NCBI RefSeq assembly: GCF_028502605.1
Contig: NC_079232.1
Location: 3,162,001-3,226,000, forward strand
Direction: 5' to 3'
Length of the DNA stretch: 64,000 nt
Origin: Trichoderma breve
Taxonomy: Eukaryota; Ascomycota; Sordariomycetes; Hypocreales; Hypocreaceae
Shown here: piece by piece, positions 1 to 64,000 of the stretch
Layout: each line of letters starts with the position of its first letter
Numbering within the stretch: position 1 is the stretch's first letter
The notes under the pieces: model-generated
The model's input: the letters and a program-made list of their open reading frames with translations, nothing else
The model's database searches: none
What the model was told of the DNA's origin: nothing
Program-made: the position numbers and the translations under genes

Positions 1-507
1 CTTGGTTCCGCCGAACACGGCGGCAATACTTTTATCCCGCTTGCTTTAAAGCCAGGCGACCTCCCTCTTTTACAATCTCTCACGTTAGAAAACTGCTTCG
101 TCTGCCCAGAGTTGATTTCGTTTATACAAAGTCATGCCCAGGTCATCAAATTTCTCGACATAGATGAGTGCTTCTGCTGGTCAGAAGTGCCTTGGGCTCA
201 GTTCTTTGATGAGATATATGAAGCGAAGCCACGGCTTACTGAGTTACTTGCTGGGGGCAATAAGGCGCCATTTCCGTTCGATGAAATGCCTTATTGGGAA
301 GAAGACGACACTGTTCTACTTATGCACCAGAAGTTAGAGGCAGACTCAACACTAAAGATCTTTAGGCAGATGCACCTGGATCCTGATAACGGTATACTCT
401 CTGTGGATCATGACGAAACTGTGGAGCGATTCAACCGTGGTGATGATCAGAGGGCATACAATCGTCTGATGGCACTGGTCAATGAGAATAGGCAAAGTCT
501 GTCCTAA
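1..507 (+). CDS. C-terminal part of an F-box/LRR-like fungal protein (5' truncated by window edge)
   Basis: The reading frame is open from base 1 and ends with TAA at 505-507, giving 168 residues; no start belongs to this piece, so the gene begins outside the window. The protein starts with a leucine-rich stretch (LPLLQSLTLENC) typical of the repeat part of fungal F-box proteins. It ends with an acidic tail containing a DDQRAYNRLMALV segment, which resembles the tail seen in many Pezizomycotina F-box proteins. Such proteins usually recruit substrates to SCF ubiquitin ligases, but the F-box itself would lie upstream and cannot be seen. The family call rests on the tail pattern only. No intron is apparent in this part. 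Confidence 0.6.
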   Translation, partial: LGSAEHGGNTFIPLALKPGDLPLLQSLTLENCFVCPELISFIQSHAQVIKFLDIDECFCWSEVPWAQFFDEIYEAKPRLTELLAGGNKAPFPFDEMPYWEEDDTVLLMHQKLEADSTLKIFRQMHLDPDNGILSVDHDETVERFNRGDDQRAYNRLMALVNENRQSLS

Positions 508-785
508 TATTGTCTGAATAACTATTTTATTATTCATTCATTTTTTAACATTTAAAACGGATTACTCTTTTTGAGCATTTTTTCTTATACTTATGCGGCC
601 CTCTTGGACTGGGTTTTTGCAACACCGTCTCAGACAGCTGCCCGTTGGTCCCGTGCACTTTTAGATACCAACTGTGTTAGCCAACGGGTAGATTTACTCG
701 TCCAGCCTAACAATAACATTCTCTCACTCTGCAACATATTCCCCTTTGTTGCTCTTGACCTCAATTGCCGCAACCGTCAACCACA

Positions 786-1310
786 ATGCTCATGAGCGGG
801 GCTTCGATCGTGAAGCAGGGCATAGTGCGCAACCTACGATCCGCTACGCAACAGCTACAACCATGTGGAGTCGACCTCTCTTTACGCCGCGTCTTGGCCT
901 GGACTTCACCTGCCACAATCGACTTCGATAATTCACATCGACAGGCCGCCAATACCTCGGAGCTGCGTTTTGACAAAGATGCCGAGACTATCAAACTACG
1001 CCAGGGGGTATATCTTGTCGAATTCAACGAGACTGTCTCTGTCCCATTGGATTATATGGGCCAGGTGTTTGTTCGGTCGTCACTGTGGCGGTCCGGCGCT
1101 ACACTTACGGCGGGTGTTGTGGATGCCGGTTACGAGGGCGCTCTTGGTGCATTGCTCGATATAAAGAATCCAGCTGGCATCGTTCTTCACAAAGATGCCA
1201 AGCTAGGGAAGATAGTGATGCATCAGTTGGAAGAGAAGGTTGCAGGTTATTGTGGTATTTATCAATTTTCGGGGAACAGCCTGGGACGCGATGGACCTCG
1301 AAAAAGATGA
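786..1310 (+). CDS. dUTPase / dCTP-deaminase superfamily protein
   Basis: A single-exon gene of 174 aa, starting at the ATG at 786, the first ATG of the frame. It shows the trimeric dUTPase fold signature in order: GVDL (28-31, motif 1), VRSSLWRSG (96-104, motif 2 with the phosphate-contacting Arg-Ser-Ser), GVVDAGYEG (110-118, motif 3 with the catalytic Asp and the Tyr), and a short C-terminal YQFSGNSLGRDG (159-170) that may replace the usual glycine-rich motif 5. Motif 3 resembles the eukaryotic and viral dUTPase form more than dCTP deaminase, because the glutamate used for deamination is replaced by leucine. Family members hydrolyse dUTP to dUMP and pyrophosphate or deaminate dCTP. It differs from the usual fungal housekeeping dUTPase, so it may be an extra, transferred or regulatory copy. 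Activity is inferred only. Confidence 0.72.
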   Translation: MLMSGASIVKQGIVRNLRSATQQLQPCGVDLSLRRVLAWTSPATIDFDNSHRQAANTSELRFDKDAETIKLRQGVYLVEFNETVSVPLDYMGQVFVRSSLWRSGATLTAGVVDAGYEGALGALLDIKNPAGIVLHKDAKLGKIVMHQLEEKVAGYCGIYQFSGNSLGRDGPRKR

Positions 1311-1555
1311 CCATACACTACCTACATGTACCTACAGGTAGTTTCTACCAGGGAGTTCAGAATAAAATAAGAAGAAGATGGCTACTTTCGATAGCTCCTT
1401 GCTACAGATGAGAGATGGTGCCCCAAAACATCCTGCACGACTTCATAAAGGTTAGACCTCCCTAGTAGAACACTCGGCATCCTCTCATTTGATAGCTTCT
1501 TCTTAGCTGTGCGAGCCGTTACTAATATACCTGGCCGAGCTGGCGAGCATGAAAA

Positions 1556-1801
1556 TTTATTAGCAATATGCTGCAGCTCGGCCATGCAGATGGCTTCAGC
1601 GTGCCTCTCAACTTCAACATCGTTTACAGCTAGGGACGACACACCCGGCCCATCGAGCGGCGCAGCCTCGTGCAGCTGCTATGCCCTAAGGATATCGCCC
1701 GGTAGTTAACTCTGAAAGAGGAGATTATTCTGAATGTAACCTCGAAACTAGCGCCCAGCTGGCTTCCTGGTCTTATCCTCGCCAAGGTGCCCTCTCTTTA
1801 G
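1556..1801 (+). pseudogene. Short coding relic with two in-frame stops, family unknown
   Basis: In one frame the translation reads like protein, for example LVQLLCPKDIAR followed by LTLKEEIILNVTSKLAPSWL. It is interrupted by TAG at 1631-1633 and 1703-1705 and ends at TAG 1799-1801. The composition between the stops is far more protein-like than the surrounding DNA. I cannot assign a family. It may be a decayed tail of a larger gene; chance open frames cannot be excluded. Confidence 0.3.
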
Positions 1802-1869
1802 ATGCTGAGATAGGATGGCTTATAGAGCGGAAGTGGCAGTGTGAGCACGCGCGTCAGAAACGTGCATCA

Positions 1870-1912
1870 GATCGGAAGTTAGATCGGAATTTGGATCGGA
1901 ATGGGATCGGAA
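1870..1912. repeat. Four spaced copies of GATCGGAA
   Basis: The octamer GATCGGAA occurs at 1870-1877, 1882-1889, 1894-1901 and 1905-1912, so the starts are 12, 12 and 11 bases apart. This is about one helical turn. It lies about 270 bases upstream of the YCII-like gene in an otherwise empty stretch. It could be a cluster of binding sites or simply a small expanded repeat. Confidence 0.7.
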
Positions 1913-2178
1913 TGTTTCCTAAGCATCCTTTTTCATCGCCTTACATTGCCGGTTAGGCTAATCCCCTGATACTAATGGTAAGTGTGTATAAATTAGTATA
2001 TATAGACATAGTAGGTTCATATCTAATATACGTTTTTCTTAAATATCTCTAAAAGAGAATTATCTATTTTATTGCTTTTTGCTGCCATTTCTACGCCTGC
2101 TATAATTGAAAAATCGACAAGACTCATTTTATAGGTAAATTCATACCGCAGCAATATGTTGAGAGCGCGGAACTAAGA

Positions 2179-2565
2179 ATGATTTGCAGCTTCAGTATGT
2201 CTACATCCACCGAGCTCTTCGAACAGACACGAAACACCGGTCAATTTGTAAAAAGAGCCTATATTATCAGAAGTGAATTCGTCAACCCTAGCCTTTTCGA
2301 CGACGTCATCAAGGAACACCGAGACTACTTGGAAGAACTGGCCGCAAAAGGCAAGCTTTTGGCTGCTGGACCCTTTGTACCTGGCGGGTTGGAGAGTAAA
2401 TATAGTGGAGTGGGCATGATTGTCGTGTATGCCGATTCTGAAGACGATGCTAGGTTCATAGCAGAGGAAGACCCGATGCATCGAAAAGGCGTGCGCAAGT
2501 TCACAATTGATTTCTGGCTTATTAAACATGTTGCTCAGTCTCATCAGGAAATCCTACAGCATTGA
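2179..2565 (+). CDS. YCII-domain protein
   Basis: An intronless gene of 128 aa, or 122 aa if the in-frame ATG at 2197 (MSTSTE) is used. The core residues 25-115 follow the YCII (YciI-like) ferredoxin-like pattern: a first strand RAYIIRSEF, HRDYLEELAAKGKLLAAGPF with the HxxYL and GxxxxxGP elements, then ADSEDDARFIAEEDPMHRKG with the D-P-(x)n-G turn, and a final strand FTIDFWLI. YCII proteins are small dimeric enzymes or binding proteins related in fold to muconolactone isomerase, and often sit in aromatic-degradation loci. Here it lies next to relics of a phenol hydroxylase/maleylacetate reductase and a dead regulator, so it may be the last intact gene of such a locus. The precise reaction is unknown. 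Confidence 0.75.
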   Translation: MICSFSMSTSTELFEQTRNTGQFVKRAYIIRSEFVNPSLFDDVIKEHRDYLEELAAKGKLLAAGPFVPGGLESKYSGVGMIVVYADSEDDARFIAEEDPMHRKGVRKFTIDFWLIKHVAQSHQEILQH

Positions 2566-2658
2566 GGAAGTATGCTTAGTCGGTCATACGCTGCGCCCAT
2601 GGCCACGAGCAGAGTCGGACGTCTTAACGTCGTCGGTAGTCTGACCGAGAATGGGGGG

Positions 2659-3190
2659 TCATTTTACTTCTAGCATATATAGTGGGGATACAAATATGAG
2701 AAAATCAAGGCTCATAGTCTTCACAAAGCCAACAAAGCTACCGCTCCCGATGGAGATGACGGAGTTCGCACCCTGTGCTTTCGCATATTCAAGAGCTTCA
2801 TCGGTAATATACGTAGAGTGTGCAAGCCCGGACGCGGCATACAACTTTGGACAAGCAGCGGGTACTAAATGCCATGTTCCTGCAAGATGCTTTAATGGAA
2901 CTGTATCCTGTGCTATCACACCATTGGGGAGGTCATATTCATACTTGACTAGTACACATAATTTGTGGTGCGTATTATCGACTGCGTGCTCATGAACGCA
3001 GTGCGACCATCGAATTGTATGTTTTAGAGCGAAAGGATCAAGATTCTCTTAAAGGATGCGCTCGATGTGGCCTTGGTGAATGGTGACCTCGAACGGGAAG
3101 CGGTTCATAATGCTCTTTTTGGAACGGTACCAAGCTCACTAGGTAGCTTCGTCCCCGATGTTGACGTACCACTCGTTCTTTCATAAGTAG
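2659..3190 (-). pseudogene. Chimeric relic: phenol 2-monooxygenase fragment joined to maleylacetate reductase fragment
   Basis: Read on the minus strand from about 3190 downward, the frame gives FPFEVTIHQGHIERIL, then TAA, then ENLDPF and VLVKYEYDLPNG. This matches the FAD-domain HQGRIERIL...DL segment of fungal phenol 2-monooxygenase. Further stops (TAG TGA) lie upstream around 3143-3150. At about 2870 the same frame, without a stop, turns into CPKLYAASGLAHSTYITDEAL and GANSVISIGSGS, which resembles the N-terminal NAD-binding part of maleylacetate reductase (iron-containing alcohol dehydrogenase family), where GGGS has become GSGS. Frame and similarity are lost after about 2720. Two neighbouring aromatic-degradation genes appear to have been fused by a deletion and then decayed. 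It is not expected to encode a working enzyme. Confidence 0.6.
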
Positions 3191-3596
3191 CTTTTACCCC
3201 GGAAGTGCCAACCTTGCATCCCATTCGCGTCTCCTGCTTCCGGCTACAAATTCCGGGATTTCCGGCTTCGGCCCGGACCTTTAATATCTGTGGTCGAAAG
3301 ATGGATCACAGCCAGGGGCGTCGCCACCCGATCTCCTAGCACCCTGGTCATAGGTGAATGATACCTTAGGTAGCTTCCTGGATGCGGGGAAGTTCCAGTG
3401 CCTGTATTTCTTAATAATGCTTACAACTTATTATTCATTTCCACGGTTCCAAAATGTAGGCAGAGGCTCTTGGCATTTCAAAAGTTCCATCTTCCGGTCC
3501 CTGCCTTTGGCCTGAATGTTTCAAGCAATTGAAAGAATGTCATCCACATCTACTATTTGTCTCATAAGCACATACAACTAGCCCGCGTTATCAGGC

Positions 3597-5015
3597 ATGG
3601 AAGAATCAACACAGCGTCCGTCGCAGCCGTTGCAAAGCCGCCGTAACCTACCACGCGTATCTCATGCGTGCCCAGCGATGTCGTGCTAAAAAGGCAAAAT
3701 GTGATCAGCAACAGCCGTGCGCCAATTGCGTTAAGCACTTCCATCAGTGCACGTATGGACTTCGAAGACGGACTGACCGGAACAGGGACAGCAGCCTCCT
3801 GAGTCCAGGCCATAGGAATACAGAAAATGGGTCATATCCTTCCCCATCCTTACTATTAACCCGAGTTGATGAAAGTGACTACCGGAGGCGGGGTGAGACT
3901 GGAGAACACACTCACGGCTCAGACCCCACAGGTATGTTCGGCCATGCTCCCGTTTCCCGAGCAATAGGAACGAAGGTTACTAACATCTAGTCCAAGGCTT
4001 TGCGCCACAGTCTCTACCTGTCACCAACACGGATGTAGTAGGCGATTTCAACCAGCACACGCATGGCATTGAATTCTATAGCACCTCATCCAACTTTGTG
4101 CTCCTCAACCAGTTCTTTGCATATGCCCAGCGAAACCTCCCTCCCGTACATGCAAACTCTATACAGCGCAAAGAATCGTTAAATCTATCCCCTACTAATG
4201 GTGGGACTAGCCAACCAGCGTCCTTTCGGGACCAAAACAGCCCAGTGGCATCTGCTGGGATTGTTCTAACGCCTAGTCTAACAGATCGGTCTCCCGTTTC
4301 CATTGTCAACGTCCACTCCAACGAAGAAGCATTAGAGCCACCGTTGAGACCAAAATAACACTTCTATGCAACGGAGAACGAACAGAATGTGTCTAGGAGC
4401 CCCTCTCTTTCTACGAGTCGGACAGGAGATGGCAATCATTTAGAAGGAATGCAGAATCTTGTTCACACGTTAGCTCCTCAACCCACTCCAAATGGAGAGC
4501 AATCGATTCATCCTTGTTCTTCTGAACATCTTGCCGCAAAAGAACGGACCTCACCTGAAATTCCACTTCAATTGGGTAAGAAGAGGCTAGAGCGAGAGTA
4601 CGTCCGTATGTTCATGAGTAACTTACATCATATCCACCCCGTGCTCGATCCCATTGCGTTTACAGCACGATGCCAGGACGTAATATGGGTTTTATATACA
4701 CCACCGGAAAGGACCAAGGATCTTCGGCATTTCTTTGCCCTGTGCAATATTGTGGTAGCGGTTGGGGCACTTATTGCGGACCCCAGTATAACTCAGAACT
4801 TCGAGGAAGAAATTAGCCTGTGCATGAAACAACCAACTCAACATCCAAACACCAACGTCCTTCCACTAGGCGGGCACTTTCGAAAGAATATTCCCGAAAG
4901 TCCAGAGCTTTACTCGGAGATGTTTTCGAGGCTTGTTCGTTAGAAAGTGCCCAAACGCTTCTCCTCATAGTGAGCTACCTTGTAATCATTTATTTGCATA
5001 ACACGTTATGCTAAT
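3597..5015 (+). pseudogene. Broken Zn2Cys6 transcription factor
   Basis: An ATG at 3597 opens a frame ending ...LPRVSHAC. The zinc cluster then continues in the next frame as QRCRAKKAKCD...PCANC...C, so one extra C in the CCC run at 3671-3673 splits the domain between its first and second cysteines. A normal-looking intron follows (about 3931-3991, branch CTAAC, acceptor CTAG). The frame is next cut by TAA at 4356-4358, within a segment that resumes in the same frame as HFYATENEQN. Later, REYVRMFMSNLHHIHPVLDP belongs to the fungal-specific TF middle region. Near 4905-4945 the frame shifts again, since RALLGDVFEACSLESAQTLLLI continues in another phase, and coding similarity fades by about 5015. 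Three separate lesions make assembly error an unlikely sole cause. It may once have controlled the decayed aromatic locus beside it. Confidence 0.75.
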
Positions 5016-5627
5016 CTCAAAATGGTATGAAGGCATCCGAACGGGATATTACTTTTGACCGCTGCCTGACGCATCATTGTCATCTCGGACGAGTAGATAG
5101 AAAGTGGTGATTGGCTGTTTTCCTCTATGGCTGCAAGAGTGCCTTAGTGGTGCAACGCTGACAGGGGTGGCAAGCCACAATTTAATTAGGAATGCATCCT
5201 TCTCAAACCGTTTCGCAACACACCTTTTTACCTTATACTGTCATTGCAAACGACGGGAAGAAGATAAAAAGAAACCGAAAAAAAATTAAAAAACATACAA
5301 CAGCCGGTGTTCGCTGATGGTCACCCACTCAACTACTAATCTGCCGGTTAGAGGCTTATCTATGGGGGAGCAGACGGGACCCCGAGTTCTCCTCTACCTA
5401 TGGTCGTATGTACCAGTAAATCAGTAGCGCAAGCTTATAAGCATGATGCATTGTCTTGAGTAGACATCAACAACCATGTAGACGACGAATGTCAATTGCA
5501 TGTATCAGTATCATCTCCCCTGCACTACTTGCCTATCTCTAAATATATAAATAGTACATGTAGCGTTCAGCTTTGTAGAAGACGTCCTTTTCTTCTCAAG
5601 AGATCAGTAGTCGTGATTGTAATATTA
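5016..5627. other. Intergenic, no gene seen
   Basis: The truncated regulator ends to the left and the acyltransferase gene ends to the right. I see no open frame with protein-like composition, RNA gene or repeat. An A-rich run lies around 5262-5300. Confidence 0.5.
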
Positions 5628-6824
5628 CTACTTGGAGAAGACCTTTTTGAAGATCTCAAACGTTGCCTGATCCCTCACAGGATCGTCAATTATACGCATT
5701 GTCGAATAAGACCAGTACGGCACAAGGCATACCAGCCATACTAGCACCCAAAGATATCCTAAGGCTCGCTCGATGCGTCGAGGGAGCTGTATGGGGCTGA
5801 AACTATACAGCTTGTAGACTGCATCTTCCAACATGATGCCAAGTGCCTGACTGCTGAAGAAGATCAATTGTCCAGTTTCGGATCTCTCAGCCTGGTGGTG
5901 TAGCAATGCGGATAAAATGAATGCTAAAACGAGCCTCGAGTAACGGGAGACCAGGCTACCACGGGGGAGAACCGAGTCAATAATCCAGTCAGCCGGTCCA
6001 CTGAGCGCCTTGCGCAGACCTTGGTGATAATAATTGCTGGGTAAACTCGATCAGCGGCCACTAATACGACTGGAAGGAGCTAAGACGTACCTCCAGAATC
6101 TTCTCACGGAATAAGCCTGACTCGGCCAGCCCTGCCAGATATGAGGCCAGTTCTGTGGCTGGTCACCACAGAGGACGGCAACAGTTGCTAGAAGGCTGTG
6201 AACTCCGATTACGCCAAGAGCTGCGTTCATAAGGAAGACGATGGTAGTTATCACCCGAAACCCGACGTCTTCTGAGGTTGAAGCAAGCAGATACGAGATA
6301 GTTTGCTTCTCTCTCGCAATCATATTTGGGTCTGGCGGGGGACCCGCGGCACAGAGATCTATGACGAGATAGCAGACGGCTAGAACGCTCAGTCTCTTGA
6401 AAAGGAAACGCGCGCGCCCGGTTATGGAGGCATCTTCCGTCGAAGCTGGGACCTTAATCTGCCACTTGGTTCCGACGCGCCGCCAGTTGAATGGTAATGT
6501 AGCTGCCCGAAATGCCTGGAAGATTGAGTTTCCAGGGTTGGCCAACTGAAGGCCGGGGTCTTGAGGGCTGACGTTTGACACAATCAGGATCTCAAAGGCG
6601 TTCAAGAACGTAGTCCAGGTTGCGCCCAAGGCGAGAGATATAAAGGCGCGATTTGGGAAGTATTCTAGGAGGCTGAGCTGGAAGTTGTAGGTCACGGCCG
6701 CGAGCAGAGCGATAGCTGCGGCGCGGTAGAGGGAACGCGGCGGTAGATAGAAAAGGGAGGCTTCAAAGATGGCAACCGCAAAGAGCAGAAGATGTAGGGG
6801 CCGTGGGTAAGTGTATTTGTCCAT
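5628..6824 (-). CDS. Membrane-bound O-acyltransferase, wax-synthase-like
   Basis: Two exons, complement of 6091-6824 and 5628-6036, joined across a 54-nt intron (donor GTACGT, acceptor CCCAG), give 380 aa. The splice restores RRFWSNYYHQGLRK, the FWxxxxHQxxR element of the wax-synthase-type MBOAT domain. The chain has about eight hydrophobic segments, a hydrophilic loop around residues 90-130, and a second conserved histidine pair (ALLHHQ) that probably holds the catalytic His. Relatives acylate small alcohols at the ER, and several act as acetyltransferases in fungal terpenoid pathways. No terpene cyclase, P450 or polyketide synthase is nearby, so this looks like an orphan copy. The start at 6824 begins a short lumenal tail before the first membrane segment. 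Substrate cannot be told. Confidence 0.78.
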
Positions 6825-8837
6825 TTTTAACGGTCACAAAGTGCGCCTTGGGAGATTTTGCGTAGCGAAAGTACAGGTTCACTTTCATTCTGGTCGTGGA
6901 TTGAATCACTGAAGTCGGAGTCGATTGATGAAAACTTCAGCCCCTGACATAGTCCTTAGTGCTTACACTACGGGGATGCGGGATCGTGCAACTCCAGATT
7001 TAGTCTTGAAGGTCAAAAATTGAACGACACCCAACTCAACAAGAAAGCTTGACGAAACCTTCAATTCTCTACTACCGATGGTCGCATGTGCTCGACTTAG
7101 TGGCTAAAGTCTTGTATATTCGGAGATGCGCTTGAGCGTGGACACTGCTTTTTTTTGCATATTGACCGCGCCACTCTCTCACATAGTGACAAACCATCAA
7201 CCTTTATCAAGTGCGCAAAGCAATTTCATTTTGATCACAGGTCATTAAGCCATGCGAGACTGGCTGTGTAACATTGTTGGATACAGATACATGTATGCAA
7301 TTATGCATGTATACATGTATCTTGATACAGCTGCTCACGCACATTCTAAACGTCAATTCCGCTACAGAATCTTGTTGGCTACGATGTACAAATAGTTAGA
7401 AAATCACTATGTCTATATAATTTAAATTTGTTTAGTAAAGGTAACCAAGTTGTGGTCATATGTTGTGAATCTCCATCTTTGATGGGTGCCTTACTACAAT
7501 GGCTCGGGCAGGCAATAAGTCGAGAACACCACGGAGCTCTACGTCATTGATATAAAGGATTAATGCGTCACACAAAGCTGAAAAAGAATACGTAGCAGAG
7601 GCATCCAGGCCTGTTCTAGAACGGTCGTGGCAAATACATCCATGGATGGTAAGATGGCGGCCATCCTGTCGGGCGGCTATACATACCTCCCGGACATTTA
7701 GCTAATTTTCAGACAACACCCAAACACAACAGCCGCGCAAAGCAACTCACCAGCATTGCTTACATATCAAGATATTTAGTAGATAATGAATAGTGAAGTA
7801 AATAAAAAAAAAACAAGTTCAATAAGTAATACTTAGTAGCTTTATGTCGATGAGCATCTAGTCTATGATTAATATAATACCTGCTCTACAGTTACTGGAA
7901 TCCCATTGCCAACATTGAACACATATGACTGCATGCTGCTTCAACATTGAAGCTGAAGAAACAAAACCAGGTTGTCTTGCAGAATTGGGGGCTTGTTTTT
8001 TTTTTTCTCCAATGAAACGTCTTGTTTCTGGCACGTTTTCGAATAATCCTGGTATTTCAACTCAGCAGTCAACTCATCAGGCTCCCGGGGTCTGTTATCA
8101 AAAGCCTGCTTGATGCCCCGTTTAGCGTGAGGTTTACGGTAAGGCGACAGTAAGCATGTACTTATTGGTGAAGTCCTAATGCCCACCATTGGGCAGCACT
8201 CACTTGCAACCAATAAGTATCTCCAACCTGCCTTACAAAATGGCTGCATCAGGCTGCGGGTAGGGATATGCCACTACCCTACCCAAGCAAGTTGATGTTC
8301 AGGAACCTGAAACCACTGATCAACTGATAAATATCTGAGTCTAGATGTCTCTGGATGATGATTCTAGCTTCATGATTGGCCCATCATACGATGCCGGAAT
8401 GGTAGATGGATGCCGCCCTTGGTAATGATGTGAACAATGCAAGCTGAAAACTGAAGCTGAAAGCTGAACGTGATAAGAGCATTGCTTAGAAAATGTGATC
8501 AAAATCGACACCTTAATGGACAATTCTCTGTGTAAAGCGGTCCGATTTTCATCTGGCCCGTGCATGAGAGGCTGAGAGTAACATCAACTGGCTCATGTTC
8601 CTTCCTCTATGCTATTACCGAACCAATTATGTTGAGGTGAGTTTTCGCACGAAAGTGATACATTAGATAGATACTGTTGAGTGATAGAGGCTATGGCGGC
8701 TTTTGTTAGCTGTAAAAGGGGAACATGGTTGAATAGGCCCAAAGATAGAAGACTTTGATGTCAAGGGACAAAACTATTAAAGCCAGCGCCTGGCCGCGAA
8801 GAAACGAACTTCTGATACATATCTTTCCATAGTTGAC
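6825..8837. other. 2 kb intergenic region
   Basis: Shared upstream region of the divergently placed acyltransferase and Dal5-type carrier. It is AT-rich in 7140-7900. An inverted repeat pairs GATACATGTAT at 7286-7296 with ATACATGTATC at 7311-7321 (14-base loop). No gene, RNA or transposon end was recognised. Confidence 0.5.
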
Positions 8838-10641
8838 ATGAATTTTACTCTTTCACAATCCAGCATCATGACACAGCCAGTGGCCACCAAGGAAATGATC
8901 AGCGATGAGAAGACGAGCAGCAGTAGCAGGTCGACAGAGGTTATCGATGCAACCAACGTTGATGAGGCTCAAGATATTGTCTTGAATACCGTTAATGCCG
9001 AATATACAGAAGCTGATTATAAGCGCGTTGTCCGAAAGATTGACCGTATTCTGCTGCCATTCATGTGGCTTTGTGCCGGCATTCAACAGGCCGACAAGGC
9101 ATCTATCTCCTCGCAGGCAACCTTTGGCCTCCCACAGGACACTCACCTCGTTGGTCAACAATTTTCGTGTAAGCATTTCCCACAACAGGTTCTACCGTGG
9201 GATAGCATATGATGCCTCGGAGTATACAGAAGCTGACAATTGAGCTTGCAGGGCTGACCACCGCGTTCTACATTTCCTATCTCATCGGCGAAGCTCCCTC
9301 AAACTATCTCATGCAACGCTTTGGTGTAAACAAGCCATTGTTCATCTCTTTGTTCCTATGGGGTGTTGTCGTTCTTTGCATTGCCTTTGCCCAGAACTTT
9401 ACCCAGCTTGTGGCATTACGTTCCCTGCAGGGTTTACTTGAGTGCTCTATGGCTCCTGCTTTAGTCCTCCTCACGGCGTCTTTCTACGTCAGTCGGGAGC
9501 ATCCCATGAAATCCGTTATCTGGAGCACTTCAAATAGCGGTTTGGATATCATAACGCAACTCGTCATGTACGGCATTGGCAGTACTGCTCAGAAACACAC
9601 AAGCAGCTTTGGTCCATGGCGATGGATTAGTGTTTTCCTAGGGTCATGGACAATAGTCATGTCTTTCTTTTCGCTGCTGTTTCTAGGAACGCTCAGTGAA
9701 GTCCGATGGCTATCGAAGGAGGAGAAGCGCATTGCAGCAGCTAGAGTCGCCAGCAGCCAGATTGGGTCTGACAGAGGTCAGAAGTATGAATGGCACTGGG
9801 ACCAGGTCGTGGATGCGTTCCGGGATCCGCAAACCTACTTCTTCTTCTTTGCATATATTGCCAATTCTCTTCCTAATAGCGGCACAGCAGCATTTGGCAA
9901 CCTTGTCTTTGTCTCATTTGGCTTTACCAACTTGGAGACTATAGTCAAGTGCATCATCCCACTCGACCTCGTGACCATAGCCTGGTTGCTGGTCGTTGGA
10001 ATCTTGACATTAAAGTGGCCCCATACCAGATGTAAGAATGCAGCATCTTGGTTAACTCTTATTGTTTGTGCTAACTGTAAGCGCTTTAGTTCTTCTCATG
10101 ATCATCTCAACTATTCCGGGCTTTGTTGGTCTGTTAGCTCTGGGCTTATTACCAACGGAAGGTAAACGTATGCTCTGGATTCGATGGGGTCTTTACCTTA
10201 TGACCGCTACTACTCGCCTAACTGGATTGATGATGTGGACACTGTTCCCGTCTAATGTAGCTGGGCGAACGAAAAAGTCTGTTATCGGCACTGTCATGTT
10301 TATTGCGTACTGTGTGGGAGGTGCTGTTGGTCCCCAGACTTTCCGAGCTGAGTGGGCGCCCAGATATATTCCTGCAATCATTTTATGCGGAATTATGTAT
10401 GGAGTGGTTATTGCTCTATTCATCGCATGGCGATTTTACTGTGAGTTTCCTGGATGGGATGTACCCTTACCACCATATTTTCAGGCTGACAAGGCAATAA
10501 GACATCATGGAAAACAAGCGAAGGGCTAAGACTATTAAAGAGATGGGAATGACGCCGGAACAATCAGCACATCAAGGGAAAATCAATGGCGAGTCTGATA
10601 TGACGGATCGGCAAAATATTCATTTCAAATATAGTATGTAA
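8838..10641 (+). CDS. MFS carrier, anion:cation symporter (Dal5/allantoate permease) family
   Basis: Four exons (8838-9168, 9252-10031, 10090-10440, 10502-10641) give 533 aa. The first splice restores GQQFSWLTTAFYISYLIGE, the standard first loop and TM2 of this family. The third intron uses acceptor AATAAG at 10501, preceded by branch GCTGAC; this puts the C-terminal exon (ENKRRAKTIKEMGMTPEQ) in frame and avoids the stop that follows the nearer TTTCAG. A hydrophilic N-tail (1-70) is followed by DRILLPFMWLCAGIQQADKASI, TM1 with the family's hallmark, and twelve membrane segments in total. Relatives import allantoate, ureidosuccinate, nicotinate, biotin or pantothenate with protons at the plasma membrane. 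The neighbours do not reveal the substrate. Confidence 0.9.
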
Positions 10642-11400
10642 GACACATATCACGTTCCGAATTCGGATGTTGGGAAATGTTGGAGATGGTTTGAGATACA
10701 GGAAAGAGTAAATAGCGATAGAGTTACGTGCACTTGAACAATCGCGATGAACAACTTGGCGGGACGCTGAATGTTCCACTACGAATAGTTGTATGTGCTG
10801 AATCGTGGTGCGGACCAGTAAATAAGTGCTGCTGTGTTACTCAAGTGGGCTGCTAATCTAGAGGGTTTTGATAGGTTTTAATTTATTTTAGATGAATCTT
10901 CATTTATCGGTCGTATATCTTGCATGGGGCTGCGCTGCAGTCATTGATGTAAGGGATCGCGACGCAAGGGGGCCACCCAAACTACTGGCCTGGATTGTTG
11001 ATACGTCCGAATGAAACAATGGTGCTGCGAAGAACTGGTGAAAGGAGTCTCACACAAGAGAATTATCAGGCTATTAGAAGACTGTAATGAACGGCATTTA
11101 GAATAGGACAATTGTCTTCCACACATATACTGTAAAACTCAATGGTGCTGTGATTTTTCTCATATATGATAACGCACTGCATCCGCTGAACAGAGGGCAT
11201 CGCATTAACAAGAAAGGAATTTTTTTTTTTCCAATTGAAGACAATCTGCCAGAAGCTACCTGTAATTCCTGAACTGTGCGTTGCTTACTGCATACTCAAT
11301 CTTATGGTGAACCAGTATAGATATAAGTTCGGTGTAAGTGCAATTTCAGGAAGGAAAAAAATGGTTCACCCAATTTAAAAGAGTACGATTAATCTATTTA
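10642..11400. other. Intergenic, no gene seen
   Basis: AT-rich spacer downstream of the carrier. A T-run of ten or more lies at 11219-11230. No convincing coding frame or repeat was found. Confidence 0.5.
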
Positions 11401-11799
11401 CTAAATTTGGTTAAGCTTTCCTTTAGTTTTTATTACACGTTTAATAAATATTAAGAGCGTATTCCGTACACCTAGCCATCTCTGTAACCATACTGAAGGT
11501 AAGGCTTTCGTCAGCACAGGGTTATATCCTTGAGTTCTAGGATATTCACCGTTATGATTGCTTGTATCTTCATGTAAACCGCCTTTTTTTACATTTGCTT
11601 CATGCAGACCACAGCTCATTTCAGCCAAACATTCACACATGTGCTCTAATGGAGGTGATTTATTGGATGTGTTCATCTGTTCTGGTAAAATCTTACTTGC
11701 AGTATCCTTCGCAGCATCGATTCCCAATGGGGCCCAAAGCTGTCTTACACGTCTACTGGCTGACTTTATATACTCTGGGAATTGAAAGATGGAAACCAA
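11401..11799 (-). CDS. Doubtful hypothetical ORF, 132 aa
   Basis: An open frame on the minus strand whose start is only 67 bases from the start of the NB-ARC-TPR gene on the other strand. The predicted chain (rich in Lys, Asn, Ser) has no family I recognise, no signal peptide and no clear membrane segment. The complementary strand is also partly open, which lowers the weight of the observation. It could be a small gene divergent from the receptor, the residue of a former neighbour, or chance. Confidence 0.2.
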   Translation of the reverse strand: MVSIFQFPEYIKSASRRVRQLWAPLGIDAAKDTASKILPEQMNTSNKSPPLEHMCECLAEMSCGLHEANVKKGGLHEDTSNHNGEYPRTQGYNPVLTKALPSVWLQRWLGVRNTLLIFIKRVIKTKGKLNQI

Positions 11800-11866
11800 A
11801 TGAAAGATGAAAAACTCGATCCAATACGTCTAATATTGAATTTTCTTGGTCTTAATATCATGAGCC

Positions 11867-14334
11867 ATGAGCCAGCCAACATCTCACCCGCGTTCTCTCA
11901 ATCATAATAACTTTGGAAACAATGCCACCATCAACCAGGGTGACATCCATTACAATGTGACCCCTGGTCCTCCATTACCCGGGGTCGATAAGCCGACTTA
12001 TGTTATTCCATATCCCCCCAACGAAGATGTGATCTGCCGCACAGACTTGGAAAAACGACTAAATCAACTTCTTCCACGGGGATCAAAGTTCCACAGTGCT
12101 GCGCTTTGGGGATTAGGAGGATCGGGGTAAGTTCTCTTTGAAGTAAAATACGTGAATATTGCTAACTAATTAATTAACCTAGAAAAACTCAGATCGCTTT
12201 GGACTATGCGTACCGACGATGCGAAGACAAAACATGCAGCGTATTCTGGGTGCACGCAGATAGCAAGGCGACTTTTATACACGATTATAAGACAATTGCA
12301 AACAAACTTTGCATTGAACAAACCGCCGCTGCCGACGGGAATGATCTACTTAGATCTGTACGTAACGGTATCGAGGCATGCCCTTCATGGGTACTTATCC
12401 TTGATAATGTGGATAATCTTGAATTGTTTGGCGTTGGATCATCCACAGATGAAGCTACGAACAGTCTATACAAGTATATCCCAAACGGGACTACAGGGAC
12501 AGTACTGTGGACAAGTCGCGACGCCCGTATTGCGGGCACTCTGGTCGGCGCACAAAGAGGTGTTGAGGTTCCATCTATGGAACGTGACGAAGCCATCGAG
12601 CTTCTTAACAAAATGAGAAGTGAGGAAGCTCGCGTTGAAGAATTTGATGATGATATCGAAACCCTTCTTGAAGAACTACAGAGGTTTCCGCTAGCTATCT
12701 CTCAAGCTGGTGCATATATGCGGCGAATGCGGATGACTGCCGCTGGGTACCTGTCTTTGCTTCGAGAGAGCAAACGCCGATGGAATACCCTTAAGACTAC
12801 TGAATTCGATCGACATCGAAGGCCCGAAATGCCCAATAGTGTACTTGACACGTGGACTGTCTCAATGGAGCGAATCCAAAGTGAGAACAGAACGGCATAC
12901 CAAGTTCTTCATATCATCGCTTATCTAGACAACCAAAATTTACCGCACGAGTTAATTATAAAGATCAGCAAGTGTAGCAACGAGGACCCGACTAAGGAAC
13001 TTGAAGAGCTGGAGGTGACGTCTGCAATCATGCGGTTGCAAGAATTCTCGTTCCTCAGGACGCGCCATATTGAGGATGGCGTACCAAGCTATGTGATGCA
13101 TAAGCTTGTGCAAGAAGCAGCAAGATACAGGCTAGCTATGCAAGGCCTTGAAGGTGTACCTGGACAAGGAAGTTTGGTGCAAACAGACGCAAGCGATGAG
13201 GTATATTACACAGGAATCGCCTTGCAGGCATTGTCAGAGCTCTTCCCTACTTCAAAGCCAGAGTCTTGGGGGCAGTGCGAGAGGTATTTGGCTCATGCTG
13301 TAGGAATGGGCGACTGGGCAGAAATCAGTAATAGGGAAGCTGATACGTCTGAACTTTTAAGCAGAGCATCTGGGTACTTATATGACCGAGGACGATGGAG
13401 AGAGAAAGAGGCCGTGGACCAGAGAACGCTAGAGCTAAGACGAAAAGTCCTCGGGGAGCGACATCCACATACGCTTGAAAGTATAGCTTCACTTGCGGCA
13501 GCATACCATTACCAGGGACAGCATGAGAAAGCTAAAGCTCGGTACAAAGAAGCCATGGACCTTCGGCAACAGACACTTGGAGAGAAGCATCCAGATACCC
13601 TTCGAGCTATGACTTTACTTGGTCAAGTATATCAGAGCCATGGTCAGTATAAAGAAGCCGAAGCTCTTTATAAAAAGGCTCTACCACTTCAGCGGGAAGT
13701 ACTTGGAGAGAAACATACGCACACGCTTGAGAGTTTGGCTTCAATCTCAGCCGTCTATCACTACCAGGGTGATTATGCCAAAGCCAAACCACTCAAGATG
13801 GAAGCTTTAGCTATCCAACGAGAGGTACTCGGTGAGAAGCATCCATCCGTTCTTTGGAATATAGGATCACTTGCAGCAACATGTCAAAGCTTGGGCCAGT
13901 ATAAAGAAGCCAAAGCTCTATATCAGGAAACTCTGGACCTCCGTCGGGAGACGCTTGGCGAGAACCACCCAGACACGCTTCGGAGCATAACCCAACTCGG
14001 GGCAATATATCACGATCTGCGCAAATACAAACTGGCCGAAGCTCTTGCAAAGGAAGCTTTAGATCTTGAGCAGAAGATGCTGGGAGAGGAACACCCCTAT
14101 ACGCTTCAATCTAAGCATAACCTAGCCGTTGCGTTGCGCAGTCGCGGTAATTCGGATAAAGCTCTTTCTTTTATGCAAGAGTGCGTGCAGGGGAGATGTG
14201 CTGTCCTGGGCCCAGATCATCCATTTACACAGGACTCTAGAAAAGTCTTGGAAAAGTGGGAATCGCCCAGTGGATGTTTACAGGGAATTAGAAGGTTGTT
14301 GCGAATATTCAAGAAGAAGCTACTGAGGAAATAA
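11867..14334 (+). CDS. NOD-like receptor: NB-ARC domain with TPR repeats
   Basis: Two exons (11867-12126, 12183-14334) give 803 aa; the 56-nt intron lies inside the P-loop codons, and splicing yields GLGGSGKTQ (82-90). A short N-tail carries NNFGNNATINQGDIHYN (14-30), a motif common at this position in fungal receptors of this class. The NB-ARC core has Walker B WVLILDNVDN, a FPLAISQAGAY segment equivalent to the plant GLPLA motif, and YVMHKLVQEA at the place of the MHD motif. Residues about 490-780 form six or seven 42-residue TPR_10/12 units with the recurring LGEKHPDTL phrase. These receptors are thought to sense foreign or self signals and trigger heterokaryon incompatibility or defence. 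No large effector domain (HET, patatin, PNP) precedes the NB-ARC, so any signalling must use the short N-tail. It converges with the DHA2 pump 107 bases away. Confidence 0.92.
13440..14260 (+). repeat. Tandem 126-bp TPR-coding repeats
   Basis: Six to seven in-frame units of 42 codons, each with a LGE(K/R/N/E)HPxTL phrase and a GQYKEAEALY-like helix. Neighbouring units share long identical stretches in the helix-A region and vary at the predicted ligand-facing positions, as seen in fast-evolving receptor repeats. Confidence 0.8.
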
Positions 14335-14441
14335 GCGATAATATATACAAGCTAGAACGATATACGTGTTAATACCTAGCAGTTAATTATAACTAATGAG
14401 ACATTACAGGTCTCTATAACTAAATTAAAGCTATGCTCGTA

Positions 14442-16272
14442 TTAGACTGGGTTAGATGATGGTGCAGCTTCGGTGTCTGTCTTTGGCGCGATGATGGCAT
14501 CCTTTTTGTCTTCTACACCAAAATTGTTGTTGAGTTCCTTCCGTAGTTCAATCTCCTTCGCTATAAAGCTAACCAGGAATCCCAATGCAGCAAATGCAAT
14601 TCCAACAAGCCAAACCGTCCGCATCGCTCCGGTAAAGACCTTCACCACCTCTGCACGAAGTGCCGGGTCTTGAATGCTGGATAGAAAGGCACCTGTAGCA
14701 TGCTGATACGCACTGTCTCCCGACAGATTACTAGCGATATCCGCGTCGGTAATGCTGCTCGAGAGACGCCTGCACTCGTTGTTAAAAATGGCACTCGGGA
14801 TAGTGACACCCCAGATGCAGCCGAAGTACCGAGCAAAGCTCCAAATGCCAGTAGCCGTGGCGACATAGCTTTCATCCAGAGGCGCTTGAACAGCGGGCAG
14901 AAGCACGCCGCCAAGCATGCCACTGCCGGCGGCGTTCAGAAGCTGTATGCATACCCAAGCGGCGTCGCTTGAGTTGGCATCAAGGATGCTAAACAGCCCA
15001 AAGGAGACAGTGGTCACAGCGAATCCGACCAAGTGGAGAGGCTTATAGCGGCCAAACTTGGAGAGTAGGACGCCTCCCGCAACTGCAAAGACAAGCCCGC
15101 CAGCAACATTGGGCAATGTGTTCACTCCGGAGCGCAGAGGTGACAGGCCTTTAATGGCTTGGAAGTATATCGGCAGAAAGTAGTATACCCAATAGGCGAC
15201 GACCGCGTGAATGAAGGTCAGACCGAGAGCGGCTGCTGAGGTACGATTCGATACGATCTGCCGTGGGAATGAAGGCTCTGGACAAAGTCTCGGGGTCCAT
15301 TCGAAAGCGGCGAAGAGCAACACGCCTACAAGGCCCAGTACGAGGGGCACAATGATGTGATAGGTGCTCCAACTGTAGATGGTGCCGCCCCAAGTGAGTG
15401 CAATTAGGGCAGAGACGATTGCGGCCACAAAGATGGCATTACCGGAGACGTCGATGCGCTTGAAGCGAGCCGACCAACTCAGGTCACGCTCGTACTTGAC
15501 GCGGAGGAAAATAAATAGGATCACGAAAGAGGCTGGATCATGGTTAGTAAGGAGAAGCGGGAACTGAGACGCATTCGATCGGAAACGGAGAAGAGGAGCT
15601 GGTCTTACCAATGCCGATGGGCACGTTGATGTAGAAACACCATCGCCAGGAAGCATGATCAGTGATTAAACCTCCCAGAAACGGACCCACGGTAGCTCCT
15701 ACAATGGCGCCGATGCCCACGATACCCATGTATTGGCCACGCTCCCGGAGCGGGACAATGTCGGTCACGATAGTCTCCATCAGGAGGTTAATCCCCCCGC
15801 CGCCGAGCCCCTGGATGGTACGGGCCGCTATCAGCATGGCCATCGAGGAGGCACCGCCGCTGAGGCCGCCTCCTAGCGTGAAGAGGGCAACGGATCCCAA
15901 GAGGAGATGGCGACGACCAAAGATGTTGCTTGCTTGTCCGGCCAGCGGAAGTATAGCGACCTGCGCCAGGAGATAGGCGTTGGGGACCCAGATGTAGGCA
16001 TCACCACCGCCCAGAGCGTTGGTGATGGTGGGCAATGCGCTCGTTATGATGGTACCCTCGATTGCGGACATAAGCCCCGTGATGCTCAATGCCACGATGA
16101 TAGCCCAGAATCTCCATGTTTTTGGGCCTGTCGACCGAGGCTCAGCATCTTGTACTGGTGGCGGCGTCGTCGGAACGCGGTTGGGCCCTTCGCTGTTAGT
16201 TAACTCATGAGTAGAGGTATTTTGGGGTCGGTCTGGAGGCTGCAGATTGTCCAGCTCGCGGATTTCATCCAT
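14442..16272 (-). CDS. MFS multidrug efflux pump, DHA2 (14-TMS) family
   Basis: Two exons on the minus strand (16272-15609, 15532-14442; 76-nt intron, donor GTAAGA, acceptor ATCCAG) give 584 aa. The N-tail of about 50 residues is hydrophilic. TM1 carries LSITGLMSAIEGTIITSALP, followed by motif A-like NIFGRRHLLL, motif B-like ARTIQGLGGGG, motif C-like GAIVGATVGPFLGG and the family phrase WRWCFYINVPIG that ends TM6; the intron falls directly after it. Relatives export toxins, siderophores or antifungals with proton antiport at the plasma or vacuolar membrane. It shares a 685-bp divergent promoter region with an HSL-type esterase, suggesting a hydrolysis-plus-efflux pair. Confidence 0.92.
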
Positions 16273-16957
16273 GGTGAGGTTGGCTTAGTAGAGCTGGCTA
16301 CACTACAGTCTGGTGTTTGGATGCAGAATTGTGTGTTGTAGCTAGAGTAGAGGCTGAAGGCAGCTACTCGATAGATATATACAACTCCAGCACTGCACTG
16401 CTTTGCGCCAATGCATTTATATCATCATTTCACAGAATCCAATCCTTATATTCTCTAATGAGATCATTTCTTTTTTTAGCCAAGACTTTGATCGCCCAAA
16501 GGATTTGCGATTGAAATCGATGGATCTACGTGTTGGACCTGCAGTAACACAAGTGGATCCGGTGTGACTCCATCCCGGTGAGTGACTCAACCCCCCGGCT
16601 GAATCCTACTTGTACTCTCTGCAACGAGAGAGTTTAGGGGTAACCTCATTTTCAACTCCTTAGAGTATGACGAGGCTGAGGAACTGCTGCTGACCAACAA
16701 CAATGATTTATTCCGACACAGTCAGTATTTCTGCCGTATGAGGCGTCCGCGGTGTAACATTAATTTCGTCATGTCTATTGCCTTTGCTTTGCGAATCATC
16801 ACAAACCCGTAGATATTTTATTTAAGAATATTGCATGTAATCTCTCCTGTCGCTCTCTTACCAACATCCTCATCGGAACAAATCATCAAAAGGGTCTCGC
16901 GGCTTGCATATACATTTGCACACTTAATTTGCCATTGTCTTCTTCCAGTTACTATCT
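16273..16957. promoter_or_regulatory. Divergent promoter region of efflux pump and esterase
   Basis: Contains TGACTCA at 16583-16589, within the larger palindrome TGAGTGACTCA (16579-16589). This is the consensus of Gcn4/CpcA-type bZIP activators and also resembles AP-1-like stress sites. Three CCGG-bearing blocks surround it (about 16558-16597), two of them with a similar GTGACTC or GAGTGACTC continuation. The middle of this arrangement lies about 310 bases from the pump start and 375 bases from the esterase start. Function is inferred from consensus only. Confidence 0.4.
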
Positions 16958-18043
16958 ATGATGGGTGACACATTCACAATGGACCAGCCACCATGGACCG
17001 TTGAACAAATCCTCGCCACTGGCATCATGGACCCAGAGTTCGAAGCTGCTTGGAAAGCCAACGGCTCGCCGCCAGGCCACATTCCCGGCGGTATTCCCAC
17101 ATTTCAGAAAACCGTCCAGGAAACTCTACCCAATGCTCAGCAAATGCTCGCAGCTAGTCGACCGACGACTATTGTTGAGAGAGAATACGTTATTCCAATC
17201 GACGACACATTCTCATCTCGCATAGTCGTCTGCCAGCCCGCCATCTCCAGTACCAATCCATCCCCTATTGTGATTCTCGTTCACGGCGGCGGCCACTGCG
17301 TTGGCTACCCGGAGCTGGAGCTTGCCACCGCGCGGGAACTAGTATTGGCACATAATGCCACTTGCATTCTACCGTCCTATCGCCTTGCACCAGAACACCC
17401 GTTCCCTACCGATGTCAACGATGTATTCGCAGTAGTGCAGTATATTGCACGAAAGGCGGCTGAGAAAGATGGAGGGATTCTGCCTACCAATGCCGACCCG
17501 AAGAAGGGCTTCCTTATTGGAGGGCTCTCAGCCGGGGCAGCCATCAGCAACATGGTGGCACAACTTGCCCAGGATCTAAGCCCTCCACTTACCGGCCAGT
17601 TCCTAGCGTGTGGAGTTTATATTGACCCTGGTCATGTTCCTGACCGTTACAAAGGGCTCTATCTCTCCATGGAGCAGAACAAGTTTGCCCCAATCCTCGA
17701 CACGGCAGCTCTGAACCAGTACATGAGTGCGTATAAGGGGAATAAGCCGTCGCCGATCAGTAATCCGTTCTCCATTAGCCAACAGTCTCACACCGACGCT
17801 ATTATAGCTAGACACAAATTTCTACCCCCTGTCTATTTCCAGGTTGCTGGGTTGGACCCTGCACGGGACGATAGTCTCATCTACGAGCGAATTCTGCGAA
17901 AGGAGTGCGGAGTGCCAACAAGAATAGATGTGTATCACGGCGTTCCTCACGGATTTTGGACAATGTATCCAGATTTGACAACCAGTCAAAGACGGATGCG
18001 AGACGCTGTAGATGGCGTCGGGTGGTTACTAGGGGATAAATAG
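16958..18043 (+). CDS. Alpha/beta hydrolase fold-3 esterase (HSL / type B carboxylesterase-lipase group)
   Basis: A single exon encodes 361 aa; the ATGs at 16958, 16961 and 16979 are all possible starts. The oxyanion-hole motif HGGG is at 109-112, the nucleophile elbow GLSAG at 189-193 (Ser191, with Leu replacing the more common Asp of GDSAG), followed by LDPARDD with the probable catalytic Asp300, and PHGF with His331. The YRLAPEHPFP signature of the hormone-sensitive-lipase group is at 141-150. No signal peptide is visible, so it is probably cytosolic. Members hydrolyse short-chain esters or lactones. Divergent pairing with a DHA2 pump suggests a role in detoxifying or processing an exported or imported ester; the substrate is unknown. 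Confidence 0.9.
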   Translation: MMGDTFTMDQPPWTVEQILATGIMDPEFEAAWKANGSPPGHIPGGIPTFQKTVQETLPNAQQMLAASRPTTIVEREYVIPIDDTFSSRIVVCQPAISSTNPSPIVILVHGGGHCVGYPELELATARELVLAHNATCILPSYRLAPEHPFPTDVNDVFAVVQYIARKAAEKDGGILPTNADPKKGFLIGGLSAGAAISNMVAQLAQDLSPPLTGQFLACGVYIDPGHVPDRYKGLYLSMEQNKFAPILDTAALNQYMSAYKGNKPSPISNPFSISQQSHTDAIIARHKFLPPVYFQVAGLDPARDDSLIYERILRKECGVPTRIDVYHGVPHGFWTMYPDLTTSQRRMRDAVDGVGWLLGDK

Positions 18044-18489
18044 CTACATGGTTTTTCAACCATGTTCATTGTTCATGTTGTCACGGATTTTGTAATCACA
18101 GCATTCCTAGCGTGCGGTAACTAGGAATGTGAAAAGTCTTACAGGGAAAGGGGATGGAAATATAGGGCTTACTGGTTATGACTCTAGTCAGCACGCTACT
18201 GCATAGTTAAAGAAGCACAAAATTAAAGCACTCCTTACTCCCATTAACTATATGTCCACGCAACCACCAAGTCTATCCAGTTACTATATCTTAAACATCA
18301 GTTACTACGGGTTCAACTCTGAGTAGGTAAAAGGAATTGTAGTAAAAATTAAGTCTATAGTGATATGCCATCTAAACAAGAACTTTAATCTAGATATAAG
18401 TATCCATGCCGTCTTTCATCTCCTCCTAAGCTACACGTATATGTATGTCATTGACATGCAATGTTATCAGGATGCTTGCTTTTGCTCAA
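18044..18489. other. Intergenic between convergent genes
   Basis: AT-rich 3' flanks of the esterase and the DM13 protein. Just after the esterase stop, a short inverted repeat (CATGGTT at 18046-18052 and AACCATG at 18058-18064, 5-base loop) could form a transcript-end hairpin. Nothing else was seen. Confidence 0.4.
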
Positions 18490-19038
18490 TTAAAGCAGTG
18501 CTGGAACAACGACCCCAGCAGCCATAGCCGCAAGCGCAAACATAACCCCGATACTGTTTGCAGAACCTGTACCGGTGGTGGTACGTGCCGGTGCCGCAGC
18601 CCCAGTAGTAGTTTGCGAGTTGTTGCTACCCGAAGTTCCCGTCGTGCTAGCTTTAAGCTGAGCCTGGCCAAAGTTGGTCTTGAATTTCTCACACCAAAGT
18701 CCCACGGTGCTGAAGTCGGCGGGTGTATGGCCGGCATCCAGATCAATCGTCAGACTATCCGAAGTGGCAGCTTCCGTGATATGTGTGTTGGAGATGCGGA
18801 AACCAGACGAGAGATCGCTGGAGGTGCTTCCCCACCAGTATAGCTCAGGAGCACTGGCGTCAGCCAGCTTATACTGCGTAACCTCAAGGGAAGAGTCGCT
18901 GGCGACAGTGACGACGCCGCCAAGGCCGCCATCGAGAGAAGAGAGAGTACCCGAAGCGCCGACCTGGCTAGCACTAACAATGGCGGGCAGAGCCAGAGCC
19001 GAGAGGAAAGAGAGGGTCTGCATGGTTGAGAAAAACAT
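18490..19038 (-). CDS. GPI-anchored surface protein with DM13 domain
   Basis: An intronless gene of 182 aa on the minus strand; the start is at 19038 or at the second Met (19023). Residues 1-24 form a signal peptide with a likely cut after VSA. Residues 27-128 match a DM13 domain: GTLSSLDGGLGGVVTVASD, YKLADASAPELYWWG and a closing VGLWCEKFKTNFGQAQL with the single conserved Cys. A Ser/Thr/Gly-rich linker (130-160) and a hydrophobic tail (164-182) give a typical GPI-attachment signal. DM13 is proposed to be a redox-linked module related in context to DOMON domains. The gene is divergent from a ferric reductase across 882 bases, which makes a shared cell-surface electron-transfer or metal role plausible but unproven. 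Confidence 0.82.
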   Translation of the reverse strand: MFFSTMQTLSFLSALALPAIVSASQVGASGTLSSLDGGLGGVVTVASDSSLEVTQYKLADASAPELYWWGSTSSDLSSGFRISNTHITEAATSDSLTIDLDAGHTPADFSTVGLWCEKFKTNFGQAQLKASTTGTSGSNNSQTTTGAAAPARTTTGTGSANSIGVMFALAAMAAGVVVPALL

Positions 19039-19920
19039 TGTTGGTAAATAGTTGAATGTTTGGCTGTGAAAGATGGTGGATGATATTGGCTTTTTTAAGC
19101 TTGGAGATTTGAAATTTGAAGGCTGCAGGTTGTTCTTTGTCTGATGGAAGAGTAGAGTACTGGATGCTGAAAAAGAAGACAGCTGTAGAAGCAGGTATTT
19201 ATTGTCTTTATATATTCATCATCTCACCTCTTCTTGCCCTCCCTAAGTTTGGCTGTCGAAGAGCTAGTACTCGGCGGCGGGTCAATTATCGTAGATCATT
19301 CAACGTTAGGCCGAATTTAATACAGAGGTTAAAAAATGGGGAACTTTTGTCAGCTTGATTCCAAACTGCCAAGGGGCTGAACTGAAGGGTAATCTCTAGT
19401 GCCAAACATTAATGTAGCATCGGCAGTGGTCCGAGACATGCATGTTAGTATATTTCCTTTGGAATTGCTGCATTGCTAGCCGATATATCATCAAAATTTC
19501 CCAAAAGAGTAGATGCAGATTACTTGAGGTCAAAGAAAAGGGACAGGCATAGCCCCTTCTCAAATGACACACAAGTGCCGAGCATATCTAGATAAGGTGC
19601 TTAAACATTACCCCTGACTACTTTGGGGTGTAAGTAAGACGGACTATCAAGTAGCGCATGTGTAATCAGTCTTGTCTAATCAGTATAGTTGTAATTCATG
19701 TCTTATCCGCCATAAGATGAGACTATTTATGCAGACACCAAATACTTTGATTGGTATAATATATAGTTTCGAAGAGAGACGGACGCTCTCAAGAAATGTA
19801 ATTGACAGTTCCCTATGGTTGCTTTCTTCTCATGAGCCAATATTTTGATAAACTCTTTTCTTGTTGAAAGATTATTTACTCTCACATTTTTTGACTTTAC
19901 AGTCATTACCATACGCCAAG
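19039..19920. promoter_or_regulatory. Divergent region between DM13 gene and ferric reductase
   Basis: GATA-type sites lie at 19591-19596 (GATAAG), 19702-19707 (CTTATC) and 19847-19852 (GATAAA). Iron-responsive GATA repressors of the SreA/Sre group use a longer ATCWGATAA site; none of these fits it exactly, so iron control is only a possibility. A TATA-like TATATAT stretch lies near 19203-19209. Confidence 0.3.
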
Positions 19921-21603
19921 ATGGTGTCCCCATCTATGCTTAACCCTATTATCAATGATCAGTATACGGCTGCCAGGGCGTATTTCCTTTGTGTAATTGG
20001 AATGCTTTTCTTTGAGAGCATGCTTCATGCTCCGTCATATCTGTTACATCTTTATAGAAAAGGTAGGTTTCTCCTCATCACGTTCATCTGTTCGCTAAGA
20101 ATCAATTCTCACACTCTTCTTACAGGCCGGCCGAATACAGCACGCCAGAAGCATTGGAAGATTTATACTGCCCTACATAAGATAACAACGCTACCATCTG
20201 CTATCCCATTCATCACGCGCAATAACATTCCCATCCTCATACGCGTTTCTGTCTTCACCTTTCTCAACTTCCTCTGGGGCTGGAATAAGTTTGCTTATAC
20301 CACGAATTACCAACTCTATGGCTGGCTCACAATCGCCAACGGTGGCCTTAGCCTCCTCATGGGCGCGCGTACCAACCTCTTTGCTCATGTCGCTCGCATT
20401 CCCTCAGCGGTGTTACTTAGATACCATCGCTGGATTGGTTTGGCAACATTTGTCCATGCAACGCTGCACTGCAGCCTCATCATACAGCATTATGTGCAGA
20501 CGAACCAATTTTACACGGCTGCTCAGGCCCCTCGTATCCCCGTGGGCATAGCTGCGTGGATATCGCTGTGTATTATTGCAATCACATCTATTCCCAAGAT
20601 TTTCCGTCGGCGCTGGTTTGAGGCTTTCTACTACCCGCACTTTTTCTTCCTGGTTTTTGTTGCTGGAGCCTTATACCACGCGAACAAGGGACCCGAATTT
20701 CTTCTTCCCGGGTTCGGTCTCTGGGTGGTTGATCGCGGCATCCGATTCTATAATAACTTTCGGGGCTCGCAAGTCAAATCAGTCATGCACTACTCAGGAG
20801 GTGTAACCAAATTCAACATCGCTGGAGTAGCGCCGTCGCAACCAGGCCAGATAGCTTGGGTACAGATTCCCAGCGTGTCATTCTTCAATTGGCATCCGTT
20901 TACCATTGCTTCTGCACCTGGACAAAACGAAACCACGATTGCCATCAGGGCGCTTGGTTCATTTACCAAAAAGGTGCAAAACGTTGGGGAAGACGTTGTA
21001 AAGGTTGCCCAATCAACAACAACCGAAGGAGGAACATACGAGGCTGTATCTACGGAAATGAATTTTCCCAAACTCCAGATTGATGGCCCGTATGGTGTCG
21101 GTCACCTACAATGGGGCGCACATCCAGTGATCGTACTCGTGGCTGGCGGAATTGGCATTACCCCCGGCATCAGTATCGCGACACATATTGTGAATCAAGC
21201 CAAATCAGGACTTGTATCTATGCCTGGTGGCTGGCATATTCATCTCTTGTGGACGGTGAAGAATTTTGATCATATCTCCTGGTTCGAAGCCGAGCTGAAG
21301 AACCTCGCCGACATTTCGTCGGATCAAGCTGTGCCCGTCACGTTAGATATTACGATTCACGTTACAAGTGGCGTGGAGGAAGACAGCGAATCTATGAAAT
21401 TCGATGGCATTGGGGATATTTACCAAGGTCGTCCAGATTTAATGAAATGGTTTGAGAACGTGAGAGATGCGAGAATGGGCATGGATGCTTCAGTTAATCT
21501 CTGTGGACCTGCACAGCTGATACGCAGCGGAAGAATAGCAGCGTCGAAAGCAAGTTGTGAAGATATTCTCTTTTATGTAGAGGAGGAGACGTTTGAATTC
21601 TAG
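19921..21603 (+). CDS. Ferric reductase / NADPH-oxidase-type transmembrane reductase
   Basis: The ATG at 19921 starts the gene. A probable 63-nt in-frame intron (20063-20125, GTAGGT...TTACAG) interrupts codon 48; its removal joins HLYRK to GRPNTARQ and gives 539 aa, while reading through would insert 21 residues. Seven or so membrane segments surround two heme-ligand pairs: His148 in RYHRWIG with His162, and the histidines of YYPHFFF and LYHAN. NWHPFTIASAP is the FAD-binding HPF(T/S) motif, and VAGGIGITPGISI the NADPH-binding glycine-rich loop. NLCGP and the aromatic C-end FYVEEETFEF close the NADPH domain. It moves electrons from cytosolic NADPH across the membrane to ferric or cupric chelates. 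No signal peptide or N-terminal extracytosolic domain is visible, so the N-terminus is shorter than in classic Fre proteins. Confidence 0.9.
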   Translation: MVSPSMLNPIINDQYTAARAYFLCVIGMLFFESMLHAPSYLLHLYRKGRFLLITFICSLRINSHTLLTGRPNTARQKHWKIYTALHKITTLPSAIPFITRNNIPILIRVSVFTFLNFLWGWNKFAYTTNYQLYGWLTIANGGLSLLMGARTNLFAHVARIPSAVLLRYHRWIGLATFVHATLHCSLIIQHYVQTNQFYTAAQAPRIPVGIAAWISLCIIAITSIPKIFRRRWFEAFYYPHFFFLVFVAGALYHANKGPEFLLPGFGLWVVDRGIRFYNNFRGSQVKSVMHYSGGVTKFNIAGVAPSQPGQIAWVQIPSVSFFNWHPFTIASAPGQNETTIAIRALGSFTKKVQNVGEDVVKVAQSTTTEGGTYEAVSTEMNFPKLQIDGPYGVGHLQWGAHPVIVLVAGGIGITPGISIATHIVNQAKSGLVSMPGGWHIHLLWTVKNFDHISWFEAELKNLADISSDQAVPVTLDITIHVTSGVEEDSESMKFDGIGDIYQGRPDLMKWFENVRDARMGMDASVNLCGPAQLIRSGRIAASKASCEDILFYVEEETFEF

Positions 21604-22508
21604 AGACGCAGCCAGGAACGGTAACTATTTAGATTAATTTATTGTTTTTTTCATTGCACACTATTTGTAGTTGGCTCAAAGAGTGCAGCGGTGGAGTTTT
21701 GAACAGACGGTAACTCTATTACTGCAAAATATAGCATCATTGCTTTTTAAATGAAGGGCGCGATAACAAGAGGTGAAATTTCGTGAATTTTTGTAAAAAC
21801 AATATTCCACTACTTGGGCAGTTATTGATGCCTATATCATCTACATTGTGAGAAGATGTCTGTATGTAACGGTGAAACCCCCACGCTAAAAGCCTAGTCG
21901 TCACGCTGATCTCTTCTATAAACGCGCTTTGTAGTTGCGAAGGCTGCCTGGCTTTACTATTACTGATGGTTTCGAGGATTTGAAGCTATTGGACATAGGG
22001 CATCCTCTGTCACAGTCGTGCAGGCAATGCATCGCTAGTGCTGATTCCGGTCTGTAAACGAGGCCAGGCTTCAGCGACATGGGAATGAGCACCAACTTTT
22101 CTGTCCAATCAACCTGGCTTCAGCGATTCATGTTTACAGCCCCTCGATGCTACAGCACTGCGCGGCTTTCTTGATCCGACAGCCCAGCAAGCCTTCTGAG
22201 ATCGGATTCCCCCCTATGGGAATCTAGAAGACGAGTAGAAACTTTGTCATTTAACCTACACAAGCACAAAATAATAGGCGTAGGCCATCAGGGCTCGGCG
22301 GCCTATTATTATTGAGCTGCGTGGCGGACATCACACCGAGGAGCCTTTTCCGCAGCGAAAGGCGACCATTCCAACCACAGTCAACTTCTCTTTGTGGTCA
22401 AGGACCAAATTAGGACCTCTACGTTACTGTTTCTATGTCAAACGATCGTTGCCGCTCAGCTACTGTAATACCGCCATTATTTCCACACCAAACATCGTTG
22501 TCAAAGCC
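21604..22508. other. Intergenic, 0.9 kb
   Basis: 3' flank of the reductase and 5' flank of the NACHT-WD40 gene. The phrase GGCTTCAGCGA occurs twice (near 22067 and 22118). No gene or RNA was recognised. Confidence 0.4.
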
Positions 22509-25500
22509 ATGGGACTTAAGAGCTTGTGGAAGCGGGTGAATACATCATCGTCACCTAATTCTCCTCAGCAATCCACAGGTATGTTCATTCTAGACGGCAA
22601 AGATGAGAGGCTTGGAACTCAGATTTATGGCAGAAGCCCGATTCACGAAGCAAGAAGTGAAGCATGGCTCGAAAGCGCCCTTCGGTAGTAGGACAGAGCT
22701 GCGTACACCAGAGATCGAATCAAGAGAACCGCAGCAAACAAAACTTTCTAAATCTCAGAGACTCTGGAACACTGCTTACGATAGTCTCGAGGAGGATGAA
22801 GACACCGCAGGGCTTGTCACGTCTTATGTGAAAACCTTGACCACGGTTCTTGAAGCCAGGCCTGACATTGTTTCTGGCGCCGGCGCTCCAGCCAATCTGA
22901 AAGACCCGACCATGAGACAAATGTTTATGAAGAAACTGGTGGAAGGGGGCCTAGCCAAAATTTCAACGCCTTCGAAGCTTACGAAAGGCATGGGCGACGT
23001 TGCCCAGTTCATCATCTCAGCCAAAGGGTCAATCGACGCAGCTATCCAAAACATACCGCAGGCTGCGCTACCATGGGCTGGTGTTTGTATTGGACTGCAG
23101 GTGAGCGGCACACTTATCTTGTGTTTCTTTAATCCCCGTTCACTCGTCTCCATCTAGATTCTTCTGAATCCCGCAAAAGCGACAAAATCCAATCTTTCTG
23201 GCATCGTACACGTCGTCTCTAGAATGGATTGGTATTGTGCTCTCACAGAACATCTTCTAAATAAAGATTGCGTCAACGAGTCTCTTGAAATGATTCTGCC
23301 CCAGTTAGAGGCAAAGGTCCTCGCGCTCTACAAGGCCCTTCTGCTGTATCAGATGAAAAGCGTATGCTCCTACTACCGGCAGCAGGGCCTTGTCTTCCTC
23401 CGCAACCTTGTGAGTTGGGATGATTGGAATGGCGAGCTGAAGACCGTTGAAGATGCGGAAGCTACTCTTCAGAAGGATTCAGATCAGTATAACAAGTTCC
23501 ATGCGAAAAGCGCCCTAGCGCAACTTGTCGAGCGTGCCAAGGGCATGGAAGAATTGCTTGGAGACATACATCAGACTCTTCGAGAATTTTTAACCTTGCA
23601 AAAGGAACTGCGGCTTGATGAAATTGACAGAAAATGCCGCTGGGATCTTCGAGTTGTTGATCCGAGAGACGATATGAAGAAAATCGAGAACAAGAAAGAC
23701 ACTCTACTCCCTGAAGCATACGAATGGGTACTTGGCACAGAGCAGTATACGCGCTTCACACAATGGGATGGTCCACTTAACCACAGCTCATGCCAACTGT
23801 TGTGGATAAAGGGACATGCCGGCACGGGAAAGACGATGCTCTTGATGGGCATCATTCGCAGCCTTGAGAAACAGCAAGATTTCCGTGCCCCTGGCATCTC
23901 GTGCTTCTTCTGCCAAGGAACAGATGTAACTTTGAACAGTGCAACCGCCGCTCTAAGGTCTTTGGTCTGGATGCTCGTGGTTGAGCAGCCGAATCTCATG
24001 TCGCATCTGCGCAAGAAGTACACAGACTCTGGCACAGCTCTTTTCCAAGACTCAAACGCCTTTTTTGCACTCTCTGAAGCATTTTTGAGCATGCTAGACG
24101 ATCCCGAACTGTCTCCTGTCCTTTTTGTGGTCGATGCCCTTGATGAGTGCAACAGGGAAAAGCCGGGGTTGAATGAATTACTTGACCTCATTTCAAAATC
24201 CATCAAACGCTCTGACAAGGTGAAGTGGCTATGCTCTAGCCGACCTGAGATTGATGTTCTTTGCAGGCTCAAGAACTTGACTGTGAGTTCACCTAATAAT
24301 TCGGAGAACCTAGTTGAATTAGATGCGCAGCGTCTGGCCCGCCCCGTGGATGCATACATCGACCACAAGCTCACGGCCCTGAGGGGTAGAGATGGGTACG
24401 ACGCGAGCATTTTAGCTGAGATCTCAAATGAGGTCCGTCAACGAGCTATGAACACATTTCTTTGGGTATCACTTGCATTTCAGCATATCGAAGACATCCA
24501 TGGAGAGTATGCTGTCCAGGACATCAAAGCCATGCCTCCGGGATTGTTAGAGCTATACGACCACATGATGACCAGGATTGAGAGCGTGAAGAGGATAAAG
24601 CCTCAAGATTGCAAGAAAGTTCTGATATGCGCCGTTCTTGCGTTCCGTCCCATCTCTCTCTCTGAGTTGGCCGCTCTGTCTGACATGTCACACAACATGA
24701 CTATGACGGCTATTGAGTTATGCGGCTCATTTCTGGCAATGAGAGAGGAAACAGTGTACCTGATCCACCAGTCTGCCAAGGATTATTTATATGACAACTT
24801 CAATCGCCGGCTTCAATCGTCCGAAACTGCCCAAGGGCATGTAGACATGGGCAGACGCTCAATTGGCGCAATGACTAAGTTTCTGAAACAAAACATGTAT
24901 GGCCTCGATTACGGTTTCACACCGAAAAACCTCGAACCCCCACAGTGGGATCGTGTGGCTTCGATATGGTATTCCTGTCTTTTCTGGGCCGACCATTTCG
25001 TCGCCGGAACTAGCGAAAACCCCGAGGGCAAGAGCGCGTTGGTGGATGATGGGGAAGTAATTGGATTTCTGAGAGAGAAACTCCTGCAATGGCTGGAATA
25101 TCTATCCGTACTGGAAAGGCTCTCGGATGGGCTATACTCGATTAGAAAACTTCTACGGATTACTCAGGTAAGCTTATGATTCCCTCCTTTTCTTATAGTT
25201 GCTAACTGTCCATACAGAAATCCTCTCAGTTGGCTCGATTCCTAAATGACATCGAAGCATTTATCCAAAGTCACGGGTCAATCATAGAACGAGCTCCGCT
25301 CCAGATATATGCATCCGCACTGGTTTTCAGCCCAACGACAAGTGAGGTCAGGGTCACGCAGTGGAAGTATAGGCTGCCATTCATCCAGACGGTAGCAGGA
25401 ACCATAACCCATTGGGATACGAACCGCCAGACACTCGAGGGACATGGTTACTGGGTTAGATCTGTGGCCTTCTCTCCTGACGGTAAGACGCTAGCCTCAG

Positions 25501-27227
25501 CGTCAGACGACAAGACTATCCGATTGTGGGATGCAGCCACGGGAAGCTACCAACAGACGCTCGATGGACATTCTAAGGGTGTAATATTGCTAACTTTCTC
25601 GCCCGATGGCAGAAAATTAGCTTCAGCATCAGATGATACCACAATCCGGCTCTGGGACGTAGCAACATGGAGCCACCAAACCTTCAGGGGACATAGCCAT
25701 TGGGTCAAATCCATGGCCTTCTCTCCTAACGGCAAGATGCTAGCCTCAGCATCAGACGACAAGACTATCCAACTCTGGGACGCGGCTACAGGAGGCCACA
25801 AAATATTTAAGAAGGATAGTGATTATCTTATCTTGTCTCTAGCTTTCTCACCCGACGGTAAAACGTTGGCCTCAGCATCAGACGATAAGTCTATTCGACT
25901 CTGGGATATAACGACAGGGAGCCATCATACTCTCCAAGGACATGACAATCTTGTAAGGTCTGTCGCTTTTTCGCCCGATGGTAAAATATTGGCCTCGGCA
26001 TCAGACGATAACGTCCAGCTCTGGGATATGGCTACAGGAGGCCACGAAACGCTCAAGGGGCACGATGACGGGGTTAATTCTGTGGGTTTTTCACCCGATG
26101 GCAAACTGTTGGCCTCAGCATCAGACGACGAAACTATCCGGCTCTGGGATATAACTGAAAAGACTTGTCTGCATGTACTTAAGGGACATACCGATTATGT
26201 TAATTCTGCAGTTTTTTCACCTGATGGCAAAACACTGGCCTCGGCATCAGATGACACCACTGTCCGGTTATGGGATATAACTGCGAAGAGTTACCTACAT
26301 ACTCTTGAGGCACATAGCGATTGGATTCTATCTGTGGCCTTTTCACCTAACCGGAAGATACTAGCGTCAGCAGCAAAAGATAAAACCATTCAGCTTTGGA
26401 ATACGGCCACATGGAGTCCCCTACATACGCTTAAGCGAGATAGCAACTGGGCGAGGTCTATGACTTTTTCAGCTGACAGTAAAACACTAGCCTCGGTATC
26501 AGATGATCAAACTATTTGGCTCTGGGATACAGCTACAGGAAGCCACCTACGTACAATTGAGGGACGCGGCGAATATGTTTATTCTATAGCTTTTTCACCT
26601 GATACTAAGACGCTGGCCTTGGCTTCAAGAGATTCAACTATCCATCTCTGGGATATGGCCACAGACAACCTCTTACGGCAGCTCAAGGGACATTACAAAC
26701 CAGTTATGTCTGTGGCTTTTTCACCCGACGGCAAGATACTAGCCTCAGGATCATACGATAAAACTATCCGGTTCTGGAATATAGCTGAAGGGAGTCACAT
26801 ACAGACGCTTGAGGGGCATAGCAATTGCGTTAGATCCGTAGCCTTCTCTCCTAACGGCAAGATTCTAGCCTCTGCATCAGACGATAATACTATCCGGCTC
26901 TGGGATACAGCCACGGGAAATCACCTACACACATTTGAAGGATATACGGTTGTGGCTGTGGGATTTTCGCCCGACGGCAGATACCTTATGACGAATTACG
27001 GATCGCTCCGGTTAGCACACATATCCACCTTATCCGAGCACTTTTCTACTGAGGGTTGTTCTGACCATGCTCTGTATGTCGACGGGGAGTGGGTGACTAT
27101 AGATGGCAAGAAAAGCCTCTGGCTTCCTGCTGACTACAGATCTACTTCAGTAGCAGTAGATGGAAATAAGATGGTACTGGGACATGAATCCGGCAGGTTA
27201 ACGTTCTTGGAAGTAAATTTTTCATGA
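22509..27227 (+). CDS. NOD-like receptor: NACHT domain with WD40 repeats (HET-E/HET-D-like architecture)
   Basis: Four exons (22509-22578, 22634-23100, 23158-25167, 25218-27227) give 1518 aa without a stop. The first splice is the least certain; it joins [14 protein letters not shown]... to EARFTKQ. Residues about 60-330 resemble the NACHT_N (NWD) region found ahead of many fungal NACHTs. The P-loop GHAGTGKT is at 398-405 and Walker [11 protein letters not shown] at 501-510, with a STAND-type C-terminal half containing [20 protein letters not shown]. Exon 4 (850-1518) encodes twelve full WD40 repeats and a degenerate thirteenth (about 921-1440). HET-E and HET-D relatives recognise partners through these repeats and trigger cell death between incompatible strains. 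No HET or patatin domain leads the protein, so its output is unclear. Confidence 0.9.
25425..26990 (+). repeat. Array of 12-13 WD40-coding repeats (about 126 bp units)
   Basis: In-frame units share near-identical DNA for the phrases [14 protein letters not shown] and IRLWD. They vary in the residues after the GH dipeptide and at the blade edge (HGYW, HSKG, HSHW, DSDY, HDNL, HDDG, HTDY, HSDW, DSNW, GEY, HYKP, HSNC). Conserved framework with variable surface positions is the pattern known from HET-E/HET-D repeats that are reshuffled by recombination. Copy number could vary between strains and be miscounted by short-read assembly. Confidence 0.9.
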
Positions 27228-28600
27228 AAAAATACGACTAGGAACATTGAACCCAAAGTCACTACCAGATTTCTCATTGAAGAGCCCAGAGAGTATTTCT
27301 CTTCTTACATGGCCTCATAACTGCTAACCGGAAATTGGAAAGAGGAGTTTCCGACCATGAGGTGGGAGCTTGCTAAGTAACTGCTCTATCCTACCTAAAC
27401 TATGGCCCAAAGCTATAAAATTATATGTCTAACATCAGTGAGCTGTATTGTGAGTGATAAACGACGACGAGCTCCCTCAAGTATGGATCCCATGTCAGGG
27501 AGTATAATGATTCAGACCGCGAAGTGAGTTGTTATCACCAGCATTGCGAGAGACTATAACAACTGGGTTGAGAATCAGCTACACGACTCTATTTGGCCTT
27601 TTTCATAGTTCGGCACATTGAGCTTGTCAACGCTGGGCTCGAGGACCCACAAAGGTCACTGCCGGCACTAGTGCTAAAATAGTTAGCTCATATCTAAAAT
27701 AGTGGGGCACTGAACCAGGGTCCAATTACCGAAAAAGGTAAGTGTATGCCAGTAACGGCAATTCTGCAAATGTTAGTCATGAGCATTATGCAAGCAGCCA
27801 CCAGCCTCAGTATGACAGAGGTGGTAGTCCGCTAATTCAGGCATACCGTCATAAACATACGATCGTTAAGGTATGTTTGGTCATACATCCGAGCGGCGTC
27901 AGGGTGCGCTCACAGTTTATCCGAGGGGCATCGGCAACTCTTTTATTTATACAGAAGTCAATCGTGATTACCCAGCACCACACATTAGCTGAGCGACGAG
28001 CAGCTAGATGATGCGAAGCAATGCGTTGAGGCCTAGCGCAGGACTTGAGCCAATAGCCACTACAAAACATAATCGCAGAGCTTGAGCCTTATTCGTACTC
28101 GTACATCTTTTCTACTATTGCATGGCGTGACTTTACCCCAACTCCGAGCTGGGTCGGAAGAGATGTATAAGCCACCTCTATTTGTTTGCCCAGCTTATTG
28201 CTGGAAAATAAGGCTTTGGTGATAAATCGTGCATGGCAACAGCTTAGTTGATCCAATGCACTCTTCCATCTCGATCCATCTTCAAACCTTCAACAAACCT
28301 TGTAGTCAATTTCAACACTTTTACGTTACAAATCAATCATGTTCTGATAAGCTTGCGATGAGTCTCGCACTTCGAGACACGGAATGATTACATGCACTGT
28401 TCATTCGTAAGCTATGCCATTGCTTGTTCAAATTAGACTTGTAGATGTCATATTTTCCTATATATAATGCCCTTTGGTAACTCAGCTTCAAAAAACTATC
28501 CATCAAGCAATCAACCAACCAATCAAGCAATCAATCAATTGTCAGAACAACAATCACCAACTCAGATATTCGCATCTCTGTGCAATCAACATCAATAGCC
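27228..28600. other. Intergenic, 1.4 kb
   Basis: Between the NACHT-WD40 gene and the HD-domain gene. A CAATCAA-rich stretch (about 28498-28540) lies in the likely leader of the HD gene. The short open frames here do not look like protein. No transposon ends were seen. Confidence 0.4.
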
Positions 28601-29407
28601 ATGGCGTCATCAACTACCAACCCCTTCCCTTCTTTCCCCTTGACCGGGATCGAGTTTCCCACCACTCCCCTCGTGCTAGCTTCTTACTATCAAGCAAAGA
28701 AGTATTCGACCCCAGGAGTCTTGAATCATGTTCTGCGCAGTGCAGCCTTTTGTCTTCTTCTCCAGAAGAAGATGCCCGAGTTCTCCAAGCTGGGCGATGA
28801 ACTTGACAAGGAGCTCATTGTCGTGAGCTGTCTCCTCCACGATCTCGCCTGGTCCAAGAACAAGGAGATTGTGACCAACACCAGGCGTTTCGAGGTCGAC
28901 GGTGCCAACCTCGCTCGCGACTTCATCGACTCATACCCCGAGAAGGAGAGCACCTGGGACAGGAAGGGTCGCCGCATGCAGCTGGCCTGGGACTCCATCG
29001 CCCTGCACACGATGGAAGTCTTTGCGCCCTGGAAGGAGCCCGAGGTTGCTCTAGTCCACTACGGCATTCACGGTGACCTTCTTGGACCGAGCCTGCACCT
29101 CCTCGGCCTTCCGGAGGACCTGCCAAACCTGAAGGGTGTCATGACCGATGAAGAGTTCAAGGAAATCTGCAACGCGTTCCCTCGTAACGGCTTTGCCGAC
29201 GAATTCAAGGAGATCTTCTGCGGCTTGTGCAGAGACAGGGGCCGCTACACCTTCGACAGCACCGTTGTGCACTACGGACTGGAATGGGGCTTTGATGGCA
29301 AGGGTACTGGAAAGGAGGAGTTCAACAAGTTTGTGGAGGATACTCAGCGCGCCAAGAATCTGTACAAGATGATGAGCTCCATTGATAAGCTCGCTGACGA
29401 AAAATAA
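28601..29407 (+). CDS. HD-domain hydrolase, cyanamide-hydratase-like
   Basis: An intronless gene of 268 aa; ATG 28601 sits in a good context (GCCATGGCG) and is the first of the frame. The HD metal-binding pattern is present: His43 in LNHVLRSA, His80-Asp81 in CLLHDLAWSKN, later histidines in ALHTMEVF and VHYGIHGDLLGP, and a C-terminal Asp. Length and order fit the fungal cyanamide hydratase family (hydration of cyanamide to urea at a zinc site) and its many uncharacterised relatives. G+C at third positions is clearly higher than in the flanking genes, suggesting good expression or a different history. The presence of a DUF4188 monooxygenase next door, convergent, hints at a small detoxification set. 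Real substrate unknown. Confidence 0.85.
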   Translation: MASSTTNPFPSFPLTGIEFPTTPLVLASYYQAKKYSTPGVLNHVLRSAAFCLLLQKKMPEFSKLGDELDKELIVVSCLLHDLAWSKNKEIVTNTRRFEVDGANLARDFIDSYPEKESTWDRKGRRMQLAWDSIALHTMEVFAPWKEPEVALVHYGIHGDLLGPSLHLLGLPEDLPNLKGVMTDEEFKEICNAFPRNGFADEFKEIFCGLCRDRGRYTFDSTVVHYGLEWGFDGKGTGKEEFNKFVEDTQRAKNLYKMMSSIDKLADEK

Positions 29408-29801
29408 ACGGACCTCGACTTTTTGTTTGTTTTAACATAGACTCGATTAGAAGACCCTGACCACTCGTTTTGCGAGTAATTGTTAAATTAGTATGCTACA
29501 AATTGATTATACTTTTGGCTCCCGCTTATTTATAATATCATTTTGCGTTTTATATTGGTCTAATATGTTGGGATGTCATCACAAGTGCATGTTTAACACG
29601 AAGCAAAGTTAATAGACACAGAGGCAGCAGCAGTACATAACAAGTTGAACTAAAGGCAAAACACAAAGTCAAATTTTATTAGAAAGGATACCAATTATCT
29701 CGTTTCATCAATCCTTCAAATCTGCAATCTATAGCGCTACAGATATCCAGATTTAGAGTCCTCTTGTTCCATTTTCAGAGGATACATAACATATTAACCA
29801 T
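29408..29801. other. 3' intergenic between convergent genes
   Basis: AT-rich, with several polyadenylation-like ATTAAA and AATATT stretches. Nothing else was seen. Confidence 0.4.
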
Positions 29802-30790
29802 TCATTTTTCAGACTGGCTCGCAGACGGATCGTCCCCGTAGACGTCGTGGTCGTTGCCCTCGCTCAGTACCATACGCCCCTTGCTGCTCCTCAGCAGCCC
29901 CCTGCTCGCATCAACCAGTGGGCTAGTCCACTTCGTCTGGCCGTCCACGTCCATCTTATACGTCGTGGCACCCAACCCGGTGGGATGGTAGTTGACAAAG
30001 ATGCTCTCCCACTTCCGAGCAGGGACCTGATAGACCTCATGCATGATGCTGAACAGGCGGCCCTCCTTGGCCTTGCCGCGGCCCATGATGTCCTTGTTCC
30101 AGTAGCTCCAGGCCTCGCGGTGCACACCGCCCGGCACGTGGCACCACTTGTGCAGCCCCTCGTAGGTGCGGAAGTAGGCCAGGATCATCACCTCGTTAGC
30201 CGTCGCGCGCTCGTTGGCCAGGTAGCTGCAGGCGCCGAGATAGTCGTACTGTTCGCTGTGCTCGTCGAGGTCCTCGATCATGTCTCGAAAGAAGGTGCTG
30301 ATCTTGCGCATGTGCGGGTGGAAGACGCCGAGCGGGTGGTTGCTGCGAGCGGCGAGCTTGATGACGACGATTGGATTCTGCGATGGCGTCGTGCTGCCGG
30401 GGAACTGCGCGCTGACCTTTCCTGGCACGACGCCGGACATGTATGGATTGGCGCGCACGCCGCTCCAGATGAAGAGGCCGTCGATGAGGGAGGTGCCGAG
30501 GTAGAAGATGGACGGAATAATGGCGAAGCGAATGGGAAGGGCCAGCAAGAGTGCTGATTGCAGGAGAGCGCCGATGGCTACCCATGTCTGCAGTGGGAAA
30601 CCATCACGGATAAACTACAGCATGGATTGTAAGTCTGAGGCATGTGAGAGCAGCAAGAGTGGAGGGGAGATGTACATACGTTGGCTTTGACGGCAGTGAA
30701 GAACTGCGACTGAGGCCGTGTTCCTGATGGCGCGAGAATTGGTGAAAAGACGGCCATGGCAAATATCAGGCTATAGGATGCTTTCTTCAA
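29802..30790 (-). CDS. DUF4188 / monooxygenase af470-like membrane protein
   Basis: Two exons on the minus strand (30790-30680, 30614-29802; 65-nt intron, donor GTATGT, acceptor TGTAG) give 307 aa; a downstream Met at 30757 is an alternative start. Splicing yields VKANFIRDGFPLQTWVAIG, leading into two membrane segments (about 40-90). The soluble part holds ANPYMSGVVPGKVSA, NPIVVIKLAARSNHPLGVF, RATANEVMILAYFRTYEGLHKWCH and HREAWSYWNKD, all characteristic of the ABM-like DUF4188 family. The best-known member is the Fma-ABM monooxygenase of fumagillin biosynthesis. The fold suggests a small cofactor-independent oxygenase tethered to a membrane. It lies between the HD enzyme and a regulator/pump pair, so it could be part of a small metabolite locus. 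Confidence 0.85.
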
Positions 30791-31498
30791 TATTGTTTTC
30801 CGTGTTTGGTAGCTCTGGATGTGCTGTTGAATAGCTAATCGTCTTGGTGACAGTTATTGCACGCCAAATGAGTTGGAGGCATGGAGATGAAGCCATTTCT
30901 CATACATCTCTGCGACTTTATATCATTTCACCATCCAAGTTCAAAGATTGCGACGCTTTTGGGAGCGACAAGATTGACGCCAAGGAGCGCCGACTGTACT
31001 GACTGTTGGACGTTGGATGTTGGACGTTGGACGTTGTCATGTCAGAGAAGGTGCTCGTGTCATGTAGCAGCTGTAGGATTTATCCTACGCCCTACCATAC
31101 AAGTTCTGAGTATGTTGGCAGCTACCTGCTCCCGGCTCATAATGGTCTTTCATTGAAGTTCTGAGCCCCTGGTCGTATTCGGCACAGCCGGCGCCGATGC
31201 CACCGAAGCGGAACCCGTTGCTGCTGACCATCCATCGCACGAATCCTACATATGTAGTCAATCCTTGTTGAAGGCCTGCACCAATAAAGCAGCCAATGAT
31301 GCCTTTCTCTGAAGATGTGGATTCCTCGAATCCCTCTCCTCAGACGTATCGTTTCACAGAATGTGACAGACACTCCGCTCCGGAGGTGCCCGGGTAGTGA
31401 GACAGAGCGCATCCACAACACGGCTTCCGGCCCTTCTTCGATTCCAGCACCGTATACGGAGTAGATATATCAACATTTACCTATTTACAACCACTTAG
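30791..31498. other. Intergenic with small tandem repeat
   Basis: Upstream region of the DUF4188 gene and 3' flank of the regulator. GTTGGAY is repeated four times head-to-tail at 31005-31032. The nonamer TACGGAGTA occurs at 31455-31463. No coding frame was trusted. Confidence 0.5.
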
Positions 31499-33755
31499 CT
31501 ACCGGCCATTAATAACCGCATTCCAATCTGGTAAAAAAGGAATCTCTGGCATCAACAAATCCAGAGATCCAAAGACATTTTGGTTAGAACTAGCAGGGAA
31601 TTCAGAAACCCACTCGGGGAGGATCGATATCCCCGGGTCTATTGTAGGGGGGAGGATCTCGGCATTTGACGGACGCTGGCGAGTCCAGTATCTCCCACTG
31701 TGAGACTGAACCCAGACATCTCTGGTGGCCGCAGATGTCTGGGCATGCTGTCTCAGCGACCACGCCCGATGTCGAAGCTGGTTGAGAAACTTCCATATCC
31801 TGCCATGTCCGTGCTCGTCATGGACCGCCACAGGATGGCCCTGGAAATTCGGTCCACGGGGGATGAGTCCCTCGACTAGAGTCCAGGCACGATCTGCCTC
31901 GAACCCGCGAGGGTTCGGGTTGATACAGAGGCAACGTAGAACATAGGCGAGTGCGTACCACTGCGTATACATGCTGAAGAGCCATGTGAACCGCGACGCA
32001 AGGCCCTCTTTCAGCAGCACATGGCTGCTCTCCAGGCAGTCGCAGGCCAGCTTGAACGAGAGCTTGGGCGCGTCTGGTGTTGCATCGTCATCCTGCGCTT
32101 CCTTTTGCTTAGGTATAGAAATCTCCTTTCGTAACTGCAGCACGAATTCCATCTTTTTACAGGCCGTGGTGACATGCTGCGTGGCAATGTGCGGCAGATT
32201 AACCGGTGTCACAGAATTCGACCCGGGCGTGATGCCATATTTCTCTGCCATGTATTGGACTGGATCGGAGATTTTCCTCCTTCCTTTCTTTCGGGTACTA
32301 AGAAGAGCATCGCCGGAATCCTGCTGTTGCTTGTCGAGGATGGGATGAATCACGCGGCAGGCGTCGATCTGGATCAAGAAGAAGGACATCTCCGTCCAGC
32401 CACGCGATTCCGCCGGAAAATGCGTCATGTCCGGATAGATCTGGTCGTCATTCACATTCAAGGGCAGCCGTAGCCCCGTATTGGTGATATCGATTGTGGG
32501 CTGAAATCCTTGGTCCTCCGAAGCGCGCGATTCCAGCACACAAAGATGCCACCAGAGGCGAAGACGCATCTCCGACTCAAAGAGGCTCAGCTTGAGGGAG
32601 GCGCCGTCTCGGTGCAAGCCAATTGACTGGGCGAGCCGGATCACGAGTCCGTTAAGGACCCATACTGGCCGGCCAAGTTCATTTGCCCTTGAGCAAGTCT
32701 ATAGTAGCCATAGTCAGTTGAAGTAACGACAGGGTCAGTTCCAGGGCAGCCTAAGTCCTCACCACATAAATTGCGAGAGCTTGCAGGCCCGTCATATCAG
32801 GACGTTTCATGAAATCCGGCGTCACGAGAAGCCGGTCCAAGGCTGTCTGGTAGTGTTTTAGAAGGACGGGCTTCTCCCACGACAGATCGACGGGCTCGTC
32901 GCAATCGTGGTGACAAAGCGCCGTGACGGCAGCATAGTAGATGGCGAATGTCAGCGCCACCATGGAGGGCTGTGCGGACCGGGCGTCCAGAATCGTGGCC
33001 ACAACAGCAGACTGGATCGTTGGTATGTGCAAGATCTTGAGGACCGGATCGACCGACCTGACGTACACATTCCATAATCGGAGGGCGAGTTGGGCATCGG
33101 GATAGACATCCAGCAGATCAGAATCCCTGTCTGGCGGAGCAGCGGCACCTAGCTGTGTAGGAAGTCTGTGATGCGAGGCTGTATTCACCTGAAAGTGCGA
33201 AGGTGTTGTTTCTAGGCCAGGGGGTTGAGTGGGTTTGCTTCCGTCTTCTTGTAACGGTGGTTCGATATTCGAATTGTTCATTAACAGCTCCCATGTCGAT
33301 TTGGCTAAAGGCCGATCGGATGGTTGTTGCTGACTAGTTCTGATAGTATTGACATTGTCACTAATAGGTCGAGGCTGGATTGTAATCTCGGGCTCAGCAC
33401 GACCGCGACCGCGATTACTGCCACTATCGGCTTCTAATCCCGTAAGGACTCCGGTTCTCTCAACCAACAGCGATAGCAAGCTTTCCAGCCGTTCCAGACG
33501 GTTGGAGACGTCCCGGAGAGTGCAAGGTTTCTGTGCCGCGTCGGGGTCTCTTGTGGGATACACGCATGTCATGCCATGTCTCGAACAGTTTGCGCAAGGC
33601 ACGCCACGGTCACAGCGAATCTTTCTCTGGTAACATCCTTCACAGGACCGTGTCCCTCGACTAGAACTCTGGAGAACCGATTCCCGGAGTGGCGGTGCCG
33701 GCGCCGAGTCCTCTTCATCGACCGAGGCAGCAAGCCTTTTTGGTGCTCGATCCAT
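31499..33755 (-). CDS. Zn2Cys6 transcription factor with fungal_trans domain
   Basis: Two exons on the minus strand (33755-32763, 32698-31499; 64-nt intron, donor GTGAGG, acceptor CTATAG) give 730 aa. The zinc cluster is at residues 38-64 (Cys38, 41, 48, 54, 57, 64; CEGCYQRKIRCDRGVPCANC), followed by a coiled-coil-like leucine stretch (LRDVSNRLERLESLLSLL). The middle homology region includes ALAIYVVTCSRANELG formed by the splice and LRLWWHLCVLESRASEDQG, a hallmark of the fungal-specific TF domain. It is divergent from a DHA1 pump across 577 bases, and that region holds a CGG-N10-CCG site. It is likely a local regulator of the pump and perhaps of the DUF4188 gene. Confidence 0.92.
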
Positions 33756-34332
33756 GGTAATTGGCGTCTATACTAAACTGTATTCAGTACTCAGAAGCCG
33801 GAGGGGGGGGGGGGGGGGGGGAAGCAAAAAATCAACTCAAGCGGTACAATGCTGGAGATCATGTTAGCAGCAAAGCTCTTCGGCCTCCTACAGCCGAGAG
33901 GCCCCGGATTTATAGAGTCGTGGTGAGCCGTGTGGATCCTGCATGTAGTGCGGGTCTGGTTCATCGCCTTGTAGTGGCTCACTCGGTCCCCTTCGGCAGC
34001 GAGAAGTCCGAATTACACGGCACTTTCAGTTATTTGTGAGTCTGATATCGCAAGACGTACGTACTTGTTAGCTCTTCAGTCTATATAGCTCCGCAGCTCT
34101 GAGCTAATTGAGAGTCTGAGATCCCTGCATGCAGAAAATTAGAACAAGTAGACAGTATTTACCAAAGAACCGTATATTATTACCGGTACCTGCCTGTGAT
34201 TTCAAGTATGTATTTAGAATCATCCATGAGACCAACTCAGGTGTGCCACGGATAAATCGACTCAGAAGACCTCTTCTCTTCAGTTCATTGCGCATTGGAG
34301 GGAGTCTTCCGGATCTTCTTCACCTTTTCATC
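33756..34332. promoter_or_regulatory. Divergent promoter region of the 31.5-33.8 kb regulator and the DHA1 pump
   Basis: Contains a run of 19 G at 33803-33821 directly upstream of the regulator. The palindrome CTTCGG-N10-CCGAGAG has its CGG at 33881-33883 and CCG at 33894-33896. A CGG-N10-CCG spacing is the type used by Put3-like zinc-cluster dimers, so the adjacent regulator is the obvious candidate binder. Confidence 0.5.
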
Positions 34333-36053
34333 ATGTCAGACCTGGAAATGCAGAAAGATGTTGACAAAAGCGACATCAGCAAGGTCGACAGCAGCAAGGC
34401 CGATAGCAGCAAAGCCATCAACGCCACGAGCTGGAGCATGGGGATGAAGATCTATCATACTGCAATCCCCTGCTTCCTGGCCTTTTTAATGTATGTAAAT
34501 ATGTTTTACACACACGAGTGAGCTTCCGCTGACCAAGTCATGATCAAACTGCAGAACATTCTCCGCATCTGTCACAGTTCCTGCTACCTCCGCCCTCATG
34601 ATCGAGTTCGCCGTCAGCCGCACTGTCGCGATCCTCTCTGAAACCATGTACATGCTGGGGCTGGCCTTTGGGCCCATGATCATGGCGCCCCTGTCCGAGT
34701 TTATTGGGCGCCGGTGGCTGTACATTGCAACCTCATCAAGTATAATTGCCTTTGCAGGCGGTGCTGGAGCGGCACGGAACTTGGCCACTTATTTGATCTG
34801 CCGCTTTTTCTGCGGATGCCTGGGATCAGCAGGCGTGGCCATCGGCGCTGGAACAATCCTCGATGTTTGGGGGGTCGGCACCAAGGCGGGAGCCATGACA
34901 AGCCTCCTGTTTATCTGCGGCCCGTTCTTCGGCCCCTCCCTCGGCCCGCTGGTCGGGGCATATATCATGGACGAATACGATGGCGATTGGCGATGGACGC
35001 AGTGGGTTGTGGCCTTGATCGGTGCGCCCATCTTCATCTTGATTCTCTTTATGAAGGAGACGTCCGACTCGCGGGTCCAAGCCACGGCCAAACACTCGGG
35101 TCGGTTCAGTACTGTGCGGCTCGCCTTGTCGATGCTCAAGGCCGCCGTGTTCCGCTCTATGACCATGCTGACCACTGAGGCCATCACCTTTTCGCTGACT
35201 CTATACACGGGATACGCATACGCGGTCATCTTTAGCTACTTCGCAAGCGCCAACTACGTCTACACCCTCGACTACGGCTTTGACTCCCGCCATATTGGTC
35301 TCTCCTTTATTAGCGTGCTCATCGGCTATCTTCTAGCTTGTGTTACCTACCTGGTGATCGAGAAGACTCTCTATGCCCGCGCTGCCCGGCAAGCCCCCAA
35401 CGGTCGTCCAGCTCCAGAACATCGATTGTACAGCGCCATGGCCGGTAGCATTTTCTTGCCCATTGGGCTATTCTGGTATGTTTCGATCTCTTGCCGCCAG
35501 AGCGGTCCGTTGCGTTAAGGAGCTAACATTCTTTCTCGTAGGTACGCATGGGCAGCCAAGCCAGGCGGCCACTGGGCAGTAGTAGTGGCGAGTGGCATCC
35601 CATTTGGTCTTGGTGCTTTTGTTCTCTTTGTGAGCATTTTATATCTCCCTTGTTTAAAGCATATATACCACAAATGTCTAACGAGCCCCCCTTTCTTCAT
35701 AGCTTTCCTCTATGATATACCTTGTCGAATCATATGGAGCTGGTGCAGCCGCATCTGGTATGTTTCTCCTTTTTAATTGGATTCTTATCTTGCGCTTGTT
35801 TTGCGTTTATAGTTTAGAAACTCATTGTGCAACAGCTATCGCCGCGAATGGATCCTTTCGATACCTCCTCGGAGCGGTGTTCCCTCTGTTCACAATTCAG
35901 ATGTACGAGAAGCTCGGCATTCACTGGGCGGGGAGCGTGTTTGCCTTTCTGTCATTAGGGCTCCTCCCTATCCCGTGGATCCTCTTTAAATTCGGCCATC
36001 ACCTCCGGAAGAACAGCAGATTTATAGCATCGTCGCAAGTGGAGGAGGAGTAG
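34333..36053 (+). CDS. MFS efflux pump, DHA1 family
   Basis: Five exons (34333-34490, 34555-35475, 35542-35629, 35703-35757, 35836-36053) give 479 aa; all four introns (64, 66, 73 and 78 nt) have canonical ends. The start at 34333 begins a hydrophilic tail containing a SKVDSSKADSSKA repeat. Motif A appears as PLSEFIGRRWLYI between TM2 and TM3, with GPFFGPSLGPLVGAYI (motif C-like) in TM5. The last splice, placed at AACAG/CT, gives GAAASGAIAANGSFRYLLGAVFPLF, the usual TM11 of polyamine/drug DHA1 carriers. It probably exports a toxic or secondary compound from the cell. The divergent zinc-cluster gene probably controls it. Confidence 0.9.
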
Positions 36054-36259
36054 GGAGATAGTTGTCTCAGATGTGAAATTAGTATATAATTGATCTAAAG
36101 TGTACACCGTTCTATTGTTACATGATATATTAGGCTATAGTAATAAATTAAATATCCGTTTTAAATTGCCGTTTGAGTATTCTACTTTTAGATGCCTCAT
36201 TGAGAGTATACGGGTGGACCTAAGCATGTTTATACGGTTTGTCCCGTTCTCTGGTTAGA

Positions 36260-37758
36260 TCATTGAGGGGTAGTATCAAGAAGGACCTTGTGAAATGCTT
36301 CTGCAACATATTCCACATTGTGTTCTGTCACTATGGGCATATTAACTTCAGTACAGACGAGCTCTACAAGATTTCAATACTCACAGCCTGTCATGGATAT
36401 TCTTCCCGAAGGCAGGAGATATACATGGTACTCTTCCCGCAATATGCGGATTTGATTCGGTTGCAAACTGGTTATTGAGAACATCCCAATCTCTGTAGTG
36501 TTAGCGATGCCCAGCGAGTGCATCTTAAAGCGCAGGTAACTCACATCTGTCAATATATGATCCCATTGGCCTGGTGTTTGACGTTTTCGAAGTCCGTCTA
36601 CTAGCATTTGTCGCATCGTCCTCATGCGATCACTCATGTGGAGTAAATCGTGTTGCCACTGCGCCTTCAGGTCTTTATTTCCAAGCACCTTTGCCACAAT
36701 TTTGGAGCCATTTATAGGACAAGTAGTAATCTCAGCCCGAGATAGACGTGTGAGCATGTTGACGACTTTTGTTCCACTGTCGTCTGTCCGGCACACGACG
36801 TGAAGCGCGCCTGTACGCTCCCCGTAAAGACCAAAGTTTTTAGAGAAGGATTGCGCCACGAACATTTCTAACGAAGTGTTTCGGAAGAAATATCTTATGG
36901 GCCAAGCATCTTCATCCAAATCTCCAGTGGCAAGCCCCTGGCTGCGTGCGAATTAGCTCTTGAGCTGCTGACATTACGGGTGAGTCTGCGTACTAGGCAA
37001 GATCAAAGAATGGAATAAGCCTCTTCTGTTCGCAAATACTGGCAATGGCCCTCCACTGTTCTTTTGTGAAGTCTCGTCCCGTGGGATTATGTGCGCAGCC
37101 ATGCAAAATTACAACATCACCTTCTCCAGCCATGGAAGACAGGGTAGACATGGCGCCTTCAAAATCGAGATCCAATATCTCTTTATTGAAGTAGGCATAC
37201 TTCTGACGTTTGATATCGGGATCTGCAAGTTTCCAAATTTCCTCGTGATTAATCCAAGTGGGATCTGAGATCCAGACTGTTCGCGGGCGGATAGTTTTTG
37301 CTAAAAACAGAGCACCCAGATGATTTGCCCCGGTGCCCGCAATGGTCTGGATGCTTGCGATAGTATTTGCATCCTCAGGTGTTGTATCGAATACGAGTTT
37401 TTGGGCACTGTCAAGTAGTTCAGCATGGCCCAGAATAGGTAAATGTTCGTGGTCGGCAGTCGGGTCATTAAGTAACTCTTGTTTGGCCTGGATATGATTA
37501 GTAGAAGTTTTTTTTTGCTAAAGCGTTGGTGAGATATGTTACCTTTCGTACCGATGGCAAGATCCAGGGCCTTGCATCCTCATCGCGATAGAAGCCAGGA
37601 CTAAGATCAACTTTCAACGGTGAACGATCTGCCCTGTATGCATCAATCAAGGCGAAGGCGGCGTCTGGTGGTGCTTCGGAAAGACTGGCCAAGTGAGACA
37701 TTGCTGCGAGATACGAAAGCGGCTCCACAGGCAATACATAATCAGATGTGTTCTGCAT
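36260..37758 (-). CDS. Class I PLP aminotransferase (aspartate/aromatic aminotransferase-like)
   Basis: Four exons on the minus strand (37758-37543, 37487-36994, 36941-36385, 36330-36260) give 445 aa. The splices restore PSVRKAKQELL, FFDLAYQGLATGDLDED and GRISMTGLTEHNVEYVA, all standard for eukaryotic aspartate aminotransferases. The PLP-binding Lys is K271 in SFSKNFGLYGERTG. HGCAHNPTGRDF provides the Asn contact, and IAGTGANHLGALFLAK the phosphate-side loop. Length is somewhat above the 400-430 aa norm; no mitochondrial presequence is evident, so it is probably cytosolic. It moves an amino group from an amino acid to a 2-oxo acid. It shares a promoter region with the double RraA-type aldolase and lies in the five-gene cluster up to 44764, so it probably makes the 2-oxo acid that the aldolases cleave. 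Confidence 0.92.
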
Positions 37759-38136
37759 GGTTCAGTATTGACCTGCATTTATATCCATCTTAAATCGTAG
37801 ATCATGTGGCTGGTCGTTCATCTCGCCGTATCGTGGTGTTTCGGCAACTTGGCTAGTTCGCCGATATCTAAGGCAGGCCGTATACGGAGAGCTTCAGAAG
37901 CCAGGCACGGTGATGGTGTCTGATCCCCGAGATAGAGAGTCGTGCGGTTTTACGTAGGACGCTCTCTTAATAAAAATGATCATATGGAAGCTCATTAAAC
38001 CCCCGTTCTTTCTCGTTCTATTATAGAATTGGTTTATTCATCCGGCTATCTTCTCATACCTGGGCCACATATCAGCCATCCCATCTTTCGCCTCTTTCTT
38101 TGCTTCAATTGTTCATTAACCAATACGACCTATACA
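37759..38136. promoter_or_regulatory. Divergent promoter of aminotransferase and double RraA gene
   Basis: The 378-base region holds TCGG-N16-CCGA at 37841-37864, about 83 bases from the aminotransferase start and 273 from the aldolase start. A second perfect palindrome, CCGTATACGG, lies at 37878-37887. Both are of the kind bound by Zn2Cys6 dimers. Confidence 0.6.
37841..37864. promoter_or_regulatory. Candidate operator, TCGG-N16-CCGA (copy 1)
   Basis: CGG at 37842-37844 and CCG at 37861-37863 stand 16 bases apart. The same arrangement, with CG before the right half, recurs in the two other promoter regions of this cluster. Confidence 0.65.
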
Positions 38137-39522
38137 ATGAGTCAAACCAGTGTATTGGATCGACTTTGGGCTCTCGATACTAATACGGTATCTGACGCCT
38201 TGGATTCCCTTAACCTCAAAGGGGCCACATTTGGCTTACAACCGCTATGGGACTGCCCCAAGATCGTAGGACGCGCCAGTACAGTCAAGGTTGGCCCAAA
38301 GACGGAGTCAACTCTCACTGCCCATCTCATTACTCCAGTGATAGATGCGGTCACTTCAGATGATCGAATTCTTGTCATCTCTGGTGGCACGGATGGTATC
38401 TCTTGCTGGGGCGACATCATTGCTAATGCCTCGAAAATGAAGCGCATTCGTGGAACCATCATCGATGGCATGAGCCGTGATATAGATGGAAGCCGTGAAA
38501 TCGGCTATCCAGTTTACGGCCGAGGCATCACCATGATTAGCGCGCGCAATCGATTGGTACAAATTGAGTCGGGCAAGCCTCTGCAGATGCGAAGTGTTAC
38601 AGTCCATCAAGACGACTATGTGATCGCCGACAGGTGTGGCACTGTGTTCATACCGGCAGAGCAAATCGAAGAGGTCCTGGATTTGGGTGAGAAGATTGAC
38701 CGTCGTCAGAGGTTTATGGTCCATGCTGTTCGTGCAGGCCAGCCTGTGTCAGAAGTGATGCACGACAAGCAATTCGAAAATATCAGCGACATGGATGCCG
38801 CAAACGTGCCATCAGCGGCAGTGAAAACATTCTACCCGCAGAATCCCAAGAAAGCCAGTATCGAAGACCAAGAACTGGTAGCGCTATTCAAGGACTTGGA
38901 TACTCCCGCAGTTTCTGACGCGCTTGATAGACTTGGAATCCCGGGGCAGGCTCTCAATATCATGCCTTTGGTGAATTATAAGAAGGTAACTGTTGGGCCT
39001 GCCTTTACCGTACGTTACGTGCCTGCAAGCGATCCGCCCGGGAATGTTGGAAACTTCATTGATGACGCTGCCATCGGTGATGTTGTAGTCATCGACAACG
39101 GTGGACGCACCGACTGTACCGTTTGGGGCGATATCATGACGCAGTACGCCGGTTTACGAGGCATTGCTGGGTCTGTCATTGATGGTGTGTGCCGCGATGT
39201 TAACCGTGCCATCACCGATGACTACCCTCTTTTCACGGCTGGACGTTGGATGCGGACTGGCAAAGATCGGGTTCAAATAGGAAGCATCAACGAGCCAATC
39301 GGCATTGGCAAAGTACGTGTCCAACCTCGGGATATTGTTGTTGCCGATGCCAATGGTGTGGTTGTTGTTCCACGAGATCGTGCCCAAGAGGTGGCCGAGA
39401 TCGCGCAGGGAATCGAGAAGAGTGAAGCTAGTATCCGAGAACTGATTGCCGGTGGACTCACAATTGCAGTAGCGAGAGAAAGGCTGGGGTATCATACCTT
39501 GCAACGCAAAGAACGAGACTGA
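38137..39522 (+). CDS. Two fused RraA-type (HMG/CHA aldolase-like) domains
   Basis: An intronless gene of 461 aa; ATG 38137 is preferred because it precedes the conserved N-end. Domain 1 (about 10-205) and domain 2 (about 250-440) are both RraA / class II 4-hydroxy-4-methyl-2-oxoglutarate aldolase folds. Each starts with a TNTVSDALD or TPAVSDALD helix, continues with a WGDI helix, and ends with the metal/substrate motif (IIDGMSRDI and VIDGVCRDV) in which Arg and Asp are intact. Family members cleave 4-hydroxy-2-oxo diacids to pyruvate plus a second 2-oxo acid or oxaloacetate with a divalent metal; some only bind RNase E, which fungi lack. Having two apparently complete sites in one chain is unusual, as RraA aldolases are normally single-domain trimers or hexamers. 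It is probably cytosolic and works after the divergent aminotransferase. Confidence 0.88.
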   Translation: MSQTSVLDRLWALDTNTVSDALDSLNLKGATFGLQPLWDCPKIVGRASTVKVGPKTESTLTAHLITPVIDAVTSDDRILVISGGTDGISCWGDIIANASKMKRIRGTIIDGMSRDIDGSREIGYPVYGRGITMISARNRLVQIESGKPLQMRSVTVHQDDYVIADRCGTVFIPAEQIEEVLDLGEKIDRRQRFMVHAVRAGQPVSEVMHDKQFENISDMDAANVPSAAVKTFYPQNPKKASIEDQELVALFKDLDTPAVSDALDRLGIPGQALNIMPLVNYKKVTVGPAFTVRYVPASDPPGNVGNFIDDAAIGDVVVIDNGGRTDCTVWGDIMTQYAGLRGIAGSVIDGVCRDVNRAITDDYPLFTAGRWMRTGKDRVQIGSINEPIGIGKVRVQPRDIVVADANGVVVVPRDRAQEVAEIAQGIEKSEASIRELIAGGLTIAVARERLGYHTLQRKERD

Positions 39523-40015
39523 ATCAGTAGAAAGCGGTCCAATTGATATACGGGTAGCCCTTCATATACAACGACGCTGTTTCATAACAGCTGATGATCT
39601 AAGTTGCAATTTATTAGACGGGTATGTAGTTTAATTGATACAGTTATCCAAAGAGCTCGAAGGGCATTGTCTGAGCATTAGTAAACACCTTGTGTGAAAT
39701 AGTAATATACGCCCTAAGCTGAGACTACATGTACATAAATGTATGTACATGTACGCGGGCAACTCACATCTGCCGGCCTCTGGTCGCCACCTAACAGGCC
39801 AGATGCATCATACTTCGTGGTGTCCAACATATATCGTTTCTCGTAATAGAAAAAGTCATTGAACTCTTTCACCTAGATAAAGAACGTCTTCTTGTACGTG
39901 CCCACGTCAACGATGCATCGGCAAAAGTTGGTTTAATACAAGCTGTCAAGATGTGAACTGATAGGCTATATCCTGGCCATTTATACGACATATCCCCTGC
40001 TTCTCATGGAAGCAA
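39523..40015. other. 3' intergenic between convergent aldolase genes, with hairpin
   Basis: TACATGTACAT at 39726-39736 pairs with ATGTACATGTA at 39743-39753 across a 6-base loop. Its place between two convergent genes fits a transcript-end structure. No gene was seen. Confidence 0.5.
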
Positions 40016-40970
40016 TCAGGAACGTGCAGTCAAAAGCTCAGCCGTATACCAGTTTTGAATAGCCCGTATATCATAACTCAATGCTACGGTATCGAATACT
40101 TTCAAATGCTCCCTGCTCGACGCTCCGTCATTCGATAGTCGACCAACCCATTTGCCCTGTTTTCGCGCCGCCGACACAATCTTTTCGATAGCATCGACGA
40201 ACTCTGGCTCATCGCCTTTGGCAGGCACATATCCAAGGATTGACAGAGCCAGGTCATTTGGTCCAATAAAAACCATATCTTGCGAGGCGTTAGCACACTG
40301 GTTCTTAGGATCCAAGTTGGCTGCAGCACAAACCGACTCCTGGTACAGCACAAATAGCGTCTACGTTCTCGACCCCCCTTTTTGATTCAATTTGAATACA
40401 AGTGATGAGTGTTTCATTAGCCGTTTTTAGGTACGTTGGGATATCGATGCCATGAGTGATGGCTGGAAACGCTGAGCCTTGGCCTCGAAGCCCTTGTGGC
40501 GGGAATTTTGAGTTGCTCACAACGGTAATCGCCTCTTCGGCGGTATTTATTTGGGGGACAACGATTCCGCTAGTTATTGTCAGTAGTGAAATGAGAGGGT
40601 TCGTGTTATGTACTTACTGTGCTCCAGCGTCCAAAGCTCTTTTAATCAAGTCCGCGTGAGTCATCCTGAGACGGACGAGTGGTGACACTCCAAGGGCAGC
40701 GATAGCAGCAGTAGAACTATGCATGGAGTCGTCACTGATATGGCCATGCTCGCAATCAATGATGATGCCCTTTACAACCGTTAATAAAAAGCATGTATAC
40801 AAAGGGTGAGCGGCACTTACATCGACTCCAGTTTGGGCTACAATTTGGGCTGTGCGAAAAGACGGAAGCCCCAAAAATGTCATGATAGGCTTTGAGTTGG
40901 CTCGAAGAGCATTGAGCAGACGCAATCGTGGGTTTTGAATTAAAGTCGTCATGGCTGATGCGTAGGACAT
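40016..40970 (-). CDS. HpcH/HpaI-family aldolase
   Basis: Four exons on the minus strand (40970-40821, 40769-40618, 40569-40334, 40278-40016) give 266 aa. The splices restore TGVDGIIIDCEHGHISD, DAGAHGIVVPQINTAEEA and CAVPGVDMVFIGPNDLA, which are the family's successive signatures. The catalytic base region is the DCEHG motif, with metal ligands expected from the Glu of IQIESKRGVENV and the Asp of the following GVD loop. These class II aldolases cleave 4-hydroxy-2-oxo acids to pyruvate and an aldehyde. A Met six codons in (40952) is an alternative start. It probably acts beside the double RraA protein, either on the same compound or on its product. Its promoter faces that of the cluster regulator. 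Confidence 0.9.
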
Positions 40971-41540
40971 TACTGTGGGTAAGTTTGACGACGCGCCAAT
41001 CCAAAAGAAACAATGGACAATATTGAGCTATAGCGAAGTGAGCTGCAAAAGTAGCTGCGAAGTAATTATTGCAGTAGGTTTCACAATAAGTAGCAAGCAG
41101 ATTCTACAAAGGTGTAACGATCATGTACTGGTGAGGTGTCTATTGTGGTATTGGAAACTGCTGGGCAACTCTCAGTCAAATGGACGCTACGAGCTCCTAG
41201 TGAGAAGAATGGAAGCCGTGCGAATCAGGGCGCATAATTCAAGTCAGCATTTCCAGACTACATAACTTCCGACTACAAGCTCGCATGTGCTACTATCTCA
41301 TCACCTTTGGACTTGGCCATGGGCGCTGAGAGGGTTGCCGGTTGTCAGATCTCGGTCTGGGGGCCGATTCGCCGAGTGCTGACCCGCTCCTGTGTTGGTG
41401 CCGTAATAACTAGCCCGGTCCGTATCGCGGGTAAAGATGTCATTGCCCGAACCTAGTTTGAGGCAGCCAACTCACTTCTGTAAACTTGCGTATTGCTCTT
41501 CCAACTGCTTGGATCGAATGTATCCCGGGCACTGGAAGCG
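40971..41540. promoter_or_regulatory. Divergent promoter of HpcH/HpaI aldolase and cluster regulator
   Basis: Holds the second TCGG-N16-CCGA element (41352-41375), about 165 bases before the regulator start and 380 before the aldolase start. A CCG-N5-CGG element is at 41420-41430 and shares the CCGTAT start with the palindrome at 37878. The arrangement would let the regulator control itself. Confidence 0.6.
41352..41375. promoter_or_regulatory. Candidate operator, TCGG-N16-CCGA (copy 2)
   Basis: CGG at 41353-41355 and CCG at 41372-41374, 16 bases apart; the outer bases extend the palindrome to CTCGG...CCGAG. Confidence 0.65.
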
Positions 41541-43835
41541 ATGGCCGATGCATTGGACGAGCTGGATCAACACCGCTCGGCTGGTACTCCAGCAGCGGCG
41601 AAAGCCCCATACGCGCCTCGGGCAAGACCAACTGCGTAGGTCAAATCTGTACTGTCAGAGAAATTCATGTTAATGACGGTCTTTACTAATCCCCGGGATG
41701 CCAATAGCTGCCGTAAATGTCACTTGCGAAGAGTGAAATGCTCAGGAGGGAAGCCTTGTAATAACTGTAGACGAGCCAATGAGGCAGCGGAATGTGTTTA
41801 TCCTCAGAAGGATAGATTGGTAAAAGTTAGCCAGCAGTAAGTTGAACCCGTCGTTACAGATTTACCAGGGTAACTTAACAGGGATTGATGCTAACCTGAC
41901 AGATACATCGATGACTTGATTGCAGAGAATCAGGCACTTCGAAGTCGAGCATCTTCGCCTAGGCCACGTCATGGTTCACAGCATTTGAGCGGTGGAGGGG
42001 CAGATAAAATCACAGAGCAAACCGTCGCAGTGCCATCGGCACAAGCTCCAGAGTTGACTAGTACTCCTTGGTTCATTGATATGGCCGTCCCCCATACTCC
42101 CATCCTACTCTCCGAGGCCTCAGATTCGGCTTTTGCGACCCGTTTCCGTCAGGCCATGTCTAGCTCCGAACACTGCCATTTTCCTCGTGTAAGTTATCCA
42201 GCAGAGGACCAAATCCTGGCCCTAGGCGACGCTGCTTGCGAGTGGCCTAGCCCGCCGCAAGCGCGTCTCCTAGTGAATGCTGCATTGAAGTGTCTTGGGC
42301 GTTGGCACCACATTGTCCGAAGCAGTGTTATCTTTGAAGAGCTTGAGAAGCTTTTAAAGGATCCCAGAGCAGTGGGGTTCCTGGTCCAGAGCAAATTCTG
42401 GGCATTGTTTGCAATTGGAAAGACATATTCGACTCGAACGTCAGCTACTCCTAGAGCTTTCCCAGGTCTAGAATACTTTGCCAAAGCGTCAAAGGTTCTC
42501 CGCGTCATCAGTGAGCGCCCAACAGTTGAAATGGTCGAGACGTGTCTTCTTTTGGTAAAACATTCCTCTTAGTACAAATATGCCTGCACCCATGCACTGA
42601 CTGCTTCTCACAGTCTTACTATTCACTTTTTCTAAATAGACGACACTCTGCTTATAGCCTGGCTGGCTCCGCAGTGCGTACTGCTATTATCATGGGACTC
42701 CACCTGAATGTCCCCGAGCCTCTTCTCACGGATCAGTTTGCACGTGAACATAGAGTCCGAGTTTGGTGGACTGCCTATACGTTCGATAGAATGTGGGCCA
42801 CGAAGCTGGGATATCCGGTGGCTGTTCAGGACAGTGATATCGATCTCGATCTTCCATCAAATAAGCTCTCACATAGCGACTTTCCGGATTGCTCCTATTC
42901 TGTAGCTATGATAGGCCTAGCAAGGATATCTGGAACTATACTAAACTCGATCTACGGCAAGAGTTCTCAGAAGACGGCACTATCTCAACGAGTTCATGAT
43001 AGCTTGTCCGCACTGCGACAATGGCTCAAAGATCTTCCGCCATCGCTGCAGATTGACCCAACGAAAAGCAATATGGCAGAACAACAGGCAGAATCTTTAC
43101 ATTTACGGTTCAATCAAGTAAGCACTTTCTCTCCCTATGATGATTGGTGATATGCATGGGTAATAATATCTTCAGCTCGTGATCCTTGCCACCCGCCCAA
43201 TTTTGCTCCACGTCTTTCGGACACGCTTCAAGGTCCTGGAAACGGGAGACGAGCCGGACATTCCTGGTTCAGCAAGTACCCTCTCAGATGCCTGCGTACG
43301 ATGTGCGAGACACTCGTACCAGATTCTCACCGACTCTTGGATCAACGGAAGGTTTATGATGTTTGACTACTTTGATACACAATATCTTTTCACAGCGGCA
43401 ACAATCTTGGCGATCTCGAGTCTGTTGAACCAAAACGACAGTCAAAGTGATGGGGAGCTTTTTGACACGGCGGCACAATTTCTCTCACAACTGAAGGAAA
43501 ATGGGAATTTCGTAGCTGCCGAGTTTAAACAACATGTGGATGCCATGAACGTTTTCATTGCATCTGAAGAGGCTAAGTTGCAGGAGAGACGCGGAGATAA
43601 CACATCAACACAGCCTCAAAACAATAGAGGCATCACAGGCGGTGGCTCTGCCTCGCTGCTTACATCGCAAGATGTGGCTGCAGACATGGTACTATCAGAA
43701 CCATTTTTTCATGACCTGCTCGAACAGTCGATTCCTGATCTAAATTTTATCGACGCCTCGTTGAGTATAGATGGCACACAGGGACTCTACTGGCCGATGA
43801 TGACCTCCGGAACCGGTTCCGACACGTTTTTCTAA
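41541..43835 (+). CDS. Zn2Cys6 transcription factor, probable cluster regulator
   Basis: Five exons (41541-41635, 41708-41836, 41903-42554, 42614-43117, 43176-43835) give 679 aa. The start is the first ATG of the frame (MADALDELDQ). The first intron lies just before the zinc cluster, and splicing gives PTACRKCHLRRVKC. The six cysteines are 33, 36, 43, 49, 52 and 61, followed by a short linker and a coiled-coil start (QQYIDDLIAENQALRSRA). The fungal-specific TF domain includes SLFLNRRHSAYSLAGSAVRTAIIMGLHL and RVRVWWTAYTFDRMWATKLG. A dimer of this kind would bind paired CGG triplets; the CGG-N16-CCG sites in the three cluster promoters, including its own, are the natural targets. Binding is inferred from position only. 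Confidence 0.92.
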
Positions 43836-43882
43836 GGCTATAATAGACAAATTATTTTACTATATATACATTGGTTCTTCGG

Positions 43883-44764
43883 CTACTGCTCGAGTAGTTG
43901 CCCCTTGCTCGTACCATCAGATTGCTGATCGTTGGCTCTCTGAATAAGATCCTGAATAGCAGCCCACATAGCCACAGGATTAGAATACATTGGGAAATGG
44001 CCCGCACTGGGAATCTCGGCCAGCTCAACTCCAGCGGCTTCCAGCTTAGGGAGATACGAAAGACTCGCATGCTGTTCGCCAAACATGAAAGCCTTTATGA
44101 ATGGAAGGGCTAAAAACTTGGCTAGTAAACTGCCGCTGTCGGATAAATGCACCATGGATTCGAAGATTCCTCTGATAGCACCAACTTGAGCTCTCTGACG
44201 AATTGAAGCCGCATACAATGCGGCGGAGTAGAACGGAGACTGGCGGCAGCGGAGGATGAAATCGTTCAGAAACTCGTCCATATCTTCGCTGTGCCAGTCA
44301 AATATTTGTCGGCTGATGAAGCAATCCTCAGGCGCAAGATTTCCTTTAATATTGACGAAGCTGCGGATCGCCTCGGGTTTTCGGTGAGCCAGTTCAAGGG
44401 CAGTTAGACCACCCATTGAATGCCCTACAATGTGAAATTCGAGGATTTGGAAATGATGCAGCACCGCCTCTGCCGTTTTGACGAGAAAGCCGATGTTCAC
44501 TTTGGACAGATCTTCACACCAGCTTTCGCCGCACCCGGGAGCATCGTACGCAAGAAACGACTGTGCAGAGAAACCGGCATGGAACCGAATATCAACATAG
44601 TCTTCCTTAGAGCTGCCCCATCCGTGTAGAAATAGGATAGGTATCGAGGTAGAATTGCCGAGACGTCGGAAGAGGGCCAAGTCGATTGACGTACCATCAA
44701 TTTCTAGTCGGAGGCGCTCATGCGTAACGCCCAAGTTGGGCGATTCGGGTGTAATGTCGGACAT
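43883..44764 (-). CDS. Alpha/beta hydrolase (meta-cleavage-hydrolase / MhpC-like)
   Basis: An intronless gene of 293 aa on the minus strand. The oxyanion-loop HGWG is at 47-50, nucleophile elbow GHSMG at 114-118 (Ser116), and catalytic His256 in SAGHFPMYSNP. The acid is probably in the MFGEQHASL loop (about 227-235), where a Glu stands near the place of the usual Asp. No signal peptide is visible. The family includes C-C bond hydrolases of ring-cleavage products, lactonases and esterases. It ends 47 bases from the end of the regulator gene, and its promoter contains the third TCGG-N16-CCGA site, tying it to the aminotransferase/aldolase cluster. It may open an ester or lactone, or cleave a C-C bond, before transamination or aldol cleavage. 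Confidence 0.88.
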   Translation of the reverse strand: MSDITPESPNLGVTHERLRLEIDGTSIDLALFRRLGNSTSIPILFLHGWGSSKEDYVDIRFHAGFSAQSFLAYDAPGCGESWCEDLSKVNIGFLVKTAEAVLHHFQILEFHIVGHSMGGLTALELAHRKPEAIRSFVNIKGNLAPEDCFISRQIFDWHSEDMDEFLNDFILRCRQSPFYSAALYAASIRQRAQVGAIRGIFESMVHLSDSGSLLAKFLALPFIKAFMFGEQHASLSYLPKLEAAGVELAEIPSAGHFPMYSNPVAMWAAIQDLIQRANDQQSDGTSKGQLLEQ

Positions 44765-45342
44765 TCTGAAACCTTGTTTCTACTTCTTGAATACATGGAT
44801 TGTTTCTGCGTCATGATCCTTCTCTTGTCATGGAGACGTAAACCAAGCTTTATACATGTAGAATTCCGGCCGTGTGGGTCCGGGGTGATGCCTTTCGGCG
44901 AAGTGGTTATCACGCCGAACAGCATTCAAGGCCGGGTAACATTGCTTCGGGGACAGCACACAAGTCAAACTTGGAACTCAATGCTCTGAAAAAGACAGCC
45001 CACGGTACATATTCATGTATTGCATCATCACCACGTCTAATAAACCTGTATATTAGTAACAGACTGTAGCTTAAGGAAAGCAGCAGCAGTATAACGCCCT
45101 CCAATTAAGAAGACACAGATAGGGCAAACATTTTGTCAACTTAAAAATGAGATGAAAGGAAACGCACAAAAGAAATATATATATATATAAGACGTGGTGC
45201 AGCAATATAACTTATCAGTAGCCTTTCTCCCAGAAATATCTCTCTCAACATAGCTCTATTCTAGACTTATAGTACCGACATCGCCCTTCCATTTGACCCC
45301 GTCGTCCTTGCGATTAACCAATGCATTTCTGCTAAAGCGATG
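44765..45342. promoter_or_regulatory. Promoter region of the cluster hydrolase
   Basis: Between the hydrolase start and the 3' end of the DUF3632 gene, so its upstream elements belong to the hydrolase alone. Besides the operator at 44895-44918 there is a TA microsatellite at about 45175-45190. Confidence 0.5.
44895..44918. promoter_or_regulatory. Candidate operator, TCGG-N16-CCGA (copy 3)
   Basis: CGG at 44896-44898 and CCG at 44915-44917, 16 bases apart. Here the halves extend to a perfect 7-base inverted repeat, TTCGGCG (44894-44900) and CGCCGAA (44913-44919). It stands about 130 bases upstream of the hydrolase start. Confidence 0.7.
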
Positions 45343-46464
45343 CTAAATCTTAACCCAATTTCCTACAGCCTCCAGTTCTCTCTGAACCCGTGTGTCCTTG
45401 TCCTTAACCTTTCCCAACAGTTGTACCATGGTAGTCAAGGCGAGCCTAGTAAGGGTGTCTTCCCCCGCTTGTTCTGCTTCTTCTTTGATCTCCTCCAGTC
45501 TTTTCAACCAATACATCCATCGCCAGGGACTAAATGCCGCTGATGATCTGCGACCTAGCTCCGATGTAGCGAAGGTAGTTTTGCCTTGCCTGACGGTATC
45601 GGGGTTGTTCCACAACTTGTCTGACAGTTGGATGATTTTATTGTGTGCGACAACCAGCCAAAACTGCGCAGCCGGAAGTAAAGCGGCAATCGTGAGCTCA
45701 CGTAAATCCCTATGAGGATCCTCGTCACTCTGATCGTTGAAGCTGCCCAATGGACGAACAGTTTCAAAAGTGTCCTTAAAGACTAACAAAGCAATTTCGC
45801 ATAGATTGTCGTCTACCCCGGTGGACGCGAGCTTAGCCAGAAAGCAAGAGAAGTCGACGCGTTGGTCAGTACTCATAGTTGCACAATCCTTTACCCAGAA
45901 GTCCGTCATGTCCGCAGTGAAGAAAGGCAGACCTTCCCAAATAATGCCAGCGGATGTTGTGGCAATCTCAAGCTTGTTGTCATTGCTATCGCCGTCATTA
46001 CCGTTGTGGCTGTTTTGTGCTCGGCGCGTCAAATTCCCTTGCCCATGGAGTTGGACGATATGCAGGACCCATGTATCTTGTTCAGGGCTTGTATGGGAAA
46101 TATTTTTGCCCGCTTGATAGTAGACGTACCAAAGACACTGTAGCTGATACTTGAGCTCCTCAGCGGACTTCGCGTCGCGAGAATACGACTCATTGATGAA
46201 AGATATCTTGCTGTCAGCGAATCCCTGGAGACCATCGAAGTCATTCTGTTGAATTGCCTCCTCTATTGACTTTCGATCGTCTTCGGCAAGCCATAGTTGC
46301 CGGCCGATGTAATCATCCGCGACGGGTCTATCTTTAACTTGCATGATAAAGTTGCTGCAACTCTGCGGTACTGTGATCGCTGACAAATGAGTGTCGCCGT
46401 AATAAACGTTGAGAGAGTAGTAGGAGATTGTGAGAGGGGAATGGAGGACTTGGGAATTACTCAT
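45343..46464 (-). CDS. DUF3632-family fungal protein
   Basis: An intronless gene of 373 aa on the minus strand. It has the pattern of the DUF3632 family: an N-terminal helical part ending FADSKISFINESY, then a central WEGLPFFTADMTDFWVKD, FSCFLAKLASTGV, and a closing SPWRWMYWLKRLEEIKEEAEQAGED. A low-complexity insert rich in Asn and Asp (about 150-165) separates the halves. The family is widespread in Pezizomycotina and has no known function; no catalytic motif, membrane segment or signal peptide is visible. It marks the right border of the cluster, and its promoter lacks the shared operator as far as I can see. Confidence 0.8.
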   Translation of the reverse strand: MSNSQVLHSPLTISYYSLNVYYGDTHLSAITVPQSCSNFIMQVKDRPVADDYIGRQLWLAEDDRKSIEEAIQQNDFDGLQGFADSKISFINESYSRDAKSAEELKYQLQCLWYVYYQAGKNISHTSPEQDTWVLHIVQLHGQGNLTRRAQNSHNGNDGDSNDNKLEIATTSAGIIWEGLPFFTADMTDFWVKDCATMSTDQRVDFSCFLAKLASTGVDDNLCEIALLVFKDTFETVRPLGSFNDQSDEDPHRDLRELTIAALLPAAQFWLVVAHNKIIQLSDKLWNNPDTVRQGKTTFATSELGRRSSAAFSPWRWMYWLKRLEEIKEEAEQAGEDTLTRLALTTMVQLLGKVKDKDTRVQRELEAVGNWVKI

Positions 46465-49400
46465 GGACTGGACATAGCTACCCTAATATATAGCCAAAGT
46501 ACAAGTAGTGAACATCAATAGATGTTCGCTGTATGTCAGGGGCTAGTCACAAAGGGAACACTCCTCTGTTCATTGAACACGGATTAAGGCGTCAGTGTTC
46601 TCAACTAGCAGGCCAGCTGACCTGACGGACTGAATAAAGATATAAGATGGGGGTAAAAGGGACTTTCGCTTGTCATGAAGTTGAAATAGACCAATATAAG
46701 CGTGAGGTATACAAGCAAGAGATGGAATAATCCGGAGAATGCTTCAAAACAACTCGTAATCGTTATGATAGCAATCCCACGGTTGTAACAAGTGGCCTAT
46801 ATAATAACTAATATATTCGAGCAACCTGTAGATGATGAAGAAATTGAGGTCTCCTACTGGGTAAGCAACATAGCGTGAGACACTTGTGTGTTGGCAAGAC
46901 GCGGTTTTGGTACCATCAGATTCCCCGTCAGGCTCGTTATCATCGTCATCCCCCTTGATTCATAAACTGTGTAGTATAAGATTTATCATCTCAGTCAGTC
47001 AGAAACGAAATTTTATATGATGATGGTTGGAATTCAAAGGCATAGCCAGGGAATGCGAACATTTGAGCCATTCCCTGTCATCCAGACATATGCCCTACCT
47101 CACAGCGAATCTTTTCATCAATCTTCCCCAGATACTGCGCCTCTGCAAGTTTATTTCACATCGGACAACAAAACATATATTCCTTATATGCATGATTGGC
47201 TCTCACTTACAGGGGCATACATAGATTACAGGTGCAGTGAATCCAGTCAGTCGTAGGAGGAATCCTGGTCTCTTCCTTGTCAAGATGGATGTGGTGCCTA
47301 GTAAGCGCTTTGATCTCTTCTTTGTTCAAGAGATTCTCTTACAAAAGCTCTCAAATACGCCGTCTTGCTCCCAAATCTTGACCAAATCTTTCTCTACACC
47401 CTTCGCATCATCAAATATGACGAGTTTTCTACCATAGAAATGCAACGACTTTAATTCGGATGCTCTGGTCACAATCCACAGGGACTTCGTGTCTTATGGA
47501 CATGCTACGATAGTCGATTTACCTTGAGTCTCGATAAGCACGCCTCAGACAACGTAGCTGTTCGCGTTCGTTTAGTCGGAGCTCAAGGATACATGTACAA
47601 TATTCATGTCACGAAACATGCGACTGACAACAGCATGTACGAGGCATCAAAGAGCTAGACCTTCAATTCAGAAGAGTCAATCTATGAGCAAGATTGTGGA
47701 TGATGATCACCAGCCTCAGATGCCCGAGGGGAGATCCACCTAGGTACATGTAGTCTATAAAAAAGACAGTTAGACGAGAGCGGTTTCCTATCGACGGGGA
47801 GTTGGCACGGGTATGTCGTTAAAAGCTACGCGGCAGGCTCTGATTGTGTGTCTTTATATAGATTGACCTTTTTTTCTACGTGCTTCATGATCTGTAAACC
47901 CATACCCGTACACAAAGCTTTCGTTGTAGTTCCTTGCCTTTGTGTTTCTTACTTCGCTGCCACCCACATTTGATCTCAGCCCATATAAAATGGCAGAACA
48001 ATTGTCTCCATGTTCATGAGTTAGGAACAACCTTTTACTACATCATCTTCAGTCTGTGTCGTTTGTGTGTTCAATATGGTAAACCACTATTTCAGAGCGT
48101 GCGCCAGCGTGAGTCAACAATAACTATGAACCATGACAATAGTATTGTTTACTATTACTGGGCCACCCCATCAATAGACGATAACAAGGGCCCTGGATCT
48201 GTCATTTTCGTGAGAAACGATGGCTTGCTTGGCTGCATTTCTGATACGCAGGAACCGGGTGGGGGACGCACATCTAGACTGACAGATCTCGGCTTCTGGT
48301 AGTGGCGGTGACAGGGCAAACAGGGCATGTCAAGGTTCGTCACACGCCACCGTTATGGATATACTACTTCATGATTCATGCATACATATCACAAGTTCTA
48401 CGAGCACGCACTCCTCGAGTCATTTATATGGAATGTCTCATACTATGATATGTTTCGTGTAGTAGTAACCGGCTCTCTTTCCCTTTATGAGAGGCTCCGA
48501 AATATCCAAGGCATGGGTAAATACATGCAGCGTCTACACGAAACCACTACCTCGGCCGCTGTCGTAATGCCTCTTGGATACGTAATAGTATCCTCCCTGG
48601 ATTAAGGATTCCCTAGATCCGTAGGAAACTTCAGAGACGTCTACCGTGCAAGCCATGGAGTGCAATGGTGAATAAGGCCGCTCCACGTGCTAAGCTGCCT
48701 GTCTCAAAGGGTTACGTTTTGTGCCCCCTCACTTACACGTATTTCGGCCCCGATCCATTGACGTCTACTCCATACTGAGCACAATGCAGGCATGGATTCG
48801 GAGAGCGCACAAAAATCTCGAATCTAGCACGTCCCAAAGTTACGAGCATAGTATGTATACGGGCCATTGTCTTACAGCAACCTAAAAAGTCTCCGGGCCC
48901 ATTGACAAGTAGTAGTCGTCATGGACATAGGCAAGGGACCCTTCTCCAACATGACAAGTGACAGGTTTTTGAATCAGCAAAGTTGGACTGCCGGGACGCG
49001 AGAGGGATGGGGTTGAAACCAAGGTTTTCCCCTCTCAGCTGAGCCGAACTCCTTGTGAACCTGCGAATCATATCGTACTCCGTAGAGCGCTGGGGTATCG
49101 GAAAAAAAATTCGGCTTGTATTTCACGGCATGGCGCACAGACGGTGGCTGAGAACCGGTGAGGCGATTGCAGCGCATATGGGGGCCTAATATCACGAATG
49201 AGTCAGCCGAAGCATTATGAGCTCAACATGATCCAATCTGTAGAGTACTTGTACCGTCTCAACAAAGCCAAGAAGATGTTGTTTTTTTTTTTTTTTTGAC
49301 GAGGATATGGCTTTGTTGTGTACGGAGTAGCCACGCCCAACTCGACGGGCAAATGACCCTGGCCTGTCAATGTCATGCAGACACACTACACAAGTGCCGT

Positions 49401-52400
49401 GGAAACAGATGATGCGTTCACATGTGAATCCATCAGATGCCGCATTGACTACTAGTCAAAGATGTAACAGCTGCCCGTCCTTCGTACATCGGGGAAATGG
49501 TACCTTGCATCCGTCCCCATCGTAACAAAGTCGTACGAGTATGTCACCATTAGTTCGGAATGTTGGTGGCCATAGCTCAGGCGTGCTGTAGCAGAGAGGT
49601 GGTTTTTGCAGGAACTTTGTCAACTTCCAAGTCTCGAACAGTGAAGCCGTCCAACAGCTCAACAGGTGGTGGAACGATCAGGTGTTGTCGGCCTCAAGCA
49701 GCAATACTGAAATTCTCGCCATTGTTGGCGCTAGCCGATGTCTTTCGGCCTGCGCTGTCATCGCTTCTCGGTGTGAGTGTATCCGGTTTCACTAAAGCGC
49801 CCACCTGGCTGTCAAAAGAAAAGAAAAAATGGCATGTGTGGAAGTCTGGACCCCGGTTCCGTCGATCGGAAAGGAGCCGGCCGGGTGTATCCAATATACG
49901 AGTTGACGTAAACCTGCATGCTTTTGGCTTCCCGCGGGAACGAAGGAAGAACGAAGAGGCAGTGACGGTGACGGTGACAGAGTTGACTTGCAGCGGCATA
50001 GTATTATGGTAGGATTGATTCTTGGCCAAGCGCGGGATGAAAGCCACAAATTTCGCATCCGAACATCGGCATGGGTCATCGGTGTTATTGATCTCTCAGC
50101 TTCTGACAGGCGCGATGCGGCTGATGGACAAGATATGCCCGTCAGACAGATTCTGCAAATTTGCAGTTAAGTTTCAATAGGCGAGGTCAACCCGGCTCTA
50201 GCTCGATTGTTAGTCCAATGACTCCCTTGTCCGATAAGACTCAACTTGTACGGGGAAGTTGAGCTGTAGGCCGAAGAGATTTGGCGAGCTGAGAGGCCTC
50301 ATCTCATCTAACGGTCAATCTCAAGATGGATCTGATCTTAAATGATGAACCAGGTACCATCGAACACACATCTTGCGGCTTCTCATCTGTCCGGCTTTTT
50401 CCCGTCCAAACCCATAGTGCAGTCGACACAATTCAATCCCGTCCGCAATGTAAAATATTCCGCCCCCAAGAAGTATTTACTCCCGGATTGACTCAGACTC
50501 GTCTCGTCTCGTTCCGCGCTGCGGTACGGCACACGAGCAGGGCTACAACGCCCAAACGCCCAGGCCCCAAACTTCGACAGCACTAAACGACGCCACCTGA
50601 AAATTGCCCAAGCTCGTCGCATGGGGGTCCTTAAAGACGGGACGCCATCCGTATGGACAGTTATTCTCTGGCGTGTGGCCGGTGGCGTTGCTTCAGGGGG
50701 TAGGCTGAGGTTGCCTGTCCCGAACCCGCCCAGATCTAAGGATTGCGCACCTGTGCTTGTGGAAATAACAAGTGCGATGTCAGACATGGTGCTATTCCAG
50801 TGGGTTGGGCAAATGACATGACACATCAGAACAACGCCCATGTACATAATATTCTCGTGGCATGTGCTGTAAAGAGTTGAAAACAAAACGGAAGAGAATT
50901 GAAAGAGGATTGTGCTCAACGGGGTCCATCCGCATCATTCGAAGCGTCACTGAGATGATCCATCTGTAGGGAGTACTAAGGGAGCTCAATATTGAGTTGT
51001 TCTGGGATATACTTCCGAAATCGATAAGCTGAGGTGCACAGCTCTCCTTCGGAGTCTTTCTACCAGCTCACCAGCCCAAGCATTTATCTTCGCAACTCCG
51101 ATATCTTCTCGTAGTGATGATCTAGGTATGTACTAGCACAAGCCATAGTTGCCCATAGTTGCGTTATTGCGTGTATCTGAGGCTGAGGCTGAGGCTAGGC
51201 CCACATCCAGACAAAGACAGTGCTGATCTAGCGTATCAAGTACTATTGGATTCTACGATACCTGTTCTGGCCTACCCGGCAAGAGAACCTTGGAATACAT
51301 ATTTTAGATTGAGTTAACTGAGCGACAGCTGAGGACGAAATACGGCTCAGAGTTTATGTTTAAATTAGTTTGTGAACCTGCCCTTCAAAAAATACTATAT
51401 CTGTTGTCTGATTCACAATATTCATGGTTGATATCAAGGCATAGTTGAGGCTGTGGGTAATATCAAACAAAGCTCCTGGCACTTAGTGTTTTTGGGGTTG
51501 TAAATCGGCCCATTTCACATGGGTTCTCAACGCCAGTCTCATGGCGCAACAGTTTCCCGATATTGCTCAAAAAACCAACGTCGGCCCACCTATAATTAAC
51601 ATTTCACTGCTATTGTCCTAGCATGGAAAGGTTTCTGTACCCAGTGCCGTAAGTGAAGCTGTGCGGCGATGCGGATTCGTTACGCCCGATGCCGCTCGCA
51701 CACGCTACACCAGAGACGCGATAGTAACAACAGGGCCTGTTCGAAGTAGCGTTCTCACCTGCTACGGAGTACGCTCCGCACCAAGGGGGCCGGCCTCAAC
51801 AGCGGGCCTGACCCTTCGTAGATCTGGTGCGGGCGGGAGTTGATTGACATTCACATACCATTGCAACTATAACGAGCAGTGCCGATGATCTGTGCCGAGT
51901 AAGCTGCGTCACAAGCACTTAATAATGCTCATGAATCGTATAGCTAGGTATGTCTGTGAACTAGTATTCATTTGCCAAGACCTGGAGTCGGATTTTCTTT
52001 CTACGTATCGCGCTTTGCAGAGCGTGGAGTAGAAATTCAGATGCTGTTGGGAGATTTGAGGAGATACCACGGCATATACTAGCATCGGTCACGCCGTCGA
52101 CTTAAGGACTTCCAAGGGTTGAGAGATGAAATGAGAAAGACAACAGGCACTAAACCGCCGTCGCAAGCACGAGAATAGAAGCAAACCAACACACCTTTGT
52201 AATTGGTGTTCTTCGTACTCCGTACAAGCACTGTAAATAATAGAGGTGCTCGACCTCCACACTACACTGGATGCTTCCACGAGCCTTGCACGTGGATTAG
52301 GCCAGGGACACTACAAAGCAAGATGTGAGACGTTAGTGCCTCTGGCTTGACCCTGAAGCCGTTCGCTTCTGGATAGCCATTCACATGCCCCGCCCAGAAG

Positions 52401-55400
52401 CAGGGGATATGAAATTTAGGCAGGGTCGACTCTGGTTCTGGACAGCCACAATGGGTTAAGGTGAAGCCAAAGCCGGAAATAGGTTTGATGGGGAAAACAG
52501 AACAGGAAATGAGAAGAATCTAAGCGGGCGGGGCGGCATTTTGGTCCTCGGACTAGCCCACCCAGTGAGGCGTGTGTCATGAGCTTTCCCCTAGCACCTT
52601 TGTGTGTAGTGGGAGAGCTGATGCGATGTCGTCACACCAGGGAGAGGAGGGATCTGCCATGGAGTGATGAATGATGCCTGACAAATGCCACATTAGATTT
52701 GCCCTGGTATTGTACATTGTATGTAGTACTTGTAGTGCCTTTGAAAGACTTCAGTGTAGTATGCCGATGATGCCGACATACGAGTATAGACTCTTGGTCG
52801 GGAGGGGATACCAGTCCGAAGTGGCCTCGGGGTCGTGAACTTTTTGGACAGGTATCGTTCCGGGATATCGGGATGAGATTGTCCCCGTTGTTGGTGAATA
52901 GAGATCTTCCGTGTTTGGCGTAGTAGTATGATATGCGTGACATGGCAGAGGGCCGCTACGCTGGCGAACGAACCTAGAATACTGGGGATGGCACAGTTTG
53001 GTCAGAAATCGCACTGCGATGCATCATAAATCAGACCTGCTGGGCTGACATGATGATCAGGCGCCTTGAAATTCGCTTATTGGTGCCTTTCAAATGTTCG
53101 ACTTTCCCTTTAAACTTTCAATATTGAACGCAGCAATATCTCTCCTTACGGGCGGAAGAGATAAGACAGCCAAATCATATTGTATGCGGCTCAGCTGTCT
53201 CAGAACATGTGTGGCTGGGGGTGAACCATATGAACGGGATGTCCTTGTATGCGCAAGGCTGGTTCGTGTTAGCTGAAACAACCGCCCGAATAAACCTGTC
53301 ACTTTCTTCCTTTTTGCCTCCTAAAAATTGAAACCAGCAGCCTGGTGAGTCGAGTCTCTTGATTAGCTTGCCCGACTTACTACGGCTTGTTCTATTATAT
53401 CCCTACCACAATTGACGTTGCCCAAATGATGGTGGCTGACCTTGAAATAGAAGTTGGATGCATCTCCATGCTGGGCTAGCAGTATGATAAACTCGTAATA
53501 TCTCATTGAGGGCCATTCTTGACAAAAAATGATAGAAATTAGTTGCCACTAGCGGTCATGGGTAGGTGAGTGATTTGAAATGCGATACGAAGCCGTACTC
53601 GTTTCTTGGAGCCGACGAGAGTAGTTGAACCGGGACCACGGCTTGTTGAATGGCGGCCTCTTGGACGAATGTGCGCAAAGCTAATGAGACATATAGGCGC
53701 AGCAAAAGGGAGAGAATATTGTCCTCAAGGGGCCGCTTCCAACGCTGCAGAGGTAATTCAAGGAGGTTCGCGATGGCATCCGGTTTTCAGACTTTTGACC
53801 AATGCCTCCCTGCAGCATCAATGTGATAGCAATAACCTCTTGGGTGTGCTGTGGCGCAGTATGTACGGAGTACGGAGCGCAAGTTAGCTTCTGTACTGGT
53901 GGTCATCAGGGTTGCTGAATGTGCCCTGGACGCGCGCGGAGCAACTTGTAGGGAGGATACACGTCAGACGAACTCCAACTCGGTCTGAGAGTTCATCTGG
54001 CATCGAATTGCGGAGAACTGAGCAAGGCAAGGCAACAGAATGAACAGAATAGCCTTCCATGACGCGGAGGCGCCGTATTACCGCAATCAGTTGGGCAATT
54101 TGAGTCTCAGTTTGACCTGACCGTTGCACCCGTCGCCTCGGGACACAATGACATCTAGTTGCTGGTGCTACGGGGAGAACTCGAGAGCATGGGCCACAGA
54201 CAGCCGGGGCCACATTGTGATGCCGGAGGAGACGTCTGCATGTCCCCTGCGTCCATCCCTGCTCATGTCCTTGGCAGTCCACCAGAACCCCTGCGGATTG
54301 TCCCTCTTAGCGCAGGCGCTTGGTAGTTCCCTTGCCCCCGGAGCCATCCAGCTAGGCCTGGCTGTCACTTTTGTCACCCTGGCGAGAGACCTGAGCATGT
54401 GGTGACGAAGGCAGTATCAGACATGTATCTAGGGGCGTGGATACGAGTCGAGTTGACAGCCACGCCTTGGAGTGGTGATGGGATTGACCAAGGGGCGAGT
54501 GATTGGTGGCAAGGCGGAACAGGAACACCTGGGTGGGTAGAACAAGTCCCAATATTAGTTGCTCGAACAGCTTTTCCAGCACGGTTGGCGCCAGATGCGG
54601 TTCCAATTCAATAACAGCAGCCTCCCCAGACCAGACAAGAGCCGCTTGTCTGACCTTTTTCTTTCTCTCGATTCGTGTTGGGCATCCTCGAACGCTGCTT
54701 GATAGCAAAGCGCCCACCTCTTTGGACGAGCCTCTGTGATAGCGGGCGACGAGAGATAGAAAGCGGCCAATCGAACCAGTCAGCTAGCCGCCGGCATCGC
54801 AAGAACACAGCAGACAAGCGCCAATCAACAGCCAGCATACCTGCAGCATACCTGGACGAAGTACAAAGTCGCACAGCTAGAGAGAGTGTGCACGATAATT
54901 GCGAGTACTCAAGCGCGAGGCATCAACGTGGGAAGAGCAAAAAAAAAAAAAGGGCTGAACCCACTGCAGCGTCTCTGGGCTCATTTTCCGCACTCTCAGC
55001 GTGGCCTTCCCCCCCGTGCCCCTTCTCGCCTGGAGCAAGAACGCTGCCAGCCCCCGAAAGCAAAGGCCAGGGAGCACCTGAACCAGCCAAGACACCCTGT
55101 TCGTGCGCTGCCCGTCTCGGATCGCCGCCTTGCATGTCGAGCGCATTCCGATTCCACCACCACTGAACTGATCTGATCGCCTGAGGCCGTCAGCACCGAG
55201 TTCTGCTCTGCAACGAACCGCTCGACTCGGCTTACGCATGCTAATTGCGGCGTCAATTGCATTGCATCGAATCGTCCGTCCTGTAAGTCCGCTAGCTCTC
55301 CTGTAGCTTCAGCCCTGCCGCTATTTCGCCTCCCCAGCCCGCCTCCCAAGCACCAGCATCAGCACCAGCGCCAGCACGGCATGACTGCTGCGGCTGCGTA

Positions 55401-56130
55401 AGGCGGCGACAAAGATCGCAGAGTGGCCCTTGAGCTGCTGCCCGCTGCTGCCCGCCTCCGCCATTCCCGTCGCCTTCGTGCGCCTTCGTGTGTTGTCACG
55501 GAAGCTGCCGGGCGAATGACTGTTGTTCATTCCTCGGCTCCGCCTCCCGCCTCCCACGGCCTCCTTTCATTCCAGACTCGGCCCGGCACTGCTTCCCACA
55601 ACAGAACCAGCGATCGCTGAGGCATGGTGCGGTTTCAATTGCTGATGACGCAGGGCAATCTAGGTACTAGATACTAGATACTAGACTGTACGATACCAAG
55701 CGGAACTCCAGATCTGGAGAGCAGCAGGAGCAGCCCTACGTAGGCACTTGCTTACTTGCCCGCTCTCCATCCTCCCGTGACACCACACAATACAGGCCGT
55801 CGCAACTGGATTCCGCCACGAACAACAACTAACTCGACTGCTCCAATAAGCATCAAATCATCTTCCTGTCTGACACACCAAGAACCTTTCTGCCTCTGAT
55901 ACTCTAACCCTAACACGCAAGAACAACGACCGTCTGTTTACCGCCATTGCACCGTCCCATCCACGCGACAGAGACGACTTCCGCCACTCCCAACTATTGG
56001 ATATTTGTGTGTTGTGACTATTCCGGACTCGACGCGGCCCAGTCGTATCTGATATTACTCGCCCCGACCTGGATTCATAAGACTTGTCATCCGATGACCT
56101 GAACAACAACTAGTGTCCTTGGCCTCTGTA
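46465..56130. other. 9.7 kb region without recognisable protein gene
   Basis: Open frames here are short, overlap on both strands and lack protein-like composition. Visible elements: a T16 run at 49282-49297, GGCTGA repeats near 51179-51197, five TACGGAGTA nonamers between 49 and 54 kb, an A-run near 54939-54951, and a TACTAGA repeat around 55665-55685. From about 54.9 kb the DNA becomes C/T-rich, as expected of a long leader and promoter of the RasGEF gene. It may hold non-coding transcripts, old decayed mobile DNA or an extended control region. No tRNA, LTR or terminal inverted repeat was recognised. Confidence 0.45.
49075..53882. repeat. Dispersed nonamer TACGGAGTA, five copies in 4.8 kb
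   Basis: Copies at 49075-49083 (complement), 49321-49329, 51763-51771, 52216-52224 (complement) and 53874-53882; a sixth lies at 31455-31463. Several are flanked to give GTACGGAGTAC-like near-palindromes. About 0.5 copy would be expected in 64 kb at equal base use. Confidence 0.6.
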
Positions 56131-59100
56131 ATGCTGAGCGACAATCGAATGCGAGCGAGCCTCCAGGTGGCTCCCCTGGAGCTCACAAAGTCTCGGCCTG
56201 AAGACGCCAGTAATGGCTCTTCTTCGCACGACCAGACGCCAAAAGGCGATTCAAACTTGGACGCTTCACGTCTTGGCTCCCAAATGACGCCACCTGTGAC
56301 TCCCTATGGCTCGCAAGAGGATCTGTCCACTCGGCCAGAGTCCCATATACCGCCTGTCTTCCACAACTTCCTCCGCGCCTTTTATCCCTTTGAGCCTACT
56401 CTCGCAATGAGTGATTCTAGCGTCACCCTGCCACTGGATGAGGGAGATGTTGTTCTAGTTCACTCGATTCACACCAATGGCTGGGCAGATGGAACGCTGC
56501 TGGCGTCAGGCGCCAGGGGGTGGCTTCCAACCAACTATTGTGAGGCGTACGAGCCAGAGGAAATGCGCAATCTTCTCAAAGCACTGCTTAATTTTTGGGA
56601 CCTATTACGTATTACAACGATTGACGAAGGGCACATGTTTCAGAGCCAAGATTTTATGAAGGGCCTGATTGGCGGAGTGCGATACTTACTGGTAAGTCGT
56701 CTAATGTTGCCACAAGTTGACAGGCGATGGCGCAGAATTAACATGCTACATGTAGGAGCGTACTCAATGCCTAAGTCGAGAATCCACTCTCATTGAGCGA
56801 TGCGAGCCTTTACGGAGATGTCGCAAGTCGCTGTTATCAGAACTTTCCTCCCTCGTGAAAACGGCAAAGCGCCTCCAGGAACTTCAACTGGTGGCATTGG
56901 ATTTCCCCGAAGAGATCAATGACGTCGTAGACCAAATGATTTTGAAGGCCTTCAAAATTGTCACCAAAGGAGTGCGGTTTCTCGACGTCATGGACGATGA
57001 TAAGCGAGCTCACATTTCATTAACGACGACTCTGGCGCCAGTGATTGAGGAAACGTGCGTTCCGCCTACACCTCCCGCTGATAGGGCTGTGTTTGGCGAG
57101 CAGACACGGACGGCTACGGATGACCGTGCTTCTGCCGCTGCAACTGCTGGAGACGCCGTCTCCCATACATCCACAGAGACGGGAACTCTAAGTCGACCAG
57201 CCCAAGGCAACCACTGGAGTAAGCGACTATCGTCCCTGAGTGCCCAGGTTGGCACCAACTCCCGCCGGCACTCTCAAGTTAGCATGAACCGACTCTCTGC
57301 AAATATGGCCCACCGACTGTCACTGGCTGGACCATCACCCCTTTCCCGTCCTCACCATTTAGTATCCGAGCGTCTCAGCAAAAACCATGATACATTCCTC
57401 TCCCATCTTGGCTCATTTATTGGGCGTCTGCACTTGCAATCTCAGTCACGGCCTGAGCTTACAACTGCTATCAAGCTGTCTGCCACATCTGGAGGAGAAC
57501 TCCTGGCCGTTGTCGACGCTGTTTCTGCGCAAAGCAGCTCCATGATTGGCGCATTAGTAACGTCAAGGGAATCCCTGCTTGAGCGTATCCAGGAGCTTGT
57601 ATTTGCTGCTCGAGATACTCTAGCGAACGCGGAGACAGAGGGAGCGGATATCATTATGCCACAAGACAACAAAATTATGCTAATGTCGGCAACAAGCTGT
57701 GTGCGAGCAGCTGGTGAATGCGTTGCCATAACCAAGGGCGTAATTGAGAGAACAGGAGACTTTGAACTCGAGTCTGATGGCAACGCCCTGCAACTGGATT
57801 TGAGTATTCTCGATGCGACTACAACACGTTCGAGAACCCCATCATTGGCGGAGAGATCTGAGGTTGCTAGCGTTGCTGGCTCTGCTCATACTACGAGTGA
57901 CTCAATAAGCTCTTCCATTAGACGGCCAAGCGTAGTGGCACTTGACAAGCCGCTGCCCCGAGTCCCTGACAGCCAGCCTGACGAAGAGTCCACTCCCCAG
58001 AATCAATCTCCCAAGACGTCCCGGCCCTCTTCGGTAGCAGAAGAAACTGTATCCAGCCCAGCATCTTCTGCCACATCTATTGGCCGAACACTCCCCCAAC
58101 TACCAAAGCTTACCACTACTCCTATGCCCAGAGAGCATCAGAGCACAATCGAAAGCAGCTCTGCCCGGGACCAGGATCCCCATTCCTCCTTTGATAGCAT
58201 GGCTGGTTCCAGTGCTGGAAGCAGCACAACATACATGAGCCGGGACTCAGAAGTCAGCTTGGTGTCTCAGACCTCGACACGCGCCACTACTCCCGATCAT
58301 ACAATGGTTCCCCGGAGCCAACCTTCTATATCTGAGCTGAGCACTACGGGAAGCTCCATTCACTCGATTCCCACCGAGGAAGCTGATGAAGCTGAATCCA
58401 AACTGTTAATGAAGACGTATGCACATGAGTTAGTTTTCAACAAAGAAGGTCAAGTGACAGGTGGTACGCTCCCGGCATTGGTCGAACGGTTGACCACACA
58501 TGAGGCAACTCCCGATGCCACATTCGTTTCAACATTTTTCCTGACCTTCAGGCTATTTTGCACCCCCGTGCAGTTGACGGAGGCGCTCATCGATCGATTC
58601 GAATACGCAGAGGAATCACCACAAACCTCAGGCCCCGTCCGCCTGCGAGTATATAATGCTTTCAAGGGCTGGCTTGAATCGCACTGGCGTGATAACGCTG
58701 ACCGTGAAGCACTGGCGATTATCATCCCCTTTGCAGAGGATCGGCTGAATGCCGTCTTACCATCTGCCGGCTCCCGACTGCTGGAACTGGCTAATCGTGT
58801 GTCGGGCGAAGGCGCGCTGGTGCCTCGGCTTGTCTCTTCTATGGGCAAGACAAGCACGGCCATTGGCCAATATGTGCCTACGGAGCAGCCTCTTCCCTCT
58901 TCCATCATTTCAAAGGGTCAGCAGAACATGCTGCAGTCGTTCAAATCTGGCAGCGCTTCGCCAACCATACTCGACTTTGATCCGCTGGAGCTCGCTCGTC
59001 AGTTGACCATTATGCAGATGAACATTTTCTGCTCCATCTTACCTGAAGAGCTTTTGGCCTCTCAGTGGATGAAAAAGGGCGGAGTCAATGCTCCCAACGT

Positions 59101-59848
59101 CAAAGCCATGTCCTCCCTATCTACTGACTTATCAAACATGGTTGCCGAAACGATTCTTCATCATACAGAACTCAAGAAGCGTGCGGCCGTCATCAAGCAG
59201 TGGATCAAGATTGCACAGCAGTTCCTCGAGCTCAACAATTACGATGGCTTGATGTCCATCATCTGCACCCTCAATAGCAGCACCATTAGCCGCCTGCGCA
59301 AAACCTGGGATACGATCTCACAGAAGCGGAAAGACAGCCTCCGCCAGTTACAGGACATTGTAGAGCCGGGGCAGAACAACAAAGTTCTCCGCGCCAAGCT
59401 GCAAAATCACGTTCCTCCCTGTCTCCCTTTCTTAGGCATGTATCTGACTGACTTGACCTTTGTCGATATTGGCAATGCGTCAACAAAGCAAGTAACCGAG
59501 GGAGACGGTGTGGAGGGCTTGACTGTTGTCAACTTTGACAAGCACACTCGGACAGCCAAGATTATCGGCGAGCTCCAGCGGTTCCAAATCCCATACAGGT
59601 TGACGGAGCTGCCTGATATGCAGGAATGGCTATCCGCGCAATTCCAGCTCATCCGCGAAGGAGACCAGGGGAATGTTCAGGTGACATATTATCGAAAGAG
59701 TCTCTTGTTGGAGCCTCGCGAATCATCGTTGAAACGCGACTCCGAGCCACCGGCTGCAGCTGCGACATTAGCAGCCCCCTCTACCTCTACTCGAACCGAT
59801 CTTTTTGGCTGGATGACGCGCAGTGGACAGAGCTCGACGCCTTCATAA
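56131..59848 (+). CDS. SH3-RasGEF protein, Cdc25-type Ras guanine-nucleotide exchange factor
   Basis: Two exons (56131-56691, 56756-59848; 64-nt intron, donor GTAAGT, acceptor TGTAG) give 1217 aa, starting at the first ATG of the frame. An SH3 domain occupies about 78-140 (FLRAFYPFEP...LDEGDVVLVHSI...GWADGTLL...GWLPTNYCE). After a long helical and Ser/Thr-rich linker come RasGEF_N (about 738-870, GTLPALVERLTTHE...TFFLTFRLFC) and the catalytic RasGEF domain (about 929-1160, DPLELARQLTIMQMNIFCSI...NNYDGLMSIICTLNSS...PCLPFLGMYLTDLTFVDIGN). The conserved catalytic hairpin region is intact. Such proteins load Ras with GTP and feed the cAMP/PKA and MAPK pathways at the inner face of membranes. A minimal upstream frame ATG-ACC-TGA lies at 56094-56102, 28 bases before the start. 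Confidence 0.95.
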
Positions 59849-62800
59849 AAATGCTCTTGTCTTTCACCCCTGCTCCACCCGAATCTTGATTGGCCACCGG
59901 AGGGAACGACATTCTCAAAAACTCTACATGGTCTCCACGCACATATACAAAGCTACTTACATTTGATTTTGATACCCCGCCATTGTTTCTGGTTAATTTC
60001 TCTTTAAACTCCTGAAATGCAAAAGCTTAGCCTTTGGGCTCTGATCAGCATTGCAAACTCATATATATCTGAGCGACTATGTTTCTGCTGTGGTGGAGAG
60101 CGAGCGAACAAAGAAGGGCCCTTATAACGGTACTAAGGGCTTCGCCCCAGACAAGGTCCTCTGAACATACGACTGTGACCGTTCACCTCATGTATGGGGT
60201 TTATTGAATACGAGAGAGAGTTGTGGAGGTGTGCTATTTCGCTCTTAATGCCTCGTTACATGATATAACTTTTTGTTTTTTCTTTCTTTCTTGATATTCG
60301 TTCGTTGGGACGGGGTGGCGGTACTGGAGTTGGTGACTGCTTTCGTTTTATATCGGGTGGCACGGGCGTTGGAACACAAAAGGGCCTAATTTTTGAGCAA
60401 GTCCTATTGATTGAGATGATACATGATCTGTCCTTTTTTTTGCGAATTATTGGGAAGAATTGCGGAACGCGAACATGCTAAAGCGGTCATGGGACGGCGT
60501 CACGAAGGGATGAGGTGGGCGCTGTGGGCATGGAAGGTTTTGCGTACATGGAGTTAGAATCTGTATCGGATGGCAAATTAAACCAAGGTAGAGTAAAGAG
60601 AAACGAAATTTGATATCATGTTAGTAAACAAACAAGAGAGGAGCTGAAAGAATCCATGATGAAGACTGCAAGCTACGAGTACTAGCTTAGACCTTGGTAA
60701 CCTTGATATCGGCGCTTAAGCATGTGTCACGAGGAGCGAGGCAGCGCTGAGATGGCGATGCACATGAAAGATGTAACCCAATGCACATGGCGGACATGGA
60801 AAACGCAGGGCCATGTAAGTGAAGATGGTGGGATGGAACGTATAGTACATTGGAACAAGGACAAAGGGTATGGAGATGGAGACGTGTCGAAATGCTTGGC
60901 CACATGTTAGCCTTGTTCTATTGTCTCTCTGGGGTATCGCCTTGGGCTTAGGCCTAGGCCCCTCGGAAGCAAGAAGCGCCAGCCGGCCGGGGGAAGGGAA
61001 CCTTAAATCAAACGTGTGAGATCTGGGCGCCGAGAGACGGGGTAGGTGAGGAGGAGGGCTTGGTTTTTAGGTAACGTGCTTTGAACGGTTGTGTGGAACT
61101 CTGGGATTGTTGCTTTCTGGAAGCTGGAGTTGATAAGTGAAAACGGATCGGCAAGGGGAGTGAGTGAGTGCTTGGGAGATAAGCTGTGAGGATTGAGAGG
61201 ATAGATAGAGATGATGATCCATGCATGGACAATCTATTTGTTATCTAACCTATGTTCGATCTATCTTATGGGTTGGAATCGACAATTACAGCAGCGTTTA
61301 CGAGTGGTTTCCTATCATTTGCTATCTTCTATCTACCTGTATCTGCTGGATGGTGCGTTCATTTCGAGTGGCGTGTACGTAATGTACAAAAAAGTATACT
61401 CGTGTGTGTTTGTTGGTCTTTTGAGGCGGATGTAACATTTCTTTAGAACTACTAGTTTCTTGGCTATATGGACCAGATCCATATGTGAACGGAGCGGCAG
61501 AGGGTGTGTACAGTACAGGAATTAGATTGTTAGATAACCCAGGTTGACGGCTACCGAGGACCCCGTACGGAGCCTCTCTGGGTACTTGTACTTGTATACA
61601 CTCGCACTGCTACAGTATGGATATGCTTGTACATGGAGATACCGTAAATCACGGGCCACGCCACATGATAACCGTACAGTAGCGCGTGCATGTGTAGGAT
61701 CACTTTCCCTGGCTCGGAGATGCAGAGCTTGCACTGGTTAGAATCTGGGTGGTGGGTGGTGGGTGGCGCTGGAGAGGTGGGTATTGCGACAGAAAATCGC
61801 GGCTAGGCAAGTTCTGGGAGTTTTTGGTGAAGATGCTGTTGACAGAGGGAGATTGATGCCCAAAAGAAGAAGAGAGTGAAAGATTGGATGAGAGTATTAG
61901 ATGGAATATAACCAAGGGATTTGTGGTTTGCTGTTCTTTATGTTGGTGATGAGCCTCGGTTGCTTGGACTTATTACAGGTACCTCTACACGCAATTGCGG
62001 CTACTGCTATTACTCCATACAGGTCCTTAGTCGTACCACTGCAGCTTTCTCCAAACATGTTGGTATGGGGAGAGCTGGGGCCCCGCGATAGCAATGAGTG
62101 CGGAGGGTACAATCCTCTGTTGGCCTCGAATTTAGTAATTAGCTGGTTCAACTGTCACGAGCCAGCTCTTGGCGCAGCGATGCCCAACAGGAAGGGAGGG
62201 GCTAATCTCTCTCGCTTGCATGCAGTTGCATATACTTGTAACATTGGCTCATCCCGTCAACTGACAGGAGGACAAGCCTCTAGCGGTTACTGACGAACCG
62301 AGCTGAGAATGAATTCCCTGATCGCGGAGCGAGATCTCGGATTCATGGTCGTTGGAAATTACGGATCACAGAAGCTCGGTTCTGGAAGTCGTAAAAGTTA
62401 GTCAGCTGAGAGAGGGACCCGGCAAGGCTCCCTAACCCCTATGACTACTTAACTCGTAGATGGCTTGATGGAGAGAGACGGGACGAGGGAACGTTACATG
62501 GATGGAGTAGACCCAACTTTAAAAACGATCTCCTTTGCTTCTTGTGCCACAGAAAAGTCAATGGCGCTTCGGCTTCTCGCAGGCGGGTGACCCATTTGCC
62601 CTTGGCAAGCGTGCTGTGGCGGCGTTGGTGCGATCGAGAAGCGCCAGAGAAGGATTTCGGAGGTGCTGGTGGGTGATGCCAGACATTTCACTCTCACGTT
62701 CGACTAGCTCGCCATTGTACTGTAGTATTAGTGTCCGTATCGCAACGAGAATAGCATGTCCTAGACACGAGGACAGTGGGAAGATACCGTAGATGGTGGT

Positions 62801-64000
62801 GCTAGAAATCTGGGTCTTTCACCTGCTGTGGGTGAATCAAACGGATCTGATACCCGAAGAAGAAGCGACCGCCTCCATTGTGCCCTGAATCAGCCTCCAG
62901 CCTCTGTCAAGCGTCTAGCCGCTTTTCTCATCCATCTTTTGTCTTCTCCCATGCCGAAGCGCGCCCCGCCCCGGACATTTTTCCCTCCTCAGGCGCAGTT
63001 CGCTGGAGCTTGACCACGGCACATCTCTTGATTAGCCCATTGGAAAAGCGAACCAAAGGGTCGCGGACTGTCAGCCCAGCCCGCTAATGCCCGTTTGGGG
63101 GCGGTGGCGGACGCCTCGATCTGGGCATCTGGGCCAGGACAGCCAGAGACCAACCAGCTGCTGGAGCCATTCGGGCCTTCATCCGCGAGCTGACAAGAGC
63201 CTTTGGCTGGTGAGGCCGGGGGGTTTGCCAGAGGGCTTCTGTTTTAAATCATTTTCCCAGGAACATTGTCTGATGACTGGGTGTGGCCCCCCCCCTTCAG
63301 CTTATGTGCCTGTCTGTGCATCTGATGGCCAAGCATTACGAAGAGTAACCGTCGATACGGGGGAGGAGGAAGAGATTGGTAGCGTGGCGAGCCTGTGAGG
63401 CGGCTAGGGGATTATCGCTGTCGAAACCGGTCTCTGGGAGGCGAGAGAAAGCCAAGGGCCGGCGAGAAGCGAGGGAAAATGACATGATGCTTTCCTCGTT
63501 ACTTTCGTACGCCGTATATACGAGTACTGTACACTGACTCAACAGGGCATGGGGTGTGGAATCCGGGGATTGGAGATGCAGAACCGGTCGATGGCTGTTC
63601 CAACCGAAACTGTGACGCCACCCAATGAAGCCGTTGAAGCCATGCCACCACACCCTCAGCCAGAAGCCTAAAACCCTCCGAATCTAAAGGAGAAAGCCAC
63701 GCCGTGGGGAGGACGGGCCTCAAGAACGTTCCCTTGTTCCCTTGCTCGGGTCCTGCCCCAAGAGTGCAGGTCTGCGCAGATCTGCTGCTAGCACGCATTG
63801 GTCGCAAGGGCGTCGTTTGGTGGAATCACAACCTCACTGCAGGAAGAGCAATATGGGTTGCATTGCACTCTGGGCCAATGTACGGTGCCCCGGCGCTCGC
63901 TGCTGGAATCCAACAGAGGCGTCCAATCTGCAGAGATTGGCAAAAGGTTGCTTGCTATCTGCCACCCCATGTCTGTCTGCCTGGATACAGTTTACACATG
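59849..64000. other. 4.1 kb region without recognisable gene at the right edge
   Basis: It begins with the T-rich 3' flank of the RasGEF gene. Short repeats include GGGTGGT three times at 61747-61766, which could form a G-quadruplex, and a C-run near 63287-63295. The small frames on both strands lack family resemblance. It may be the long upstream region of a gene beyond the window. Confidence 0.4.

What the first reader, a model, noticed from the sequence alone, without database searches (positions are those of the whole stretch)
37841..44918. One palindrome, TCGG-N16-CCGA, in every promoter of a five-gene cluster
The element occurs once in each of three intergenic regions: aminotransferase/double-RraA (37841-37864), HpcH-aldolase/regulator (41352-41375) and alpha/beta hydrolase (44895-44918). 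In all three the right half is preceded by CG, and the spacer is exactly 16. Chance for one such 8-base pattern is about 1 in 65,000 positions, and these regions total about 1.5 kb. The cluster contains a Zn2Cys6 protein, a class known to bind paired CGG triplets. A 16-base spacer is longer than the well-known Gal4 (11), Put3 (10) and Ppr1 (6) spacings. The inference is a self-controlled regulon read by the protein at 41541-43835.
Basis: partly seen in the sequence, partly recalled or inferred. Interest (0 to 1): 0.87.

Follow-up and report, generated by a model that had tools for sequence, protein, structure and literature searches.

The report
Shared promoter switch of fungal cluster
The three promoter regions of a five-gene fungal cluster carry the same spaced DNA palindrome, most likely the docking site by which the cluster's own regulator switches the genes together; this is a convincing new example of a familiar kind of control, not yet tested at the bench.

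Summary
TCGG-N16-CCGA occurs exactly three times in the window, at the stated places, once in each intergenic promoter region of the cluster. Alone it is weaker than claimed: the genome (38.55 Mb, Trichoderma harzianum group) has 365 copies, so about 0.8 such trios would arise by chance. Further results make it convincing. With site 3 read on the minus strand, all three share TCGG-N12-TTCGCCGA: 5 copies genome-wide, 3 of them here; N11 and N13 give 5 and 6 scattered copies. In the three regions CGG-N16-CCG occurs 5 times; the other inverted spacers 0-30 together give 8. Of 200,000 GC-matched trios from this genome, 11 do as well at any inverted spacer, 540 if direct and everted pairs also count.

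Best reading: operator of a local catabolic regulon, probably read by the cluster's own Zn2Cys6 protein (41541-43835). Against it: its closest solved DNA-binding domain, with equal linker length, is Put3, an N10 reader. A 16-bp gap is not unprecedented (Oaf1/Pip2; Mca1). Conservation in other fungi could not be tested.

The parts
37841..37864 (+). Main site 1 TCGG-N12-TTCGCCGA, between aminotransferase (-) and double RraA (+)
37908..37929 (+). Second-tier site, CGG-N16-CCG followed by A, same promoter region
   Evidence: support is modest (P about 0.034 for the three second-tier sites resembling the main arm)
41352..41375 (+). Main site 2 TCGG-N12-TTCGCCGA, between HpcH aldolase (-) and regulator (+)
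41428..41449 (+). Second-tier site, CGG-N16-CCG followed by A, same promoter region
41526..41547 (+). Further CGG-N16-CCG; overlaps the regulator's start codon, so probably fortuitous
44895..44918 (-). Main site 3 TCGG-N12-TTCGCCGA (read on the minus strand), upstream of the alpha/beta hydrolase
36374..37758 (-). Aspartate-type aminotransferase (Aminotran_1_2), three exons modelled; the last exon probably holds one more short intron
38137..39522 (+). Double RraA-like aldolase, 461 aa, no intron
40016..40970 (-). HpcH/HpaI-type aldolase, four exons, 266 aa
41541..43835 (+). Zn2Cys6 regulator, five exons, 679 aa (Zn_clus, Fungal_trans); proposed reader of the sites
43883..44764 (-). Alpha/beta hydrolase, 293 aa

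Best explanation
The element is the operator of a pathway-specific regulon. Shown: an inverted CGG pair with a fixed 16-bp gap and an extended TTCGCCGA arm lies in each of the three promoter regions that serve the five genes, with a looser second copy in two of them, and no CGG-N16-CCG lies in the neighbouring promoters. Inferred: a Zn2Cys6 dimer, most likely the cluster's own product at 41541-43835, sits on it with one strong and one weak half-site contact; each copy in a divergent promoter serves both genes; the copy before the regulator gives autoregulation; a metabolite of the pathway switches the bound activator on. Inferred pathway: a transaminase makes a 2-oxo dicarboxylic acid, RraA-type and HpcH-type aldolases cleave it to pyruvate-like products, and the hydrolase opens or releases a precursor.
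For: Sites exact and unique in the window; 12-base form 5 times in 38.55 Mb, 3 here, the other two inside stop-to-stop frames of 436 and 303 aa; a gap one base shorter or longer gives 5 and 6 scattered copies. Spacer 16 stands out among inverted spacers 0-30 in the three regions (5 against 8 for the other thirty together); 11 of 200,000 GC-matched trios do as well at any inverted spacer. CGG-N12-WTSSCCGA, the consensus drawn afterwards from the six cluster sites, has 115 matches in the genome, control 124, and 6 lie in this 7.1 kb (post hoc). In the orientation with the common TTCG, that arm points to RraA, regulator or hydrolase in all three main sites. The three regions show no wider similarity to each other, so the sites are not remnants of a copied promoter. 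The regulator's zinc cluster and domain are intact, and the stretch from Cys6 to the coil is gap-free in 17 aligned sequences, the query and 16 of the 120 listed homologues. Records of equal contig length hold regulator, RraA and hydrolase together in Trichoderma guizhouense and Cladobotryum mycophilum, and regulator plus RraA in T. compactum (equal length taken as the same record). Bacterial relatives of the double RraA have, within about 6 kb, a transaminase (66 of 80 loci), the hydrolase (51 of 80) and a LysR gene (72 of 80).
Against: No binding, expression or orthologous promoter data. The regulator's DNA-binding domain is Put3-like with Put3's linker length, which would suggest N10, not N16; no CGG-N10-CCG is shared by the three regions. 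Genome-wide the motif is at chance level in total (12-base form 5 against a reversed-pattern control of 9; 10-base form 73 against 108). If pairs of any orientation count, 540 of 200,000 matched trios do as well. The direction of the asymmetric consensus is not forced: another orientation of the three sites scores slightly higher (20.3 against 19.9 bits), and likewise for the six (13.7 against 13.1). The second-tier sites are weakly supported.
Confidence: 0.62

Rival explanations
1. The element is a real operator, but another protein reads it: the neighbouring zinc-cluster regulator at 31499-33755, or an unlinked zinc-cluster protein.
For: The cluster's own regulator looks Put3-like in linker length. 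The neighbour has a zinc-cluster domain and, by eye, a longer stretch before its coiled coil. The genome holds many related regulators (58 stretches match the cluster's regulator, its own exons included).
Against: The neighbour's own divergent promoter lacks CGG-N16-CCG and holds TCGG-N10-CCGA instead (one found, 0.66 expected). In-cluster regulators usually control their cluster (general knowledge), and the element also lies before the cluster's own regulator.
Confidence: 0.22
2. Chance: three unrelated palindromes that happen to fall in three promoters.
For: The 8-base palindrome alone has 365 copies and would give about 0.8 such trios in the genome; window shuffles reach 3 copies in 3 of 100; no genome-wide excess of any form tested; pairs of any orientation do as well in 540 of 200,000 matched trios.
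Against: Shared spacer bases: 55 of 16,215 control triples as alike, 9 with four or more matching bases next to an arm; spacer-16 excess in exactly these regions; among the 100 of 115 places listed for the six-site consensus, no other group of three or more within 7 kb and two pairs within 2 kb.
Confidence: 0.09
3. The regulator binds single TTCGCCGA/TCGGCGAA half-sites, and the far TCGG is incidental.
For: TTCGCCGA is the most constant part; three of the four copies in the window are these. Independent binding to single sites exists, e.g. Pho7 (PMC5559640, passages).
Against: The far TCGG is at exactly N12 in all three, and second-tier sites keep the N16 CGG pair while their near arm varies.
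Confidence: 0.07

Closest known systems
Oleate response element read by Oaf1/Pip2 (S. cerevisiae), CGGN3TN(A/R)N8-12CCG (PMC2784042, passages)
   Same: Inverted CGG pair with a long gap; 14-18 includes 16; in that paper the SPS19 element drives a reporter equally in both orientations; zinc-cluster dimer.
   Different: Inner TN(A/R) is absent from the three main sites; 2 of the 6 cluster sites fit it on some strand. The oleate consensus allows a range of gaps; here only 16 is enriched.
Mca1 element of fission yeast, TCGGCG-N13-TCGGCG (PMC6080790, passages)
   Same: 16 bp between CGG triplets; TCGGCG half-site, which is also in the strong arm here (TTCGCCGA read backwards is TCGGCGAA).
   Different: Direct repeat there, inverted here; only one of the two half-sites here is extended; Mca1 has an unusually large linker.
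Put3 (proline utilisation activator; 1ajy, 1zme)
   Same: Best match of the regulator's DNA-binding domain in the PDB (E 8e-7), same Cys6-to-VSxxY distance.
   Different: Put3 reads CGG-N10-CCG (recalled; also stated in the finding); no shared N10 pair here. Two more residues between Cys5 and Cys6 here.
Bacterial loci with paired RraA genes, a transaminase, the same hydrolase and a LysR gene (Burkholderia, Pseudomonas and others, L073-L152)
   Same: Same enzyme classes around the RraA pair; hydrolase 53-59% identical in the 25 best of 51 loci.

Membership tests
Zn2Cys6 operator (paired CGG triplets) | Two CGG triplets in a fixed orientation and spacing at several target promoters | tested here: met
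   inverted, gap 16, in all three regions
Zn2Cys6 operator (paired CGG triplets) | Enriched over matched sequence of the same genome | tested here: met
   11 of 200,000 trios, inverted; 540 of 200,000, any orientation; spacer scan. No excess genome-wide
Zn2Cys6 operator (paired CGG triplets) | Bound by a zinc-cluster protein in vitro or in vivo | not testable with these tools
   No binding data
Zn2Cys6 operator (paired CGG triplets) | Conserved before orthologous genes | not testable with these tools
   The window's genome has no relatives in the store; no other fungal DNA was available to search here
Zn2Cys6 regulator | Six-cysteine binuclear cluster | tested here: met
   C-x2-C-x6-C-x5-C-x2-C-x8-C, Zn_clus 35 bits
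Zn2Cys6 regulator | Fungal_trans middle homology region | tested here: met
   86 bits
Zn2Cys6 regulator | Dimer through a coiled coil after the linker | tested here: inconclusive
   Short conserved stretch in the right place; no structure or dimer model was made
Put3-type N10 reader | CGG-N10-CCG in the target promoters | tested here: not met
   counts 0, 0, 1 in the three regions
Oaf1/Pip2 oleate element | CGGN3TNRN8-12CCG | tested here: not met
   0 of 3 main sites, 2 of 6 in all

The most novel reading that the evidence does not exclude
A Put3-like zinc-cluster activator, with a linker no longer than Put3's, reads an inverted pair 16 bp apart with an extended TCGGCGAA half-site, so that linker length does not set the gap in this widespread regulator subfamily; with it, fungi have put under zinc-cluster control an enzyme set that bacteria keep beside LysR genes.
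Probability: 0.25. Interest if true: 0.6.

Novelty: new member of a known kind. Interest (0 to 1): 0.42.

Why it matters
If right, it gives a binding-site code for a regulator subfamily with homologues across Trichoderma, Fusarium, Colletotrichum and Aspergillus, named there only in general terms, and a handle on a catabolic pathway whose substrate is unknown to me. It would also test whether linker length sets half-site spacing in zinc-cluster proteins. The way to show it (extra shared bases, spacer scan, genome-matched trios) can be reused for other clusters.

Tried and rejected
The 8-base palindrome as sufficient evidence: rejected, 365 copies in the genome. A wider regulon: one search gave 73 matches of CGG-N12-TTCGCCG (control 108), of which the first 30 had loci, 3 of those being this cluster. 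One search printed 31 rows (27 of these loci, the two loci that two of the 27 repeat, and L064 and L065): 18 lie in stop-to-stop frames of 300 aa or more, 3 have another CGG-N16-CCG within 250 bp; I found no second target cluster, but most places were not examined. Two near-perfect palindromes (L064, L065) were looked at: no link to the pathway seen in their open frames. A second locus with an aminotransferase paralogue and an HpcH paralogue (L072): it has two CGG-N16-CCG, one inside a methyltransferase frame (5129) and one at 515 whose setting I did not work out; neither has the TTCGCCGA arm. Copied promoters: the three regions share no match longer than 10 bp and have no direct repeats inside. 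Paralogues of the double RraA in this genome: none. RraA relatives in viral contigs: none. No structure prediction was run. Literature: none of the spacer spellings is in the library; the listings named no paper on this cluster (searches matched 195 and 7,104 papers, of which 10 and 12 were listed).
Full report
What is there. The window lies in a 38.55 Mb fungal genome, contig 1 from 3,162,001. The regulator is 95% identical to one named for Trichoderma guizhouense and the double RraA 93-94% to those of T. guizhouense, T. camerunense and T. lentiforme, so the organism belongs to the T. harzianum group (inference). Five genes, modelled by hand with short introns, lie between 36374 and 44764: aminotransferase (-), double RraA (+), HpcH aldolase (-), Zn2Cys6 regulator (+), alpha/beta hydrolase (-). 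Pfam agrees for all five. The aminotransferase aligns to cytosolic aspartate aminotransferase over some 400 residues; the residues that hold the second carboxylate seem kept (by eye in that alignment, residue roles recalled).

The sites. TCGG-N16-CCGA is found three times and only at the stated places. Reading the third on the minus strand, all share TCGG-N12-TTCGCCGA and one further C in the gap. In the three intergenic regions (378, 570 and 578 bp) the inverted pair CGG-N16-CCG occurs 2, 2 and 1 times; for the thirty other gaps from 0 to 30 the total over all three regions is 8. One more copy overlaps the regulator's start codon. In the whole window there are 18 CGG-N16-CCG (shuffle mean 9.4; 0 of 100 shuffles reach 18). 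The next one on the left lies at 33685, inside the neighbouring regulator's frame, and on the right at 60964; one more lies inside the regulator gene at 42127. A direct CGG pair with gap 14 also occurs once in each region.

Is it chance? Genome-wide TCGG-N16-CCGA has 365 copies (control, the pattern read backwards, 774); with 365, a trio in 7.1 kb is expected about 0.8 times. So the palindrome alone is not enough. The 12-base form has 5 copies (control 9), three of them here; with gaps N11 and N13 there are 5 and 6 copies, none near another. Since the four extra bases were seen afterwards, I tested them against 47 other TCGG-N16-CCGA sites (the places on contig 1 that one search listed, less the three): 55 of 16,215 triples have equally alike spacers, 9 have four or more shared bases next to an arm. 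In that test an orientation other than the one with the common TTCG scores slightly more, so the asymmetry is suggestive only. Against 38 background CGG-N16-CCG sites, 0 of 3000 random triples match the main three, which were however chosen for their TCGG and CCGA; 3 of 3000 random sixes match all six, 27 of 3000 fives match the five without the start-codon copy; the second-tier sites alone resemble the strong arm with P about 0.034. Matched trios came from 210 kb of the same genome: 51 loci already held, partly chosen by motif searches, the motif masked, some overlapping, plus the rest of the window. All three regions hit with five or more sites at some inverted gap occurred in 11 of 200,000 draws, and five or more at gap 16 in none. 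A repeat with another seed gave 10, and 540 when direct and everted pairs were allowed as well, mostly direct ones, which are common in CGG-rich runs (my reading). The draws reuse the same pieces, so these are rough frequencies.

What reads it. The regulator in the cluster has the full zinc cluster and the middle homology region. Seventeen aligned sequences, the query and 16 homologues of 44-95% identity chosen from 120 listed, keep the stretch from the sixth cysteine to the coil without gaps. Its nearest solved relative is Put3, and the distance from Cys6 to the Tyr of VSxxY is 14 residues in both. Linkers are said to set gap and orientation in this family (PMC9000951 and PMC6080790, passages), so a Put3-length linker would predict N10. 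This is the main result against the simple reading. The neighbouring zinc-cluster gene at 31499-33755 beside an MFS gene is the first rival reader; its own promoter has TCGG-N10-CCGA at 33880 (expected 0.66, so possibly chance).

Known kinds. Gaps of 14-18 in inverted pairs are known for the oleate element, which works in both orientations (PMC2784042, passages); 16 bp between TCGGCG direct repeats is known for Mca1. The element here is a new member of this kind.

Function of the cluster. Contig lengths in the protein listings put regulator, RraA and hydrolase on one record of 842,797 bases (names given: T. guizhouense for two, Trichoderma cf. simile for the hydrolase group) and on one of 7,644,443 in Cladobotryum (a large contig, so weak), and regulator with RraA on 286,605 in T. 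compactum; RraA and hydrolase share contig lengths 3,405,423, 428,672, 8,212,542, 131,087, 120,025 and 30,591, and in Pseudogymnoascus the locus tags are VE00_09151 and VE00_09148. Equal length is taken as the same record, which is an inference; only the 120 best of each listing were seen. The bacterial scan kept the best 80 of 172 related loci. By script, 71 of 80 have the two RraA halves as separate neighbouring genes, 4 were classed as fused (at least one of these, L121, is one gene hit twice), 4 had another order and 1 lacked a half; a transaminase is in 66, the hydrolase in 51, a LysR gene in 72, a third RraA in 55, all six together in 37. None of the 80 has a hit to the fungal aminotransferase or to HpcH at E 1e-8. 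So the fungal protein looks like a fusion of two bacterial neighbours, and the enzyme set is functional kin (inference; I read the gene order in a few loci, L073 and L152 above all). The substrate is unknown; a 4-substituted glutamate or aspartate-like amino acid is my guess from enzyme classes.

Noticed in passing
window 38137-39522; L073-L152: The fungal double RraA corresponds to two separate adjacent genes in most bacterial relatives (71 of 80 loci), with 64-75% identity in the best segments; it looks like a gene fusion, possibly after transfer between kingdoms.
   Followed up: partly
L073, L152 and other bacterial loci: A recurrent bacterial neighbourhood: LysR, two to three RraA genes, aspartate-type transaminase, alpha/beta hydrolase (all six in 37 of 80 loci); in L073 next to an L-asparagine-permease-like gene. 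Substrate unknown to me.
   Followed up: partly
L072 (genome C6:240200-248200): A second locus in the same genome pairs an aminotransferase paralogue (45-56% identical) with an HpcH paralogue and an O-methyltransferase.
   Followed up: partly
window 31499-36054: A divergent pair, Zn2Cys6 regulator (-) and MFS transporter (+), with TCGG-N10-CCGA at 33880-33897 between them.
   Followed up: partly
window 36374-36941: The last modelled aminotransferase exon carries nearly 20 extra residues against aspartate aminotransferases, near a GTGAGT; probably one more intron.
   Followed up: partly
window 45343-46464: Minus-strand DUF3632 gene to the right of the cluster, with no CGG-N16-CCG between its start and 60964.
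   Followed up: no
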